Source of the DNA: Candidatus Latescibacterota bacterium | GTDB taxonomy: Bacteria > Latescibacterota > UBA2968 | Direction: 5' to 3' | DNA length: 64,000 bases | Assembly: GCA_022821275.1 (NCBI GenBank) | Contig: JAJEDY010000083.1 | Location: forward strand, 1-64,000 | Shown here: piece by piece, positions 1 to 64,000 of the stretch | How positions within the stretch are numbered: position 1 is the first letter of the stretch | Layout: each line of letters opens with the position of its first letter | Notes under the pieces: generated by a model | The model's database searches: none | Seen by the model: the letters and a program-made list of their open reading frames with translations, nothing else | What the model was told of the DNA's origin: nothing | Program-made: the position numbers and the translations under genes

Positions 1-54
1 ATGTCGATTCTTACCAGAACAATCGGGTTGTTCAACGAGGTTGATCTTGGTCAT
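1..54 (-). CDS. N-terminal end of an unidentified leftward gene (partial)
   Basis: An ATG at 54 reading leftward opens 18 codons (MTKINLVEQPDCSGKNRH) and runs off the window edge without a stop. An AGGAAGG ribosome binding site lies about 8 bases upstream on the minus strand, which is why I accept so short an opening. The product cannot be identified from 18 residues. It lies downstream of, and in the same direction as, the sulfatase fragment and sulfatase that follow, so it may belong to the same transcription unit. Confidence 0.45.
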   Translation of the reverse strand, partial: MTKINLVEQPDCSGKNRH

Positions 55-121
55 TCCAGCACCTTCCTTTCACTTCACTTGTTTTCTTGTCCAATTCCGT
101 CAAGACGTAAATGTTGCTTGA

Positions 122-322
122 CTATTCACAATTGGACATTAGAAACCCTCTCTGCACACGCAAATCTGGGCAAAAAACAATTTTACCGATTGTGTGTGCA
201 AACCTATGGCATGACGCCAACAATGCGTGCAATTGCTCAATGCGATCAGCCTGCCCAGGATCATCTGCCAAAACAAAAACAATATTGGGTCTATTCGTTT
301 TTATATCATCACCTACTTTCAT
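122..322 (-). pseudogene. Sulfatase N-terminal fragment
   Basis: A 66-codon reading frame begins with the sulfatase opening strand (RPNIVFVLADD, residues 11-21), which in the alkaline-phosphatase fold carries the metal-binding Asp pair. After about residue 25 the similarity stops. The C-x-P/A-x-R formylglycine motif and the rest of the roughly 450-residue enzyme are missing. It starts 94 bases past the end of the complete sulfatase at 416-1753 and reads the same way, so it looks like the remains of a tandem sulfatase gene. It cannot be catalytic. It could be expressed as a short peptide, but no convincing ribosome binding site precedes it. Confidence 0.55.
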
Positions 323-415
323 GTTGATCAGAAATTGTACAGCTCATCGCAGTCACTATCATTAACAACTGGAACGAGAAGCGTTTGCATGATAGGCCAA
401 TGGCACTCTCTCGTT

Positions 416-1753
416 TCATTTTCTTCTCGGGACTAATGCATCAACTTTAGCGATATATTGATCCATTTCTGAAAGTAATTTTTGTGCTAATTCTGGTTTC
501 TCATTAACAATATTCTTCAGTTCAAATGGATCCTTTTCTAAGTCGAAAAGTTCAAGGGTCTCGTCTTCCCAAAAACGCAGCAATTTATAATTTTCAAAAA
601 TAACGGCAGAATGAGGATTGGCTTGACGATTGAAATGAGGATAGTGCCAAACAAGATAATCGCTTGGACGTTTCACCTTTCCCTGGATGTCGTTATGCAA
701 AGTATGCCGCAGACTTCCGCCATCTACTTCCTCAGGCCAATGTCCACCAGCCAAATCACAGACAGTCGGAAACAGATCATACTGTGTCACCGTAACATGA
801 GATATTTCTCCTGGCTTAATATTAGGACCAGAAATAATAAAGGGAACACGAATGCCTCCTTCATAAACAAAGAATTTACCTTCCTTTAAAGGTAACGCAC
901 TGCTTATCTCCCCCTCTCTACGATTGACATAAGGGCCATTATCCGAAGTGAATACAATGTATGTGTTCTCTGTGATTCCCAATTCTCTTACGGCACTTAG
1001 AACCATTCCGACGCCAGTATCAAGATCTTCTGTCATGGCAGCATACAGTGGATGGTCGTGTTTAGTACCCTTGGGCAAGGCCTTGTATTTTTCATGGGTT
1101 TTTTGCAGTGCTATCATTTGCAGATGGACGGCATAGTATGAAAGTTGCAGGTAAAAGGGCCGGTTTTCGCTAACCGACTGTTTCATAAATTCAATTCCTC
1201 TTCTGGAGATACTGAAGGTTTGCTTGGGGTCATCCCCTCCATCTTCAGTATTACCCTCTCTATTGCCAGTGGGACCATCACTTTCATCAAAACCGTTAGA
1301 ACCGGGCCCTCCAGACTGAAGGTGCCATTTACCAAAGTGAGCAGTCACATAACTTGAATCAATCTTTTTAAGCTGCTCAGGTAGTGTCGTATAAGGCTGA
1401 ATATCGTTTGTTTTATTAGGTGTTCCCATCAGTACACTGTCATCACGGTTCTGCCCCTTCCAACCAACCAATGCAGTCAGCCCATGCTTTGCGGTAGTCA
1501 TTCCGGTTAGCAAACTTGCGCGTGAGGCAGAACAAACCGGAGAACCCGCATAACCATTGCTAAAAACCACGCCCTGTTTTGCCAGTTGTTCGAGGTTTGG
1601 TGTCTGATAGTAGTCACTTTTAGAATCAGGCACGCGTTCATCCATTAATACTGATAATCCTGGCCAACCGAGATCGTCAGCGTAAAGAATAATAAAATTT
1701 GGCTGATCACTGGCTTCGACTTGATTCGATCCTGATCCAAAACCACCGGCCAT
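416..1753 (-). CDS. Sulfatase, type I (arylsulfatase family)
   Basis: This 445-residue enzyme should hydrolyse sulfate esters, probably on a glycan or small sulfated metabolite. It has the opening metal-binding strand NFIILYADDLGW (residues 19-30) and the formylglycine motif CSASR at 74-78. The motif has Ala in place of the usual Pro two residues after Cys, which the C-x-[PA]-x-R pattern allows. The mid-protein FGKWHL and FTSDNGP segments are typical of the family. The annotated ATG gives an odd Gly/Ser-rich start (MAGGFGSGSN). The frame stays open upstream through codons reading LKKWGVIV to a stop at about 1786, so a damaged or non-standard signal peptide is possible. The maturation enzyme (FGE or anSME) is not in the window. 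Substrate unknown. Confidence 0.88.
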   Translation of the reverse strand: MAGGFGSGSNQVEASDQPNFIILYADDLGWPGLSVLMDERVPDSKSDYYQTPNLEQLAKQGVVFSNGYAGSPVCSASRASLLTGMTTAKHGLTALVGWKGQNRDDSVLMGTPNKTNDIQPYTTLPEQLKKIDSSYVTAHFGKWHLQSGGPGSNGFDESDGPTGNREGNTEDGGDDPKQTFSISRRGIEFMKQSVSENRPFYLQLSYYAVHLQMIALQKTHEKYKALPKGTKHDHPLYAAMTEDLDTGVGMVLSAVRELGITENTYIVFTSDNGPYVNRREGEISSALPLKEGKFFVYEGGIRVPFIISGPNIKPGEISHVTVTQYDLFPTVCDLAGGHWPEEVDGGSLRHTLHNDIQGKVKRPSDYLVWHYPHFNRQANPHSAVIFENYKLLRFWEDETLELFDLEKDPFELKNIVNEKPELAQKLLSEMDQYIAKVDALVPRRK

Positions 1754-1968
1754 AACGATTACCCCCCATTTTTTAAGGGTTGATGTTCAAGAGCTTTCCA
1801 TTCTGTCATTTATGATATCCAGCCAGACACCAATACACAATGTCTCAAAAGGTCTTAATACTTTGCGAAAGGGACATGAAGCCACTTGGACATTGTGGGA
1901 AGACTTTTGATTGTGTATTTTGAGGCCGACTACATGGTCTTTTGAATCTTTATGAAAGGAGTTGGTGC

Positions 1969-3330
1969 ATGGCAGGGCGTCCAAATATTCTGTTGATTCT
2001 TTCAGATGATCACAGCGCACCGCATCTGGGGTGTTATGGCGACCCACATGCCAACACGCCTAATATCGATGCGTTTGCAGCACAAGGGATGCGCTTTGAC
2101 CGCGCATATACAACATCGCCACAATGTATGCCCTCTCGAGCGTCGATGTTTACGGGCCGGTCACCGGTTGCCATTTCGATGACACGGTTTACAGCCCCCC
2201 TCCCACGTGAAGTGCCCACCATTCTGGATGCGTTGCGAGATGCTGGATATTTTACCGGTCTGGGTAGGCGATGGCACCATCTGGACGGACGTGCAAACCC
2301 AAAAGGCGTGGATGGATATGTGCAAGAAAAATACAATCTGCGCACAGCAAAAGATCGTGTAGACTATCTCAATGTCTGTACCGATAAGGAATTAAAGGGA
2401 GAAACTCCGAGGGTTTTGAGTGAATTTTTGGACCAATGCCCCAAAGATACACCCTTTTTTATGTATCTCGGTTTTAACGATCCACACCGGGCTTGGACAT
2501 TGCGACCCGATGAATACCGACCTGATCCGGCCTCGCTCGTATTGCCACCGCATTTTCCCGATACGCCAACATTGCGCGAAGATTTGGCAGATTATTACGG
2601 TGTTCTGCACCGCATGGATCAGGAATTTGCACAGGCGATGGATGTGCTGGACAAGCGTGGGGTGCGTGAAAACACGCTTGTGATGTTTATGGGAGATAAT
2701 GGTGCAGCGCTACTTCGGGGAAAAGGCACTTTGTATGAGCCGAGTTGTCATGTGCCGTTGATAGCACAATGGCCTGGAAAGATCGCGCCGGGAACTGTTT
2801 CAGACGAGTTGATCAGTGGTGAAGATATTGCCGCAACGGTGTTAGAAGCCGCAGGCCTTGATGCGCTGGAGCAAATCACGGGCAACAGTTTTTGTGAGCT
2901 GATGACTGGCGGCGAGCACAAATCTCGAACCGAAGTATTCACCCAGCGTGGTGCACACGGTCAAGATCTTCCAGTATCCTCAGCGGCTTTTGATCTTTCA
3001 CGTGCAATTCGAACAGAGCGTTACCATTTGATTTACAATGCCTACTGGCAGGTGCCTTTTACGCCCGTAGATTTTTATAGCAAACCTGTATGGATAGACC
3101 TTATGGAACGTTGCAAACGCGGTGAATTGTCCGAACTGCATGAAAGACTGTATTTCACCCCCACCCGGTCAATGCTTGAATTGTTTGATCTACAGAACGA
3201 TCCTTATGAACTGACCAACCTGATTGATGATCCAGGTTTGGCAGACGTCCAAGCTGATCTTATTGCCCGCCTAACCGAGTGGATGATTCTGGAACGCGAC
3301 TTCTTACCCCTACCAACCGGTGGGAATTGA
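1969..3330 (+). CDS. Sulfatase, type I
   Basis: This 453-residue sulfatase opens with RPNILLILSDDH (residues 4-15) and carries a canonical CMPSR formylglycine motif at 53-57. A later MGDNGA segment matches the usual metal-binding strand. I chose the ATG at 1969 over the earlier one at 1942 because AAAGGAG sits 8 bases upstream of it and because residue 2 then runs directly into the conserved strand. There is no signal peptide, so the enzyme is probably cytoplasmic. It is transcribed divergently from the sulfatase at 416-1753, with about 215 bases between them. The C-terminal segment (MLELFDLQNDPYE, a common choline-sulfatase and heparan-sulfatase-like ending) is intact. Substrate unknown. Confidence 0.9.
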   Translation: MAGRPNILLILSDDHSAPHLGCYGDPHANTPNIDAFAAQGMRFDRAYTTSPQCMPSRASMFTGRSPVAISMTRFTAPLPREVPTILDALRDAGYFTGLGRRWHHLDGRANPKGVDGYVQEKYNLRTAKDRVDYLNVCTDKELKGETPRVLSEFLDQCPKDTPFFMYLGFNDPHRAWTLRPDEYRPDPASLVLPPHFPDTPTLREDLADYYGVLHRMDQEFAQAMDVLDKRGVRENTLVMFMGDNGAALLRGKGTLYEPSCHVPLIAQWPGKIAPGTVSDELISGEDIAATVLEAAGLDALEQITGNSFCELMTGGEHKSRTEVFTQRGAHGQDLPVSSAAFDLSRAIRTERYHLIYNAYWQVPFTPVDFYSKPVWIDLMERCKRGELSELHERLYFTPTRSMLELFDLQNDPYELTNLIDDPGLADVQADLIARLTEWMILERDFLPLPTGGN

Positions 3331-3341
3331 TATAGATACCG

Positions 3342-3671
3342 TCAAGGGACTATTGTTCTCTTCGGTTTCGAGCAGACATAGTCGAGAAAATCATCCTCTG
3401 ATACTTTCTGGAACAAGCTGGCGAGAATTGCGAGATTCGTCCCATCGTATTTGAGCGCAAATTCCAGATGGTCGCCCAATGTCTCCCCGGGCCAGTACCG
3501 GGATGGATAGACTTCTTTGATGATCCCCCCGAGGGAATCAATCCTGTGGATTCCCCTAATAGTCACCACAGACGTGTGCCAATTCGGGATGACGTCGAGG
3601 TCATACTGTTCAATCAGTGCCGCATACCCCGCGAGCCTGTATAGCGATTGATTTTGATGATGTTTAGCCAT
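3342..3671 (-). pseudogene. Truncated Fic-family protein, N-terminal fragment
   Basis: This frame encodes about 109 residues (MAKHHQNQSLYRLAGYAALI onward, with RIDSLGGIIKEVYPSRYWPG and FLDYVCSKP). By recall, this resembles the N-terminal helical region found before the Fic/DOC domain in long Fic-family proteins. The homology stops at SKP and the frame ends six residues later, so the HPFxxGNGR AMPylation motif and the rest of the protein are missing. An ATG at 3671 fits the homologous start better than the upstream ATG at 3725. A hairpin resembling an IS200/IS605 end lies about 110 bases upstream at 3783-3815, so a mobile-element event may have caused the truncation. Confidence 0.5.
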
Positions 3672-3782
3672 AGCACATCCCGGAAAAATGATTATTAAAT
3701 GAGAATTATAGTTATTTTTTGGCAAATAGCAAGAAAAACAAGTATAAAAAACAATAGATAGGGAAGTGGTCCCTTATGTTGA

Positions 3783-3815
3783 CATACTCCCAACGCTAAA
3801 GCAGTTGGGAGTATG
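3783..3815. mobile_element. Solo hairpin resembling an IS200/IS605 right end
   Basis: Two perfect 12-base arms (CATACTCCCAAC and GTTGGGAGTATG) flank a 9-base loop, and TTGA immediately precedes the left arm. By recall, the pattern TTGACATACTCC with a GC-rich stem is the terminal hairpin of many IS200/IS605 elements, which on the other strand forms the 3' end of TnpB-associated RNA. No tnpA or tnpB frame lies on either side, so this would be a relic or a minimal non-autonomous end. It could alternatively be a plain transcript-end hairpin, but no T-tract follows on either strand. Confidence 0.5.
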
Positions 3816-3850
3816 GTGTTACCCCGTTTTGGTGGAGATCTACGGTTAGT

Positions 3851-5719
3851 TCAGAATTCCAACACCTTCTTCCGCTTACCCTTACTAATGGTGACGATAC
3901 CACTATTGTAGTCGGCATTGAGAAAAGGGCTTTCAAAGACCTTCTTCGGGGCGTAGTTGACTGGCTTGCCATTGATGGTGGGTGTTTTCTCAAAGCTGGT
4001 ATCGAAGGTCAACAGGTCGCTGTAGATCGTGGTGTATCTAAGAATGGCTCCATCCATGCTCATCTCACAACCTTTTACCTTCGCCTTGAACGTGTCGAAG
4101 CTATCGAGATCGCTCTTGGCCATAACCTCGAGAATGACGGGGGCGTATTCGCCCTTAAGCGCCATGATCCTTCCGGGAGGTGTCTTACGTGTACTGCCAT
4201 CCTCAGCCTTGACGGTGTATGAGCCATCCTTCCACGTGAAGCCTCCATCGGACACGCGAATAGCTGCCCATGCTCCTTCTGCTTCTACAAATACCACACC
4301 ATCTTTCTCAACTGGTGCGCTCAAGCCTTTTTCCGATATCCAGACGTTCATCTCGGCGCCACCCTTGTGGTACTTGAGCTTCTGTGTGATCAGGCTACCC
4401 TTGCTTTGGACGGACCACTGAGCATTGAGAACGACCTTGTTGTCCTCGGGACGCACAAGAGGAACGATGCGGGCATCGTCCTCGCCAGCAAAGATCACAC
4501 CCTGCCAACGATTCTGTGCGCTGATCGCGACCCAATCGGACATCGGTCGCGCCTCGGTCATTGGGGTACCCAAGATGAAGGCAGGGTCACAGAAACTGTA
4601 GCGCAGAATGCCACCACCGTCGGTTCGTAGTTGATTCGGCGTCTTGCTCGCAACTGCCACCATGGGAAACGAATGGCCTTGTCTCCCGAGACCCTGTGTA
4701 CGCTGTCGCACTTCGTAGCGGCCGCGTCCCTTTACGTCACGCGCGATATCGGCCACTACGGTCGGGGGGCGGTAAGCGCTGAGTGCTGCGTTGACGTCAT
4801 GACCATTGACCGTTGGTTGCTTGCCGATGGCGAAGTAGAACCAGGCCAACGGCGCGTTTCCGTGATCCCGGTTCTGGTAGAACGCTTTCTCCCCCTTTCT
4901 GCGTGCCCCGCCGCCACCCATATGCCCACCAATCTGCTCTTCCGCCCAGTAAGCAAAGTAGAGATCGAGGAACATCCCGGCCGAGCGCTGTACTGGTGGA
5001 TCACCGAAGTCGTAAAAGTTGTAGAATCCCCTGATCAGCGTGGCGTTATATCCATCGCTCATCATTTCGATACACAGGCTCTTGCGCGCCCGTTCACGGC
5101 AGTAAGCGATGAAGTACTCGTTCCAGGCGCGGTAGTGATCCTCGGCCGTGGCGCCGTCATCAAACTTGAGGTTCCTATATTCGGACAGATTCCTGGCGAG
5201 CTTGGAGAAGTGCCAATTCACCGTGAAGTCCATGGCATGATGGTTCTCGGACCCGTAAATGTGCCAGGTCTGCGAGTCTTTGACCTCCGCCTTGCTTAGC
5301 CACGAGCACATTTTGGCATAGAGCCAGACCGGTTTGAGCGCGAGGGCCTCGGTTTCTTTGGTGATGCGGCCAGGATGCTCCGTCCCGTTGGTGCCGTACA
5401 TCTCGATCAGCCGCATCACGATCTCCGCGTGCCAGTGGAAACTGTCGCGGTCGTTGATGTCCCGCGGATTGTCAAGGTAGTGCTGGGCATTCTCGATAAG
5501 CGCCGCATTTGCCTCATCCAGCATCTCGCCTAGATACAGACAGCGCGCGGCAAACGCCATGATGGAATAGGAGTAGGCTCGCACGTAGTTACCACGTTCC
5601 GGGCCGAGTGGTTTCTGCTTCTTGGCGCGCACCAGGGGGTTGCCCGATTCTGCGCGAAACATTGCATCCACCCGTTTCTCAAATCCAGCCAGTATGGCTT
5701 CCGGGGTTTGCCTCTTCAT
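3851..5719 (-). CDS. Large (alpha/alpha)-toroid plus beta-sandwich protein, possible polysaccharide lyase or glycoside hydrolase
   Basis: I do not recognise an exact family for this 622-residue protein. Residues 1-320 are rich in amphipathic helices with conserved-looking aromatic and histidine segments (FHWHAEIVMRLIEMYG, GSENHHAMDF, RDHGNAPLAWFYFAIG), as in (alpha/alpha)-barrel lyases and hydrolases. Residues 350-622 are strand-rich and resemble the C-terminal beta-sandwich of heparinase II/III-like enzymes. No signal peptide is evident. The ATG at 5719 is chosen because AAAGGAG lies 8 bases upstream. A GTG two codons earlier is too close to it. The gene is divergent from the LacI regulator at 5872, and a shared operator region suggests sugar-responsive control. 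A glycan substrate is inferred. Confidence 0.55.
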   Translation of the reverse strand: MKRQTPEAILAGFEKRVDAMFRAESGNPLVRAKKQKPLGPERGNYVRAYSYSIMAFAARCLYLGEMLDEANAALIENAQHYLDNPRDINDRDSFHWHAEIVMRLIEMYGTNGTEHPGRITKETEALALKPVWLYAKMCSWLSKAEVKDSQTWHIYGSENHHAMDFTVNWHFSKLARNLSEYRNLKFDDGATAEDHYRAWNEYFIAYCRERARKSLCIEMMSDGYNATLIRGFYNFYDFGDPPVQRSAGMFLDLYFAYWAEEQIGGHMGGGGARRKGEKAFYQNRDHGNAPLAWFYFAIGKQPTVNGHDVNAALSAYRPPTVVADIARDVKGRGRYEVRQRTQGLGRQGHSFPMVAVASKTPNQLRTDGGGILRYSFCDPAFILGTPMTEARPMSDWVAISAQNRWQGVIFAGEDDARIVPLVRPEDNKVVLNAQWSVQSKGSLITQKLKYHKGGAEMNVWISEKGLSAPVEKDGVVFVEAEGAWAAIRVSDGGFTWKDGSYTVKAEDGSTRKTPPGRIMALKGEYAPVILEVMAKSDLDSFDTFKAKVKGCEMSMDGAILRYTTIYSDLLTFDTSFEKTPTINGKPVNYAPKKVFESPFLNADYNSGIVTISKGKRKKVLEF

Positions 5720-5794
5720 CGACACAACTCCTTTCTCTACAGTGAATCAATTGCCAGTTGCAGTGAGTAACTTCCCAATAACAGAGAATTTTGC

Positions 5795-5823
5795 TTGACA
5801 GAGAAAACTTGTAATATTATGAT
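5795..5823 (+). promoter_or_regulatory. Promoter of the lacI-type regulator
   Basis: TTGACA at 5795-5800, a 17-base spacer and TATGAT at 5818-5823 make a near-consensus sigma-70 promoter that points at the regulator starting at 5872. The -10 box is overlapped on its downstream edge by a dyad that is a likely operator. Confidence 0.7.
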
Positions 5824-5851
5824 GAACTTGTTCACCAAATTTCGTTCATCA
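5820..5851. promoter_or_regulatory. Candidate LacI-family operator, overlapping dyads
   Basis: TGAACTTGTTCA (5823-5834) is palindromic except for its central TT. A wider dyad pairs TGATGAAC (5820-5827) with GTTCATCA (5844-5851). Both lie at and just past the -10 box, where a repressor would block transcription, and between two divergent genes. The size and symmetry suit LacI-family proteins. Binding by the neighbouring regulator is inferred. Confidence 0.55.
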
Positions 5852-5871
5852 CACACTCACAGGCCAAATAG

Positions 5872-6906
5872 GTGCAAAAACAGCAGGTTACATTGAGCGA
5901 CGTCGCCAAAAAAGCAGGGGTCGCCAAATCGACTGCCAGTATGGTGCTGAACAACAGAGCCAGAAAGGGAACGGTTCGCATCAGTGACCAAACGATTGAA
6001 CGTGTTCGGAAAGTAGCCCATGAAATGGGCTACTTTGTCGGACTGACAGCCAGAGCCAAAGCAGGCAGCCGCACTTCAATCATTGGTCTGATTATGTATT
6101 CCATCAGTCCTACAGGTTCACAATTGCAGATGATAGAAGGCATTACAGAAGTTTTCAGAAAAGAAAAAGTGACCCTCGCAATGGGTATGGTGACCAGAGA
6201 CAATCTGGAACTCGAATTGGAAGAAATTCACATCATGGCCCAGAAAGGCTTCGATGGACTCATTCTCGAACCCAGCACAGGCCTGTTGAACATGCTGGAT
6301 GCAAATCCCGAACTCATTCCCAATCCAGACCATGTGGTTATTCTAAATCGACCGCCCATTGCAGGTTTGCCTGCCGCCTGGACAAACGAAGAAGAATGCG
6401 GCTTCATTGCAGCCCAGCACTTGCTTGAGCAAGGACATCAAAACATCGCTGTTCTGGGTGATCAATACACCTTTTCATCAAGCAAATTTGACGCACACAG
6501 AACCCAGGTCCAGCGCTTTTGGGGGTTCCAAAAAGCACTGCAAGCTCACGGATTATCTGCCAGGCGTGCAAGGTGCCTTGAAGACGTGTTCGATCTAGAT
6601 GGCGTGACCGGGGTCTTCTGTGGTTTGGGTCCGCAAGCAACAGAACTTCTCGGTGCATGTCTGGATCGTGACATTCGAGTACCCGAAGACCTGTCTATTG
6701 TTGGGTACAACAACTCAATAGAGAAAAATCAGGTGCGCCCCAAGATTACAACGATAGACAAGAAAGCGTCAAAATTAGGCCAGCAGGCTGCTAAGATGAT
6801 TTTGGAAGCCAGAGATGGCAAAAGACCAGAGGATGTCATTCTGACCCCCGGATTGATTGTTCGAGAAAGCACCCGGCAAGTATCTCCCCCACGGGTGCGG
6901 CTATGA
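5872..6906 (+). CDS. LacI-family transcriptional regulator
   Basis: This 344-residue repressor has an N-terminal helix-turn-helix (VTLSDVAKKAGVAKSTASMV, residues 6-25) with the usual hinge helix. A periplasmic-binding-protein-like sensor domain follows (about 65-340), including DGLILEPS and the SIVGYNNS segment near the end. Translation starts at GTG 5872, the only start compatible with the HTH, without a good ribosome binding site. It has its own strong promoter with an overlapping operator, so autoregulation is likely. Because it is divergent from the toroid enzyme at 3851-5719, it probably senses a sugar or breakdown product from that enzyme's pathway. The effector cannot be deduced. Confidence 0.92.
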   Translation: MQKQQVTLSDVAKKAGVAKSTASMVLNNRARKGTVRISDQTIERVRKVAHEMGYFVGLTARAKAGSRTSIIGLIMYSISPTGSQLQMIEGITEVFRKEKVTLAMGMVTRDNLELELEEIHIMAQKGFDGLILEPSTGLLNMLDANPELIPNPDHVVILNRPPIAGLPAAWTNEEECGFIAAQHLLEQGHQNIAVLGDQYTFSSSKFDAHRTQVQRFWGFQKALQAHGLSARRARCLEDVFDLDGVTGVFCGLGPQATELLGACLDRDIRVPEDLSIVGYNNSIEKNQVRPKITTIDKKASKLGQQAAKMILEARDGKRPEDVILTPGLIVRESTRQVSPPRVRL

Positions 6907-6930
6907 AACCGTAGGTGATAAACCCATTTC

Positions 6931-7962
6931 GTGGTGGGAATGGGTAGCTATGATTTCAATTACACTCTCTATGAGGATGGAAAGGATCCCATGAAGGGCA
7001 AGCAGTACATTGGAAATACATACAGCGTCGTCATCAATGAAGAGGAGGGCATTTCGGGCGGGGTTTTCGAGGATATTCCCTATATCCTGGGCACAATAAC
7101 TGGACGCGAAATTCAACCGCAACAGGGCATCCGATCGGGGAAAGGGCTTGTCTGTTTTACGGCATTTGATGCCAAGTTGGAGATGCTGATCGGCCACCGT
7201 GTGTTTCAGCGGCCACTCATTGAAATTGCACAGCACATCAAAGAGCTGAAAACTTTTGCAAAATCATGTGTCTGTATTGAGGCCTTTGAAAATGCGGCAC
7301 GCCCACTTTTGCAGGAATTAGAGAACTATATTGCCCTCAAAGATTCAGATGCGAAAACACGGGTGCGATTAACCCGCAAGTTAGAATCGCTGTACAAAAG
7401 TGCATCGGAAAAAATCCACCGCAATCAGAAAGAACAAGAATACCGAGATGCCATTCACACAAACCTCGAAGTGCGAAAAATTAAAGAAGCGGATATTCCC
7501 GATGCCGAACGACTCATCAACGATTTCTTAATCAAGACATTAAAAAAAGGACGGATACTTTTTAATCCTGATTTTGTCAAAAACCACTTAAAAAACACTC
7601 TGGTAGGCTGTCTTAAAGACCGCGTTGTGGCAACCCTCATTTTTCGCAGAGACGGAAAAAGCGAGACTGACGCACGAACCATAATCAGACTGGGGTTCCA
7701 CCCAGATTATCCACACACAATCCTGAGCACAGCCTTTTTTGCTCACATCCTCTCACAAAATCCTGATCTTTCTCTGAATATCTTACTGAACAGTCGCAGT
7801 ATTCGCACCGAGTATTTCCGGGCAATGGGCTTTCGTCCTATACGGGACAGCCGGGGAAAAACACTGAAAACAGAACATGGTGAAAGTGTGTACAATCTCC
7901 CCAGCACACACAATGACCACGCCCACGTTTCGCTAAAAAGAAGAGAAGCCGTCCCTGCCTGA
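6931..7962 (+). CDS. Unrecognised protein with a GNAT-like C-terminal region
   Basis: The 343-residue product starts 24 bases after the lacI-type gene in the same direction, so the two are probably cotranscribed. Starts at GTG 6931, GTG 6934 or ATG 6940 are all possible, and none has a good ribosome binding site. Residues 1-110 resemble no family I know. Residues 110-180 are charged and helical, possibly coiled coil. From about 185 on (VRKIKEADIPDAERLINDFL, then a strand pair near VVATLIFRR and a late FRAMGFRP) the pattern is like an N-acetyltransferase fold, but the usual pyrophosphate-binding Q/RxxGxG/A loop is not obvious. Function unknown. It may be a degenerate acetyltransferase or a regulatory protein. 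Confidence 0.5.
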   Translation: MVGMGSYDFNYTLYEDGKDPMKGKQYIGNTYSVVINEEEGISGGVFEDIPYILGTITGREIQPQQGIRSGKGLVCFTAFDAKLEMLIGHRVFQRPLIEIAQHIKELKTFAKSCVCIEAFENAARPLLQELENYIALKDSDAKTRVRLTRKLESLYKSASEKIHRNQKEQEYRDAIHTNLEVRKIKEADIPDAERLINDFLIKTLKKGRILFNPDFVKNHLKNTLVGCLKDRVVATLIFRRDGKSETDARTIIRLGFHPDYPHTILSTAFFAHILSQNPDLSLNILLNSRSIRTEYFRAMGFRPIRDSRGKTLKTEHGESVYNLPSTHNDHAHVSLKRREAVPA

Positions 7963-8057
7963 ATCCCTCTCCAACAAACTGTCTATGCTCAATCTCCAAT
8001 GAGGAGAATCTTCCAAAACGCCCTCTGCTGATTTCCCTATCATTTGGCTAAAAAGTT

Positions 8058-9074
8058 CTAGCTGGCACTCAGCATCGCCCTGGTCTCGTCCGTCAGCCGG
8101 ATGTGCGGCGGCGACATGCCCGGCAGCAACACACTCGGGTCGCTCTCCACACGCGCCAGCGGATGGAGCTTTGTGAGCGCCGGGTTCGCGGAGTAGTCTT
8201 TGTCCTCTCGAGGCTCGTTAAACCAGCACGGCGAGAACTCCAGAATCCGTTTCTGCCGCTCAGTGAGTTCGGGGTCGTTGGTGTCGTACGCGGCGTCGCC
8301 GTGGTGCATGCCGAAGGGAACATACTTGTAGAAGAGGGTGCGGCGCTCGCCGCTCCCTGCCCACGGAATCGTACCGTGTTTGAGCTTCTCACTGAACAAA
8401 ATGCAGTCCCCAGCCTTAGCCTCGACGCGGTGTACCGGCACATCGCCATCCCAGTTCGGCAACTGCGACGTCCATTTCGTGTCGCACCAGTTCCGCCGCC
8501 AGTCGCCGTCAATGTCCATCAGTTTCTGCTCATTGGCCGGCTTGTGTGTGCCAACAACACACCCGAAGCCCCCGTCATCTGGTCCGACTGTCTTGAGTTC
8601 ATACACACATGTGATATGAAAGCTGCTCGGGCTGCCGTGGAGCGTCCCGCCTATGTCCGCGCCATCTGTCGGTTTCCGGCCAGGCTTGTAGTGTATATTG
8701 TCGTGATCTAACCGGAACGAGGGGCGAAGCTCTTCAGGCATATGTGCTGGGGCATGGCCCCACGACGGATCGCCGAGAAGCTCTTCGAGGATGGGCAGCA
8801 TGGTCTCGTTGTCGATCAGGTCCCTGTATGCCTTGCTCCAGAGCCTTCTCCCCATGTAGGTGTTGCCGTGCCGATCCGTTGTCATGTGCTTGTCGCGCGC
8901 GCCGATGTAGAAGCGGTGCTGTTTGTCGGTGCGGGCCGTGGACAGCGTCTCATCCCGTTCAAAGATATGCTGATCATAGACTTGGTTGAGCTCGTCCAAC
9001 TGCTGTTGATTGAGCACATTGGGCACGACGACATAGCCTTGTCGTGCGAACGTGTCACGCATCGCATTGTCCAT
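8058..9074 (-). CDS. Phytanoyl-CoA-dioxygenase-like (PhyH) oxygenase, copy A
   Basis: This 338-residue protein of the Fe(II)/2-oxoglutarate PhyH superfamily should hydroxylate or otherwise oxidise a small metabolite. Visible family features are RLDHDNIHYKPG (121-132, candidate first iron ligands), GGTLHG (142-147), GDDGGF-like and GTHKPANE segments (166-182), GDCILF (222-227) and KHGTIPW (232-238, candidate distal His), followed by ERRTLFYKY. The start ATG has AGAGGAG 8 bases upstream. It is almost identical to the gene at 10397-11437, and the duplication includes about 100 bases of upstream DNA. Residues 47-64 are far more divergent from the twin than the rest. It ends ten codons sooner than the twin. 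Substrate unknown. Confidence 0.85.
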   Translation of the reverse strand: MDNAMRDTFARQGYVVVPNVLNQQQLDELNQVYDQHIFERDETLSTARTDKQHRFYIGARDKHMTTDRHGNTYMGRRLWSKAYRDLIDNETMLPILEELLGDPSWGHAPAHMPEELRPSFRLDHDNIHYKPGRKPTDGADIGGTLHGSPSSFHITCVYELKTVGPDDGGFGCVVGTHKPANEQKLMDIDGDWRRNWCDTKWTSQLPNWDGDVPVHRVEAKAGDCILFSEKLKHGTIPWAGSGERRTLFYKYVPFGMHHGDAAYDTNDPELTERQKRILEFSPCWFNEPREDKDYSANPALTKLHPLARVESDPSVLLPGMSPPHIRLTDETRAMLSAS

Positions 9075-9177
9075 CGTCTAATCTCCTCTATGTATAGGAA
9101 CTACAAGGGACATTTCTTGCGCATGGATTGCTGGTAAGAAGGCGTTTTCGGCAGTCGTTGTCAAGTGTTTTTGCCGT
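8063..9177. repeat. Direct repeat copy A (PhyH gene plus upstream leader)
   Basis: This segment aligns without any gap to 10426-11540, offset 2363. It covers all but the last codons of the PhyH gene and 103 bases upstream, including the TTGACA element and the ribosome binding site. Identity is high throughout except in the stretch around 8883-8940. Confidence 0.9.
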
Positions 9178-9238
9178 TCACACATCGCTTACGGTGAGTT
9201 ATAGACCGTGTCGCCCTCTCACAAACGAGAGGATAAAG

Positions 9239-10129
9239 CTATTGCTTCTTCTTACAGACCATACGGAATCCGTTGGGCAGCGCATGAAAACAATTCTGTC
9301 GCCATCGATCATGATTTTTGGTCGGCTCTTCCCAAACGTGAAGGATCTCAAATCCAGCATCAATCATCGCCATCAGATAGTCAGAAACAGTCCACTGAAA
9401 AATGTACTGAACATTCTCGGCATCCCTATTCTCTTCGTCTTCGGGATCCACAAATTCTGTCGCCGCTCCTGTCTCCGGGTTATACAAGTATTGGTGAGGC
9501 CCACGATCGAAGTAAAAGAAGTCTGCTTCGGGCGTGTTGCCCCCCTCTTTGCCAACCATCGCATCTTCACCTATAAAGTATTCACAGTTGCTCCACATTT
9601 GCCGCACTGGATGAACCTCGCTTACCACAAACAATCCACCTGGGGTCAGCAACCGACTTGCCTCTGCGTAGTATTGCCAGAGATCCGAAATCCAGATGGC
9701 TACAACGCCTACGCTACACGCGAAGTGATATCCTCCGTCGGGCAACGCCGGGAGGTCCGAAATGTCGCCCTGGTGGAAGGTGATTTCAAGGCCAAGGTCC
9801 TTTGCCCTTTCGGCGGCGATTTCCAATTGTCGCTCGGAAATATCGACTGACGTGACTGTTGCCCCCATTGATGCCAAGGCGAAGGCGGCGAAGTTGTCCC
9901 CACTGCCCAAGACAACCGCGTTTTTTCCCTCCAGGGATCCAAGATGTTGAGCGATGTGCTCAACGCCCTGCTCAGTCAATGCATTCTCCCTCCAATATTC
10001 GAGTGCTTTTTCAACCCGCTCTGGTACCAGATGACCGCGATGCCAGGGGCCTTTTGAGTCTCTGCGTGCCTTCCACCGTGGTGCAGCTGCATTCCATTTC
10101 GTATGATTTGACTCGTGCATCTTATTCAT
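9239..10129 (-). CDS. Class I SAM-dependent methyltransferase
   Basis: This 296-residue methyltransferase has motif I as VVLGSGDNFAAFAL (around 72-85), the motif II acidic residue in VTSVDISERQ and a motif III-like HQGDISDLPALPDG. A LLTPGGLFVVSEVHP strand lies before the catalytic region. The second half (about 180-260) contains an acidic insert typical of small-molecule methyltransferases in this group. The start at 10129 has AAAGGAG upstream. It sits between two nearly identical PhyH genes in the same direction. This suggests oxidation and methylation of a common substrate, although two hairpins separate it from the upstream PhyH copy. Substrate unknown. Confidence 0.85.
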   Translation of the reverse strand: MNKMHESNHTKWNAAAPRWKARRDSKGPWHRGHLVPERVEKALEYWRENALTEQGVEHIAQHLGSLEGKNAVVLGSGDNFAAFALASMGATVTSVDISERQLEIAAERAKDLGLEITFHQGDISDLPALPDGGYHFACSVGVVAIWISDLWQYYAEASRLLTPGGLFVVSEVHPVRQMWSNCEYFIGEDAMVGKEGGNTPEADFFYFDRGPHQYLYNPETGAATEFVDPEDEENRDAENVQYIFQWTVSDYLMAMIDAGFEILHVWEEPTKNHDRWRQNCFHALPNGFRMVCKKKQ

Positions 10130-10149
10130 TTTACAGACTCCTTTAAATC

Positions 10150-10187
10150 AAAAAACCGCAGGCATTCAAATTGAATACCCACGGTTT
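10150..10187 (-). terminator. Second hairpin with T-tract upstream of the methyltransferase
   Basis: Read leftward, AAACCG pairs with CGGTTT around an inner TTCAATTTGAA core, with some mismatches, and six T residues follow. It lies just upstream of the methyltransferase ribosome binding site. It could act as a second terminator or as a leader attenuator for that gene. Confidence 0.45.
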
Positions 10188-10193
10188 CGAAAC

Positions 10194-10222
10194 AAAAAGG
10201 CTGTGAGAAGTCCCTCACAGCC
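10194..10222 (-). terminator. Rho-independent terminator downstream of PhyH copy B
   Basis: Nine perfect base pairs (GGCTGTGAG with CTCACAGCC) enclose a 6-base loop. Read leftward, the stem is followed by five T residues. It lies about 175 bases past the stop of the gene at 10397-11437. The 170 bases between the two hold no recognisable gene. Confidence 0.75.
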
Positions 10223-10396
10223 TAAAATATTGATTTTATTTTAGATAGGCTTTAACTCCTCGAAACACATGGGCACACATCTCCCCTGAATGACCTTTGG
10301 ATAAAGATAAGGGTGAACACCCAGCCAAGAAAGGTGGTAAAAAAAAGTGCTACAGATGGTTTCGAAGAATCGTTCATTTATAAAATACCTCGAACA

Positions 10397-11437
10397 TTAC
10401 AACGTTGGGCTTGCACTCGCTCCATTGGCACTCAGCATTGCCCTGGTATCGTCCGTCAGCCGGATGTGCGGCGGCGACATGCCCGGCAGCAACACACTCG
10501 GGTCGCTCTCCACACAAGCCAGCGGATGGAGCTTTGTGAGCGCTGGATTTGCAGAGTAGTCTTTGTCCTCCCGGGGATCGTTAAACCAGCACGGTGAAAA
10601 TTCCAGAATCCGTTTCTGCCGCTCAGTGAGTTCGGGGTCGTTGGTGTCGTACGCAACGTCGACGTGGTGCATACCGAAAGGAACGTACTTGTAGAAGAGG
10701 GTGCGGCGCTCGTCGCTCCCTGCCCACGGAATCGTACCGTGTTTGAGCTTCTCACTGAACAAAATGCAGTCCCCAGCCTTAGCCTCGACGCGATGCACCG
10801 GCACATCGTCATCCCAGTTCGGCAACTGCGACGTCCATTTCGTGTCGCACCAGTTCCGCCGCCAGTCACCGGCGATGTCCATCAGTTTCTGCTCATTGGC
10901 CGGCTTGTGTGTGCCAATAACACACCCGAAGCCCCCGTCATCTGGTCCGACTGTCTTGAGTTCATACACACATGTGATATGAAAGGCGCCCGGGCCGCCG
11001 TGGAGCGTCCCGCCTATGTCCGCGCCATCTGTCGGTTTCCGGCCAGGTTTGTAATGTATATTGTCGTGATCTAACCGGAACGAGGGGCGAAGCTCTTCTG
11101 GCATATGTGCTGGGGCATGGCCCCACGACGGGTCGCCGAGAAGCTCTTCAAGGATGGGCAGCATAGTCTCGTTGTCGATCAGGTCCCTGTAAGCCTTGCT
11201 CCAGAGCCTTCTCCCTACGTAGGTATTGCCGTGCCGATCCGTTGTCTGGCGTGTGTCGCGCCCCCGGATGCTTTTGCGCTTCCGTGCGTCGGTGCCGTCC
11301 GTGGACAGCGTCTCCTCCCGCTCAAAGATATGCTGATCATAGACTTGATTGAGCTCGTCCAACTGCTGTTGATTGAGCACGTTGGGCACAACGATATAGC
11401 CTTGTCGTGCGAATGTGTCACGCATCGCATTGTCCAT
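10397..11437 (-). CDS. Phytanoyl-CoA-dioxygenase-like (PhyH) oxygenase, copy B
   Basis: This 346-residue paralogue of the protein at 8058-9074 differs at scattered single positions over most of its length. All the family motifs are present (RLDHDNIHYKPG, GGTLHG, GTHKP, GDCILF, KHGTIPW). Residues 47-64 differ at 12 of 18 positions from copy A while keeping exactly the same length. Read in this copy they are basic and Gly-containing (ARKRKSIRGRD). The C-terminus is extended (SANGASASPTL) because the repeat ends inside the last codons. Ribosome binding site and start are as in copy A. The pattern implies retained activity with a possibly changed substrate or partner surface, which is inference. 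Confidence 0.85.
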   Translation of the reverse strand: MDNAMRDTFARQGYIVVPNVLNQQQLDELNQVYDQHIFEREETLSTDGTDARKRKSIRGRDTRQTTDRHGNTYVGRRLWSKAYRDLIDNETMLPILEELLGDPSWGHAPAHMPEELRPSFRLDHDNIHYKPGRKPTDGADIGGTLHGGPGAFHITCVYELKTVGPDDGGFGCVIGTHKPANEQKLMDIAGDWRRNWCDTKWTSQLPNWDDDVPVHRVEAKAGDCILFSEKLKHGTIPWAGSDERRTLFYKYVPFGMHHVDVAYDTNDPELTERQKRILEFSPCWFNDPREDKDYSANPALTKLHPLACVESDPSVLLPGMSPPHIRLTDDTRAMLSANGASASPTL

Positions 11438-11540
11438 CGTCTAATCTCCTCTATGTGTAGGAACTACAAGGGACATTTCTCGCGCATGGATTGTTGGTAA
11501 GAAGGCGTTTTCGGCAGTCGTTGTCAAGTGCTTTTGCCGT
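10426..11540. repeat. Direct repeat copy B (PhyH gene plus upstream leader)
   Basis: This is the counterpart of 8063-9177, without gaps. The upstream 103 bases differ at only a few sites, so both copies carry the same putative leader. The methyltransferase gene lies between the repeats. Confidence 0.9.
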
Positions 11541-11619
11541 GGACTTGACCCGTTTCTTTCGCGTACCCCTGGCGATCCGTCCGTTTTAGTTCTTTCAACC
11601 AGTTAGTTCAAAGTCTTAG

Positions 11620-11988
11620 TCAGTTCTCAAGTCCAGCAACATTGCGAAAACGATGTCGTCCCGTCTCGACAACGACAAATGCCTCTTTGAGTTCTGATTC
11701 AGAGTAAATTTCTAAAACGCGTTTTATTTCTTCGTGAACCGCAGATAGATTTGTGGGATTAAGCCGGAGATATATGACCCCTGAGCCTGCGCGATAAACA
11801 AATACAAGACGACCAAAATCTCGATCTCGGGTTACAAGAAGTCTGTCATCATTAAGTGCAATACGCAATAACTCACTATCGTCCGTTTGTGCATGTCCCG
11901 ATTCACTCGCAGTCACAACATCATGCCCAAGGTCTTTGAGAAATTGCGCTGTAATCGCATAGACATCGTGATCGAGAAATAATCTCAT
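11620..11988 (-). CDS. DUF5615 PIN-like toxin
   Basis: This 122-residue protein starts MRLFLDHDVY and continues with LKDLGHDVVTASE and LLVTRDRDFG, the pattern of DUF5615 proteins. These are PIN-like putative ribonuclease toxins with conserved acidic residues (here D6, D8 and the RDRD pair). Its start overlaps the stop of the upstream DUF433 gene by 4 bases (11985-11988), a typical toxin-antitoxin coupling. The usual length is about 110-125 residues, so it appears complete. RNA cleavage is inferred from the family. Confidence 0.82.
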   Translation of the reverse strand: MRLFLDHDVYAITAQFLKDLGHDVVTASESGHAQTDDSELLRIALNDDRLLVTRDRDFGRLVFVYRAGSGVIYLRLNPTNLSAVHEEIKRVLEIYSESELKEAFVVVETGRHRFRNVAGLEN

Positions 11989-12230
11989 CGCGCCTCTGAA
12001 ATATGAATATCTTCAACCTGCACTAAATTAATCGCATAATGGATGCAAGCGCGTATGTCGTCTTCCTGAAGGTCGGGAAAATAATCAGAAAGAATCGTCT
12101 TAAACGAAATTCCCTCACGCACCAATTCGAGAACATCAACTACGGGAATCCGGGTTCCTGCAACACAAGGCTTACCAAAATGAATTTGAGGATCAACTGC
12201 AATCCTGCCTCGATAATTTCCATTATCCAT
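11985..12230 (-). CDS. DUF433 antitoxin
   Basis: This 81-residue protein contains the DUF433 signature IHFGKPCVAGTRIPVVDVLE (residues 16-35) and LVREGISFKTILSDYFPDLQEDDIRACI-type helices, which form a winged-helix-like DNA-binding unit. It is the usual upstream partner of DUF5615 toxins. GGAG lies 9 bases before the ATG, inside the end of a 31-codon upstream frame. A TTGACA-TATATT promoter lies about 160 bases upstream on the same strand. It probably binds both the toxin and its own promoter. Confidence 0.85.
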   Translation of the reverse strand: MDNGNYRGRIAVDPQIHFGKPCVAGTRIPVVDVLELVREGISFKTILSDYFPDLQEDDIRACIHYAINLVQVEDIHISEAR

Positions 12231-12235
12231 ATTGC

Positions 12236-12331
12236 TTAAGCTCCAATGTAACGATGCACATAGACTGACTCTATGCCGAGTTCATCCAAAAATTCTGTGA
12301 GAGAAATTTTTCGAATACGTGCCAGTTTCAT
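12236..12331 (-). CDS. Possible 31-residue small protein upstream of the DUF433 gene
   Basis: A short frame (MKLARIRKISLTEFLDELGI and 11 more residues ending YIGA) lies between the promoter and the DUF433 start. Its stop is 5 bases from that start, and it contains the DUF433 ribosome binding site. It is downstream of the promoter and could be a translated leader or the tail of a third helical component. The frame remains open upstream past the promoter, so a longer ancestral protein is possible. No clear ribosome binding site. Real but uncertain. Confidence 0.35.
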   Translation of the reverse strand: MKLARIRKISLTEFLDELGIESVYVHRYIGA

Positions 12332-12388
12332 AAGATATTTCAGCCGTTCTGTATCAGATTTTTCAACCTGATTTGTCAGATGAAGCAA

Positions 12389-12417
12389 TATAGCCCAAAT
12401 CCAAAAGGGTGTCAACG
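12389..12417 (-). promoter_or_regulatory. Promoter of the toxin-antitoxin operon
   Basis: Read leftward, TTGACA (12417-12412), 17 bases and TATATT (12394-12389) form a consensus sigma-70 promoter upstream of the small frame and the DUF433-DUF5615 pair. Confidence 0.7.
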
Positions 12418-12474
12418 AACCGTGGAGTTACCCCGCTCAAGTGGATAGCGTCATTGACCGAATGCTTCAAATCC

Positions 12475-12600
12475 AGTCAATCTCGTGTTGCCAAAATCGA
12501 AGCGGGCGATCCCTCTGTTTCTGTAGATCTATTGATTCGATCCCTCTTCGCGCTTGGGGTCACCAAATCCGAACTTGCCAAAATGCTCGTATCGCAATAG
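12475..12600 (+). pseudogene. Remnant of an XRE/HigA-type antitoxin
   Basis: The last 42 residues of a 63-codon frame (SQSRVAKIEAGDPSVSVDLL and RSLFALGVTKSELAKML) match the recognition helix and following helices of XRE-family antitoxin-like regulators. The first helices of the HTH are missing, and the preceding codons, which overlap the divergent promoter at 12389-12417, bear no resemblance. I read this as the truncated C-terminal part of a regulator. A following 117-base stretch up to 12718 holds nothing I recognise. Confidence 0.5.
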
Positions 12601-12718
12601 ATTGGTTATCCATGAACGAGCTATAATGCCTTGCAGAAGAATGAATTAGAGCAATTATGAGATAATTCGGAGATTTTTGAAATATCGCACAATGCGATCA
12701 ACACAAGGAGCCTGAACC

Positions 12719-13606
12719 ATGGAACGGAGAGAAGTCCGCTGGGAACGCATGTTTCCCGATGAACTGGAAGCCGCTTTTGAGGATTGTCCAGTAGTGTATT
12801 TGCCCTATGGCCTGTGTGAACCCCACGGGCCGGTGAACGCCCTGGGCCTGGACGCGCTGCGTGCCCACGGGGTGGTGTGCCAGACCGCCCGGTCCTTCGG
12901 CGGCATTGTAGCCCCTCCCGAATACTGGCACTGCCACGAATCCGGAGGATACGGGACCTGGGCACACGAACGGGTGGGTGACGCCCGCCCCTGGCTTACA
13001 GCGGTACCACCGTGGATTTTCTTAAAAAATCTCTGCTATCACATCCGCGCTGTCGATGCCCTGAGATTCCACGTAGCCGTACTCTTCTCGGGACACTCGG
13101 GACCGCACCGTCTGGACGTACCCGTTGTACTGGAAATCCTCCAGCAACACGTCTCCGTCCGGCTCTATTCTGTTATGAGTATGGGCACAGGGGAATCCCG
13201 GTTCAAAGACGACCGGGGCATGGGAGGCCACGCGGGAAGAGGCGAAACATCGCTGCTGTGGGCCGTGGCTCCAGACTGCGTAGATATGTCCCGCCTTCCC
13301 GGGCCGGACGAGCCAGGACCTCATTTCGCCCAGGGCGATTACGTGGATACATCCAGCCGGCGAGCGGGAGAAGAAATGGCGGCTGATACGGCGGCACATA
13401 TCTCGGAAAAAGCAAAAGAACTCCTGACGGAATACGAGCAGTTAAAACCCGACCACACCCCGCTGACCTACGGGCAGATTGAGCGTATCTGGGAAGAGGA
13501 AATCCGTCCTCGGATGAAAAATTTCGCTTCTATGCAGAGTGGGGATGAAGCACCCCCTGAAGATTCCCGCTGGTATGCCAATTGGCGGATACCGGATCTG
13601 GGTTAG
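12719..13606 (+). CDS. Creatininase-family amidohydrolase
   Basis: This 295-residue protein carries the three creatininase signatures. These are an LPYGLCEPHGP strand-loop (24-34, Glu and His metal ligands) followed by GLDAL, an FSGHSGPHR loop (around 123-131) and GGHAGRGETSLL (around 168-179). Family members cleave cyclic or linear amides such as creatinine or formamidopyrimidine in binuclear zinc or manganese centres. The start ATG has AAGGAG 9 bases upstream. The neighbouring Gfo/Idh/MocA and sialidase-like genes suggest a small-molecule or sugar catabolic role, but the substrate cannot be assigned. Confidence 0.85.
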   Translation: MERREVRWERMFPDELEAAFEDCPVVYLPYGLCEPHGPVNALGLDALRAHGVVCQTARSFGGIVAPPEYWHCHESGGYGTWAHERVGDARPWLTAVPPWIFLKNLCYHIRAVDALRFHVAVLFSGHSGPHRLDVPVVLEILQQHVSVRLYSVMSMGTGESRFKDDRGMGGHAGRGETSLLWAVAPDCVDMSRLPGPDEPGPHFAQGDYVDTSSRRAGEEMAADTAAHISEKAKELLTEYEQLKPDHTPLTYGQIERIWEEEIRPRMKNFASMQSGDEAPPEDSRWYANWRIPDLG

Positions 13607-13646
13607 AGCGGACTGATCGGTACCCCGTTCCGATTTGCCTGTTTGC

Positions 13647-14663
13647 CTAACATTCTACCGCAACGCGATTCCCCGTAAAAATAGATTCCTGAATGGCCAT
13701 CGCGATGGCTGTTGCAATCAATCCGTCTTCCGGTGTTGCAGCTACAGGGGCACTACTTCGGACCGCGTTGAAAAATGCACGCATATTGTACTCCATCAGG
13801 GTCATTCGCTCAGGCGCGTGAAACGTCTCGACTGTAGATTTATTGGCCTCCCTCAGTGCCCATTCCAGCGTATCTGGTAACCATTGCGTGCCAGTTACGC
13901 GCGCCAGTCCGTTCTCTGTCCAAATATCCAGAAGATGTCCGCCATCAGCACAAGCAGCACCAATGCCACCACAAGTCAGCGAAGCGGAGGCCCCAGATTC
14001 AAACTCAACCACTGCTGCTGCCGCATCCGGCATTGGGCGGCCTCTGAAGGATCCCCCAAATGAGAATACTGATTTGGGCTTGCCCAGTAAAAATGCCAGC
14101 GTGTCGAAAAGATGTACATAGCACTCGTTGAGAAGCCCATTGTGGTTTTCCGGATCCCAGTGTTGTGCTTCTGGAGGAGGGCACCAACCCATCATCAGAT
14201 TGGCATTCGCCATCCACCCTTTTCCGAGATCGCCTTTCAGGAGTTCTCGCAACCGCACCATTGCAGGCATACAACGGATCGGAAATTCGACCTGACAGGG
14301 CAAATCAAAACTATTGCACAAGTCAACCAACTCTCTTCCACTTTTGACAGTCCCTGCCCAGGGCTTCTCGATCAACATTGGGATACCCCTGTTGCCAGCC
14401 GATTCGATCAGCGCCCTGCGATGTTTGGGCGTCACCGCCAGTGCGATCGCGTCCAACGATTCGTCATCCATCATCTGGTCTGCATCTTCGTAAAGTTTGA
14501 GATCATTTTCCTTCTCATAGGCTCTATAACCGCCCATACCGTCCAATCGAGCAGGCATATTCTCAGCAGCTGCCACAACGTGAGCACCCTCGATTTTCTT
14601 TACAGTTTCTACCATCCATCGACCAAGACCAAGACCAACAACACCAAGCCTGATGGGTGTCAT
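13647..14663 (-). CDS. Gfo/Idh/MocA-family oxidoreductase
   Basis: The 338-residue protein opens with a Rossmann GVVGLGLGRWM loop (residues 7-17) for NAD(P) and has the family's EKPWAG segment (about 98-103), whose Lys is catalytic. The C-terminal alpha/beta domain includes the HLFDTLAFLLG helix with the usual active-site His. AAGGAG precedes the ATG. Family members oxidise or reduce sugars, inositols or their derivatives. The gene is divergent from the sialidase-like gene at 14823, so both may act on the same glycan-derived sugar. Confidence 0.88.
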   Translation of the reverse strand: MTPIRLGVVGLGLGRWMVETVKKIEGAHVVAAAENMPARLDGMGGYRAYEKENDLKLYEDADQMMDDESLDAIALAVTPKHRRALIESAGNRGIPMLIEKPWAGTVKSGRELVDLCNSFDLPCQVEFPIRCMPAMVRLRELLKGDLGKGWMANANLMMGWCPPPEAQHWDPENHNGLLNECYVHLFDTLAFLLGKPKSVFSFGGSFRGRPMPDAAAAVVEFESGASASLTCGGIGAACADGGHLLDIWTENGLARVTGTQWLPDTLEWALREANKSTVETFHAPERMTLMEYNMRAFFNAVRSSAPVAATPEDGLIATAIAMAIQESIFTGNRVAVEC

Positions 14664-14822
14664 ATTGTTCTCCTTATATAAAAGTAGTGTAGAGTGTCAA
14701 TGCCCAACCATCCTTAGATTGATTGGCGATCTGACAGAGGGTAATTTTCAGCTTGGAGGTGCCGACAATTCTGCAGATCTTAGATTTATAAAAAATTTAA
14801 ACACAAATAGAGGAGATAGATA

Positions 14823-15935
14823 ATGCTGGATTATCGAGGAGATATTACAGACCTTCGCGTAGTTCGCCGGGTTGAGCAGCATCCGCAGGCCTGGCGCGTG
14901 TGGCAACCGGTCATTATTCCGGGGCAGAAGAAGAGGCATCTCATTGTGGCCTTCGGAGCGATGGTCAACGGCAAGAAAGACATGGGAGATATTCTCGCGA
15001 CGCTCTCAACCGACGACGGGGACACCTGGGAGGAGCCAGTGACGATCTTTGATCACCGTCAGCTTCAGGGCATGGTGCAGTTTGCCTACGCGAATCCAGT
15101 CCTTTACCGCGCTCCCGGACAGGACGTCATCTGGTGCTTTGCGATGCGCTGCCCGATAGCCCAGAAGAACAGCGAAGAATCTCAACTGGTCGGTGCATTC
15201 ACCGCAGATGGCGGTTATTCCTGGACACAGGTGGAACTGGCGATGCACTATGCAGGGCCGCTGATTACATGCTCAACCATCGTAACCACGGAGACCGACT
15301 CGACACGCAAATTTCTGCTGCCAGCCCACCGCAACACGCTACAGGAAGACCCCCGTGGTTCGCGTGACCACTTCGTTCTCAGCAGTACCAGCCTGCTGGA
15401 GTGGAAACTCGAAGCCTATATTCCCCAACCCACCAATGCTCGTGTTTTCCTGCATGAGGGAAATATCGCGCCGGGAGAAACACCAGAGGAACTGTGGATT
15501 GTCATGCGAACTGCCGATTACGACGAAACCGATCGCACGACGGACCCTCCCAGAGCCTATTCGAGCGTGAGTCGTGACGGTGGCCGTACCTGGAGTGTCG
15601 CCAAACCCGAACCCGACCTGCACAATGCCAAATCAAAGGCTTTCTTTGGCCGATCCTCGAATGGCACGCATATCTATGTGTACAGCGATGGCCCACCCCA
15701 AAGAGTAAAAGCACCGGGATTTCCCAACGGAGGTCGGACTTCCCTGCGGTACAAAACAAAAAACCCCGGAGACGCCTGGAGCGAAGAGAAGACCTTCTAC
15801 GACGCCGGGATTAAGAACTCTTATCCCACACTTATTGAAATTGCACCGGATGACTTCCGTTGCGTATGGGACAGCGGCACACCGGATACGCCGCGTACTC
15901 ATATTCATTTTGGCAAATTGCGAATTTCACCATGA
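14823..15935 (+). CDS. Sialidase-like Asp-box beta-propeller protein
   Basis: This 370-residue protein has Asp-box motifs of the S-x-D-x-G-x-[TS]-W type: STDDGDTW (about 62-69), TADGGYSW (about 126-133) and SRDGGRTW (about 242-249), spaced as in six-bladed GH33-like sialidases. Three arginines that would bind a carboxylate cannot be assigned by eye. No signal peptide is seen. GAGGAG lies 8 bases before the ATG. Removal of a terminal acidic sugar is possible, but many bacterial relatives act on other substrates, so only the fold is firm. Confidence 0.75.
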   Translation: MLDYRGDITDLRVVRRVEQHPQAWRVWQPVIIPGQKKRHLIVAFGAMVNGKKDMGDILATLSTDDGDTWEEPVTIFDHRQLQGMVQFAYANPVLYRAPGQDVIWCFAMRCPIAQKNSEESQLVGAFTADGGYSWTQVELAMHYAGPLITCSTIVTTETDSTRKFLLPAHRNTLQEDPRGSRDHFVLSSTSLLEWKLEAYIPQPTNARVFLHEGNIAPGETPEELWIVMRTADYDETDRTTDPPRAYSSVSRDGGRTWSVAKPEPDLHNAKSKAFFGRSSNGTHIYVYSDGPPQRVKAPGFPNGGRTSLRYKTKNPGDAWSEEKTFYDAGIKNSYPTLIEIAPDDFRCVWDSGTPDTPRTHIHFGKLRISP

Positions 15936-15956
15936 TTCGCCCCAGCAACTGTATAG

Positions 15957-16673
15957 CTACCAGGGCACCACCGTGCCATTATTATGAAAAAAGCCACCAC
16001 TGTCCTCTATGGTCAGCTTTTCCAGCGTGCTGGACATCAGCCCAACGGATTCCTCTACGGAAATCGTACCGTTTGGATTCATACCGGTAAGCACGGACCC
16101 GGGTGTGACAGCAACCACTATAATATTGCGGTCGGCGAGCCTGACAGACAATCGCCGGGCAAGCATATTGACCCCCGCTTTGGCAATGGCGTAAGCATCC
16201 ATTTCGTTTTGGCGATTTGCGCGCGTAATACTGCCCACACCAGAAGAGGTCAGCACCATTTTTGCCCCGTCTTTCAGCAGTGGCGTAACCATCTGCGCAA
16301 ACAAAGCAGAACCAATCGTATGCACCTCGAAAGTAATCGCAAAACTCTCCGAGTCCCACTCGCCAAATGGTTTTCCACTGCCTGAGCCAGCATTATTGAT
16401 CGCAATATCAAGACACACATTGTGCTCAGCCAGTGCATCACCCAACCGCTTGAAATCCTCTTCGTTTGCCAACTCCAACTGCACGATCAAAAGCTGGTTG
16501 CCATATTCTTCCTTCAGGGCAATCAGGTCCGTCACTTCTTCTGGCGTTCGACAAGTGGCAATGACTGAATCACCTGCATTCAGATAATGCTTTACCCAGC
16601 CAAGTCCAATGCCACGATTCGAACCCGTGATAATCACCGTCTGTCCAGCTACATCTTTGACAAATTCATCCAT
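15957..16673 (-). CDS. Short-chain dehydrogenase/reductase
   Basis: This 238-residue SDR has the TGSNRGIG cofactor loop (16-23), NNAGSGSG (about 92-99), a catalytic Ser in LTSSGVGS and the YAIAK pair (Tyr and Lys about 163-167). It is the third gene of a leftward run after the aldo-keto reductase and sulfatase, 15 bases past the sulfatase stop, with its own AAAGGA site. The cluster implies a redox step on a desulfated sugar or alcohol. Substrate unknown. Confidence 0.9.
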   Translation of the reverse strand: MDEFVKDVAGQTVIITGSNRGIGLGWVKHYLNAGDSVIATCRTPEEVTDLIALKEEYGNQLLIVQLELANEEDFKRLGDALAEHNVCLDIAINNAGSGSGKPFGEWDSESFAITFEVHTIGSALFAQMVTPLLKDGAKMVLTSSGVGSITRANRQNEMDAYAIAKAGVNMLARRLSVRLADRNIIVVAVTPGSVLTGMNPNGTISVEESVGLMSSTLEKLTIEDSGGFFHNNGTVVPW

Positions 16674-16688
16674 GAATTATATCCTTTC

Positions 16689-18323
16689 TTACCCCAGGTA
16701 ATCCACCTCCACATCCCCAATCGTCAAATTGCTTGAAAACGTCACCCGACCTATGTCTTCAAGCTCGAACCAAATCTCCAGTTTGCCGTCCCCCGCTTCA
16801 AGCTCGAATCGTCCTGTATTCTCTCCCGCAGCCAGTAGATTTTTCTGAGTTTTCCCCTGCCACTGAACCCCGAGGGCACCCGCGCCATTTAGCGGCTCGC
16901 GGTTGATTCGAAGCGCATAGGTTCCGCTCTGTTCGATCTTCACACGCCAGCCGTGTGGGAGTTCGGATATGTATTCTGAATCCTGATAGCGACACAGCGT
17001 GAGAGGATTCTCCGCCGAATTCCCAATGTGAATGACCCCCGCTTGCCAATCCGAAGCCACATCGTCGAACCAGACGTCGTAGTCTCTCTTCATCTGCGCT
17101 ACGAGATCGGGCATCTGCCCACCTATCTCTTTCTCTTCGCCAGGGTCGTCTTCAAGATCGTACAGCGCCATCACGGGGTCTGTCGAAGAAGTCTCAAAAT
17201 CCCATTGTCCACCAGTACTGGGATAACCCAACCACTTGTAGCGTTGGGTTATCGCCGTACAGTTGTGGTACTGTCGCGGGCGGCTCCCCCGATGTGTCTG
17301 AATGAAAAGTGTGCGATCGAGCCATTCCACTTTCTGACCTCGAATCAGAGGCATCAGATCCACGCCATCCATCCTGAGATCAGAGGGAGAATCCACGTTA
17401 CAAAGCGACAACAAAGTGGGCAGAACATCGATGTGTGAGGCAATCTTATCGGTTTTGAAACCAGCCAGCATCCCCTTCGGCCACCTCATGAAATACGGGA
17501 CTCGAATCCCGCCTTCGTACACGTCTCCTTTTGTAGATCTGAGTCCGGCATTGTACCTGCCGCCCGCGGGACCGTGGTCGGACGTAAAGACGATGATTGT
17601 ATCCTCATCCAGACCGAGGCGTTCCAGTAGTTCCATGAGTTGCCCAATATTGTCATCGATATTCTCGACCATCCCATAGATTCGCGCGACGCTATCATCC
17701 AGCCCCATCTCGCGATAGGGATCCGCATATTCGTCACTGATCTCGAGAGGATTGTGCGGCGCGTTCGTCGGTATGTAGATGAAAAAAGGCTCGCTTTGAT
17801 GTTCCTCGATGAACGCGAGGGCCTCGTCAAAGAAGACATCCGTACAGTACCCTTTCGCCTGGAATTCTTCCCCTTCTCGCAACAGAAGGGAGTCAAAGTA
17901 GCTGTTTGGCCTTACGGGGGCTTGCCCGATCCCGCCTCCTTTGTGCCACACGGCTTTCTCAAATCCCTGATCCATGGGCCTCATGGGGTAATTGTCACCG
18001 AGATGCCACTTCCCAAAAATCCCGGTGCGGTACCCGGCATCTCGAAACAGCTCGGCGGCAGTGACCTCATCGCCCGACATTAATGCACCCCCTCGAGACG
18101 TATGTAGAATTCCGGTTCGATAGAAATACCGCCCGGTCATCAATGCGGCTCGAGAAGGCGAACAAAGCGGATGCCCGTAGAACCGGTCAAACGCCACCCC
18201 TTCATTGGCCAAACGATCCATATATGGCGTCCTGACCTGGTCATTCCCGTGTACCCCCACAGTTCCGTACCCCTGATCGTCCGTAATGATAAGAACGACA
18301 TTGGGCCTGTTTTTCTCATTCAT
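16689..18323 (-). CDS. Sulfatase, type I, with C-terminal beta-sandwich extension
   Basis: This 544-residue sulfatase has the opening strand RPNVVLIITDDQGYG (6-20) and a canonical CSPSR formylglycine motif at 54-58. FGKWHLGDN and FTSDHGPAGG follow downstream. The last 110 residues (from about 435) form a strand-rich addition (GTYALRINREPLNGAGA) found in some arylsulfatase A-like enzymes. It begins 5 bases past the aldo-keto reductase stop and is followed closely by an SDR, so the three are probably one operon. No signal peptide is seen, so it is likely cytoplasmic. Substrate unknown. Confidence 0.92.
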   Translation of the reverse strand: MNEKNRPNVVLIITDDQGYGTVGVHGNDQVRTPYMDRLANEGVAFDRFYGHPLCSPSRAALMTGRYFYRTGILHTSRGGALMSGDEVTAAELFRDAGYRTGIFGKWHLGDNYPMRPMDQGFEKAVWHKGGGIGQAPVRPNSYFDSLLLREGEEFQAKGYCTDVFFDEALAFIEEHQSEPFFIYIPTNAPHNPLEISDEYADPYREMGLDDSVARIYGMVENIDDNIGQLMELLERLGLDEDTIIVFTSDHGPAGGRYNAGLRSTKGDVYEGGIRVPYFMRWPKGMLAGFKTDKIASHIDVLPTLLSLCNVDSPSDLRMDGVDLMPLIRGQKVEWLDRTLFIQTHRGSRPRQYHNCTAITQRYKWLGYPSTGGQWDFETSSTDPVMALYDLEDDPGEEKEIGGQMPDLVAQMKRDYDVWFDDVASDWQAGVIHIGNSAENPLTLCRYQDSEYISELPHGWRVKIEQSGTYALRINREPLNGAGALGVQWQGKTQKNLLAAGENTGRFELEAGDGKLEIWFELEDIGRVTFSSNLTIGDVEVDYLG

Positions 18324-18328
18324 TTCGT

Positions 18329-19105
18329 TTACCCCGCTATGAGGTCGATGGACTGCATCTCGCTTTCAGATAGGGACCAGTCAAAAACATCGAGATTCGC
18401 CTGAAGGTGCTCTCTGGAACTCGCTTTGGGAATAACGATCATGCCTTTTTGCAGCAGCCACTTGAGGGCGACATGTGCAGAGGTCTTATCGTGAATGCGG
18501 GCAATATCCAGCAGAACAGGGTCCCGAAGAACATCCTTCTTTCCCAGAGGGGAATACGCGGTTACCACCACATCGTTTTCCAGGCACCATTGCAAAACAT
18601 CTCGCTGTTCATAACCAGGATGGTATTTAATCTGGTTGACGCTGATCGGCGCTGAAGAAAGAGAACGGGCGCGTTCCATTTGTTCGACCGAAAAATTGCT
18701 AACCCCAATACTTCTCGCTTTACCCGCGTCGAAAAACTCGTTGAAGGCGCGAATATATCCTTCCATAGGCACGGCCTCGTTGGGCCAGTGGACGAGCAAC
18801 AGATCCACGTAGTCCATCTGGAGAAGCTGGAGAATCTCGTCGGCTTGTTCTATCGCAACGTCATATTGCAGATAATCTCTGCCGACTTTAGAAGTAATGA
18901 AGAGTTGCGAACGGTCAGCACCTACCTCTCGCAGGGCTTCGCCGATTTCGCGCTGGTTCTGGTATATCCAGGCCGTATCGAAATGCGTATAGCCCAATTC
19001 AAGAGCCTGTTTGATAACCTCTTTGCATTGATCACCTCTCATCGGCCAGGTACCCAGGCCAACAACGGGCATTGAATAGCCCGAAAGCAGGGTCAGGGAT
19101 TCCAT
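18329..19105 (-). CDS. Aldo-keto reductase
   Basis: This 258-residue NADPH-dependent oxidoreductase has GLGTWPMRG near the start, FDTAWIYQNQREIG (43-56, with the catalytic Asp and Tyr), the catalytic Lys in ITSKVGRD and LLVHWPN (about 104-110, catalytic His). It also has SIGVSNFSVEQ and a late IPKASSREHLQANLDVFDW cofactor segment. It is the first gene of the leftward operon with the sulfatase and SDR. TGAGGA lies upstream of the ATG. It probably reduces an aldehyde or keto sugar. Confidence 0.92.
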   Translation of the reverse strand: MESLTLLSGYSMPVVGLGTWPMRGDQCKEVIKQALELGYTHFDTAWIYQNQREIGEALREVGADRSQLFITSKVGRDYLQYDVAIEQADEILQLLQMDYVDLLLVHWPNEAVPMEGYIRAFNEFFDAGKARSIGVSNFSVEQMERARSLSSAPISVNQIKYHPGYEQRDVLQWCLENDVVVTAYSPLGKKDVLRDPVLLDIARIHDKTSAHVALKWLLQKGMIVIPKASSREHLQANLDVFDWSLSESEMQSIDLIAG

Positions 19106-19285
19106 TGTTTATCCTCATTAAAAAATTAAGCCTCACTCGTACCGCGCGGATAATTATAATAAATTTCAGATACAATATCCAATCTTTACGTTGGGACACA
19201 ATCTATTCTTTCTATGGACTTGTAATTTATTCCAACCTATATTTGGATCGTAAGCGCGTTATCTTGATGTGTGAGGTTTAAAACG

Positions 19286-19792
19286 ATGAACAAAAAGCAT
19301 TTAACATCGCAACAAATGCGCCTGTCGTTTGAAGAAGAACAAAAAGTTCGGCGCGAAGACCATATCACCGTGCGATGTATGCAATGCGACAAGCGATTTG
19401 CCCAGCCGCGCTGGTATGCTGAAAAGGGCATCCGCTCCCAATTTTGCAGCAACGAGTGCAGAACCCATTGGGAATCTGACGAAGATTTTGAACTCGTACT
19501 GGAAGGCCGCCCAGAGTATCGCGGGGGAAATTGGAAAATTCAGGCGGACAAGGCGCGTGCGCGCGATGGATTTTGTTGCGCCTCTTGTGGGATTACAGAA
19601 GACGCACTCGGGCGGCAGATGGATGTACACCACAAAATACCGTACCGGCTCTTCGACTCGCCAAAAGAGGCCAACCAACTGAGCAATCTAATCAGCCTGT
19701 GCCCTTCATGCCACAAGAAGATGGAGGGTGCTGGACGGGCAGACATGCCGTTATTCGATCGCGTCAAACACCGATCACAACGGACTCAATAA
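19286..19792 (+). CDS. HNH endonuclease with two zinc-binding Cys clusters
   Basis: This 168-residue protein has an N-terminal CxxC...CxxxC cluster (CMQCDKRF and FCSNECR) and a C-terminal HNH nuclease motif (DVHHKIPYR) between CCASCG and CPSCHKK, which should bind structural zinc. I start it at ATG 19286, with TGAGGT just upstream. The GTG at 19271 overlaps that ribosome binding site. It stands alone between two leftward genes with 180 bases of AT-rich DNA upstream. HNH proteins of this size are often standalone nucleases in defence or mobile elements. No partner is visible here. Confidence 0.8.
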   Translation: MNKKHLTSQQMRLSFEEEQKVRREDHITVRCMQCDKRFAQPRWYAEKGIRSQFCSNECRTHWESDEDFELVLEGRPEYRGGNWKIQADKARARDGFCCASCGITEDALGRQMDVHHKIPYRLFDSPKEANQLSNLISLCPSCHKKMEGAGRADMPLFDRVKHRSQRTQ

Positions 19793-19798
19793 AGAACG

Positions 19799-21034
19799 TT
19801 ATACCAGCGCATTTGATTCGCCAAATACGCGCTCACATACTTTTCCAACGCGCTCTCTATAACCTTCGGGTGCAAAAATGTAGAATTTCCAGAGCCGTTC
19901 ATACTGATCTTCCACGACCTTTACATCAAAAGGCGGATTGTCTGGCGGATCGTTCAGGCGGCTCAAGCCATTGCGCGTAACAACGCGCACGCACGCTTCT
20001 TTGATGGCTGAGATATCCGGACAATAGAGAATAACCTGATCGGGGTTGATGGTCACAGCATCGGCGATTTGTCGTTCAATCTGCTGCCGACTCTCGACAG
20101 ATCGATTGTAAGTGGCGATCAACTCATCGCGCCCTCGGCGCCCCACTTCGGCAGTCGAAATCATATAGGCGCGTTTGAGCAAACGCCGTTCGCAAACGCC
20201 GTTGATCAGGCGGTCAATCTGCGGATCTTCATAGCCGAGCAAATGGCGAAATAGAGCATCATCCGTCAGGGTATAGAGATCGGTTTCGGCAAGACCGTGT
20301 TCCGTGGCGACCTCGACGGCTTTGGCGATCATAGCCCCCGATGATACTTTGGCGTGGTGATAATAAACGCGCTCGGTGAGGAAATAGCGCAACCGCAACA
20401 AATGCAGCAATTCGGTGCGCGTACTGAGACGGGTCACATCAATCGCGAGATTTTCATCGGCAAGCATAAAGGTGCTAAAAATTCGGTCGTCATAATCCTG
20501 ACGCAGGCCTGCAAAATACGCATCGCGACGCAAATAATCGAGCAAGTCGGCATCGATGGTGCTGGACACGATCTGCTGCATCCACGCCGGTGAAAACGAT
20601 TTATCCGTAAGCAGAGAAACCACTGTATCGCGCAGGCCCGAAGCATCGAGTGCTTGCGCGATTTCTGTTTGCGTTAAGAAATATTTCATGCGGGCGGTTG
20701 TGTCGTGGCGGGGAAAGAGCTTGCGTTCATCTTCAAAAGTATGTCCAAAAGGCAAGTGCGAAATATCGTGAACCAGCGCGGCCAGTGCAACCGCATCGGC
20801 CTGTTCGGGTTCGATTTGCGCGCCGCCACGTCTCAAAACATCGAGCACGCGCCGCGACATCGCCGTTGTCCCCAGCGAGTGCTCAAATCGCGTGTGTACG
20901 CAACCTGGATAGACCAGATATGCCGATCCTGTTTGGCGCACGCCGCGCAGGCGTTGCATTTGCCGCGTATCCATAACCCGGCGTTCGGATTCATTAAACG
21001 ACATATCGCCGTGAACGGGATCGCGAATAATCAT
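19799..21034 (-). CDS. HD-domain phosphohydrolase (SAMHD1/dGTPase-like)
   Basis: This 411-residue protein begins MIIRDPVHGDMSF, the standard opening of bacterial HD proteins related to SAMHD1. It has the metal ligands in TRFEHSLGT (His) and LVHDISHLPFGHTFE (His-Asp and His), with a further acidic helix later. It probably hydrolyses dNTPs or other nucleotides. The start at 21034 has GGGAG 6 bases upstream and fits the family. The in-frame ATG at 21067 lacks a ribosome binding site. It is divergent from xylA. Roles in dNTP balance or phage defence are known for the family but not shown here. Confidence 0.85.
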   Translation of the reverse strand: MIIRDPVHGDMSFNESERRVMDTRQMQRLRGVRQTGSAYLVYPGCVHTRFEHSLGTTAMSRRVLDVLRRGGAQIEPEQADAVALAALVHDISHLPFGHTFEDERKLFPRHDTTARMKYFLTQTEIAQALDASGLRDTVVSLLTDKSFSPAWMQQIVSSTIDADLLDYLRRDAYFAGLRQDYDDRIFSTFMLADENLAIDVTRLSTRTELLHLLRLRYFLTERVYYHHAKVSSGAMIAKAVEVATEHGLAETDLYTLTDDALFRHLLGYEDPQIDRLINGVCERRLLKRAYMISTAEVGRRGRDELIATYNRSVESRQQIERQIADAVTINPDQVILYCPDISAIKEACVRVVTRNGLSRLNDPPDNPPFDVKVVEDQYERLWKFYIFAPEGYRERVGKVCERVFGESNALV

Positions 21035-21172
21035 TTTGTGCTCCCGATGAGTTGTGGAAATGTCCATTGACAGTCAGACTGCACCATGATATTTTGCACA
21101 CCGAATATTTACAGCCTCGCCCTCAACGGGCTATATAACCTTATCACATTTCAATGTATTTGAGGAGATCCA

Positions 21173-22342
21173 ATGGCCGACGCATATACGCCCACAAGAG
21201 AAGATAAGTTTTCATTTGGTTTGTGGACAGTGGGAAATCCCGGACGCGATCCCTTTGGCGACCCAACGCGTCCACCGCTTGCACCCGAGCGAATTGTGCA
21301 ACGCCTGAGCGAACTGGGCGCGTGGGGCATTAACCTGCACGATAACGACCTCGTGCCAATTGATGCCACGCCACAACAGCGCGATAAAATCGTAAGCGAT
21401 TTCAAAAACGCACTGAACAATTTCGGTATGGTCGTGCCCATGGCAACCACCAATACATTTTCTCATCCCGTATTCAAGGATGGAGGCTTTACGTCCAACG
21501 ATCCCAAAATTCGCGCTTATGGCTTGCAAAAAATTATGCAAGCCATTGATTTAGGCGTTGAATTGGGTGCAAAAACCTATGTATTTTGGGGTGGCCGCGA
21601 AGGCGCCGAATGCAACGTGGCGAAAGATCCCATCGACGCCCTCAAACGCTACCGGGATGGCTTAAATTATTTGTGCGATTACGTGCGCGACCAAAAATAC
21701 GATTTGAATTTCGCACTCGAAGCCAAACCCAACGAACCGCGTGCCGACATGTACTTTCCCACAACCGGGCATTATCTGGCATTTATCGAAACACTGGATT
21801 ATCCCGAGATGGTAGGCGTCAACCCGGAAGTTGCACACGAACACATGGCCGGGTTAAATTTCCACCACGGCGTGGCGCAAGCATTCGAGGCGGGCAAACT
21901 CTTCCATATCGACTTAAACGACCAGCGTTTTGGTCGCTATGATCAGGACTTTCGATTTGGCTCAGAGGATTACAAAAGTGCCTTTTTGCTCGTGCGCTTG
22001 CTCGAAAACAACGGTTATACAGGTCCGAGACACTTCGACGCACACGCATTTCGCACAGAAGACGAAGAAGGGGTATGGGATTTTGCCGCAGGGTGTATGC
22101 GTACGTACAATATCTTAAAAGAAAAAGCGGCACAATTTGAAGCAGACGCAGAAATTCAGGGAATCTTGAAAGAAATTGGAAACCAGAACCCCGAATACGA
22201 ACAGCATCTGGGCAAATACAGCCGGGAAAAATCGCAGGCACTCAAACAAGTGCAATTTGACATCGATGCAATGGGGCGCGTTGGATTGGGCTATGAGCGT
22301 CTGGATCAGTTGCTGGCCGAATTGATGCTGGGAGTGCGGTAG
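21173..22342 (+). CDS. xylA: Xylose isomerase, class I
   Basis: This 389-residue enzyme interconverts D-xylose and D-xylulose (and glucose and fructose) using two divalent metals. It has the class I features [10 protein letters not shown] (catalytic His), YVFWGGREG, a metal-binding [11 protein letters not shown] (Glu and Lys) and HIDLNDQR with the following DQDFRFG (Asp ligands). GAGGAG precedes the ATG by 7 bases. The length matches the actinobacterial-type short enzymes. No xylulokinase or transporter is adjacent, so it is not in a classical xyl operon. Confidence 0.95.
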
Positions 22343-22346
22343 CGGA

Positions 22347-22955
22347 TCACCGTATGCCAATCGATCCGCCCATGCCGCTACTACCGCCACTACTACTACC
22401 ACCGCGACTGCTCGAACCTCTGCTTTTGCCACTTCCACGACTCGAGATCGAGCGGGTGTAATAGCGCGCCTTGACAACTTTATCGGGCAGCAGGTCAGAG
22501 GTCAGGTCCCGGCTATCAGCATCGAGATCCCAGTAATTGTCAATTCTGTATCGTTTGCCGTGTTCATCCGTGATTTCAACTGCAGGCGGTTCATCGCCCT
22601 TGAGCGCGTCTCGACCCAGAATGCGGAAAGTATATTCGCCATCGTCGGTATCAACAGTCCACTGACTGCCTGTGCCTTTGGATACGACGGACGTTATGGC
22701 GCTGATAGTTGGGACAAAGTAGATGGCTTTGAGTTCGGCTTCGAGCAAATTGCGCGAAGCATCGTCGAGTTTTTTGGGATTTTCAATAATGCCAATTTCG
22801 TGTCCCAATTCGTCCATCAAGCTGACAAATTGATCGGGATTGCTGTGGGGAAACGCGCGGGCAAGACGATCGACAAATGTGGTCTCCCCATGGATCAGAG
22901 CTTCGATTTTATCGCCGTTTTTTTTCAGCGAGACGGTAGCGGGATCGAGATTCAT
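22347..22955 (-). CDS. DUF1854 protein with Ser/Gly-rich tail
   Basis: Residues about 25-150 (LARAFPHSNPDQFVSLMDEL, HEIGIIENPKKLDDASRNLL, WTVDTDDGEYTF and so on) fit DUF1854, a small domain usually attached to or beside cyanophycin-related ABC transporters. Residues 165-202 are a low-complexity arginine/serine/glycine tail. No ABC transporter is adjacent. It is convergent with xylA, with only 4 bases between stops, and has a strong promoter with a palindrome at the start site. Function unknown. Confidence 0.75.
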   Translation of the reverse strand: MNLDPATVSLKKNGDKIEALIHGETTFVDRLARAFPHSNPDQFVSLMDELGHEIGIIENPKKLDDASRNLLEAELKAIYFVPTISAITSVVSKGTGSQWTVDTDDGEYTFRILGRDALKGDEPPAVEITDEHGKRYRIDNYWDLDADSRDLTSDLLPDKVVKARYYTRSISSRGSGKSRGSSSRGGSSSGGSSGMGGSIGIR

Positions 22956-22983
22956 GATATTCTCCTATAAGGTTCGGTGATCC

Positions 22984-22997
22984 GTAGGAGCTCCTAC
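22984..22997. promoter_or_regulatory. 14-bp perfect palindrome, candidate operator
   Basis: GTAGGAGCTCCTAC is fully palindromic and lies immediately downstream of the -10 box of the leftward DUF1854 promoter, spanning the expected start site. It is in the intergenic space shared with the adenylate kinase gene. The cognate repressor is unknown. Confidence 0.5.
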
Positions 22998-22998
22998 T

Positions 22999-23027
22999 AA
23001 AATACATTCACATTTCCATTCTGTCAA
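22999..23027 (-). promoter_or_regulatory. Promoter of the DUF1854 gene
   Basis: Read leftward, TTGACA (23027-23022), a 17-base spacer and TATTTT (23004-22999) point at the gene starting at 22955. Confidence 0.65.
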
Positions 23028-23051
23028 AAAACAATCGCGGGAGTTATGCCG

Positions 23052-23639
23052 ATGTATGATACTGTCTTATTATTTGGACCCCCCGGTGCCGGCAAGGGCA
23101 CATGGGGAAGTGTGTTAAAACAAATACCGGGTTTATACCATTTTTCAAGCGGCGATATGCTCAGGGCATTAGACGTCGATAGCCAGCCCGGGGAAATGGC
23201 ACTGGCGAGCATTCGCAAAGGCGAACTGGTGCCCGATGAGTTTGTCGTTGCACTGTGGCGAGAACGCATGCAGCGCCTGGTTGATTTTGACGATTTTAAG
23301 CCCGACGAACAGACACTAATTTTAGATGGCCTACCGCGCACACTCGCCCAGGCTCAAATGGCCGATGAGGACTTAAATGTAAAATTGATCATGGTATTGG
23401 ATTGTCCAGACCGCAATGTACTGATCAAACGCCTCTTTGGACGCGCGCTCGTCGCATACCGAATTGATGACGCAAATGAGCAAATTATTCGCAAAAGATT
23501 CGATATTTACGACCGTCAAACAATTGCAGTATTGGAGCATTATCCCAAAGAAATCGTGCAACAAATCGATGTATCACAGCCTTCGCCAAAAATTTTGAGG
23601 GACATCGGTCAGACCCTGGTCGATTTTTTACATACATGA
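23052..23639 (+). CDS. Short-lid adenylate kinase-like nucleoside monophosphate kinase
   Basis: This 195-residue P-loop kinase has GPPGAGKGT (7-15), SSGDMLR (32-38) and a DGLPRTLAQ segment (96-104). The GRALVAYRIDDANEQIIRKR region carries a very short lid without zinc ligands. ATG 23052 has GGGAG 8 bases upstream, whereas ATG 23046 is only 2 bases from it. It transfers phosphate between nucleotides, probably AMP and ATP. It overlaps the following lipid kinase gene by 4 bases, so the two are translated together. It may be a second adenylate kinase beside the housekeeping adk. Confidence 0.85.
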   Translation: MYDTVLLFGPPGAGKGTWGSVLKQIPGLYHFSSGDMLRALDVDSQPGEMALASIRKGELVPDEFVVALWRERMQRLVDFDDFKPDEQTLILDGLPRTLAQAQMADEDLNVKLIMVLDCPDRNVLIKRLFGRALVAYRIDDANEQIIRKRFDIYDRQTIAVLEHYPKEIVQQIDVSQPSPKILRDIGQTLVDFLHT

Positions 23640-24526
23640 GGGTACAATTTTCCCGCGTACTCTTCATTGCGAATCCGCATGCAGGAGTACACCGCAATAT
23701 TCAGGCGCGCGTGATTGCCGAGTGTGAAAAAGCGGGAATGGATTTTACCCTTGAAGTGACGCAGTACGCGGGGCACGCTACAGAATTGGCGGCAAGCGCA
23801 TCCGAAATGGGATTCGACCTGGTAGTCGCCATTGGAGGCGATGGCACAATTAACGAAGTCGGACGCGCGCTACTCGGCACAGATATGCCCCTGGGAGTGG
23901 TGCCCGCTGGATCGGGCAATGCGTTTGCGCGTGCGTTGAATTTATCTTTTGATCCGGCAAAAGCCTGTCGCGCTTTTATTCAGCCAGAGATTCGAAAACT
24001 CGATGTGGGGCGCGTGGGCAATGCCCTATTTTTTTCTACGGCGGGCATTGGCTTAGATGCAGCGGTTGCCCATCGGTATGCAAATCGCACGGGCCGCCGC
24101 GGATTCTTGCCCTATCTGGTGCTCACCGCGCTGTCGCTTCTCTCATATCGCCCTCAGACATTTCGGTTAAAATTGAATTCTGATGCTGAAATTGAGCGCA
24201 CGCCTTTATTCGTTGTCATAGCCAACATGCCAGACTTTGGAGGCGGCGCAACCATAGCCCCTCAAGCGATGCCAGATGATGGGCTTCTCGATGTGTGCGT
24301 GTTTACACATCCGGGGTGGATTCGCCTGGTGTTGAATACCTATCGACTTTTTAATGGCACTTTTGATCGAATGCCCGGCGTCGAGATATTTCAGGCGAAA
24401 AAAATCCATATCACGCGCGAGAAGAGCGATTGGTTTCAATTTGATGGCGAAGTTGAGAAAGGCCCAAAAGAACTGGTATTTGAAATTATGCCCGGTGCGC
24501 TAACACTGGTCACAACAGGACAATAG
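23636..24526 (+). CDS. Diacylglycerol/lipid kinase family (YegS/DagK-like)
   Basis: This 296-residue enzyme contains the catalytic GGDGTINEV motif (63-71) and the downstream VPAGSGNAFARAL loop (about 84-96) that bind ATP and lipid. An all-beta C-terminal domain has the usual DGLLDVC and FQFDGE elements. It phosphorylates a membrane lipid such as diacylglycerol or a sphingoid-like base. The start overlaps the adenylate kinase stop by ATGA. A coupling of lipid phosphorylation with nucleotide kinase supply is inferred. Confidence 0.9.
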   Translation: MRVQFSRVLFIANPHAGVHRNIQARVIAECEKAGMDFTLEVTQYAGHATELAASASEMGFDLVVAIGGDGTINEVGRALLGTDMPLGVVPAGSGNAFARALNLSFDPAKACRAFIQPEIRKLDVGRVGNALFFSTAGIGLDAAVAHRYANRTGRRGFLPYLVLTALSLLSYRPQTFRLKLNSDAEIERTPLFVVIANMPDFGGGATIAPQAMPDDGLLDVCVFTHPGWIRLVLNTYRLFNGTFDRMPGVEIFQAKKIHITREKSDWFQFDGEVEKGPKELVFEIMPGALTLVTTGQ

Positions 24527-24580
24527 CGCATAAGGACAGCAAAATCTGATCGTTAAACACCCACAAAAAGGAGGAATACC

Positions 24581-25588
24581 ATGGGTTGCCTGACTGCCGA
24601 GCAGATTGCACAGTTTGAAGAAGAAGGCTATCTGGTGGTGGAGGGCGTGTTGGATCCGGAAACTGTGCTGGATCCCGTAATAGAAGAGTACACAGAGGTA
24701 CTCGACACCTTAGTGCGCGATCTTTACGAGCGAGAAGAAATTTCTTCTTTGTTCGAGGACCTCGATTTTGCCGAGCGGTTTATCGCAGTATGTATTGAAA
24801 CAGGCGATGTACACAAACAGTATTTCGACTTTTCGCTGCCATTTCAAAATGTAAAACCCGACACACCGTTCTGGGCGGGACAAGCTGTTCTCAATGCGTT
24901 TACAGATGAATCCCTGCTCGATTGTGTGGAATCGCTCATCGGTCCAGAGATATACTCGAATCCCGTACAACATGTGCGGATTAAACCACCCGAGCATATT
25001 TTGCCCAAAAATCAGTTTGGAAATCCGATTTTGGGAGAAACGATCTGGCATCAGGATCAGGGCGTAGTTGTACCAGAAGCAGATGAAACAAATATGTTGA
25101 CCGTGTGGTTTGCACTCGAAGACGTCGATATCGAACAAGGCCCTCTAAAAGTCGTACCCGGCAGCCACAAACGCGGACTTTTGACACATTGCCCCTCGTA
25201 TTTTGGAAATGGACCCAAAACAGCGGGTGGACGGCAAATACCCGAATCGCTGTTTGAAGCCGAACGCATGATACCCCTACCGGTCAAACGGGGGGATGTC
25301 ATTTTTCTTCCCAAGTGTACAGTACACGGATCGCTACCCAATGTGAGCGATAACATCCGCTGGAGCTTTGATCTGCGTTATAACCCCATCGGTCAGACGA
25401 CTGGCCGCGAGGCATTTCCGGGCTTTGTCGCGCGCAGCCGCAAACATCCAGAGCGCGAATTGAGAGATGCAAAAGTGTGGACTCAAATGTGGTCGGACAC
25501 CCGAAGGGCAATGTCGAAGATCAATCAGGACGGGCAGACCGATGTCCCATTCGGGCGTTGGAAAGAAGGCCATCCCGATTGCGCATAA
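24581..25588 (+). CDS. Phytanoyl-CoA-dioxygenase-like (PhyH) oxygenase
   Basis: This 335-residue member of a different subgroup from the 8-11 kb pair opens with LTAEQIAQFEEEGYLVVEGVL and has the iron ligands WHQDQG (His-x-Asp, about 151-156) and VHGSLPN (distal His, about 245-251). VVPGSHKRGLL lies between them. AGGAGG precedes the ATG. It is followed after 24 bases by a Gfo/Idh/MocA gene with its own AGGAGG, so the pair is probably an operon. A hydroxylation followed by a dehydrogenation would fit. Substrate unknown. Confidence 0.9.
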   Translation: MGCLTAEQIAQFEEEGYLVVEGVLDPETVLDPVIEEYTEVLDTLVRDLYEREEISSLFEDLDFAERFIAVCIETGDVHKQYFDFSLPFQNVKPDTPFWAGQAVLNAFTDESLLDCVESLIGPEIYSNPVQHVRIKPPEHILPKNQFGNPILGETIWHQDQGVVVPEADETNMLTVWFALEDVDIEQGPLKVVPGSHKRGLLTHCPSYFGNGPKTAGGRQIPESLFEAERMIPLPVKRGDVIFLPKCTVHGSLPNVSDNIRWSFDLRYNPIGQTTGREAFPGFVARSRKHPERELRDAKVWTQMWSDTRRAMSKINQDGQTDVPFGRWKEGHPDCA

Positions 25589-25612
25589 AAATAAGACGAA
25601 CAGGAGGATAAC

Positions 25613-26590
25613 ATGGTCGGTTTTGGCGTTATTGGCCTGGGCATGGGGCGCAACAGAGCGCGGTTGATCAAAGAAACAGCCGGTGCAGATTTGAAAGTCG
25701 TGTGCGATCTGCACGGCGATCTGGCCGAGGAAGTGGCGCAGGAATTGGAAACAGATTGTGTTGTAAATATGGAACACATGTTTGCCCGAGATGATGTAGA
25801 TGTCGTGATGGTAATGACGCCGAGCGGCAAACATGCCCAGGTTGGCATTGAAGCGGCAAAAGCGGGCAAACATGTGATTACCACCAAGCCCATGGATGTG
25901 AGCACCGAAGCGTGTGATCGCCTCATTGCAGCCTGTGAAGATGCCGGCGTGTTGTGCGGTGTGGATTATCAAAGCCGATACGTGGATGGCAATGTCAAAG
26001 TGGCAACCGCGATTCGGGAAGGCTGGCTGGGCAAGATGATATTGGGTGAAGTGCGTTTTAAGTGGTTTCGCAATGACGAATACTTTCGCCATGACGATGG
26101 TTGGCGCGGAACGTGGGCTATGGATGGCGGTGGCTCATTGGCCAACCAGGGCGCCCATCTGCTCGACGTATTGAGCTGGTTTATGGGCGACCCGGTTTCC
26201 GTGTACGGCGAAATCGACATTGTAAATCACGAGATTGAGACCGAAGACATCGGGCTGGCAATCCTGAATTTCGAGAACGGGGCAAAAGGCACAATTCTGG
26301 GCACCACGACCTTTCCCCAGAGTGTGTATTTCAGCGCAGAAGTACACGGAACAGAAGGCGGTATTTTGCTACACGATGTTTTAAATGGCGAAATGACGGT
26401 TTACGGCACAGGGCTTCAGGAAAAACTCGACAGCGTCGAAAATAACGTCCACAGCATTGTCGAAGACGTGGTAAATGCCGTGACCAGAGGAACGCCCCTA
26501 TCTGTAGATGGACGCGAAGGCCGCCGCACTGTAGCACTCCTCGAAGCGGTTTATCAATCTGCCCGCGAAGGCAAGCCCCTGAAGTTCTGA
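25613..26590 (+). CDS. Gfo/Idh/MocA-family oxidoreductase
   Basis: This 325-residue enzyme has a Rossmann loop FGVIGLGMGRNRA (residues 3-15), a TTKPMDV segment (about 101-107) in place of the usual EKP (the Lys is kept) and GGSLANQGAHLLDVLSWFMG with the active-site His. An AGGAGG site is close to its ATG, and it follows the PhyH gene in the same direction. It most likely oxidises the product of that step in a small-sugar or polyol pathway. Confidence 0.88.
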   Translation: MVGFGVIGLGMGRNRARLIKETAGADLKVVCDLHGDLAEEVAQELETDCVVNMEHMFARDDVDVVMVMTPSGKHAQVGIEAAKAGKHVITTKPMDVSTEACDRLIAACEDAGVLCGVDYQSRYVDGNVKVATAIREGWLGKMILGEVRFKWFRNDEYFRHDDGWRGTWAMDGGGSLANQGAHLLDVLSWFMGDPVSVYGEIDIVNHEIETEDIGLAILNFENGAKGTILGTTTFPQSVYFSAEVHGTEGGILLHDVLNGEMTVYGTGLQEKLDSVENNVHSIVEDVVNAVTRGTPLSVDGREGRRTVALLEAVYQSAREGKPLKF

Positions 26591-26619
26591 TCCTGTCTGT
26601 ATTCTCGTTTTGGAAACCC

Positions 26620-26635
26620 GGACGCGAAGGCGTCC
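26620..26635. repeat. Intergenic hairpin GGACGC-gaag-GCGTCC
   Basis: A perfect 6-bp stem with a 4-base loop lies 29 bases past the Gfo/Idh/MocA stop. A T-rich stretch follows about 20 bases later, so it may weakly terminate the operon or be a dispersed intergenic repeat. No second copy was seen in the window. Confidence 0.4.
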
Positions 26636-26670
26636 CACCTCCTACCAGTTTGTCTTTTTTTCTTTTGAAC

Positions 26671-26686
26671 TATTAATTTTTTAATT
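26671..26686. promoter_or_regulatory. BlaI-type operator candidate 1
   Basis: TATTAATTTTTTAATT overlaps the first two bases of the -35 box of the blaI-like promoter. It matches operator 2 at 14 of 16 positions. Confidence 0.5.
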
Positions 26687-26713
26687 GACACTCTCTTTCT
26701 TTTTCTTTATATT
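26685..26713 (+). promoter_or_regulatory. Promoter of the blaI-blaR1-like operon
   Basis: TTGACA (26685-26690), a 17-base T-rich spacer and TATATT (26708-26713) form a consensus promoter 39 bases upstream of the blaI-like start. Confidence 0.75.
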
Positions 26714-26724
26714 TATTTTGGAAG

Positions 26725-26740
26725 TATTAAATTTTTAATA
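26725..26740. promoter_or_regulatory. BlaI-type operator candidate 2
   Basis: TATTAAATTTTTAATA has 7-base perfect arms around TT. It lies at about +5 to +20 of the promoter and 11 bases before the blaI-like start, a classic repression position. Confidence 0.6.
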
Positions 26741-26751
26741 GTGAGGGCTAT

Positions 26752-27141
26752 ATGGGCAGACGAAGATCCCCTACTCTGACAGATGCCGAACTGAGATTGA
26801 TGCAGGTAATTTGGGATCGCGGCTCGGCCACAGTGAGCGAGGTTGTCAATACACTCGCCGGACGTGAGTCTCCGGCGTATAGCACAGTATTGACAATATT
26901 GCGCATTCTGGAACAGAAGGGGTATTTGCGGCATGAAAAAGAAGGCAGAGCCTTTGTGTATTATCCAATCGTAGGGCGAGAGGATGCACAACGAAGCGCC
27001 ATTCAGTATCTGATGAGTCGTTTTTTCGACAACTCACCAGAAACCCTGGTACTCAATCTGGTAGAAAATGAAGAACTCGATGCGCAAGACCTCGCCCGCA
27101 TTCACAAAATGATTCAGAAGGCAGAGGAGGATGAAACATGA
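26752..27141 (+). CDS. BlaI/MecI-family transcriptional repressor
   Basis: This 129-residue winged-helix repressor has LTDAELRLMQVIWDRGSATV (9-28), STVLTILRILEQKGYLRHEK (44-63) and a C-terminal dimerisation helix region ending in ARIHKMIQKAEEDET. In the family, proteolysis by the partner M56 membrane protease inactivates the repressor. The start ATG follows GAGGG. Its last codons overlap the start of the M56 gene by 4 bases, coupling the two. Two similar palindromes flank its promoter and a third lies before the tonB-like gene, so it likely represses both. The signal sensed need not be beta-lactams. Confidence 0.92.
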   Translation: MGRRRSPTLTDAELRLMQVIWDRGSATVSEVVNTLAGRESPAYSTVLTILRILEQKGYLRHEKEGRAFVYYPIVGREDAQRSAIQYLMSRFFDNSPETLVLNLVENEELDAQDLARIHKMIQKAEEDET

Positions 27142-29162
27142 TGGGCGAATGGATTGATACCATTGCCCGGCTCAGCGTGTTTTATCTGCTGAATGGGATC
27201 TGGATGGGCGTTTTGGCCGCAATGATTGTGGCTGTGCTCTCGCGTTTGCGCGTGCCTGCGTCTTTGTTACACCGCCTGTTGTGGATCGCCGTGATTGGCG
27301 TGATGATTATGCCTCTGTTTCTCGTCACACCTGCACCATACGAGACCGTAGATAAACCGGACGCAACGATTCCGCCAACCAGAGTTCTGGATACCAATCT
27401 CGCCAGTGAGATATTACAACCGCACCCTCAAGTTACAACGCCTGTGAAAACCCGGTCGGTTTTTTCCTGGCCGATTATCGTCTGGATTTTATGGCTGGTC
27501 GTTGCCTGTGCAATGCTCGGGCGCATAGCACTGGGATATTGTCAGATGATTCGGTTGAAGCGATCTGGAAAGTGGGCGGGAAAGGATCTACAGGCGCGGT
27601 TTGAGCGATACAAACGCAGATGGATTGGCTCAGCGGACGTTGGTTTGCGAATTTCAGATGCTGTTGCCAGCCCCGCAGTGCTGGGTATTTTTCGCCAGAT
27701 CGTTCTCATACCGCGACATCTCATACCGCAACTGTCAGCACCCGAACTGGAGCAAATTCTCAAGCATGAAATCGCGCATGTTCAACGCAAAGATGCCCTG
27801 GGCATTCTGGTGCAGCGCCTCGTGGAAGTTCTTTTGTGGTGCAATCCCGGCATCTGGTGGCTGAGTAGGCAACTGTCACTGACGCGGGAAATGGCCTGCG
27901 ATGAATATGCCGCGCATTCCGGTCACAATGCACGTGATTATGCGCTCTGTCTGACGCGCCTGACAGAAATGATTGGCAGGGTGCGCCCAATAGGTTTGGG
28001 CATTATAAATCGCCATCCGAATCTCGTAAAACGGTTTGAATATCTGCTCAGTCAGCGCCGCCCATCGCTGTCGCACAGTGCCATCTGGCTCGCGATATTT
28101 ATATTTGCCTGTGTCATCGCTGTAAAAATCGGTCCTCTCATCGATGTGCCCGGTCGAGCCGAAACCCATTTGAAAATTTCCCGATGGAGCAAACCGCTGG
28201 CAGACGTGCTTATCGGCAATCCGCTACCCCGGGGTATTGGACTAACCAGTAAAATTGTGGTCGTGGCCGATGGAACCACCCGAGAAGCGTTAAGACCAGT
28301 ACTGGAAGATTTACTATTAGATCCAATTTTGACGCCGCAGCCCGAGTACGTATTTGATCTCGTATATGTTTCTCCCGAAGCATTTCGGGATTTTCGGGCT
28401 TACCGCAATTTGATCCTCGTTTCATCTGCAAATGGTATTCTCTCGACAAACTTGCAGCCGCTGCTCACGGGACATTCTAAAAATGAGACAATGATTCACC
28501 GCGATGTGTGGGCATCAGATCAGATAGTTATAGCAGTCAAGGCTGCAGATACCCAGAGTGTGGCGGAGCAAGTCGCGCTCAATGGCGACCGCATTGTATC
28601 GGCGATTGACGCATCAATGGCAAAATGGCTCGAAACCATTCTGTATCACGCGGGAGAAAATATCGAGCATTCTGAAGCCCTATCACGGCAATTTGGGTGG
28701 CGCCTGCGGGTGCCGGTAGGATATGAAGTGATGGCTGAGTATGCAAATGAGAACTTTGTGGCACTGGCGCGCCAGGTAGATCGACGACAATTGTGGCTCT
28801 GGGTATATTGGGAAGATGGCGTACATCCCGATCAATTGACGCCAGATTGGTGTTTGCAAAAGTGGGACGACGTATCGAGCCGTTTTTATGGCGGCGATCA
28901 AACATCATCTGGGGAGGTGAATATTTACCAGACGGAGTTTCTGGGTAAATTGGCCATTTGCCTGGAAGGACTGTGGGAGAATACACGCGCGTGGCAAGGT
29001 GGGCCATTTAAGAGTTATGCACTCTTTGATGTCGCTCAGAATCGCTTCTTTTTAATCAATATGGGGATCTATGCACCTAACCGCACAAAGGCGCTTCAGA
29101 TGCGACAACTCGATGTACTGGCTCACACCTTTAGTCTTAAAAGCCTGCGAAAGGGGGGATAG
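27138..29162 (+). CDS. M56 (BlaR1-like) sensor metalloprotease with DUF4837-like C-terminal domain
   Basis: In this 674-residue membrane protein, residues 1-330 form the M56 part. Transmembrane helices lie at about 13-35, 45-63, 110-132 and 315-331. The zinc protease motif HEIAH is at 210-214, and a REMACDEYA segment (250-258) supplies a further Glu. In family members this half cleaves the partner BlaI repressor. The usual penicillin-binding sensor is absent. Residues about 355-670 instead resemble DUF4837: KIVVVADGTT, FDLVYVSPEAFRDFRAYRN, DVWASDQIVIAVKA, LRVPVGYEVM, CLEGLWENTRAWQGGPFKSY and NMGIYAPNRTKALQMRQLD. That domain should lie outside the cytoplasm and act as the sensor, which is inference. 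The gene overlaps blaI by ATGA. Confidence 0.88.
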   Translation: MMGEWIDTIARLSVFYLLNGIWMGVLAAMIVAVLSRLRVPASLLHRLLWIAVIGVMIMPLFLVTPAPYETVDKPDATIPPTRVLDTNLASEILQPHPQVTTPVKTRSVFSWPIIVWILWLVVACAMLGRIALGYCQMIRLKRSGKWAGKDLQARFERYKRRWIGSADVGLRISDAVASPAVLGIFRQIVLIPRHLIPQLSAPELEQILKHEIAHVQRKDALGILVQRLVEVLLWCNPGIWWLSRQLSLTREMACDEYAAHSGHNARDYALCLTRLTEMIGRVRPIGLGIINRHPNLVKRFEYLLSQRRPSLSHSAIWLAIFIFACVIAVKIGPLIDVPGRAETHLKISRWSKPLADVLIGNPLPRGIGLTSKIVVVADGTTREALRPVLEDLLLDPILTPQPEYVFDLVYVSPEAFRDFRAYRNLILVSSANGILSTNLQPLLTGHSKNETMIHRDVWASDQIVIAVKAADTQSVAEQVALNGDRIVSAIDASMAKWLETILYHAGENIEHSEALSRQFGWRLRVPVGYEVMAEYANENFVALARQVDRRQLWLWVYWEDGVHPDQLTPDWCLQKWDDVSSRFYGGDQTSSGEVNIYQTEFLGKLAICLEGLWENTRAWQGGPFKSYALFDVAQNRFFLINMGIYAPNRTKALQMRQLDVLAHTFSLKSLRKGG

Positions 29163-29196
29163 ATCAGGCTGAGTCAGATATTTTTTTGAGACTAAC

Positions 29197-29212
29197 TATT
29201 AAATTATTAATA
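29197..29212. promoter_or_regulatory. BlaI-type operator candidate 3, before the tonB-like gene
   Basis: TATTAAATTATTAATA (6-base arms, 4-base centre) matches the first half of operator 2 exactly and the end closely. It overlaps a possible promoter (TTGAGA at 29186-29191 and TAATAC at 29208-29213) 17 bases upstream of the tonB-like start. Confidence 0.55.
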
Positions 29213-29228
29213 CTTAAAAAAGGAGAAA

Positions 29229-29870
29229 ATGATGATTCGCAAAAAACATGCAGATGCCGATTTGAAAGCAACTTATCCAAAGGTCATGAGACGATCTACT
29301 TCGTTAACGCTGTTTCTGATGGTCGGATTGGCCATTTTGTTTCCAGATATGAAGATCGACTCTAAATCGACCAAAAAAGTTATTGAGGTGGTCAAAGTTG
29401 TAGATATTCCCGAGACACATCAGAAGAAGCGATTGCCGCCTGTGCCAAGACCCTCCGTACCCATTCCAACAGAAGACGAAGACGTGCCCGAGGATGTGAC
29501 CATTGCCGATACAGAACTGGATTTCGATGCACCTGTCGTCGATATCCCACGACTGATAAAGAACGATGTGGAAGTAGAGGAAGAAATTTTGGAATTTTGG
29601 ATCGTGGAACAAAAACCCGAATTGATCCAGCGCGTGAATCCAGTTTATCCAGAGATGGCTCGCAGAGCGGGTCTGCAAGGCCAGGTGCTTGTGGCGTTTA
29701 TTGTTACCAGAGAAGGGCGCGTAGCCGAACCACAAGTTTTAAAAGGCCCCGAGATTTTTCGCGCTGCAGCTCTGGAGGCAGTCAGGCAATTTCAGTTCAA
29801 GCCAGCCATGCAAAATGACAGAGCAATTGCTGTACGCATGACCATTCCGATCCGTTTCAGTTTGCATTGA
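29229..29870 (+). CDS. TonB-family energy-transducer-like protein
   Basis: This 213-residue protein has one transmembrane helix near 24-40 (SLTLFLMVGLAILF) and a periplasmic linker rich in Pro and Glu (about 60-120). Its C-terminal TonB domain (about 135-213) contains YPEMARRAGLQGQVLVAFIV and AALEAVRQFQFKPAM. The N-terminus lacks the standard His-containing helix of classic TonB, so interaction with ExbB/ExbD is uncertain, and no exbBD or receptor is adjacent. AAGGAG precedes ATG 29229. A BlaI-type palindrome at its promoter implies coregulation with the repressor-protease operon. It may link the sensed envelope state to transport or signalling. Confidence 0.85.
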   Translation: MMIRKKHADADLKATYPKVMRRSTSLTLFLMVGLAILFPDMKIDSKSTKKVIEVVKVVDIPETHQKKRLPPVPRPSVPIPTEDEDVPEDVTIADTELDFDAPVVDIPRLIKNDVEVEEEILEFWIVEQKPELIQRVNPVYPEMARRAGLQGQVLVAFIVTREGRVAEPQVLKGPEIFRAAALEAVRQFQFKPAMQNDRAIAVRMTIPIRFSLH

Positions 29871-29975
29871 ACCAGGCCCCTGTGTGAAACGACTTCTCTT
29901 GAAATACGGACAAATTGGGGATATATTGAGCAGGTCTTCGATTTGCTGGAAGTCGTTCACTCATGGGGGTTATGC

Positions 29976-31664
29976 ATGCTAAAATACGAATCACTGTTGG
30001 AAAATCTGGATGAACAGATAGAAGCCATTTTACCCCGTCAGGTTATGGATGTGGGACGAGAAGATTACGGTGGGTTTGTCAGCGATGGTATTGCGGGAGC
30101 CACAAATGTGAGCGCAATATCCACCCTGGGTTATGCCTATCTTCTGGAAGGCGGGCGATATTATCAAAGCGAAGAAATTCTGGCGCGCATTCTCGCAGGC
30201 GCGGCCTTCGCGCGAAAAATTCGTCGGCCAAGTGGGTGCTTTGACCTGATAACAACTAATTTTGACTCATCGCCAGACACGGGATTCCTGGTCGAGGGAC
30301 TCGCGCCGGTAGTTCGCGCGGCTCGCAAAGCAGGAGATGACGGCGCGGAACAGATTGCCGAAGTACTCGGTGAAATTATTCAAACGGCTGCACCGGGCAT
30401 GATCGCAGGCGGATTCCACACGCCGAATCACCGCTGGGTATTGGTCGCCGCGCTTTCTCAAGCACTGGAATTATTCCCCGATCTCGACGGGATGGACACC
30501 ATTGAAAGCTATCTCGCCGAAACAATAGACAACAATGCCGATGGCGAATACATCGAGCGCAGCGCAGGCACGTATAACGCCATCTGCAATCGCGCGCTGA
30601 GACTGGCTGCCGACGCACTCAATCGCCCCCAACTTCTGGAACCCGTGCGCCGAAATCTGGATTTATCCTATCACATGTTACATGCAGACGGAACTGTTGT
30701 AACGAGCTTTTCTCGCAGACAGGACCACGGCACGCGCGTTGTTCTGGTCAACATGGTCGATAGCTATTACGATATGGCGCGTCGTGAGGAAAATGGATTT
30801 TACGCGGCCGTCGCAGACTGGTTGTACTCCATATCCCCGGGCGGTTTGCCCTGGGCACTGGAACCGTTTTTAACCCATCCCGAATGGCGAGTCGATAACC
30901 TGAAACGTGAGCCTTTGCCCGAGTCGTACGCAAAGGTTTATCCCACAGCGAGATTGTGGCGTGTGCGGCGCAGAAAAACGAGTGCCACAGCAGGCGCAGG
31001 TATAACATCGCCATTTGGCGTAAAGCATGGAGACGTGGAATTGGCCTCGGTGAACCTGTGCGCGAGTTATTTTTCTATCGCGCAATTTTCAGGTGAGACC
31101 TTTGAGGAAGTGGATGGCAAAATCAGGATGACGCATGTGAGTTCAGATGGCGGCAGACCCGGTTATGACCTGCCATTGGGACGCGAAGTCGCTTTTGAGG
31201 AATTTTACAATTTGCGAAAAGAAAGAGATGTGTACTCGCTGCCACCGCTAACGACAGCATTGGAAATTAAAGAAGTGGATAGCGGCTTTAATCTGCACGT
31301 AAAATCAGAGGGCTATGACCGCGTGCCATTTCAAATCGCGTGCGATTTTGTCCCGGGTGGCGAACTGGATTTTGACAGCGGCATCGTGCGCGGCCAGGCC
31401 GCAGAAGTCGCATTCCTCAAATCCGGATATGCGACCTACCACATAGGCAACGATGCCATTTCCATCGGACCGGGCGCGTATGCCCATCGCTTCTGGGCGT
31501 TGCGAGGCAGTGAGTCCGCCCCCACAGCCTTCCGCGTATTGCTGACATTTACGACGCCCGTGGATCACATGCTGGAAATCAGATGCGGAACGTGGTCGGT
31601 CGTAGTTACGTCTGTACTACCTGAATCAGGTTACCGCAGGTGTCGTCAAAGACGGCCATGGTGA
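29976..31664 (+). CDS. Putative (alpha/alpha)-toroid enzyme, heparinase-like layout
   Basis: This protein of about 562 residues has an N-terminal helical half with GCFDLITTNFDSSPDTGFLV, GGFHTPNHRWVLVAAL and SAGTYNAICN. Its second half (about 330-550) is strand-rich, like a heparinase II/III or PL-type lyase. The NHRW and TYN residues are plausible catalytic-site motifs. ATG 29976 has GGGGG upstream, whereas the earlier TTG at 29943 has none. The last 20 codons run antisense into the end of the VOC gene at 31606, so the natural end may lie earlier and a frameshift near 31600 is possible. Glycan cleavage is inferred. Confidence 0.55.
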   Translation: MLKYESLLENLDEQIEAILPRQVMDVGREDYGGFVSDGIAGATNVSAISTLGYAYLLEGGRYYQSEEILARILAGAAFARKIRRPSGCFDLITTNFDSSPDTGFLVEGLAPVVRAARKAGDDGAEQIAEVLGEIIQTAAPGMIAGGFHTPNHRWVLVAALSQALELFPDLDGMDTIESYLAETIDNNADGEYIERSAGTYNAICNRALRLAADALNRPQLLEPVRRNLDLSYHMLHADGTVVTSFSRRQDHGTRVVLVNMVDSYYDMARREENGFYAAVADWLYSISPGGLPWALEPFLTHPEWRVDNLKREPLPESYAKVYPTARLWRVRRRKTSATAGAGITSPFGVKHGDVELASVNLCASYFSIAQFSGETFEEVDGKIRMTHVSSDGGRPGYDLPLGREVAFEEFYNLRKERDVYSLPPLTTALEIKEVDSGFNLHVKSEGYDRVPFQIACDFVPGGELDFDSGIVRGQAAEVAFLKSGYATYHIGNDAISIGPGAYAHRFWALRGSESAPTAFRVLLTFTTPVDHMLEIRCGTWSVVVTSVLPESGYRRCRQRRPW

Positions 31665-31989
31665 CGTTGGCCACTTCTGTCGGCTCCATCGTAAATGCTA
31701 CGCCCAGTGACTTCAGTTTTTCATATTCTGCACGGATGTCCGTAACGCCAAAGGACGCCGCTGGGATGCCTTGGTCAAATATCCCTTTCTGATATGCCTG
31801 CGATACCGGGTTGTCGTTTGGTTCAAGCAGAAGCTCGGTCCCGTCTGGATCATCGGGCGAGACGACGGTAAGCCACTTGAATTTCCCCACAGGGAAGTCC
31901 TGCTTTTTCACAAAGCCGAGGGTTTCCGTGTAGAACTTCAGAGCTTCGTCCTGGTCACTTACGAATACGCTGGTGTGTATAATGTGCAT
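31606..31989 (-). CDS. Glyoxalase/VOC-family protein
   Basis: This 127-residue protein has the two beta-alpha-beta-beta-beta modules of the vicinal oxygen chelate superfamily. HIIHTSVFVSDQDEALKFYT opens module 1, and AASFGVTDIRAEYEKLKSLG and FDDTCGNLIQVVQ form module 2. His2 and Glu in LLLE are candidate metal ligands. The length matches standalone VOC proteins. AAAGGAG lies 9 bases before the ATG. The reaction (glyoxalase, dioxygenase or resistance) cannot be chosen. Confidence 0.88.
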   Translation of the reverse strand: MHIIHTSVFVSDQDEALKFYTETLGFVKKQDFPVGKFKWLTVVSPDDPDGTELLLEPNDNPVSQAYQKGIFDQGIPAASFGVTDIRAEYEKLKSLGVAFTMEPTEVANVTMAVFDDTCGNLIQVVQT

Positions 31990-32052
31990 ATCTGGACTCC
32001 TTTTCTTTCATAGTGTCACTTGAGCCATCGGTTCATGACAGTCTTGATGGGT

Positions 32053-33009
32053 TCATCGATGTGGCGCAATAGCCACCGCGCGGACTTCGCCGAACTCGCG
32101 GGTGAATTTGGTCCATGAATCGCCATTATCAGTACTGCTAAAAAGTTGTCCGGCAATACTATACGCTATTATCAAATTCGGCACTGCGGGATTGTGGGCA
32201 ATCGCCCAGACCGTACTATTGGTATTGCCATTCAGATCAGCGCGCGCCCATGAATGCCCCAGATCAGAAGTGTAGAACAGCCCCCCCTCATCACCTGGCG
32301 GTCCATTCCCCGCGCCGACATACACCCGACCATTTGACATATGAAGCACCCCCCTGCAATAGGGCCAGGGAAACTCTGCTTTCACATTGAGCCGTGTCCA
32401 ATTCACCATATCGGTTGTGATGCACACATCATTATTGGTGCCAGCCACAAGTGTTTTTGGACTTCCGGGCACAAGCGCGAGGCCGTGAATATCGAGACTC
32501 GAAAGGCCCTCATTGCCAGATGTCCATGTCTCGCCGCCATCTCTGCTAATCCGCATGCCGTCGATTTCAATACCCGCATAGACGGTCTGATCATCTGTCG
32601 GATCTGTGATAATAGTCGTGACGCGCGGAATAATAGCACCGCAATCCTCGACGAGTTCCACGGAAAGTTGCTTCCATGTCTCGCCGCCATCATCCGACCG
32701 AAACAGCGCAGAAGGACATGTGCCAGCATAAACCGTATTTGGACTTCTGGGGTGAATCGCAATGGACCAGATTTGCATACCGTTCATAGGAGAATCCAAT
32801 TTTTCCCACTTATCCCCTCCATTTTGCGAGCGAAAAATACCGGCCTCTGTTCCCGCAAAGAGAATTGACGCATTATCCGGATGCACGGCAATGGCGCGAA
32901 TATCCGATTCCGAGAACATACCGCTACTCGTGCGCCGCCATGAGTCGCCACCGTCTTCGCTCCGCCAGACGCCCTGACCGATAGTGCCGACATAAATAGT
33001 TGGTGTCAT
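32053..33009 (-). CDS. Asp-box (BNR) beta-propeller protein
   Basis: This 318-residue protein carries six Asp-box-like motifs: SEDGGDSW, SQNGGDKW, SDDGGETW, SRDGGETW, TSDLGHSW and STDNGDSW. They recur every 35-50 residues with the IAVHPDN/IAIHPRS and VYAG strands typical of photosystem-assembly-factor-like or sortilin-like propellers. The ATG at 33009 follows AGGAGG by 7 bases, so the earlier ATG at 33069 is rejected. There is no signal peptide. It has a structural or binding role, and an enzyme function is not evident. Confidence 0.85.
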   Translation of the reverse strand: MTPTIYVGTIGQGVWRSEDGGDSWRRTSSGMFSESDIRAIAVHPDNASILFAGTEAGIFRSQNGGDKWEKLDSPMNGMQIWSIAIHPRSPNTVYAGTCPSALFRSDDGGETWKQLSVELVEDCGAIIPRVTTIITDPTDDQTVYAGIEIDGMRISRDGGETWTSGNEGLSSLDIHGLALVPGSPKTLVAGTNNDVCITTDMVNWTRLNVKAEFPWPYCRGVLHMSNGRVYVGAGNGPPGDEGGLFYTSDLGHSWARADLNGNTNSTVWAIAHNPAVPNLIIAYSIAGQLFSSTDNGDSWTKFTREFGEVRAVAIAPHR

Positions 33010-33167
33010 TGTGATTCCTCCTGATTGGATTTGATTAAATACCCGGGCGGTAAAATACGACAGAAGCACAAAAAAACAAGAAAATGAAAAATGGGTTGTG
33101 CAAATACCTGTAAATGGTTAGATTTTGTATTCTGAATTTCGGAAAACTCTCTAAGGAGGTGAATCCC

Positions 33168-33425
33168 TTGCCCAAATTGGCATCTTCAAAAAAACGCATG
33201 CGCCAGGCTGAAAGAGCCAGGCTCCGCAACAGGGGTACGCGTTCGTCCTTGCGTACTTCTCTAAAAAGAATGCTGGCGACAAATAGCAAAGAAGAAGCAG
33301 AAGCACTGATCAATCGCACGCAGTCCATAATTGATAAAACAGCCCAAAAAGGCGTTATCCACCGCAATGCAGCTGCCCGCTACAAATCGAGAGTACGGCG
33401 TCACGTAGCTGCCCTTGAGGCGTAA
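33168..33425 (+). CDS. rpsT: Small ribosomal subunit protein bS20
   Basis: This is an 85-residue basic helical protein (LASSKKRMRQAERARLRNRG, then IDKTAQKGVIHRNAAARYKS and RRH) with clear bS20 character. It binds 16S rRNA in the 30S body. The start is TTG at 33168, with AAGGAGG 8 bases upstream. An ATG at 33114 lacks a site and would add non-homologous residues. A TTG start is also used by rpsT in other bacteria and is linked to weak, autoregulated translation there. It ends before a strong terminator. Confidence 0.95.
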   Translation: MPKLASSKKRMRQAERARLRNRGTRSSLRTSLKRMLATNSKEEAEALINRTQSIIDKTAQKGVIHRNAAARYKSRVRRHVAALEA

Positions 33426-33445
33426 AATATCTACCCAAATAAAAG

Positions 33446-33482
33446 CCCCGGCAATCTTCAAAAAGATGCCGGGTTTTTTTTA
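33446..33482 (+). terminator. Rho-independent terminator of rpsT
   Basis: CCCGGCA...TCTT pairs with AAGA...TGCCGGG around a short loop, followed by at least seven T residues. It lies 20 bases past the rpsT stop and also close to the end of the convergent cysK. Confidence 0.8.
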
Positions 33483-33494
33483 TAATCGCGTGCA

Positions 33495-34415
33495 TCACCC
33501 AAACAAAAACGTTCCCAAATAGCGCTCCCCTGTATCGCACAATACCGTTGCAACCGTCTGTTGAGGTCTCATCGCTGAAGCGACAACAACGGCTGCGTGC
33601 GCTGCTGCACCCGACGAAATCCCCACCAACAAGCCCTCTTCTCGCGCCAATCGCTTTGACATCTTGCGCGCATCTGAATTGGATACGGCAATCACGCGAT
33701 CCAGTATTTCCGTATTCAGCACATCTGGAATCATACCTGCGCCCAGACCATCGATCTCAGTGGGACCGGGGTCTCCACCCGATAACACCGCGGAATCTTT
33801 TGGCTCTACGCCGACGATCACAACATCTTGTCGCACTTGCTTAAAGACTTCGCCCACGCCAGTCACAGTGCCACCCGTTCCCACACCTGCAACAAAAGCA
33901 TCGGGAACGCCTTCGAGTTGTGTAATCATCTCGTGGGCGGTAGTCTGCCGGTGAATCTCGGGATTGGCGGGGTTTTCAAACTGCATCGGAATAAAACAGT
34001 TTTCGTCCTTAAGCGTCCAGGCTTTTTCAATTGCACCGCGCATCCCCTCGCGGGCGGGCGTTAGCACAACCTCGGCACCATAAGCTTTGAGCAATCGGGT
34101 GCGCTCGTCGCTGACGCCTTCGGGCATGGTAATAATCAGCCGATAATTTTTTATCGCAGCCACCATGGCAAGGCCAATACCCGTATTGCCACTGGTCGAT
34201 TCCACAATGGTCATACCGGGTTTGAGTTGCCCATTTTTCTCCGCGGCCTCAACCATAGCGAGCGCCGTGCGATCTTTTACACTACCCGCCGGGTTAAAAA
34301 ATTCCAATTTCGCCCAAATCCGAGCACCATTTACAGGTCCCACCGAGTTCAGGCGCACCATGGGCGTGTTCCCTACCAGATCCAGAATCGTATGTCCGGT
34401 TTTTGCGCCATCCAT
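33495..34415 (-). CDS. cysK: Cysteine synthase (O-acetylserine or O-phosphoserine sulfhydrylase type)
   Basis: This 306-residue PLP enzyme has ILDLVGNTPMVRL, FFNPAGSVKDRTA (PLP Lys), ESTSGNTGIGLA (substrate loop) and GVGTGGTVTGVG (phosphate-binding loop). It also has the late GISSGAAAHAA. It makes cysteine from an activated serine and sulfide. The ATG at 34415 lies 2 bases past the Rrf2 stop. The longer frame that overlaps rrf2 is not used. It is the last gene of the leftward cys cluster. A second paralogue (35631-36575) is upstream, so the two may differ in sulfur donor. Confidence 0.9.
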   Translation of the reverse strand: MDGAKTGHTILDLVGNTPMVRLNSVGPVNGARIWAKLEFFNPAGSVKDRTALAMVEAAEKNGQLKPGMTIVESTSGNTGIGLAMVAAIKNYRLIITMPEGVSDERTRLLKAYGAEVVLTPAREGMRGAIEKAWTLKDENCFIPMQFENPANPEIHRQTTAHEMITQLEGVPDAFVAGVGTGGTVTGVGEVFKQVRQDVVIVGVEPKDSAVLSGGDPGPTEIDGLGAGMIPDVLNTEILDRVIAVSNSDARKMSKRLAREEGLLVGISSGAAAHAAVVVASAMRPQQTVATVLCDTGERYLGTFLFG

Positions 34416-34417
34416 AA

Positions 34418-34849
34418 TTAAATCCGGAATGTGACAGGCATCTGACGCGCCCGATACTTTTGACACAAATCGGCAAATGTCACCGATGACAGAACGTCGT
34501 GTACAGCGGTTCCCACAGCTTCCCACACGTCATTGAGCACACCTGTTCCCGCATCCCCAGCCTTTCCGCGCTTATCCACCAAATTGACAGGTCCCTCCAG
34601 AGCAGCCAACACCTCTTCCACGGTCAATTCATCCGGACGTTTCAACAACACATGTCCGCCTTTGGGACCGCGAATGCTGTGTACCAAACCGGCTTTTCGC
34701 AAAAGATTGAGCAACTGTACCAAATACGCTTCGGGGATGTGTTGCCGCGCAGCGATATCGGTACGCAAAATTGGCCCTTCCCCATCGTGCAGACAAAGGT
34801 CTAAAACCGCGCGCAAGCCGTAATCACCTTTAGCGGAAATGTGCATCAT
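34418..34849 (-). CDS. Rrf2-family transcriptional regulator
   Basis: This 143-residue winged-helix protein has ISAKGDYGLRAVLDL (4-18), an ILRTDIAARQHIPEAYLVQL recognition region and a SIRGPKGGHVLLKRP wing. The three conserved Cys that bind Fe-S in IscR or NsrR are not present. Only Cys 19 and one near residue 129 remain. It therefore looks more like CymR, which senses cysteine supply through CysK. It sits 2 bases before cysK and after the sulfur carrier gene, which fits that role. A specific binding site was not found. Confidence 0.88.
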   Translation of the reverse strand: MMHISAKGDYGLRAVLDLCLHDGEGPILRTDIAARQHIPEAYLVQLLNLLRKAGLVHSIRGPKGGHVLLKRPDELTVEEVLAALEGPVNLVDKRGKAGDAGTGVLNDVWEAVGTAVHDVLSSVTFADLCQKYRARQMPVTFRI

Positions 34850-34865
34850 AAGTCAGATACGCCGA

Positions 34866-35150
34866 TTAAAAGGAACACCCACCGGCAATCGCAGGCACAA
34901 TAGTCACCTGATCGCCGTCTTTGAGGTCGGTATTGGGGCCATCCAGAAAGCGAATATCCTCTTCGTTGACATACACATTGACAAAGCGTCGAATAGCGCC
35001 CGACTCATCTACCATGTGTTCCTTAATACCCGCATGCTGCGCTTCGAGATTGTCGATAGCTTCTCCAACCGTCGCGCCCTGCACTTCTACATCGGATTGA
35101 TCGCCTGTAAATTTGCGCAAAGGCGTTGGAATACGAACTGTTACAGCCAT
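34866..35150 (-). CDS. MoaD/ThiS-like sulfur carrier protein (CysO-like)
   Basis: This 94-residue beta-grasp protein (MAVTVRIPTPLRKFTGD, then NVYVNEEDIRFLDG and DQVTIVPAIAGG) ends in Gly-Gly-Cys-Ser-Phe. Sulfur carriers need a terminal Gly-Gly that is adenylated and thiocarboxylated. The extra CSF implies activation by a protease. The JAMM protease encoded just upstream (35173-35628) would remove it, as QbsD does for QbsE, which by recall also carries a Cys-containing tail. AGGAGG lies 7 bases before the ATG. The E1-like activating enzyme is not within the window. Confidence 0.88.
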   Translation of the reverse strand: MAVTVRIPTPLRKFTGDQSDVEVQGATVGEAIDNLEAQHAGIKEHMVDESGAIRRFVNVYVNEEDIRFLDGPNTDLKDGDQVTIVPAIAGGCSF

Positions 35151-35172
35151 TTATTACCTCCTTTTTTACATT

Positions 35173-35628
35173 TCACCTGATTTCCACTTCCTCAAATTTT
35201 GACGAAGAATCACGCCATTGAAAAACTTTCTCTCCACCGATATCGACCCGGGCATTTTTCACTGGAATAATGGGATACACCACGCCCGGATAAGTTGGTT
35301 CACCAAAAAATGTCGCTGCGTCTTGATCCTCCTGGGAAAAATAAGCATCTACATCGATATGCGAATGGTAGATCGCGACAATCCGCCCACCCGCTTGCTC
35401 CGCCTCCGATTGAATTTTCATCACATGCATATCGTTCATGCGATAGGCCGTCCTGGAAGTACGCGGATGGGTTTCGGGATCGGCAGCGTGCAATTTGTCC
35501 TGGATATTCTCACACGGATGAATCACCTGCACACCCGAAGCATCTTCGGTCACAATACCGCAACACTCAGCCGGGTACTCCCGCTGTGCGTGGACAAACA
35601 TGGCATCCCAAATCGCTTTGTCAAACAT
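35173..35628 (-). CDS. JAMM/Mov34 metalloprotease (Mec-like)
   Basis: This 151-residue JAMM protease has EYPAECCGIV, then the zinc motif HSHIDVDAYFSQED (H-x-H-x7-S-x2-D) and a C-terminal strand region. The ATG at 35628 lies 2 bases past the cysM stop, with AGAGG 5 bases upstream. The ATG at 35655 overlaps cysM and is rejected. In Mycobacterium a Mec protein releases cysteine from CysO-Cys. Here it probably also trims the CSF tail of the adjacent sulfur carrier. Operon order cysM, mec-like, cysO-like supports this. Confidence 0.9.
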   Translation of the reverse strand: MFDKAIWDAMFVHAQREYPAECCGIVTEDASGVQVIHPCENIQDKLHAADPETHPRTSRTAYRMNDMHVMKIQSEAEQAGGRIVAIYHSHIDVDAYFSQEDQDAATFFGEPTYPGVVYPIIPVKNARVDIGGEKVFQWRDSSSKFEEVEIR

Positions 35629-35630
35629 CG

Positions 35631-36575
35631 CTACCTCTCGGGATCGAGCCGCCACAGGGGCGTACTCATGTACTTTTCACCACTATCGGGAAACAATGTG
35701 ACGATAACCCCTTCATCCAGAGTCTCGGCAACTTTTAGCGCAGCGGCCATCGCCGCACCGCAAGACTGTCCCACCAGCAAACCCATATCTCGCGTCAACC
35801 ACCGCGCAATATCATACGCATCTTCCGTTTCAATTCGTATCTTTTGGTCCCACACCGATGGATCGTAAATACCGGGCACAATGGATACATCCATATTTTT
35901 CAGCCCCTCAATCCCGTGAAATTCGGGGGGTTCAACGGCAATAATCTGCACATCGGGATTAAATTTCTTCAGCCCCCTTCCAGTACCCATTACAGTACCA
36001 CTCGTGCCCAATGTCGCCACAAAATGCGTCACTCTGCCCTGTGTCTGCGACCAGATTTCCGGTGCCGTATGCAAATAATGCGCCCTGGAATTGGACGGGT
36101 TATTGTACTGATCGGGTTTGTAATACAAATCGGGATTTGAAGATAGGATATCTCGACACTTCAAAATAGCACCATCTGAGCCTTCAAGAGGGTCGCTCAA
36201 CACCAGATCAGCCCCATAAGACTGAATGACGTATCGCCGCTCAATGCTCACGCTCTCGGGCATGACCAACTCGACGCGATATCCCTTTGCCGCGCCGATC
36301 ATCGCATACGCAATCCCCGTATTACCCGAAGTCGAATCCAAAATCACCTTCTCCGGCGTGAGCACCCCTGCTTTTTCGGCATCTGCAATCATCTGCAAAG
36401 CGGGACGATCCTTGACCGATCCGCCCGGGTTAAACATTTCCAACTTCGCCCAGATTTCAACCCCTGGCTCAATCTTGTCCCCCAATTCTCGGATACGCAA
36501 CAGCGGCGTATTGCCTATCGCACCGAGAATCGAGTTCCGTATGCGAGAACGCTTTGATAGATTTTTGCTACGCAT
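35631..36575 (-). CDS. cysM: Cysteine synthase B-type (CysM-like) PLP enzyme
   Basis: This 314-residue PLP enzyme has ILGAIGNTPLLRIREL, MFNPGGSVKDRPALQ (PLP Lys), LDSTSGNTGIAYAM and GTSGTVMGTGRG. The C-terminus is GLLVGQSCGAAMAAALKV and DSGEKYMST. It shares an operon with JAMM protease and sulfur carrier genes, as Mycobacterium CysM does, so it may use CysO-thiocarboxylate and O-phosphoserine rather than sulfide and O-acetylserine. That preference is inferred. A TTGACA element overlaps the cysH stop upstream. Confidence 0.88.
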   Translation of the reverse strand: MRSKNLSKRSRIRNSILGAIGNTPLLRIRELGDKIEPGVEIWAKLEMFNPGGSVKDRPALQMIADAEKAGVLTPEKVILDSTSGNTGIAYAMIGAAKGYRVELVMPESVSIERRYVIQSYGADLVLSDPLEGSDGAILKCRDILSSNPDLYYKPDQYNNPSNSRAHYLHTAPEIWSQTQGRVTHFVATLGTSGTVMGTGRGLKKFNPDVQIIAVEPPEFHGIEGLKNMDVSIVPGIYDPSVWDQKIRIETEDAYDIARWLTRDMGLLVGQSCGAAMAAALKVAETLDEGVIVTLFPDSGEKYMSTPLWRLDPER

Positions 36576-36628
36576 AAATTAGCCGTTGTTAATAAAGAAA
36601 TTGATATCGTCCACGCACTTCCATAAAC

Positions 36629-36652
36629 CAAAAACGACCCCACGAGAGGGCC
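36629..36652 (-). terminator. Weak hairpin with T-tract in the cysM leader
   Basis: Read leftward, GGCCC pairs with GGGTC (one G-T pair) around a 6-7-base loop, and GTTTTTGG follows. It lies between the cysH stop and cysM start, downstream of a TTGACA element at 36688-36693 and about 60 bases before cysM. It may attenuate cysM or end cysH transcripts. Confidence 0.35.
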
Positions 36653-36689
36653 GCGATTACATCCAAATAATACTATTTTCGGCATTATG

Positions 36690-37436
36690 TCAAGATTCAA
36701 CAGGCACGGGATTAACCGCCGCATCAATCGGCTGCAAAAAAGTGTGAATACCGCACTCTGTCTTATCCGTGCCCGCCCAGCGACCGGCGCGTTCATCTAC
36801 ATCTGCATCCACAGCTTTTGTGCAGGGCCAGCACCCTATCGTGGCAAAGCCCTGATCCATCAAGGGATTATAGGGCACATCGTATTCGATAATATAATCC
36901 CAGACCTGTTTGCGCGTCCACGTTGCCATGGGATTCAATTTGAGCAACGCGCGACCATCTGTCTCATAATATTCCAGAATGGAAATTTGGCTGCGGGTAT
37001 CGCCCTGATCTCGCCGACGGCTGTTAATCCAGCCATTCAACCGGGACAACTTGCGCTGCAAAGGCTCGACTTTTCGCAACCAGCAACAGCGGTCAGCATC
37101 CCGCTTGTAGAGTTCGGGACCGTAATCACGCGCTTGCTCTTCAATACTCAAACGGGAATACACCCGCTCAATCTCGATCCCATAGCGCGCCTCCACGCGG
37201 TCGATCAAACTCAGAGTTTCGGGAAACAGAAAACCCGTGTCAATTGTAAATACGGGAATTTGAGGCGCGACCTTGTGCATCACATCGAGCAAGACCATGC
37301 CGCTGGCACCAAAAGCAGTACCAAACGCCACGCGAGAACCCAACGTCTCCCATGCCCAGATCAAAATATCTTCCAGAGGTGCCGTTTCAAATGCTCGGGA
37401 CTGCGCATTCAATTTTTCTCGGGTAAGCACAAACAT
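36690..37436 (-). CDS. cysH: Assimilatory APS/PAPS reductase with Fe-S cluster cysteines
   Basis: This 248-residue enzyme reduces adenylyl-sulfate (or PAPS) to sulfite. It has FGASGMVLLD (P-loop-like), TIDTGFLFPET, a CCWLRK motif (116-121) and GCWPCTK (about 211-217). Together these make the CC...CxxC set that binds a [4Fe-4S] cluster and marks APS-reducing enzymes. The catalytic Cys is in TECGIHTF near the C-terminus. The AGGAG site touches the ATG at 37436, so the GTG two codons later (37430) may be the true start. It leads the leftward cys cluster from a consensus promoter. Confidence 0.9.
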   Translation of the reverse strand: MFVLTREKLNAQSRAFETAPLEDILIWAWETLGSRVAFGTAFGASGMVLLDVMHKVAPQIPVFTIDTGFLFPETLSLIDRVEARYGIEIERVYSRLSIEEQARDYGPELYKRDADRCCWLRKVEPLQRKLSRLNGWINSRRRDQGDTRSQISILEYYETDGRALLKLNPMATWTRKQVWDYIIEYDVPYNPLMDQGFATIGCWPCTKAVDADVDERAGRWAGTDKTECGIHTFLQPIDAAVNPVPVES

Positions 37437-37463
37437 CTCCTATTCTTGAGTTCGTTGATTCAC

Positions 37464-37492
37464 AATATATTTAATACCCGTTGTCATGTCAA
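37464..37492 (-). promoter_or_regulatory. Promoter of the cys cluster
   Basis: Read leftward, TTGACA (37492-37487), 17 bases and TATATT (37469-37464) precede cysH by about 30 bases. Immediately upstream of the -35 box is the perfect dyad CCGCG-n6-CGCGG (37497-37512), a possible regulator site. Confidence 0.7.
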
Positions 37493-37602
37493 GTTGCCGC
37501 GCAATATCGCGGTCCCAAATCATAAATTTTGTTTATAACTTTCTTGACCTTTGCAAAACAATATAATAGATTTATTTACTATATTTACTCGCAATGGGCG
37601 CG

Positions 37603-37634
37603 AAAAAAGCCCTGAAATCATTGTGATTCAGGGC
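37603..37634 (-). terminator. Rho-independent terminator of tRNA-Lys
   Basis: GCCCTGAA pairs with TTCAGGGC around a 10-base loop, followed leftward by six T residues, directly downstream of the tRNA 3' end. Confidence 0.8.
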
Positions 37635-37644
37635 CGTTTTGTAA

Positions 37645-37720
37645 TGGTGAGCGCGGCAGGATTCGAACCTGCGACCCACGGCTTAAAAGGCCGTTGCTCT
37701 ACCGCCTGAGCTACGCGCCC
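37645..37720 (-). tRNA. tRNA-Lys (UUU)
   Basis: A 76-base tRNA includes an encoded CCA end. The acceptor stem GGGCGCG pairs with CGCGCTC (one G-T pair). The D arm contains TAGCTCAGGCGGTAGAGC, and the anticodon loop is CTTTTAA with anticodon TTT. The T arm contains GTTCGAATCC. All stems pair. It has its own promoter and terminator. Confidence 0.97.
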
Positions 37721-37747
37721 ATCCAGAATTTTGGTTGAGAGTCAGAA

Positions 37748-37775
37748 AATATACCATTCTACCAAAATCTGTCAA
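37748..37775 (-). promoter_or_regulatory. Promoter of tRNA-Lys
   Basis: Read leftward, TTGACA (37775-37770), 16 bases and TATATT (37753-37748) lie about 28 bases upstream of the mature tRNA 5' end. Confidence 0.7.
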
Positions 37776-37797
37776 GCAAAAGGAAAAAAATAATCTC

Positions 37798-39009
37798 ATG
37801 ATGCGCCGTCGCCGAAAAGGCAGAATTGTCAAATGGCTACTCTGGGTCTTCGGTGTAATTGGGGCCATTGTACTCGCCCTTGCACTGATCCAGATTGACG
37901 ATATTGTGATGGCTCAAGGCATTGTAGAACCAGGAGACAAAATATATATCAACTCGCCCATGAGCCAGGACATCCACGAAATCCTCGCAGAACCCGGCGA
38001 CTCCGTCACAGCCGGTCAACCCGTCGCCCGGCTCTACGATGGCGATTTGAGAGCGGCTGCGGCAACCGCCGAACAGGAAATCAAACGGGAAATGGCCAAC
38101 CTCGAAGCTGCACAGGCGCGGCTTGCCCTGCTGCGCGCACAGCCAACCCCCGAAGAAATCAAAATAGCCGAATCGCGCGTTGAGCAAGCGCGCATCAACC
38201 TCACAGCTCGGCAACAGGACCTCAAACGCGCCCAGGCTCTCTATGAAGGCCAGCGGCTCTTCAGCCAGGAAGACTACGAACGCGCCAAGACCAATTACGA
38301 TCTGGCTGAAGCCAGCTTAAAAGTCGAACTCGAAAATCTCAACCTGGTGAGACGCGGTCCCCTGCCCGCTGAAATTCAACAAGCCGAAGCGGCAATGCGC
38401 CAAACTCAGGCATCTCTGGACAAGGCAAAAAACAATCTCGAAGCCGCGCACGAAGCCCTCGAACGCGCAACCCTGCGCGCGCCAGTCAATGGTGTAGTGG
38501 CCCGCCAGGATCTCTATCCGGGCATGCAGGCCAGTCAGGGCGCCATTGTCATGATCATCGCAGGCGCAGGTGAGGGAACAGTCATCGGTGCCTGGATGCC
38601 CGAAACCAGTGCGTGGAAGGTACGCCCCGGTCAGCCCGTTGAAATATTGAGCAACCTCTTTACCGACCGCGAAGGTTTTGTCGGCCATGGCGCAGTGTCA
38701 GAAGTCCATGGATATGCCATCCACGAAGGCAATGTTCGCACCTTTGGCCTGGAAGTCGCCGTCAAACAAACCCCCATTGCCCTTAGCTTTGGATCTACCG
38801 CTGATTTGCGTATCTATGTGGGGCGTCGCAGCATTTTGCAAACCATCCTCGGTTGGGAAAGCAATACCCAATTCAATCGGGTAAAATCATTGATTGATTC
38901 AATCCAAACGTCCCCTCCTAACACCATTAATACCCCACCGCCCGACACCATCAATACGCCACAGCCTGACACCACCGATATCTCACAACCCGACACCATT
39001 AGTAATTAG
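37798..39009 (+). CDS. HlyD-type membrane fusion protein
   Basis: This 403-residue periplasmic adaptor has one N-terminal transmembrane helix (about 14-32, WLLWVFGVIGAIVLALALI) and a biotinyl-lipoyl-like strand set (GIVEPGDKIYI, EPGDSVTAGQPV). A long alpha-helical hairpin rich in Ala, Glu and Gln (about 85-235) and a beta-barrel half (RAPVNGVVARQ, WKVRPGQPVEIL) follow. ATG 37798 follows AAAGGA at a wide distance, and the second ATG at 37801 is equally possible. It ends in a short Pro/Asp/Thr repeat. No transporter or outer-membrane channel gene is adjacent, which is unusual for this class. Confidence 0.82.
   Translation: MMRRRRKGRIVKWLLWVFGVIGAIVLALALIQIDDIVMAQGIVEPGDKIYINSPMSQDIHEILAEPGDSVTAGQPVARLYDGDLRAAAATAEQEIKREMANLEAAQARLALLRAQPTPEEIKIAESRVEQARINLTARQQDLKRAQALYEGQRLFSQEDYERAKTNYDLAEASLKVELENLNLVRRGPLPAEIQQAEAAMRQTQASLDKAKNNLEAAHEALERATLRAPVNGVVARQDLYPGMQASQGAIVMIIAGAGEGTVIGAWMPETSAWKVRPGQPVEILSNLFTDREGFVGHGAVSEVHGYAIHEGNVRTFGLEVAVKQTPIALSFGSTADLRIYVGRRSILQTILGWESNTQFNRVKSLIDSIQTSPPNTINTPPPDTINTPQPDTTDISQPDTISN
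38911..39006 (+). repeat. C-terminal PDT(I/T) tandem repeat in the fusion protein
   Basis: Four copies of a roughly 9-residue Pro-Asp-Thr-rich unit (such as NTPPPDTINTPQPDTTDI) close the membrane fusion protein. The DNA copies are similar but not identical. Probably a flexible tail, with copy number likely variable. Confidence 0.5.
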
Positions 39010-39163
39010 TAATCAGTAGTCATTAGCCCGCCCATCCCCCACCTTTCCCTTCTCTATTCCAACAAAATCCTTGCTCGTTTTTTTGCCCTATTATATTTTT
39101 CCTTGCTAAAATACGACCCGGGCACACTTTTATGCCCTGATTTGAACCCCCTTGGAGGACGCA

Positions 39164-41809
39164 ATGGCAACAGCAAAACAAGAAGAAAAATATGTCTATT
39201 TCTTTGGCGATGGCAAAGCCGAAGGCTCTGCAGAAATGCGCAACTTGCTCGGTGGCAAAGGCGCGAACCTCGCAGAAATGTCGGGTCTGGGTATTCCTGT
39301 ACCCGCAGGATTTACCATCACCACCGAGGTTTGCACGTATTATTACGATCACGACAAACAATATCCCGACGCGCTTGAAAAACAGGTCATGGACAACGTT
39401 GCCAAACTCGAAAATGTTATGGGTGGCAAATTCGGCGATGCGACAAACCCATTGCTTCTCTCCGTGCGCTCGGGCGCGCGCGTCTCCATGCCCGGCATGA
39501 TGGAAACTGTACTCAACCTCGGTCTCAACGATGAAATCACAGAAGGTCTTATTGAGAGAAGCAACAATCCGCGTTTTGGATGGGACTCTTATCGCCGCTT
39601 CATCCAGACCTATGGCGATGTGGTAATGGGCGTGGCACCTGAAGGCCTCGAAATAGACCCCTTTGAAGCCGCCATCGACGAAGTCAAAGAAAAACGCGGC
39701 ATCGAAGACGACCTCGACATGACCGTAGAAGACCTCAAAACCCTCGTCGATATGTTCAAAGACATCGTCAAAAAACGCACAGGGCAAAATTTCCCCACCG
39801 ATCCCATCGAGCAACTCTGGGGCGGTATTGGCGCGGTATTTGGCTCCTGGCAGGCAGATCGCGCCATCACCTATCGGCGTTTAGAGAATATCCCCGGAGA
39901 CTGGGGAACTGCCGTCAACGTACAATCCATGGTCTATGGCAACATGGGCGATGACTGCGCCACAGGCGTTGCTTTTACGCGCGACCCCTCAACGGGTGAA
40001 AACACATTTTACGGCGAATTTCTCACCAACGCACAGGGCGAAGACGTCGTTGCAGGCGTGCGCACACCCGAACCTGTAGAACGCCTGAAGGGCAGACAGC
40101 CCGAAGCCTATCAAACACTTGAAGATATCTACCAAACACTCGAAAATCACTATCGAGACATGCAGGACATCGAATTTACCGTGCAACAGGGCAAACTCTG
40201 GATGCTGCAAACCCGCAGTGGCAAACGCACAGCGGCTGCCGCTGTCAAAATTGCCGTTGACATGTTCAATGAAGGACTGATCACCAAGACCGAAGCCGTG
40301 CAGAGCGTGGAACCCGAACAACTCGATCAACTCCTGCACCCCACTTTCGATCCCTCGGTTGAACGCAATGTACTGGCTACGGGATTGCCCGCTTCACCGG
40401 GCGCTGCCTCGGGGAAGGTTGTCTTTCTCGCAGAAGAAGCCGAAGAAGCCGCCGAACAGGGCGAACATGTTCTGCTGGTGCGCCTCGAAACCTCGCCTGA
40501 AGATATCGGCGGCATGAACGCCGCACAGGGCATTCTCACCGCGCGCGGAGGCATGACCTCACACGCTGCGGTGGTTGCTCGCGGTATGGGCAAATGCTGT
40601 GTGGCTGGTTGCGGCGATCTCGTCATCGACTACACGGCAAATCAATTCTCCGTTGGCGATACGGTTGTCAAAGGCGGCGACTGGGTCTCCATTGACGGAT
40701 CTACGGGTGAAGTCATGCTCGGTCAGGTTCCCACACAGGAGCCTGAACTCTCGGGTGATTTTGCCATCTTGATGGGCTGGGCCGACGAGATTCGTACGCT
40801 CAACGTGCGCACCAATGCGGACACACCACACGATTCGGCAGTTGCGCGCGACTTTGGCGCCGAAGGCATTGGCCTGTGCCGTACAGAACACATGTTCTTT
40901 GAAGGCGACCGCATCAATATCGTGCGCGAAATGATTCTCGCCGATGATGAAGAAGGCCGACGTCTCGCTCTCGAAAAGCTGTTGCCCATCCAGCGCGGCG
41001 ACTTTGAAGGTATTTTTAACGCCATGGCAGGGCTGCCCGTGACCATTCGCCTGCTCGACCCTCCCCTGCACGAGTTTCTCCCACACGAGAGCGAGCAGCA
41101 AGAGGAAATGGCAAGGCGACTCGATACCTCGTTGCGCGTGATTCAGGACAAGGTCGAATCCCTCAACGAATTTAATCCCATGCTCGGGCATCGCGGATGT
41201 CGGCTGGGCATCACCTATCCAGAAATTTACGAAATGCAGGTGCGCGCCATCCTCGAAGCCGCCGCCAATGTGGGATCCAAAGCTGTTCCCGAAATCATGA
41301 TTCCACTCGTGGGCGCGGTCAAAGAATTTACCGAACTCAAAATCATGACGGATCGCGTAGCTCGCGAAGTCGAAAGCGAAACCGGCAAGCGCGTCGCGTA
41401 TCTCGTCGGCACGATGATCGAAATTCCCCGCGCTGCCCTAACCGCCGCCGAAATTGCCGAACACGCAGAATTTTTCTCGTTTGGCACCAACGACCTCACG
41501 CAAATGACCTATGGTTACTCGCGCGACGACGCCGGCAAATTCCTGGGCGAATACGTCGAAAAGGGCATCCTCGAAAACGATCCCTTCCAGACCCTCGACC
41601 AGACCGGCGTGGGGCAACTCGTCGAACTCGGCACCAAAAACGGACGCGACGCCCGCGGCGACCTCAAAGTGGGCATCTGCGGCGAACACGGCGGCGACCC
41701 GGCCTCTGTACACTTTTGCCACAACATCGGCATGGACTACGTCTCTTGCTCGCCCTTCCGCGTACCCATCGCCCGCCTCGCAGCCGCCCACGCTGCACTG
41801 GAAGAGTAA
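39164..41809 (+). CDS. ppdK: Pyruvate, phosphate dikinase
   Basis: This 881-residue enzyme interconverts pyruvate plus ATP plus phosphate with phosphoenolpyruvate, AMP and pyrophosphate. An ATP-grasp-like half (LLGGKGANLAEMSGLGIPVP to about 350) is followed by the phosphohistidine swivel domain with GGMTSHAAVVARGMGKCCV. The PEP/pyruvate barrel ends in DYVSCSPFRVPIARLAAAHA, with CGEHGGDP supplying the catalytic Cys. GGAGG lies 6 bases before ATG 39164, so the TTG at 39152 is not used. It is full length for the family. It can serve gluconeogenesis or glycolysis in the reverse direction. Confidence 0.96.
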   Translation: MATAKQEEKYVYFFGDGKAEGSAEMRNLLGGKGANLAEMSGLGIPVPAGFTITTEVCTYYYDHDKQYPDALEKQVMDNVAKLENVMGGKFGDATNPLLLSVRSGARVSMPGMMETVLNLGLNDEITEGLIERSNNPRFGWDSYRRFIQTYGDVVMGVAPEGLEIDPFEAAIDEVKEKRGIEDDLDMTVEDLKTLVDMFKDIVKKRTGQNFPTDPIEQLWGGIGAVFGSWQADRAITYRRLENIPGDWGTAVNVQSMVYGNMGDDCATGVAFTRDPSTGENTFYGEFLTNAQGEDVVAGVRTPEPVERLKGRQPEAYQTLEDIYQTLENHYRDMQDIEFTVQQGKLWMLQTRSGKRTAAAAVKIAVDMFNEGLITKTEAVQSVEPEQLDQLLHPTFDPSVERNVLATGLPASPGAASGKVVFLAEEAEEAAEQGEHVLLVRLETSPEDIGGMNAAQGILTARGGMTSHAAVVARGMGKCCVAGCGDLVIDYTANQFSVGDTVVKGGDWVSIDGSTGEVMLGQVPTQEPELSGDFAILMGWADEIRTLNVRTNADTPHDSAVARDFGAEGIGLCRTEHMFFEGDRINIVREMILADDEEGRRLALEKLLPIQRGDFEGIFNAMAGLPVTIRLLDPPLHEFLPHESEQQEEMARRLDTSLRVIQDKVESLNEFNPMLGHRGCRLGITYPEIYEMQVRAILEAAANVGSKAVPEIMIPLVGAVKEFTELKIMTDRVAREVESETGKRVAYLVGTMIEIPRAALTAAEIAEHAEFFSFGTNDLTQMTYGYSRDDAGKFLGEYVEKGILENDPFQTLDQTGVGQLVELGTKNGRDARGDLKVGICGEHGGDPASVHFCHNIGMDYVSCSPFRVPIARLAAAHAALEE

Positions 41810-41841
41810 TCTTCTATTTTTTATAGGGATAAACACAACAG

Positions 41842-41876
41842 TGCCCGCTTCCATTGAGGAGGCGGGCATTTATTTT
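41842..41876 (+). terminator. Rho-independent terminator of ppdK
   Basis: TGCCCGCTTCC pairs with GGAGGCGGGCA (one G-T pair) around a 5-base loop, followed by TTTATTTT, 33 bases past the ppdK stop. The 180 bases that follow are AT-rich and contain no recognisable gene. Confidence 0.85.
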
Positions 41877-42053
41877 ACCCCGACAAATTGATCCTCGTTT
41901 GGAAACCAGCCGCTCAAAACTTGCTCAAAATCCCGGCATTCTAAATAAGATATACCTATCAGAAAATTGCCAAAAAGAATTGATGAGACTTGAAAAACGC
42001 CGAAAAATGACTATCTTCAAGTAGTCCATATATTTTCACGTAGGAAAGCCAAA

Positions 42054-43829
42054 ATGAAACCCGAGTTGACAGTCAGTTTGCTTTGTGAAGAGGCGAACCA
42101 ATTTGCTCGTATCGAGTCTTCACGCGAGCATGCCAGTCTGTTTGGTGTCACAGATGGAAAAGCAATCGGGACATACGTTGAACATCAATTTCGGGAGTAC
42201 CTATCTCAAAGATATTCATTTACGGAAGGAAGCTCGGCAAGGGGGATAGACTTCCCTGATCTGAAAGTAGATATGAGTACCAAAAATCACAATCTCAGAC
42301 GGACAGTGGAATTTGGTGACTTTCAAACGCCGTCTGAACTCACAGACGAAATATGTCATTTCCTGCATTCTACAGGTGTGCAACCAGAGAGCGTTATTGA
42401 ACCAACATGCGGCACAGGTGGATTTATAGTGAGTGCTATGGACGCTTTTGAGCAAGCGCAAAAATTTTTAGGCAACGAAATCAACAGAGAGTATTTACTG
42501 GCACTTGAGCGAAAACTGCAAGGGACAGACCATACGCGGATCGAACTTAAAAATGCAGATTTTTTTCAACTCGATTGGGAAGATATCTTGTCTCGCCTAC
42601 CACAACCCATTCTATTGATTGGCAACCCACCCTGGGTAACCAATTCGAGCTTGGGGCGCATTCGCGGATCGAATTTACCTGCGAAGAGCAACTTTCAAGG
42701 TCACAAAGGATTCGACGCAATAACGGGAAAATCCAACTTCGATATATCCGAGTGGATGCTCATCCAACTACTGGATAAATTGCAGAACAAAAACGCAATA
42801 TTGGCAATGCTTTGCAAGACCACAGTTGCGAGGAAAGTGCTAAAATACGTATGGAACCGCGATTTTCACGTCTCAGAAACCCATTTGTATATCATAGATT
42901 CTAAGACGCATTTCAATGTCTCTGTCTCCGCCTGCTTATTGGTATGTAAGACGGGCGCGCCATCGAAAATAAAATCATGCGGTGTTTTTCAGGGCATTTC
43001 AGATAAAGGTAAAATCTCTGAGATAGGGATGCACAATACTGAAATTTTAGCCGATTTGAAAAAGTATGAAAAATGGTCTCAACTCGATGGTCCTGTTCCT
43101 TTCAAATGGCGGTCGGGCGTAAAGCACGACTGCGCCAGAATAATGGAATTTACACGCGAAAATGGCTCTTTTATAAATGGCCTGGGCGAAGCTGTCAATA
43201 TAGAAGATATGTTTGTATTCCCTCTTTACAAAAGTTCGCATGTCGTCAAATGCAAAACTGACACGCCCGAGCGCTGGGTTCTCATACCACAGCGAAAAGT
43301 CGGCGATGAAACCCGTATTATTCGAGAGAAGGCGCCCAGGACCTGGGCTTACCTCACAAACCATGCGGACAAATTGGATCGGCGAAAAAGCTCTATTTAT
43401 AAAAACAAACCGCGTTTTTCTATTTTCGGCGTCGGCGATTATTCCTTTGCCCAGTGGAAGGTAGCAATTTCAGGATTATATAAAAAAATTCAATTCTCAA
43501 TCATACCTCCTCTGGATGGAAAACCCGCAATGGTTGACGACACCTGTTATTTCCTACCCTGCACAAATCGAGATGAAGCGATTTTATTCGCCGACCTCCT
43601 CAACTCAAAAGCCGCACATGAATTTTTGCATGCTTTCATTTTTTGGGATGCAAAACGACCAATTACAGCCGATATACTCAAGCGGTTGGATTTGATCGCA
43701 CTTGCAGAAATACTTCACAAAGACCAGCATCTCGCGCAATACAGGCCGCAATCTGATACCGATGAATCTCAATTTGTGCTCTTTAACGATTTTATGCAGT
43801 ACTCTAAGCCATTACAAAAAGCACCATAA
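42054..43829 (+). CDS. N6-adenine DNA methyltransferase, possibly ex-restriction-modification fusion
   Basis: This 591-residue protein has motif I EPTCGTGGF (about 122-130), the catalytic IGNPPW (about 183-188) and a long C-terminal target-recognition region. It methylates adenine in a specific site. Residues 1-80 (MKPELTVSLLCEEANQFARI, then a GIDFPDLKVDM segment) resemble the start of PD-(D/E)xK-type restriction proteins but jump straight into the methyltransferase part near residue 82. An internal deletion that removed the nuclease may thus be visible. Base composition is more AT-rich than the flanking genes, as in acquired restriction-modification genes. TAGGAAAG precedes the ATG. Confidence 0.8.
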   Translation: MKPELTVSLLCEEANQFARIESSREHASLFGVTDGKAIGTYVEHQFREYLSQRYSFTEGSSARGIDFPDLKVDMSTKNHNLRRTVEFGDFQTPSELTDEICHFLHSTGVQPESVIEPTCGTGGFIVSAMDAFEQAQKFLGNEINREYLLALERKLQGTDHTRIELKNADFFQLDWEDILSRLPQPILLIGNPPWVTNSSLGRIRGSNLPAKSNFQGHKGFDAITGKSNFDISEWMLIQLLDKLQNKNAILAMLCKTTVARKVLKYVWNRDFHVSETHLYIIDSKTHFNVSVSACLLVCKTGAPSKIKSCGVFQGISDKGKISEIGMHNTEILADLKKYEKWSQLDGPVPFKWRSGVKHDCARIMEFTRENGSFINGLGEAVNIEDMFVFPLYKSSHVVKCKTDTPERWVLIPQRKVGDETRIIREKAPRTWAYLTNHADKLDRRKSSIYKNKPRFSIFGVGDYSFAQWKVAISGLYKKIQFSIIPPLDGKPAMVDDTCYFLPCTNRDEAILFADLLNSKAAHEFLHAFIFWDAKRPITADILKRLDLIALAEILHKDQHLAQYRPQSDTDESQFVLFNDFMQYSKPLQKAP

Positions 43830-43877
43830 CCCTCACCTTTCCATCCCACAGCACAACTTATTGATAAATGCCCGTGC

Positions 43878-43906
43878 TTGATTTTCCCCTGTGCGTACAC
43901 TATATT
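43878..43906 (+). promoter_or_regulatory. Promoter of parA-parB
   Basis: TTGATT (43878-43883), 17 bases and TATATT (43901-43906) lie about 50 bases upstream of the parA start. Confidence 0.55.
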
Positions 43907-43954
43907 CTACGAACTTGAATATCGCTATTTATACTTGAATTTTCGGGATTTGAG

Positions 43955-44716
43955 ATGTCTGCACGGGTCATTGCCATAGCCAATCAAAAAGGCGGCGTGG
44001 GTAAAACTACCACAGCCGTCAACCTATCTGCGTGTCTGGCCACTGCCGAAAAGAAAACCCTGTTGCTCGACATAGATCCACAGGCCAATGCATCCAGTGG
44101 ATGTGGTATTGAAGTAGATGAACAAACGCCCTGTGTGTACGAAGTACTCCTCGAAGACATGCCCTTAATGGAAGTCATCTACCAGAGCGAACTGCCCTTT
44201 CTCAGCATTGCGCCCGCTCACATACGCCTCACCGGTGCCGAAGTGGAAATGGTTTCCATCATTTCGCGCGAACAACGCCTTAAAGGCGCCCTCTTGCAAG
44301 CGCGCAAAACCTACGACTTTATCATCATCGACTGCCCGCCCTCACTGGGATTGCTCACGCTCAATGCACTGACAGCAGCCGACTCTGTACTCATTCCCAT
44401 ACAATGCGAATACTACGCGCTCGAGGGCCTGAGCAAATTACTCAACACCCTGCGCCTCGTGCAGCAACACCTCAACCCCAACCTCGCAATTGAAGGCGTA
44501 CTGCTCACCATGTACGACGGGCGTCTCAATCTGGCGCGCCAGGTCGCCGAAGAGACCAAAACGCATTTTGGCGACCGCGTCTATAATACAATTATCACGC
44601 GCAACGTCAAACTCGGCGAAGCACCCAGCTTTGGCAAACCCATCATCCTCTACGATATTATATCTACTGGCGCGCAAAATTACATGAACTTAGCCGGGGA
44701 GGTCATCAATGGCTAA
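43955..44716 (+). CDS. parA: ParA/Soj chromosome-partitioning ATPase
   Basis: This 253-residue deviant Walker ATPase has [18 protein letters not shown] (residues 10-27), [11 protein letters not shown] (45-55) and [17 protein letters not shown]. It binds DNA nonspecifically in the ATP state and moves ParB-parS complexes. The gene overlaps parB by 8 bases, and a GGGGAGG inside its end serves parB. The short N-terminus without an HTH is typical of chromosomal ParA. Confidence 0.95.
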
Positions 44717-45611
44717 ACGCAATGCCCTCGGCAAAGGGTTAGGCGCCCTGATTCCCGGCGCCGATACAGCCCCTGCCGAAAAAATCACATCGGAAATTGC
44801 CCCTTCGCACACAGAGCAGAGCCAGCGGCAAATCATCGAAATACCCATTGAAGACATTGAACCCAACCCGCATCAGCCGCGCACAGAATTTGACTCCAAA
44901 GCCGTGGGCGAATTGGCGCAATCAATCCGCGAAAAAGGCATCATTCAGCCTATTTCCGTGCGCCGCTTTGGCTCGGGCTATCAACTGATCGCAGGCGAGC
45001 GACGTTTCCGCGCTGCGCGTCAGGCCGAACTCGCGGTCGTACCTGCGATTGTTATGGATGTGGGCACAGATCAGGAAATGATGGAACTCTCGCTGATAGA
45101 AAACATCCAGCGGGAAAATCTCAATCCCATTGAAGAAGCCAAAGCCTATCGCATGCTTATAGAGGAGTGTTTTCTCACACAGGAAGAAGTTGCCGAGCAC
45201 GTAGGCAAAGACCGCTCGACCATTGCCAACACCTTGCGCCTCCTCGCATTGACACCCGAAGTGCTCGACGCACTACAAGCCGGGCAGATATCTGCAGGTC
45301 ACGCCCGCGCACTGCTGGGCCTTGACAACTCAGATCAACAAATTGCCTTATGCCAGCGAATTATTGCACAAGAATTATCGGTTCGCCGCACAGAAGCCCT
45401 TGTCAAAGCACTCAAAGAAGACACCACACCCAAAAAATCCACGCCACCCAAAGACCCCAACCTGCTATTTCTCGAAGAAGACCTCCAGCGTTATTTTGGC
45501 ACAGCGGTCAACATCAGCCGCAAAGGCTCCAAAGGCAAAATCGAAATCGAATTTTACAGCAATGACGACCTCGAGCGCGTACTGGAATTATTGCGAAGCA
45601 GAGAGTTTTAA
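44709..45611 (+). CDS. parB: ParB/Spo0J chromosome-partitioning CTPase
   Basis: This 300-residue protein begins with [15 protein letters not shown] and has the ParB/CTP motif [10 protein letters not shown] and [18 protein letters not shown] (about 98-115). An [17 protein letters not shown] region and HTH helices [14 protein letters not shown] follow. It loads on parS sites and spreads. No 16-base parS palindrome was seen in this window. It directly follows parA. A full-length C-terminal dimerisation helix is present. Confidence 0.95.
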
Positions 45612-45622
45612 ATGGAGATATT

Positions 45623-47395
45623 ATGAAACACCTCTTGTGTATCCTGTCCTGTCTCTTCATCGGCTGTTCTGCCATCCCCGAAACCCCACAATCCGTGGAT
45701 ATCGTCGTGGATGATTTTGGCCTTTATGACCAGAACGGCGAATTCCACACACTCCACGAGTACTCAGACGCATCTGCCATCGTCTTATTCGTCCAGGGAA
45801 ATGGTTGCCCAATTGCGCGCAATGCAGTACACGACCTCAACGCAATACGCGATGAATACGCGCCCAAAGGCGTGCAATTTTTAATGCTCAATGCCAACTT
45901 GCAAGACGACCGCGAAAGCGTACGCGAGGAAGCCAGCGCCTTCTCCATCGACTATCCCATCCTCATTGACGAAACACAACTCGTCGCAGAATCGCTCGAC
46001 CTGCACCGCACGGCTGAAGCACTTGTCATCGCCCCCAAAACCTGGCGCATCCTCTACCGGGGTCCCATTGACGACCGCCTGAATTACGAAGCGCAAAAAC
46101 CCAGTGCATCCAACCACTATCTCGCCGATGCACTCATCGCCCATCTCAAAGGCGAGGAAATTGCCGTCAAAGCCGTCGCATCACCCGGCTGCCTGATTGC
46201 CCTGCCGGGCAAAGACCGCGCACAACACAAACAGATCTCTTATGCCAAACAGGTCGCGCCCATTCTGCAAAACAAATGCGTCACCTGTCACCAACCCGGC
46301 GGCATAGCCCCCTTTGACATGACCGATTACAAAGAAGTCGCGGGCTGGTCGCCAATGATGCGCGAAGTCGTGCGCACACGCCGCATGCCCCCCTGGCATG
46401 CAGATCCACACATAGGCACATTCAGCAACGATCTGTCTCTCACACAACAAGAAGAACAAACCCTCGTCCACTGGATCGAAGCTGGATCGCCCCGCGGCGA
46501 TGGTCCTGACCCCCTATCCGAAAACCCGACACAAGCCACAACCTGGGCTTATGGTGAACCCAGCCTGGTCATCGCATTGGAACGGCAGGAAATCCCCGCA
46601 ACCGGCATTGTCGATTATCGCTATCTCAAAATTACCGTGCCCATAGACCGCGACGTGCAAGTGCGGGGCACCGAATTTCTGCCGGGGAATCGCGCCGCCA
46701 TGCACCACGCACTGGCGCGCGTGATCTATCCCAAAGGGCACAAAATGAAAACCGTCAAAAAGAACCGATGGTTAGACGGTATCTTTGCCTCTTATGTACC
46801 GGGCATGGACGGTGTCATGTTGCCCAAAGGCACGGCGCAACTGCTGCCCAAAGGGAGCAAAATCCAATTTCAAATCCACTATACGACCACTGGACGTCCC
46901 GAAGTGGATGAAAGCCGGCTGGGGTTGTATTTCACCGACGCACAAAACCTGCGCGAACACCGCGTGGTCGGTCCCGCCAATCCGAAAATTAAAATCCCAC
47001 CGCATGCGAGTGCCTATCGCGACTCATCCATAAAAATCTTTGAACAGGACGTCACCCTCTACACCTTCTTCCCCCACATGCACTTCCGGGGTGCGGGCTT
47101 CCGCTATGTTGCACATTATCCCGATGGAACCCGCGAAACCCTGCTCTCCGTGCCAAATTACACGTTCAACTGGCAGCGATTCTACGCCCTTTCAACCCCT
47201 AAACACCTGCCCGCTGGAACACGCGTAGTCAGCCATGCCGTCTTTGACAACTCGGCAAAAAACAAACTCAACCCCGACCCATCCGCAACGGTTCGCTGGG
47301 GTGAGCAAAGTTTTGACGAAATGCTAATTGGATACATGGGCATTGTCGATGGCAAGGTTGAACAAATCGCCCAATTTTCGGCACGGAACGAGTAA
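45623..47395 (+). CDS. Lipoprotein combining peroxiredoxin-like, cytochrome c-like and PHM-like domains
   Basis: This 590-residue exported protein has a signal peptide with lipobox LFIGC (Cys about residue 15). Residues about 30-180 are a redoxin/thioredoxin-like domain (GNGCPIARN with one Cys in the usual position). Residues about 205-310 contain KCVTCHQPGG, a single CxxCH heme site, plus an MPPWHADP segment. Residues about 320-590 resemble copper type II ascorbate-dependent monooxygenases (NRAAMHHALARVIY, HYTTTGRPE, FFPHMHFRG). A role in redox chemistry at the outer membrane is inferred. TGGAGA lies before the ATG, 11 bases past the parB stop. Confidence 0.8.
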   Translation: MKHLLCILSCLFIGCSAIPETPQSVDIVVDDFGLYDQNGEFHTLHEYSDASAIVLFVQGNGCPIARNAVHDLNAIRDEYAPKGVQFLMLNANLQDDRESVREEASAFSIDYPILIDETQLVAESLDLHRTAEALVIAPKTWRILYRGPIDDRLNYEAQKPSASNHYLADALIAHLKGEEIAVKAVASPGCLIALPGKDRAQHKQISYAKQVAPILQNKCVTCHQPGGIAPFDMTDYKEVAGWSPMMREVVRTRRMPPWHADPHIGTFSNDLSLTQQEEQTLVHWIEAGSPRGDGPDPLSENPTQATTWAYGEPSLVIALERQEIPATGIVDYRYLKITVPIDRDVQVRGTEFLPGNRAAMHHALARVIYPKGHKMKTVKKNRWLDGIFASYVPGMDGVMLPKGTAQLLPKGSKIQFQIHYTTTGRPEVDESRLGLYFTDAQNLREHRVVGPANPKIKIPPHASAYRDSSIKIFEQDVTLYTFFPHMHFRGAGFRYVAHYPDGTRETLLSVPNYTFNWQRFYALSTPKHLPAGTRVVSHAVFDNSAKNKLNPDPSATVRWGEQSFDEMLIGYMGIVDGKVEQIAQFSARNE

Positions 47396-47409
47396 TCCCC
47401 CTATACGGG

Positions 47410-49476
47410 CTATGGCTCAATCGCGTAACACTCAACCGCCGTATTTGCGGGTGTGCGAACCGACCACGATGCCATAGCGACGTCCGGCACATTCCGAAAT
47501 GTATTGTGTACCAGCATAATCGAAGGCATACTCCCGATTGTTCCAATCACCCAGAGATTTTTCCGGTTCAGATCTATAATCTCTCCAAACAGCCGAACCT
47601 GCTCGGCCTCGTCCGGCGTCTCCTCAATCTGCCAGAACAGTTCAATACAGCGCCGCAGATCTCCCGTGGGCGTCTCCCCTCTTTTTCCATTGGTCAAAAG
47701 CCAATGTGTGAACCCAATCGCGTGACTCGACCCCACATTATAGGGGACGAATAAGCGCGGCTCCAAAAGTGGGTTTTGCACCTCACCCCCCGCAGTTGCC
47801 GCATCGTGTATCAATGCCTTTCTTCGCTCGTAATAAAGCTGTCGGGCTTCCTCTTTGATCTCCGTCTTCACCCCCACCGCCGTCCAATCATTCGCCACCA
47901 ATTCCAGCACCCTGTTGTTGATCGACATCGTTTCAATTGCCAGCCTGACCGGCTTCCCATCCGGACGCAATCGCATACCGGACCGATCTCTCTCCACCAG
48001 CCCCATCTCGTCCAAAAGCGAGTTGGCCTTATCCGGCTCGTAGTCGATATATGCTTTTTCAAATGCCTCTGAATAATGCACCGATGTCCGCAAAGGTGCC
48101 GGTTGCCTTGGCTGACCGATACCAAACCCGCCGACCTCGTTAATCGCCTCCCGATCAATCGCGTGTGACAGCGCGATGCGGAACCGCCGGTCCCATATAA
48201 TTTCGCGCATCACCGGATCCTTGTGATTCAAATTCAATGCAACGCACTCTCCCCCAGTCCCTCCGGTAATCCAGTGCAGCACCCGATACCCTCCGCGCGA
48301 TTGATTCTCCATAAATAAGGAATAGTTTTCGATCAAAATGTGACGCCCCTGCATCCCAATCTCCCCGTTAATCGCTTTGAGATTGATCGTCTCGCGGTCG
48401 TAAATCTCAAAAGTCATACGATCAATATAAGGAAGCTGATTCCCCTCTGGATCCACCTTCCAATAATAGGGATTGCGCTCGAACACGGAAGGACGGGCCG
48501 GTGGCGGTGCCACGACCACCCACGGCCACAGTCTGGGAATATCCGGATTCCGCCAGTCCCGCTTGTCTTGAAAAAGCTGGTGCCAGAAATCAAAACCGTG
48601 CTTCCCGGCCATCGCTTCTAATTTCTCCAGCGGCACATACCGCGGATGAAACTGCGCCATATAATGCGCCGGATACCGCAACATTTCGTATCCGCGTCCC
48701 CAGGCCAGCAATTTCAAGAAAAGACCATTGGGTCGCTTAAAGCGAAAACGCACGGTGTACGCATCGACTTTTTCTATCGCCATCACCTCGCCTCCCCGCT
48801 GAAAATCCCGCGCGACCACCGGTGTCAACTCCTCGTTACGCAACACATTTTCATGCCAGAAGAAAATATCCTTCACCGTAAAAGGATGTCCATCTGACCA
48901 GCGCACCCCCTTTCGCAGCCAGAACGTGTAAGTCCGTCCCCCATCGGCTATCTCCCAGTGCGTTGCCAGATTGGGAAGAATTTTTTGCCCCATCGGATCC
49001 CATCTCACCAACCCCTCATAGGCAAATCGCGCTTCCACAATCCCTATATCTCTCGGTCCCGTTGCAAACCGCGTCCAGGTGCCTCCATAAGGCCCATTCT
49101 GATGGGGCGGCACAATTACCAATGGATTTTTCGGCAACCGTTCCCCAACCGACGGCAACTCACCCATCGCCACCCTCTTTTTCAGCATTGGGGCTTCCCA
49201 AAACTGCCGTCCCCTGCTTTCCGGCCACTCCATCACCCGATGCACGGCTTTTGCGGTCTTCGGACGTCGGTCTGGCACCACAACCTGGATAGCCCCCTCT
49301 GTGGGACTTTGCACCAGCCTGCCCATGATCGCCTCAAACTCGGACGCCTGTTGCATGGACTCCGTGTCTCTGGGCATCAGATACCAGGTCACATATCCCA
49401 GTAACTCCACCAGGACGATCAGCCCCAAAAAGACCACGACTACGCCCATTCCTATGTGCAAAATATTCCGGATCAT
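47410..49476 (-). CDS. Family 5 (peptide-type) extracellular solute-binding protein, membrane-anchored
   Basis: This 688-residue protein has an N-terminal helix (about 10-32, VVVVFLGLIVLVELLGYVTW) that is probably a membrane anchor or uncleaved signal. A binding-protein body follows, with FAYEGLVRWDPMGQKILPNL and ATHWEIADGGRTYTFWLRKG (about 190-209). RIALSHAIDREAIN and the substrate-contact region are further on. It would capture peptides or another ligand for an ABC importer. No permease or ATPase genes are adjacent. AGAAGGTGA precedes the ATG at 49476. The 14 bases to the upstream lipoprotein stop show they are convergent. Confidence 0.85.
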   Translation of the reverse strand: MIRNILHIGMGVVVVFLGLIVLVELLGYVTWYLMPRDTESMQQASEFEAIMGRLVQSPTEGAIQVVVPDRRPKTAKAVHRVMEWPESRGRQFWEAPMLKKRVAMGELPSVGERLPKNPLVIVPPHQNGPYGGTWTRFATGPRDIGIVEARFAYEGLVRWDPMGQKILPNLATHWEIADGGRTYTFWLRKGVRWSDGHPFTVKDIFFWHENVLRNEELTPVVARDFQRGGEVMAIEKVDAYTVRFRFKRPNGLFLKLLAWGRGYEMLRYPAHYMAQFHPRYVPLEKLEAMAGKHGFDFWHQLFQDKRDWRNPDIPRLWPWVVVAPPPARPSVFERNPYYWKVDPEGNQLPYIDRMTFEIYDRETINLKAINGEIGMQGRHILIENYSLFMENQSRGGYRVLHWITGGTGGECVALNLNHKDPVMREIIWDRRFRIALSHAIDREAINEVGGFGIGQPRQPAPLRTSVHYSEAFEKAYIDYEPDKANSLLDEMGLVERDRSGMRLRPDGKPVRLAIETMSINNRVLELVANDWTAVGVKTEIKEEARQLYYERRKALIHDAATAGGEVQNPLLEPRLFVPYNVGSSHAIGFTHWLLTNGKRGETPTGDLRRCIELFWQIEETPDEAEQVRLFGEIIDLNRKNLWVIGTIGSMPSIMLVHNTFRNVPDVAMASWSVRTPANTAVECYAIEP

Positions 49477-49629
49477 AGCTCACCTTCTCGCAGACAAAAC
49501 AGTACATCGACATAATACGTATTGCACGAGCTATAGAGCAAAGTAAACAGTGATTGCCTACCATGTGAAGATTGTGCATAATAGCAAAGTACACGACCCC
49601 AAACACATATTTTGAACTGCACAAATACC

Positions 49630-50652
49630 ATGCGCGCTGTACGCAAAATAAAACCCGGCCCAGGGCACATCGCCTTATGCGACATCCCAGAACCGGATAT
49701 AGAACACCCCGACGACATTAAAATCGCCGTTCAACGCGGCGGACTCTGCGGCACAGATCTCCACATCCGTCACGGCGGTTATGGCTTTCGTCCACCAGTC
49801 ACGCTTTGCCATGAACTCTCAGGTGAAGTCGTCAAAGTCGGCACCAATGTCACCCGCATCAAAACAGGCGATCGCGTCACGGTCCTCCCCACAGCAAATG
49901 GCGCGTGTGGGCACTGTCGCCATTGTCGGGCAAGCGAATTTTTCTTTTGTCCCCAGCGCAAATCCGTTGGCAGCATGCGCGACGGTGGTTTTGCCGAATA
50001 CTGCGTTATCCCCCAAAACCTCGCCTTCCCGCTTCCCGAATCCGTCTCCTATGACACTGCTGCCCTTGTTGAACCCCTCGCCTGCTGCATCAAAGCCGTA
50101 CTTTTTCACACAAAAATCGTACCCGGCGACTGGGTACTCGTCTCTGGTCCCGGTCCCATTGGTCTGATGTGCGCCGACCTCGCCAGACTCGCGGGCGGGC
50201 GCGTTATTGTCTGTGGAACAGACCGCGACGCCCATCGCCTCGCTATGGCTAAAGGCGCAGAACACACCGTAAATGTCACGCGCGAAAATATATCCGAATT
50301 TGTCCGCTCGCTCAACCGCGACGGTGCCGACATTGTCATCGAATGTGCTGGTGTCGCCGCCTCCATCGATCAATGTCTCGACGCCGTGCGCCCCCTCGGC
50401 ACATTCACACAGGTGGCTCTAATCGAACATCCCGTTGAAGTGAACTGGGGCAAAATCATCTACAAACAGCTTTCCGTGAACAGTTCTATTGCCCAGAACT
50501 GGCCCAGTTGGCAACGCGCCCTCGAAATGGTCATCGACAAAACAATAGATCCCTCGGCATACATATCCCACAGGCTGCCACTCGAAAATTGGGAACAGGC
50601 ATTTGATGGCGCAGAGCGACAAGAGGGATTGAAATACGTCCTGTATCCTTAA
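49630..50652 (+). CDS. Zinc-dependent medium-chain alcohol dehydrogenase
   Basis: This 340-residue enzyme has the catalytic zinc region CGTDLHIRHGG (Cys, His and downstream Glu), structural zinc cysteines in ANGACGHCRHCRASEFFFC and the VLVSGPGPIGLMCADLARLAG nucleotide-binding loop. It reduces or oxidises polyols such as sorbitol or threonine-like substrates. The start at 49630 gives the conserved MRAVRKIKPG opening. TTG at 49612 lacks a ribosome binding site. It overlaps the end of the convergent cupin gene by 4 bases. Confidence 0.92.
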   Translation: MRAVRKIKPGPGHIALCDIPEPDIEHPDDIKIAVQRGGLCGTDLHIRHGGYGFRPPVTLCHELSGEVVKVGTNVTRIKTGDRVTVLPTANGACGHCRHCRASEFFFCPQRKSVGSMRDGGFAEYCVIPQNLAFPLPESVSYDTAALVEPLACCIKAVLFHTKIVPGDWVLVSGPGPIGLMCADLARLAGGRVIVCGTDRDAHRLAMAKGAEHTVNVTRENISEFVRSLNRDGADIVIECAGVAASIDQCLDAVRPLGTFTQVALIEHPVEVNWGKIIYKQLSVNSSIAQNWPSWQRALEMVIDKTIDPSAYISHRLPLENWEQAFDGAERQEGLKYVLYP

Positions 50653-51011
50653 ACCACCGGCACAGTCACCAGGATGTGTTCAATCCAATCATCGCTGTCA
50701 TTGATCAACTGGTGATAAGTATGCGGCGGTAAATGCACGGCATCACCTGGCTCCACGGGATAAATCTCGTCATCGATTTTCATCTTCCCATGACCGCGCG
50801 TAAAATAATAAATCTGTTCTTTGTCATCGTGCATGTGGTAATCGCCCTCTTTCCGGCTCTGCATCATATGCAAAGTAAATCCCGATGCCGCCAACATCGG
50901 TGCTTCTTCCTCACTCAAGCCAGCAGATCCCTTCTGTCTGAAAATCGACCATATCAACGCCGTTTCATGGCCCACTGTGGGCGTGGCATCTTGCCAATTC
51001 CGAATCACCAT
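50649..51011 (-). CDS. Cupin-domain protein
   Basis: This 120-residue protein contains cupin motif 1 (HMHDDKEQIYYFTRGHGKM, His/His/Glu ligands) and motif 2 (VEPGDAVHLPPHTYHQLIN, His). It forms a small barrel with a bound metal. The ATG at 51011 follows GGAGG by 7 bases, whereas the ATG at 51026 overlaps it. It immediately follows the Gfo/Idh/MocA gene at 51028-52269, so they are probably cotranscribed for sugar-acid or sugar-dehydration chemistry. Confidence 0.88.
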   Translation of the reverse strand: MVIRNWQDATPTVGHETALIWSIFRQKGSAGLSEEEAPMLAASGFTLHMMQSRKEGDYHMHDDKEQIYYFTRGHGKMKIDDEIYPVEPGDAVHLPPHTYHQLINDSDDWIEHILVTVPVV

Positions 51012-51027
51012 CTGTCTTTCCTCCATT

Positions 51028-52269
51028 TTAAGTATTGATATTCAACGCCGCATCGATCTCTGCTTGATATTCGTACAACTCACCGCTTTCGATCTCTGCT
51101 GCCGTCACAGTGCGACCTGCGCGAGCAGACTCGCAAATCGCATAAATCGCCGCTACATCCTTCATCCCCTCAATACCATCGACCTCAATCGGTTCATCGT
51201 TCAGGACAGCACAGGCGAGTTCGTATTGTTCATAAGCGATCAATTTCCAATCCACTGCGCGATCGCCCACGCTGTTTTTGGTCGGAAAAAAATGATCTAA
51301 GAGAGGATGCAATTCAAAATCTTCAACAGCACTCAGAATCGCATTCTGGTCTCTCACCTCGCCATCTCCCGATTGCCATATCGCCTGGCTTCCGCGGCTA
51401 CCGTAGCTCTGCAAACACCCTTTATCGCCCAAAATCAACTGACTGCGGCAGGCACCGTGCCCCCCAATACCCATAATAAAACTCACCGTCACACCGCTTT
51501 CCATCTTCATCATCGCCATCGACGTATCTTCTGCCGTAGCGGGAACTTCGTCGGGCATCGCGCGAAAACGCTGCTGATAAAATTCATACCGATCGCCAAT
51601 GGACTGTTGTTTTTTTCGCACCGGCTCCACCAGGCGCGTATCGCCATATACCTCGACCATATCGCCGAGTTGATACCGAATCAGATCCGCATAGTGTACC
51701 CCCATATCGATCAACGGTCCCCCGCGGTCTTTCAAATGCCGCCAGGGCGTGATGAAAATTTCATTGCCGCCGCGCAGGGCGTGAAGCGTCGCCATATAAG
51801 GCGTTCCGATCCGCCCGGTATCCAGCAAATGGCGCGTTAACCGCGCCGAAGGATCGCGTCGATAATTTTCGGCGACCGACAGTTTTCGCCCGTTGCGCTC
51901 TGCCGCCTCATTCATAGCATGGCACGCTTTTACAGAAATAGCCATAGGTTTTTCAACCAGCACGTGCAATCCCAGGTCCAGAGCCTGACACACCACCGTG
52001 TGATGCACAGAAGGATCGGTGACCACATCGACAGCCATCAAATCGGGAATCGCTTGCGCCATCTCTTCTATGGACGTAAATACGGGAGGTTTTGAACCGA
52101 GCAACTGCTCGGCCTCTCTCGCAGCCAATTCTGCATTGTCTCGATTGAGATCGCACAAAGCGCACAATTCAACATTGTTAAACGGCGTCTTCGCCAGTTC
52201 GCGCAACCCATACAAATGGCGCGTTCCCATACCGCCACAACCGACCAGGGCGAGTTTGAGTTTATCCAT
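51028..52269 (-). CDS. Gfo/Idh/MocA-family oxidoreductase
   Basis: This 413-residue enzyme has LALVGCGGMGTRHLYGL (5-21, NAD loop), VLVEKPMAIS (EKP motif) and the PLIDMGVHYADLIRYQ helix with the active-site His. It is longer than its relatives in this window, mostly in the C-terminal part. It probably oxidises a sugar or sugar derivative together with the cupin and alcohol dehydrogenase genes nearby. GGAGATGA lies upstream of its ATG at 52269. Confidence 0.9.
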   Translation of the reverse strand: MDKLKLALVGCGGMGTRHLYGLRELAKTPFNNVELCALCDLNRDNAELAAREAEQLLGSKPPVFTSIEEMAQAIPDLMAVDVVTDPSVHHTVVCQALDLGLHVLVEKPMAISVKACHAMNEAAERNGRKLSVAENYRRDPSARLTRHLLDTGRIGTPYMATLHALRGGNEIFITPWRHLKDRGGPLIDMGVHYADLIRYQLGDMVEVYGDTRLVEPVRKKQQSIGDRYEFYQQRFRAMPDEVPATAEDTSMAMMKMESGVTVSFIMGIGGHGACRSQLILGDKGCLQSYGSRGSQAIWQSGDGEVRDQNAILSAVEDFELHPLLDHFFPTKNSVGDRAVDWKLIAYEQYELACAVLNDEPIEVDGIEGMKDVAAIYAICESARAGRTVTAAEIESGELYEYQAEIDAALNINT

Positions 52270-52471
52270 GTCATCTCCTTTGAATCGTGTAAAAAAGCAT
52301 GTGCAAAGTGCAAAGTCTGAACAGCAAAGTCAAATACTCCCTCAGCCCATCTACCTCAAGCGATGTATAAAATTTCTCCCCCTCTAAAAATACCCCCTTG
52401 CATCTTGAAACAAAATTGTGTAACTCTATCACTGATCACACGCTGTTCAACCCGCAATTGCGGAGTGCATT

Positions 52472-53239
52472 ATGGTTATCGCAAAAAATATTGTCAAAAC
52501 CTTCAAATTATCTCGGCAGCAAAAACGCGAAATGGGAGATGGTTTTCAGGGCAACACCATCGACGCGGTATGCGACATCAGCTTCACCTGCCACCCCGGT
52601 CGCGTCTTTGCTCTATTGGGACCCAATGGCGCGGGAAAAACCACCACATTGCGCATGATCGCCACCATGCTCAAACCCTCTTCGGGCAGCATATCTGTCG
52701 CGGCATACGACACCGTAACACAGAGTCAAGCCGTGCGCGAAAACCTCGGCTTTCTCACCGGCAACACGGGTTTGTACAATCGCCTGACGCCCAATGAAAT
52801 GGTCCGCTACTTTGCCGACCTGCACGGCATGAACAGTGCCGATTACAACACGCGGCGCGACCACCTCTTTGCCCTCCTCGACATGGAAGCCTTTGCAAAC
52901 CGCCGCATTGGCAAACTCTCCACGGGCATGAAACAAAAAGTCTCCATTGTGCGCACGATCATACACGACCCCGATGTCATTGTATTCGACGAACCCACCG
53001 CCGGTCTCGATGTCGTCACCTCGCGCAATATCGTACACCTCATTCGAGATTGTCGGGACGCGGGAAAAACCGTCATTTTTTCCACACACCGCATGGGTGA
53101 AGTCAGCCTGCTCAGCAACGACCTCGCCATCATCCACAAAGGCCAATTGCAGTTTAACGGGACCTTTGAAGACTTTCAGAACCAGATGCAAACCTCCACG
53201 CTGGAAGACGAATTTATCCGCATAGTTGAACAAGCATAG
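52472..53239 (+). CDS. ABC transporter ATPase (NatA-like)
   Basis: This 255-residue nucleotide-binding subunit has Walker A GPNGAGKTT (about 50-58), signature LSTGMKQKVSIVR and Walker B VIVFDEPTAGLD. The C-terminal switch includes STHRMGEV. The N-terminal 30 residues are atypical for the family. GGAG precedes the ATG by 7 bases. Together with the permease at 53260 it forms an ABC-2 exporter, similar to sodium or drug efflux systems of the NatAB group. The substrate is inferred, not shown. Confidence 0.92.
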   Translation: MVIAKNIVKTFKLSRQQKREMGDGFQGNTIDAVCDISFTCHPGRVFALLGPNGAGKTTTLRMIATMLKPSSGSISVAAYDTVTQSQAVRENLGFLTGNTGLYNRLTPNEMVRYFADLHGMNSADYNTRRDHLFALLDMEAFANRRIGKLSTGMKQKVSIVRTIIHDPDVIVFDEPTAGLDVVTSRNIVHLIRDCRDAGKTVIFSTHRMGEVSLLSNDLAIIHKGQLQFNGTFEDFQNQMQTSTLEDEFIRIVEQA

Positions 53240-53259
53240 ATTTGCCATAAGAGGTCCCC

Positions 53260-54456
53260 ATGAAACCGATCCTCACCATCTTGAAAAAAGAATTTAAGGA
53301 CATCACGCGCGACCGGCGTTCGATGATGATGATGTTTATCATACCAATGCTGTTATTCCCGCTGTTATTCACAATCGCGGCCGTCTTTACTGCTCGTCAG
53401 GACCAAAAAGTCAGGACCAAAACACTTGTAGTTGCCCTGATCGCAAACGGCAATGCAGAGGCCTTTCGCGAAACCCTGCTCAAACGCGACGACCTGAAAA
53501 TTCGAGAAGACATAGCAGAAGAAATGATTCATCAATTCATCCGGTCCGACAGCATAGATGCCGCCATTCGCGTTGATGAGCAATTCGATGCTCAAATCGC
53601 CGACTTACAACGCGGTCAGATCCATCTCTACTTCAAATCCTCCAGAGATATGGACGCATCTCGCAATCGCCTGACAAGTCTGATTCGAGACTACGAAAAC
53701 CAGATCGTCAATCACCGATTCCAGCGACTTGCCCTCGACCGCACGATTGTAGATCCCGTGCAGGTCAGACGCCACGACATTGCTTCTCCACGGGAAAGAA
53801 TCGGAAAAAGCGTGGGTGGTTTTTTGCCCTATATTTTCGTCATAATGTGTTTTATGGGGTGTATGTATCCAGCCCTCGACCTGGGCGTGGGAGAAAAAGA
53901 ACGCGCCACCCTCGAAACACTGCTCGTTGCCCCCGTCAGCAAAATTCAGATCTTGCTGGGCAAATGTGGCGTCATTGTGCTATCGGGATTTGCTTCAATC
54001 GCCAATAGTTTTATCGGTTTTTTTATAGCTGTGATGTTACAACGAGAAATTGTCGCAAGAATCCTCGACGCGCTACAGGGCATGTTCGAAATATCATCCA
54101 TCCTCCTGGTCCTTTCTCTGTGCCTGCCCTTAACCATCTTTTTTGCCGCCGCCTTAATGTCCGTCTCCATATTTGCCAAATCTTTCAAAGAAGCGCAGAG
54201 CATTATGGCACCCCTCAACATCATCATTATTATTCCCGTATTTATCGGTCTCTTGCCCGGCATTGAGCTCAATGCCATCACATCGCTCATACCGGTCTTA
54301 AATGTCTCCCTTGCCTCCAAAGAAATTTTCGCAGGAACCATCAAACTACCCCTCTTGCTCGAAGTCTATGCCTCGCTCATCGCCCTTGCGGCCCTCAGCC
54401 TCTATGGCTGCGCCAGATGGTTTGAACGCGAAAGTACGATCTTTCGGGAGACTTAA
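53260..54456 (+). CDS. ABC-2-type transporter permease (NatB-like)
   Basis: This 398-residue membrane protein has one N-terminal transmembrane segment (about 28-48), a large extracytoplasmic domain (about 55-185) and five more segments in the C-terminal half (for example FVIMCFMGCMYPALDLGVG, FASIANSFIGFFIAVML and IIIIPVFIGLLPGIEL). It begins 20 bases after the ATPase gene, with GAGGT close to the ATG. It is followed by two small membrane protein genes. Confidence 0.9.
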   Translation: MKPILTILKKEFKDITRDRRSMMMMFIIPMLLFPLLFTIAAVFTARQDQKVRTKTLVVALIANGNAEAFRETLLKRDDLKIREDIAEEMIHQFIRSDSIDAAIRVDEQFDAQIADLQRGQIHLYFKSSRDMDASRNRLTSLIRDYENQIVNHRFQRLALDRTIVDPVQVRRHDIASPRERIGKSVGGFLPYIFVIMCFMGCMYPALDLGVGEKERATLETLLVAPVSKIQILLGKCGVIVLSGFASIANSFIGFFIAVMLQREIVARILDALQGMFEISSILLVLSLCLPLTIFFAAALMSVSIFAKSFKEAQSIMAPLNIIIIIPVFIGLLPGIELNAITSLIPVLNVSLASKEIFAGTIKLPLLLEVYASLIALAALSLYGCARWFERESTIFRET

Positions 54457-54714
54457 ATGGAACATCTCCTGGGTATCGCCATTTTTACACTTATCGCAAT
54501 TCTTCTCATCGGCTATGCAATTTACGCGCTTGTGAAAGGCAGTCGCAGAGGTACAGGTGGGTCGGCCACCACAATGCTCGGCGCAACAGACCTCATGCTC
54601 AACGAAGACAAAAAACGCGCAGCCCAGGAAGTCGTACAGCAACGCGCTGGAGAAATCCGCCATATTTCAGAGGATGATCAGGGTGAGGTTTCAAAGGATG
54701 AGACTGAGCGATAA
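54457..54714 (+). CDS. Small membrane protein
   Basis: This 85-residue protein has one transmembrane helix (about 4-26, LLGIAIFTLIAILLIGYAIYALV) and an acidic, charged C-terminal half. The ATG directly follows the permease stop, so translation is coupled. Family unknown. It may be an accessory subunit of the ABC exporter. Confidence 0.6.
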   Translation: MEHLLGIAIFTLIAILLIGYAIYALVKGSRRGTGGSATTMLGATDLMLNEDKKRAAQEVVQQRAGEIRHISEDDQGEVSKDETER

Positions 54715-54743
54715 GTCACCTGTAAAACTTCAGGGGATAATGC

Positions 54744-55223
54744 ATGGATACTTTTACAATTTACTTTGACGTAGAACACCCTCGCCGAATGAAGTGGTTT
54801 TGGCGGTGGTATTCCGTATTCTTCACTGGATTCTTCATCTACCAGGGCTGGCGATACCTTACGCACATACACGGTCTCGCTGAGTGGATATTAGGTACAA
54901 TAAACATCCTGGTTGCTGTTGGGATAGTCACTACGGGAATCATTGACCTTTATACCTCAAAAAAATTCGGACGACCGCGTGTGGTATTCAGCAGCGAAGG
55001 ACTGGAAATCAAAACCAAACAGCGCGGGTACGCTAAAAAAATAACCTGGGATGAAATCCAGGCGATGCACCTCAAAATCAATGGCGTGGAAATTATTCCA
55101 AAGGCCCAGGATGCAGCCCCAATCGAAATCCCAGCGGGTAACTGTTCATACACGCAATTTCAACAAATTAAAAAGAACCTGAAAGAGTATTCTGCTGAAT
55201 ACCACGTAGAATCAAATTTCTGA
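54744..55223 (+). CDS. Small two-helix membrane protein with PH-like C-terminal half
   Basis: This 159-residue protein has two transmembrane helices in the first half (about 22-38, FFTGFFIYQGWRYL region, and 50-66, ILVAVGIVTTGIIDLY). A strand-rich part follows (VVFSSEGLEIKTKQRGYAKK and ITWDEIQAMHLKI), resembling the bacterial PH-domain arrangement. An AGGGGATA site precedes the ATG. Last gene of the ABC exporter unit, ended by a strong terminator. Family unknown. Confidence 0.6.
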   Translation: MDTFTIYFDVEHPRRMKWFWRWYSVFFTGFFIYQGWRYLTHIHGLAEWILGTINILVAVGIVTTGIIDLYTSKKFGRPRVVFSSEGLEIKTKQRGYAKKITWDEIQAMHLKINGVEIIPKAQDAAPIEIPAGNCSYTQFQQIKKNLKEYSAEYHVESNF

Positions 55224-55254
55224 GTCCACTTTGGAGAGGTATAAATCTGAACAT

Positions 55255-55289
55255 AAAAGCCGACGAACAAACGTCGGCTTTTATTTTTA
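55255..55289. terminator. Bidirectional hairpin terminator after the ABC exporter unit
   Basis: AAAAGCCGACG pairs with CGTCGGCTTTT around AACAAA, followed by TATTTTTA. The same element has A residues on the left, so it can end transcripts from either direction, 32 bases past the last stop. Confidence 0.85.
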
Positions 55290-55362
55290 CACACCACTTT
55301 ATTATATTATATTGACCAAAACAATCCGCCCAAAAGTTTGACCTATCTCTGAGAGTTCACCT

Positions 55363-58272
55363 ATGCGCCTATCTACATACCTGCTATCTGTCCTCTTGAG
55401 TTTATCTCCATCCGTCTTTGCCCAACAGAAAAAGCCGCTGGATCACGACGCGTACGAAGTATGGAATCGCACGCGTGCCAGCAATATTTCCAACAACGGA
55501 CAATGGGCTTTTCTCTCTGTCGGCCCGGACGAAAAAGACACCGAACTCCGCATCATGAGCCTCACTGATGACCGCTCCTACGCGATACCGCGCGGAGAAA
55601 CCATTCGATTCACAAAAGACTCGCAATATGTCATCACCCTCATCAAAGCCTTCAAAGACTCGGTAAAACAGGCAACTCGCGACAAGAAAAAGCCCGAAGA
55701 ATCGCCCAAAGACTCAATTGGCATTATCACCCTCGACACGGGAGACCTCTTTAAAGCCGCGCGCGTTAAATCCTTCAGACTGCCCAAAGAAAATGGAGGA
55801 TGGGTCGCCTATTTGCTGGAAAAAGAAATCGCCAAAAAAGACAGTACAGCGAACAAGAAAAAAAAACCATCCAAACCTGAAGAAAAAAAAGAAGAGCCAA
55901 AACCCGAAAAACAGCCCGAACAAAAGCCTGAAACTAAAGAAGTGAAAAAGGAAGATCCCAAAGACAGCAAAAAGAAAAAACGCAAAAAAGCCGAAGGCAC
56001 CACACTCGTTCTCCGCAACCTCCAGACCGGTGCTGAAACGCGATATAACCACGTAATCTCCTACGCCTTCACAGAAAGCGGTTCGTATCTCATTTTTGCC
56101 GCCGCCAACAAAGACAGCACAGCCGACGGTATCTACGCCATTCGCACCAGCACGGGCGACACCACAGCCATACTCTCGGGCGCGGGTGATTACAAAAAAA
56201 TCACCACTGACGAATCCAGTCTCCATCTCGCATTTATTGCCAACCGCGACAGCTTTAACGCAGAGCAACAGGAATACGCCCTCTATTACTGGCCCGTTGG
56301 CCCGCGCAATAAGGCAAAAAAAATCGCCCAATCTGGAACAAAGGGCATACCACCGGACTGGTGGGTCAGCGAACACGCCAACCTCTCCTTTTCCAAAAAT
56401 GGCAAGCGCCTCTTTTTTGGTACTGCACCCAGACCAGAAGAGGCAGCAGAGGACGACACGCCTGCCGACGAAAAAGTCGCAGTTGATATCTGGAACTGGA
56501 AAGACCCCTACCTCCAACCCATGCAACTCAAAGATGCCAAAGAGGAACGCGAACGCACTTATCGCGCCGTCTTTCACCTCAACAATGGCAAAATCGTTCA
56601 ACTCGCCACAGAAACCATCCCCGATATTCGCCTGGGAAGCGAGGGCAATGCCGATGTCGCCATAGGCTCTTCTATTCTCCCCTACCGACAACTCATCTCA
56701 TGGGATTCGCCCGCTTATTACGACAGCTATTTGATCGACATAAAAACCGGTGAGACAACACGCGTACTCACCAAAATGCAGACGCGCCCCACCCTCTCAC
56801 CCGAATCCAACTACATATACTGGTGGGATCGCACCCAGAAAAACTGGTACGTTCAGCATGTCAAAAACGCAATCCGCGTCAACGTCAGCAGAAATATCCC
56901 CCATCCCGTTCACAACGAATTGCACGACTGGCCGTATCCACCCAGCGCACATGGCAATGCCGGATGGACAAAAGGCGACAAAGCATTTCTCGTTTACGAC
57001 CGCTACGACATATGGTTCACAGATCCCAATGGGCGCAAAGCACCCGTCAACATCACCGAAGGGATTGGGCGCGAGACCGAAACGCGCTTTCGATACGTAA
57101 GCCTCGACCCCGAAGAACGGGCGCGCGATCCCAAAGCCGATTTGCTCTTATCGGGTTTCAATCTCAAAACCAAAGCCATGGGCTACTATCGGGATCGCCT
57201 TGAAAGCACCGACAAACCCTCTGAACTCATCGCGCGCGACAAACGGTTTTCCAATCTCCAAAAGGCCAAAGACGCAGACATACTCCTCTTCAGACAATCC
57301 TCTTTTGAAGAATATCCCAACCTCTGGACCTCCGACCTCGATTTTCAGAATGCGCGAAAAATAAGTGACGTCAATCCGCAACAAAAAGACTACCTGTGGG
57401 GCACTGCAGAACTCGCCGAATGGGTCTCACTGGACGGCAAACCCCTGCAGGGCATTCTCTACAAACCCGAAAATTTTGACCCCGCTCAGAAATATCCCAT
57501 GCTGGTCTATTTCTATGAAAAAATGTCCCACCAACTGCACACCCACCGATCGCCAAGAGCCTCGGGCGCCTCGATAAATTTCCCATATTACGTCAGCCGT
57601 GGGTATCTGATCTTTATCCCGGACATCCCCTACAAAGTCGGTTTCCCCGGAGAAAGTGCCGTCAACGCCGTTGTCTCTGGCGTGACACACCTCATAAATC
57701 GGGGATTTGTCAATCCCGACCGAATTGGCGTGCAGGGCCACAGTTGGGGCGGCTATCAAATCGCCTATATGATCACCCGAACCAGCATATTTCGGGCAGC
57801 CGAGGCTGGCGCACCCGTCTCAAACATGATCAGTGCGTACGGCGGCATTCGCTGGGCTTCGGGACTGAGCCGCATGATGCAATACGAAAAAAGCCAGAGT
57901 CGCATCGGTGGTTCGCTCTGGGAAACCCCCACGCGATTTATCGAAAACTCACCCATCTTCTGGGCAGACAAAATTCAAACGCCATTGCTCATCTTGCACA
58001 ACGACGACGACGGCGCAGTACCCTGGTATCAGGGTATCGAACTCTTCGTTGCCCTGCGCCGCCTGGGCAAACCCGCATGGCTCGTCAATTACAACGGAGA
58101 GGCACACGGCATTCGCAAACACCACAACCGCAAAGATTGGAGCATCCGCCTGCAACAATTCTTTGACCACTACCTCAAAGACGCTCCTGCGCCTGTATGG
58201 ATGAGCGCGGGCATTCCAGCAGTGCAAAAAGGAAAGACACTCGGATTGGAATTGGAAAAGGAACAACCGTGA
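55363..58272 (+). CDS. Secreted S9-family peptidase (prolyl oligopeptidase/acylaminoacyl-peptidase-like)
   Basis: This 969-residue exported protease has a signal peptide (LSVLLSLSPSVFA, cut near 20). A beta-propeller half extends to about 690. The C-terminal alpha/beta-hydrolase has GHSWGGYQ (Ser 794), DDDGAVPWYQG (Asp) and GEAHGIRKHH (His), forming the catalytic triad. A lysine- and glutamate-rich insert (about 155-217) interrupts the propeller and is probably a flexible loop. The next gene begins inside its stop by GTGA overlap. It cleaves short peptides after proline or acylated ends in the periplasm or outside. Confidence 0.9.
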   Translation: MRLSTYLLSVLLSLSPSVFAQQKKPLDHDAYEVWNRTRASNISNNGQWAFLSVGPDEKDTELRIMSLTDDRSYAIPRGETIRFTKDSQYVITLIKAFKDSVKQATRDKKKPEESPKDSIGIITLDTGDLFKAARVKSFRLPKENGGWVAYLLEKEIAKKDSTANKKKKPSKPEEKKEEPKPEKQPEQKPETKEVKKEDPKDSKKKKRKKAEGTTLVLRNLQTGAETRYNHVISYAFTESGSYLIFAAANKDSTADGIYAIRTSTGDTTAILSGAGDYKKITTDESSLHLAFIANRDSFNAEQQEYALYYWPVGPRNKAKKIAQSGTKGIPPDWWVSEHANLSFSKNGKRLFFGTAPRPEEAAEDDTPADEKVAVDIWNWKDPYLQPMQLKDAKEERERTYRAVFHLNNGKIVQLATETIPDIRLGSEGNADVAIGSSILPYRQLISWDSPAYYDSYLIDIKTGETTRVLTKMQTRPTLSPESNYIYWWDRTQKNWYVQHVKNAIRVNVSRNIPHPVHNELHDWPYPPSAHGNAGWTKGDKAFLVYDRYDIWFTDPNGRKAPVNITEGIGRETETRFRYVSLDPEERARDPKADLLLSGFNLKTKAMGYYRDRLESTDKPSELIARDKRFSNLQKAKDADILLFRQSSFEEYPNLWTSDLDFQNARKISDVNPQQKDYLWGTAELAEWVSLDGKPLQGILYKPENFDPAQKYPMLVYFYEKMSHQLHTHRSPRASGASINFPYYVSRGYLIFIPDIPYKVGFPGESAVNAVVSGVTHLINRGFVNPDRIGVQGHSWGGYQIAYMITRTSIFRAAEAGAPVSNMISAYGGIRWASGLSRMMQYEKSQSRIGGSLWETPTRFIENSPIFWADKIQTPLLILHNDDDGAVPWYQGIELFVALRRLGKPAWLVNYNGEAHGIRKHHNRKDWSIRLQQFFDHYLKDAPAPVWMSAGIPAVQKGKTLGLELEKEQP

Positions 58273-59114
58273 GCGCGGAATTACAAAATCGGGTTGCACT
58301 CATAACAGGTGCTGCGCGGGGCATTGGAGCGGCCATTGCACAACACCTGTCGGATGCGGGCGCAAAAATCGCCATTGCCGACCTGGATGGCGATGGTGCA
58401 AAAGCAATGGCAAAAACGCTCAAAACGCCCGCAATCGGGCTATCCGCCGATGCATCTGATGAAACCGCCATGCGCTCGGCAACAGATCGGATCGTTGCAG
58501 AACTCGGCACACTCGATATCCTCGTCAACAACGCGGGCATTGGAGGACCGGATACAAACGCGGCCAGAGCATCGCTGGAAATCCCACTAACGGAATTATC
58601 TGCTGACGAATGGGACGCGCATCTACACACCAATCTCCGAACCGCCTTTGTCTCATCCAGAGCAGCCATTCCACATCTCAGCCGCGGATCCAGCATCATC
58701 AACATCGCATCTATCGCCGCGTTAATGCCCAGCGTTTCCATGCCAGCTTATGGCGCGGCCAAAGCCGGAGTCATTCATTTGACCAGAACTTTAGCCAGCC
58801 AACTCGCGGGGCGAGGGATCAGAGTCAACGCAATATGTCCCGGCTATCTCTGGACGCGCGCCTGGGAAATGATCGCATCTCAGATTAAAAACAACAACCC
58901 GGCATACACGGGATTTACCGCAAGAGAAATTTTTGAAGATGTGATCCGAAATAGCGTACCTCTGGGAACCGAACAAACGCCCGAAGATGTGGGCCACATG
59001 GTCGTCTTTTTGGCGAGCGACAAAGGAAAAAATATCACTGGACAAGCACTCACCATCGACGGCGGTGCTACATTGGGAGGACGAAGAGTAAAATCAGCAG
59101 ATAACGGTCAGTAG
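58269..59114 (+). CDS. Short-chain dehydrogenase/reductase
   Basis: This 281-residue SDR has TGAARGIGAAIAQHL, NNAGIGG, a catalytic Ser in INIASIAALM, and the YGAAK pair followed by LASQLAGRGIRVNAICPGYL. The start is the GTG at 58269 that overlaps the S9 stop. An upstream ATG is inside the peptidase and reads a different, unrelated N-terminus. Classical tetrameric family member. Substrate unknown. Confidence 0.92.
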   Translation: MSAELQNRVALITGAARGIGAAIAQHLSDAGAKIAIADLDGDGAKAMAKTLKTPAIGLSADASDETAMRSATDRIVAELGTLDILVNNAGIGGPDTNAARASLEIPLTELSADEWDAHLHTNLRTAFVSSRAAIPHLSRGSSIINIASIAALMPSVSMPAYGAAKAGVIHLTRTLASQLAGRGIRVNAICPGYLWTRAWEMIASQIKNNNPAYTGFTAREIFEDVIRNSVPLGTEQTPEDVGHMVVFLASDKGKNITGQALTIDGGATLGGRRVKSADNGQ

Positions 59115-59147
59115 AACCCACCTACACATTCACAAGGAGTTGAGAAC

Positions 59148-60128
59148 ATGAACCTCGAAGAACTTTACACCCAAATCGACACGGCCAAGCGCATGGCCGA
59201 TGCTGCCACGGCATTTTTGGCATCTCTGCGTCCCGATCAGGCGGCAACCGCACACTTGTCCTTTGAAGACGAAAACGCACGACAGGACTGGCACTACATC
59301 CCCCGCGACCGATTGGGCCTCTCGCTCAAAGACATGGAAGCGCACCAGCGCGACAAAGCATTTGTCCTCCTCGATACTGGACTGAGCGAACAGGCGCGCA
59401 CCAAAGCCAGAACAATCATCAACCTGGAACCCATCCTCGCCGCAGTAGAAGGTCCCAGACGGCGGTTCCCGCGCGATCCCGATCTCTACAACCTCGTCGT
59501 CTTTGGCACGCCCGGCAGTGACACCACATGGAGCTGGCGTTTTGAAGGCCATCACGTCTCTGTCAATTACACCATTGTCAGCGGCACACTCGTCGCACCT
59601 ACCCCCGTCTTCTTCGGCTCCAATCCCGCACAGGTTCGGCACGGCGAACACGAGGGATTGCGCGCCCTCAAAGAAGAAGAAGACCTGGCTCGCGACCTGC
59701 TCGCCTCTCTGGACGGCGAACAAAAAAGAGTGGCCATCATCAGTGACGAAGCACCCGCCGACATCCTCACCCGCAATGTTCCCCAGGTAAATGATGAAGT
59801 CCAAATTGAGGGACTGCAACTCCAGGACATGACCGCATCACAACGCGACGTCGTCACCGCGCTCATCGATGTCTATATTACTCGCTTGCCCGAAAATATA
59901 GCAGAAGCCCAGCGTGCAAATCTCACCTCACTTGACACAGCCGCATTCGCCTGGGCTGGCGGCGTGAATCGCGGCGAAGGCCACTACTATCGCGTGCTCG
60001 GCTCCACCTTCCTCGCCGAATACGACTGCACCCAGGACGAGGCCAATCACATCCACGCAGTCTGGCGCGACCTGACCAATGACTTTGGCAGCGATATTCT
60101 CAAACAACACTATCGGGACAGTCATTGA
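59148..60128 (+). CDS. DUF3500 family protein
   Basis: This 326-residue protein resembles DUF3500 (WHYIPRDRLGLSLKDM, NLVVFGTPGSDTTWSWRFEG, HHVSVNYTIV, and near the end the FAWAGG and HYYRVLGSTFLAEYD segments). No catalytic role is established for the family. The histidine pair and acidic residues suggest a metal or small ligand site. AAGGAG is 6 bases before the ATG. It follows the SDR after 33 bases and precedes a nucleotidyltransferase, so they could form one transcription unit. Confidence 0.72.
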   Translation: MNLEELYTQIDTAKRMADAATAFLASLRPDQAATAHLSFEDENARQDWHYIPRDRLGLSLKDMEAHQRDKAFVLLDTGLSEQARTKARTIINLEPILAAVEGPRRRFPRDPDLYNLVVFGTPGSDTTWSWRFEGHHVSVNYTIVSGTLVAPTPVFFGSNPAQVRHGEHEGLRALKEEEDLARDLLASLDGEQKRVAIISDEAPADILTRNVPQVNDEVQIEGLQLQDMTASQRDVVTALIDVYITRLPENIAEAQRANLTSLDTAAFAWAGGVNRGEGHYYRVLGSTFLAEYDCTQDEANHIHAVWRDLTNDFGSDILKQHYRDSH

Positions 60129-60153
60129 GAAAATCAGTAGTCGGGAGAACTTT

Positions 60154-60862
60154 ATGCAAGCAGTTGTGCTGTTAGCTGGCAAGGGCACGCGGATGGCGAT
60201 GGACTATGAGGGACCGAAGCACTTATTGCCGGTAGCGGGAAAACCCGTAGTGGAGCACGCGCTGGATCAATTGCCGTGCGAAGTAAGCGAACTTGTACTC
60301 ATTGTAGGAGGACCGCACGAGGAGGCGATTCGCCAGCACTTTTCAGATGGTGCGTATGGAGGGCGACGCATTGTCTTTCTCGTTCAGAAAGAGCCATTGG
60401 GTATTGCCCATGCATTTCGAGTCGCTACCCCCGTAATCACCGGGCGGTGGCTCGGAATGGTTGGCGATGATATCTTTGGACCGCGCAGCCTTCAGAAACT
60501 CGTCCAACAACGGGACCCGGCTTTAATAGCCTCGCGCGTGGTGGATCCCCAAAATTTTGGGGTACTGGTGACAGATGATAGTGGATACCTCCTGCACGCC
60601 ATCGAAAAACCCAAAACATTTATTTCAAATTTGGTTTGGAACGGCGCAATGGTCATGGACAGAGATTTCTTTGATGCGAAAACTGCGCCATCTGCACGCG
60701 GCGAATACGAAACGCCCGATGTATGGATGAAACTGATTGCAGAAGGTCGAAAAATTAAAGTGATCGAGGCTGATTTTTGGCTGCCAATTAACGACAAGCA
60801 ACAACTTGAAGAAGCCGAAAAATTACTCGGCGGTCGAAAATTAAACAACGCGAGAAAACAGC

Positions 60863-60873
<11 letters not shown>
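60154..60873 (+). CDS. Sugar-1-phosphate nucleotidyltransferase
   Basis: This 239-residue protein has the pyrophosphorylase signature AGKGTRM (8-14, with DYEGPKHLLPVAGKPVVEHAL) and the EPLGIAHAF metal-loop region. AMVMDRDFF and a DFWLPINDKQQLEEAE C-terminus follow. It activates a sugar phosphate as an NDP-sugar, as in glucose-1-phosphate thymidylyl- or uridylyltransferases. GGGAG lies 6 bases before ATG 60154. The ATG at 60079 would add a segment without homology. It overlaps the ABC-F gene by 11 bases. Confidence 0.85.
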
Positions 60874-62542
<1,669 letters not shown>

Positions 62543-62556
62543 AAGGGACACCAGCC

Positions 62557-63312
62557 ATGCAACGCATATACAAAACCACGCCCCAGGGCGAACTCGCCAT
62601 TCACATCTTTGAACCCGACACCGACGAACAGACAGCCGCCGTTGTTTTCTTTTTTGGCGGTGGCTGGACAGGTGGCAACCCGCAACAGTTTTTCCCCCAT
62701 TGTCAGTATCTCGCAAAACGCGGAATGCTCGCGGCATCGGCTGAATACCGCATCAAAAGCAAACACAACACCACGCCTTATGAATGTGTAGAAGATGGCA
62801 AATCAGCAGTTCGCTGGCTGCGGACACATGCCGATGAACTCAACATCGATCCCAACCGCATCGCTTCGGGTGGTGGATCGGCTGGCGGTCACGTCGGCGC
62901 GTGTACAGGTACAGTTCCCGGCCAGGATGCGTCCGATGAAGACAGGGCAGTATCTTCCCGCCCGAATGCCATGGTACTCTTTAACCCCGTCGTCGATGTC
63001 ATTGCACTAAAACGCCTCGCCGAACGTTTTCCTGGAGACCCACGGGCAATCTCGCCATTTCAACACGTCTGTTCCAACCTGCCGCCCACCATAATTTTTC
63101 ACGGCACGAATGACACAACCGTCCCTTATGAACAGGCCCAACGCTTCACAAAAGCCATGCGCGAAGCGGGCAATACCTGTGAACTCTGCGCGTACGAAGG
63201 CAAAGGACACGGCTTTTTCAACCACGGTCGCGACGATAACTCAGCCTACGAGCAAACCGTCGCGCAAATGGACGACTTTCTCGTGCAATTGGGATATCTG
63301 GATCCAAAATGA
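62557..63312 (+). CDS. Alpha/beta hydrolase (carboxylesterase-like)
   Basis: This 251-residue enzyme has the oxyanion segment FFGGGWTGG, the nucleophile elbow GGGSAGGH (Ser at about 107), an Asp near TNDTTVP and His in GKGHGFFN. By recall, the pattern matches small carboxylesterases that remove acetyl or feruloyl groups from sugars. AGAAGGGA precedes the ATG. It overlaps the next gene by ATGA. Substrate unknown. Confidence 0.9.
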
Positions 63313-64000
63313 CCTGCGACTACGACATCATCGTGATAGGCACTGGCCCCGGCGGAGAAGGCGCGGCGATGAAATCTGCCAAGGAAGGCAAGCGCGTTGC
63401 CGTCATCGACAATTACAAAAATGTGGGTGGCAACAGCACGCATAGAGCCACGATTCCGAGCAAAGCATTGCGCCAGTATGTGCAGCAAATCATCGACACC
63501 AATACACATAGCGCAACGAGTCTTCCCGAATTGCTCGACCGGGCCGCCGACCTCATCGAGGATCAGGTTGACCTTCGCACGGGCTATTACGAACGCAATG
63601 ATGTCGATATTATCCTGGGCCGTGCATCTTTTGTCGATGAACACACCGTCGAAGTCGCGTTGCTCAACGGAGGATCTGAGTGCTATACCGCCCGGGGATT
63701 TATTATCGCCTCAGGATCTCGTCCCTATCAACCGCCCGACATTGATTTTTCCCATCCTCGGATTCGCGACAGCGACTCCATCCTGGGCCTCAATGAAACG
63801 CCGCGCATCATCACCATTTATGGCGCGGGGGTAATCGGCTGCGAATACGCATCCATATTCCGAGGCCTGAATATAAAAGTCAATCTCATCAACAGTCGCA
63901 GCCAATTGCTCTCCTATCTCGACGACGAAATCATCGACGCCCTCAGTTATCATCTCAGCCAAAACGGCGTGCGTATTCGCCACAACGAAGAATACGACCG
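63309..64000 (+). CDS. sthA: Soluble NAD(P) transhydrogenase-type flavoprotein (SthA-like), partial
   Basis: The first 230 residues of a pyridine nucleotide-disulfide oxidoreductase-family protein run off the window edge. An FAD loop [13 protein letters not shown] (9-21) and NAD loop [15 protein letters not shown] (about 176-190) are present. In place of the CxxxxC redox disulfide the active-site region is [17 protein letters not shown], without either Cys, as in SthA (E. coli retains one Cys there). It would move hydride between NADPH and NAD+. It overlaps the esterase stop by ATGA. The C-terminal interface domain is not seen. Confidence 0.82.

Follow-up and report, generated by a model that had tools for sequence, protein, structure and literature searches.

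A BlaR1-like receptor of Latescibacterota predicted to use DUF4837 in place of the penicillin sensor

Receptors of the BlaR1 type are known mainly as sensors of beta-lactams. The locus described here lies in a stretch of 64,000 nucleotides (the window) from a Latescibacterota genome, and it raises the question of what such a receptor would perceive, and which genes it would control, when a domain of another family stands in the place of the penicillin sensor. The reading that we favor, with a probability of roughly 70%, is that of a BlaR1-like receptor with a swapped input, DUF4837, which would cleave BlaI and thereby derepress its own operon and tonB, together with redoxin genes in a sister genus. 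The features on which this reading is built are the following (window coordinates).

26672..26685, no strand: predicted operator O1, ATTAA-TTTT-TTAAT, which abuts or overlaps the -35 box of the blaI promoter
26685..26713, + strand: predicted promoter of the blaI operon, TTGACA-17-TATATT (11/12 consensus)
26726..26739, no strand: predicted operator O2, ATTAA-ATTT-TTAAT, just downstream of the blaI -10 box
26752..27141, + strand: BlaI/MecI/CopY-type repressor, 129 aa (Pfam Penicillinase_R, 5.4e-36; MecI/BlaI structure alignment)
27138..29162, + strand: receptor gene, M56 zinc protease with a C-terminal DUF4837 domain (Pfam, alignments)
27207..28043, + strand: M56 domain, with HEIAH (aa 210-214), D219, E251xxxD255, and Y268 kept in 14/14 fused proteins
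28239..29129, + strand: DUF4837 domain, proposed extracytoplasmic sensor (Pfam; model pLDDT 90.5)
29186..29214, + strand: weak predicted promoter of tonB, TTGAGA-17-AATACT (promoter prediction)
29198..29211, no strand: predicted operator O3, ATTAA-ATTA-TTAAT, upstream of tonB and inside the weak predicted promoter
29229..29870, + strand: TonB-family protein, 213 aa, predicted output gene (Pfam TonB_C, 5.1e-22)

Domain content of the receptor

The receptor is encoded by an uninterrupted open reading frame of 674 aa with an ATG start. In the Pfam search, Peptidase_M56 (PF05569) matched residues 24-302 (2.4e-31; 109.5 bits against a cut-off of 31) and DUF4837 (PF16125) matched residues 368-663 (3.6e-40; 138.3 bits against a cut-off of 25), the latter over positions 3-294 of a 295-position profile, i.e., at full length. 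The original prediction had recognized an N-terminal M56 protease with HEIAH and had named DUF4837 from a series of motifs; the search bears out the former and makes the latter statistically certain, with the quoted motifs falling inside the match. The four hydrophobic segments of the receptor (near residues 9-44, 39-69, 105-138, and 309-339), taken together with HEIAH, fit the BlaR1 layout.

The M56 part aligned by sequence to the cryo-EM structure of Staphylococcus aureus BlaR1 (8exs) over residues 93-314 (7.6e-7). The residues essential in BlaR1, namely H201ExxH, D210, E242xxxD, and Y261 (PMC9834060), are matched by H210ExxH214, D219, E251xxxD255, and Y268 of the receptor and are invariant across the 14 aligned fused sequences; since every fused protein carries them, the M56 enzyme is predicted to be active. 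The full-length AlphaFold model was poor (pLDDT 64, with most of the membrane part below 50) and was set aside, so the topology proposed here is drawn from hydropathy and homology.

The DUF4837 domain, modeled with 28 relatives, gave a mean pLDDT of 90.5 and a pTM of 0.86. Foldseek matched this model to PsbP, Mog1, DcrB, mycobacterial Apa/MTC28/LpqN, and Eag chaperones in the PDB (E down to 2.7e-5, with about 110-180 aligned columns of 312), and the match length and strand order suggest that the PsbP/Mog1-like part is the C-terminal half of the domain. Several of these fold relatives are either secreted or lipoproteins of the envelope. No penicillin-binding fold was present among the listed PDB matches, a PDB search by sequence with the domain returned no relative, and the receptor had no Pfam match to any transpeptidase or beta-lactamase family, in agreement with the earlier claim that the extracytoplasmic half has no such fold. 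Twenty-six DUF4837 columns are invariant between fused and standalone forms, and the fused domain of the receptor's own genus (g1) has a deletion of roughly 10 residues.

With the BlaR1-BlaI and MecR1-MecI systems of Staphylococcus and Bacillus licheniformis, the locus shares an M56 gluzincin with four helices and identical catalytic residues, a C-terminal domain placed after the last predicted membrane helix, an adjoining BlaI-type repressor, and paired palindromic operators (predicted here) at the promoter. It differs from them in two respects: (i) the sensor of BlaR1/MecR1 is a class D beta-lactamase-like penicillin-binding domain, whereas here DUF4837 stands in that place, and (ii) the operator arms are ATTAA/TTAAT and the predicted target is tonB, in contrast to blaZ or mecA. 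As the defining penicillin sensor was tested for and is absent, the receptor falls outside the beta-lactam receptor family proper.

The operon and its predicted operators

The genes are arranged in the order blaI, M56::DUF4837, tonB, with an overlap of 4 nt between the blaI-type gene and the receptor gene. The BlaI-type protein aligned to MecI/BlaI structures without a gap through the cleavage region, where its LVLN/LVENEEL (the slash marks the putative cleavage point) stands opposite LVLN/F of MecI and the counterpart in genus g7, of a sister family, is LMLN/I. The P1' Phe of the BlaI cleavage site is almost invariant (PMC9834060); the Leu of this genus and the Ile of g7, against the Phe of known BlaI/MecI, count against the cleavage reading.

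Alignment of the blaI upstream spacers of both genera revealed that one block, TATTAATTTYTTAATTGACA, is invariant while the sequence around it has diverged; the block contains the palindrome ATTAA-N4-TTAAT adjoining the -35 box of the blaI promoter. The predicted sites O1 and O2 are thus dyads at the regulator's own promoter, as in BlaI/MecI circuits. Exact ATTAANNNNTTAAT sites number four in the whole 5.66-Mb genome, three of which are in the receptor locus. By shuffling, 0.05 operators were expected in the window, two operators in the blaI spacer arose in 0/20,000 shuffles, and one operator in the tonB spacer arose in 49/20,000. All three positions are kept in every fused genome (10 + 4), the arms being fixed and the middle four bases variable. 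The TonB ortholog is 86-94% identical in other fused genomes of the genus; in G038, a member of the same genus without the receptor, this ortholog is missing (the best match is a 53% paralog), and ATTAA-N4-TTAAT sites number zero.

The fourth exact site (G000:C18:81493-81506) is intergenic, upstream of a PhyH-type dioxygenase-like gene, and is common only to G032; it is either a chance occurrence or an extra target. Further sites in g1 (e.g., on G033:C23 and G034:C45) were set aside as chance, being inside coding regions and no commoner than a reversed control pattern. Next to tonB, a gene for a 573-aa protein without a Pfam match (29943-31664) is kept beside the operon in the genus.

The promoter-operator block occurs a second time in g7, where in each of the four genomes it stands ahead of a gene for a secreted TPR-redoxin protein (AhpC-TSA, 2.7e-15), with the second site mismatched in two of the four and the gene start some 300-700 bp away; the spacer up to that start (loci L129-L132) is long and variable and seemingly contains inserted repeats. 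Two of the four carry, in addition, a TlpA-like redoxin gene (AhpC-TSA, 9.8e-24; WCGPC motif) between the third operator and tonB. With TonB and redoxins as targets, the predicted outputs are all envelope proteins.

The genome encodes other M56 proteins that, like the receptor, join the protease to periplasmic-type domains beside a BlaI-type gene. On C29 (G000:C29:58149-64903, L102), two adjacent M56 proteins, apparently a tandem duplication, have four and two C-terminal TonB_C domains, with the BlaI-type gene between them; on C40 (L101:2151-6631), the gene that comes after a BlaI-type gene encodes an M56 protein of 1346 aa, which bears three CarboxypepD_reg domains along with an AhpC/TSA redoxin module. 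Unlike the receptor, they bear these domains instead of DUF4837, and their loci contain zero exact ATTAA-N4-TTAAT sites. Because these proteins also adjoin BlaI paralogs, cross-talk is possible.

Distribution and origin of the fusion

A search for the same architecture, as the original prediction had proposed, recovered the M56-DUF4837 fusion from 14 genomes in two families, all of them Latescibacterota: 10 of the 11 genomes of g1 and all four of g7. In G035 and G020 a contig end truncates the gene; an assembly artefact is excluded by its presence in many genomes, including the single-contig assembly G037. The domain itself occurs in 25 of the 64 Latescibacterota genomes and in 63 of 82 KSB1 genomes; it is therefore not confined to Bacteroidetes-type organisms, as the original prediction had it. 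No M56 fusion was seen in the 82 KSB1 genomes. Four long KSB1 frames (G080, G082, G086, and G088) resembled fusions by length and proved not to be M56 proteins. Bacteroidota were sampled through four plasmid-collection records, in which three of three inspected DUF4837 proteins were standalone, and viral contigs gave no match. The scan of the genome collection used a narrow alignment (A2), which may have failed to pick up distant fusions, particularly any in Bacteroidota. As to the records themselves, MAGs titled Gemmatimonadota (L057, L059, L063, L064, L073, L074, and L079) group with Latescibacterota, and the Parabacteroides and Bacteroides "plasmid" records (L080-L082) carry the housekeeping genes lptC, rlmN, and secG and resemble mislabelled chromosome pieces.

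Standalone DUF4837 lipoproteins of Latescibacterota, KSB1, and Bacteroidota contain the same full-length domain as the receptor; they lack M56 and have a signal peptide with a lipobox where the receptor has TM4. One is encoded in the same genome (G000:C18:17049-17957), and every fused genome checked carries such a lipoprotein too, as do many genomes without the fusion. The standalone gene adjoins sbcCD and the alanine racemase gene alr in this order, genes for O-mannosyltransferase-like and LPG-synthase-like membrane proteins in KSB1, and sits in the lptC...lptE gene row in Bacteroidota; these neighbors point to the cell envelope.

In a tree of 37 DUF4837 domains, the fused domains formed one clade (90/95) that falls inside the standalone domains of this order (100/100), on long stems of 0.86 and 1.34 changes per column, which, as the tree program warned, may attract each other. 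The simplest history that accounts for this placement is that duplication and fusion took place once, within this order, and that the fused domains then changed faster. The fusion may have been lost from G038 and from other genera, or may have been transferred between g1 and g7.

Proposed signal and its alternatives

Modeled on the signalling mechanism established for BlaR1 (PMC9834060), the circuit would operate as follows: (i) DUF4837, a duplicate of the domain in the lineage's own envelope lipoprotein, would follow the fourth helix and lie on the outer side of the inner membrane; (ii) an envelope ligand or state would meet DUF4837 and activate the cytoplasmic-facing M56 zinc protease; (iii) the activated protease would cut BlaI near LVLN/LVENEEL; and (iv) the cut BlaI would leave the ATTAA-N4-TTAAT operators, derepressing the receptor's own operon and tonB and, in g7, the redoxin genes as well. 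The use of DUF4837 as an input, which the original prediction had put forward as new for this signalling class, gains support from the recurring blaI-receptor-tonB operon with its conserved operators, while the sensing role is deduced from the position of the domain.

With regard to the ligand, the sensor of BlaR1 resembles class D beta-lactamases, which act on the same ligand (PMC7593790); by this parallel, the DUF4837 domain of the receptor may recognize whatever is handled by the resident lipoprotein of the same family. That this is an envelope component, to which the cell would respond with TonB and periplasmic redoxins, is a tentative proposal that we hold at somewhat less than even odds. 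Alternatively, the domain could sense a protein, either the resident lipoprotein itself (mislocalised or unoccupied) or its partner, through domain-domain contact. The co-occurrence of the lipoprotein with the fusion in every genome checked and the descent of the fused domain from the lineage's own copies are in line with such contact, but the strong divergence of the fused domains (the stems given above) and the deletion in g1 argue against a simple homotypic interaction, and we consider this alternative rather unlikely. Fast evolution of the fused domain could also reflect a passive or degenerate fusion, with the protease constitutively on or off and DUF4837 a mere anchor; the invariance of the catalytic residues and of the 26 DUF4837 columns, and the retention of operators and operon across two families, make this improbable. 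A genuine beta-lactam receptor whose penicillin-binding domain had escaped recognition would share the BlaI and M56 pairing of bla/mec systems, but it can practically be dismissed, given that DUF4837 covers the whole domain with no transpeptidase or beta-lactamase match, that the fold matches PsbP/Mog1/DcrB/LpqN, that the receptor scored far below the cut-offs of the NCBIfam BlaR1 models (78.9 against 400 for blaR1_generic, covering the protease half alone), and that no beta-lactamase was found among the neighboring genes scanned.

The literature searched contained no mention of DUF4837 or PF16125, and a search for non-beta-lactam M56 sensors gave nothing relevant. To conclude, judged from sequence, a receptor class known for antibiotic sensing appears to have been redirected to an envelope signal in sponge-type Latescibacterota, and the M56-BlaI relay would be able to couple to another input domain, here one from a lipoprotein family. 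The circuit is predicted to have a defined operator and a minimal set of targets. An operator-tonB reporter would make both the input of the receptor and the ligand of DUF4837 accessible to screening. If the more tentative proposal of an envelope component as the signal is true, the circuit would represent an envelope-status pathway that acts via direct proteolysis of a repressor and would provide the first functional read-out for the DUF4837 family.
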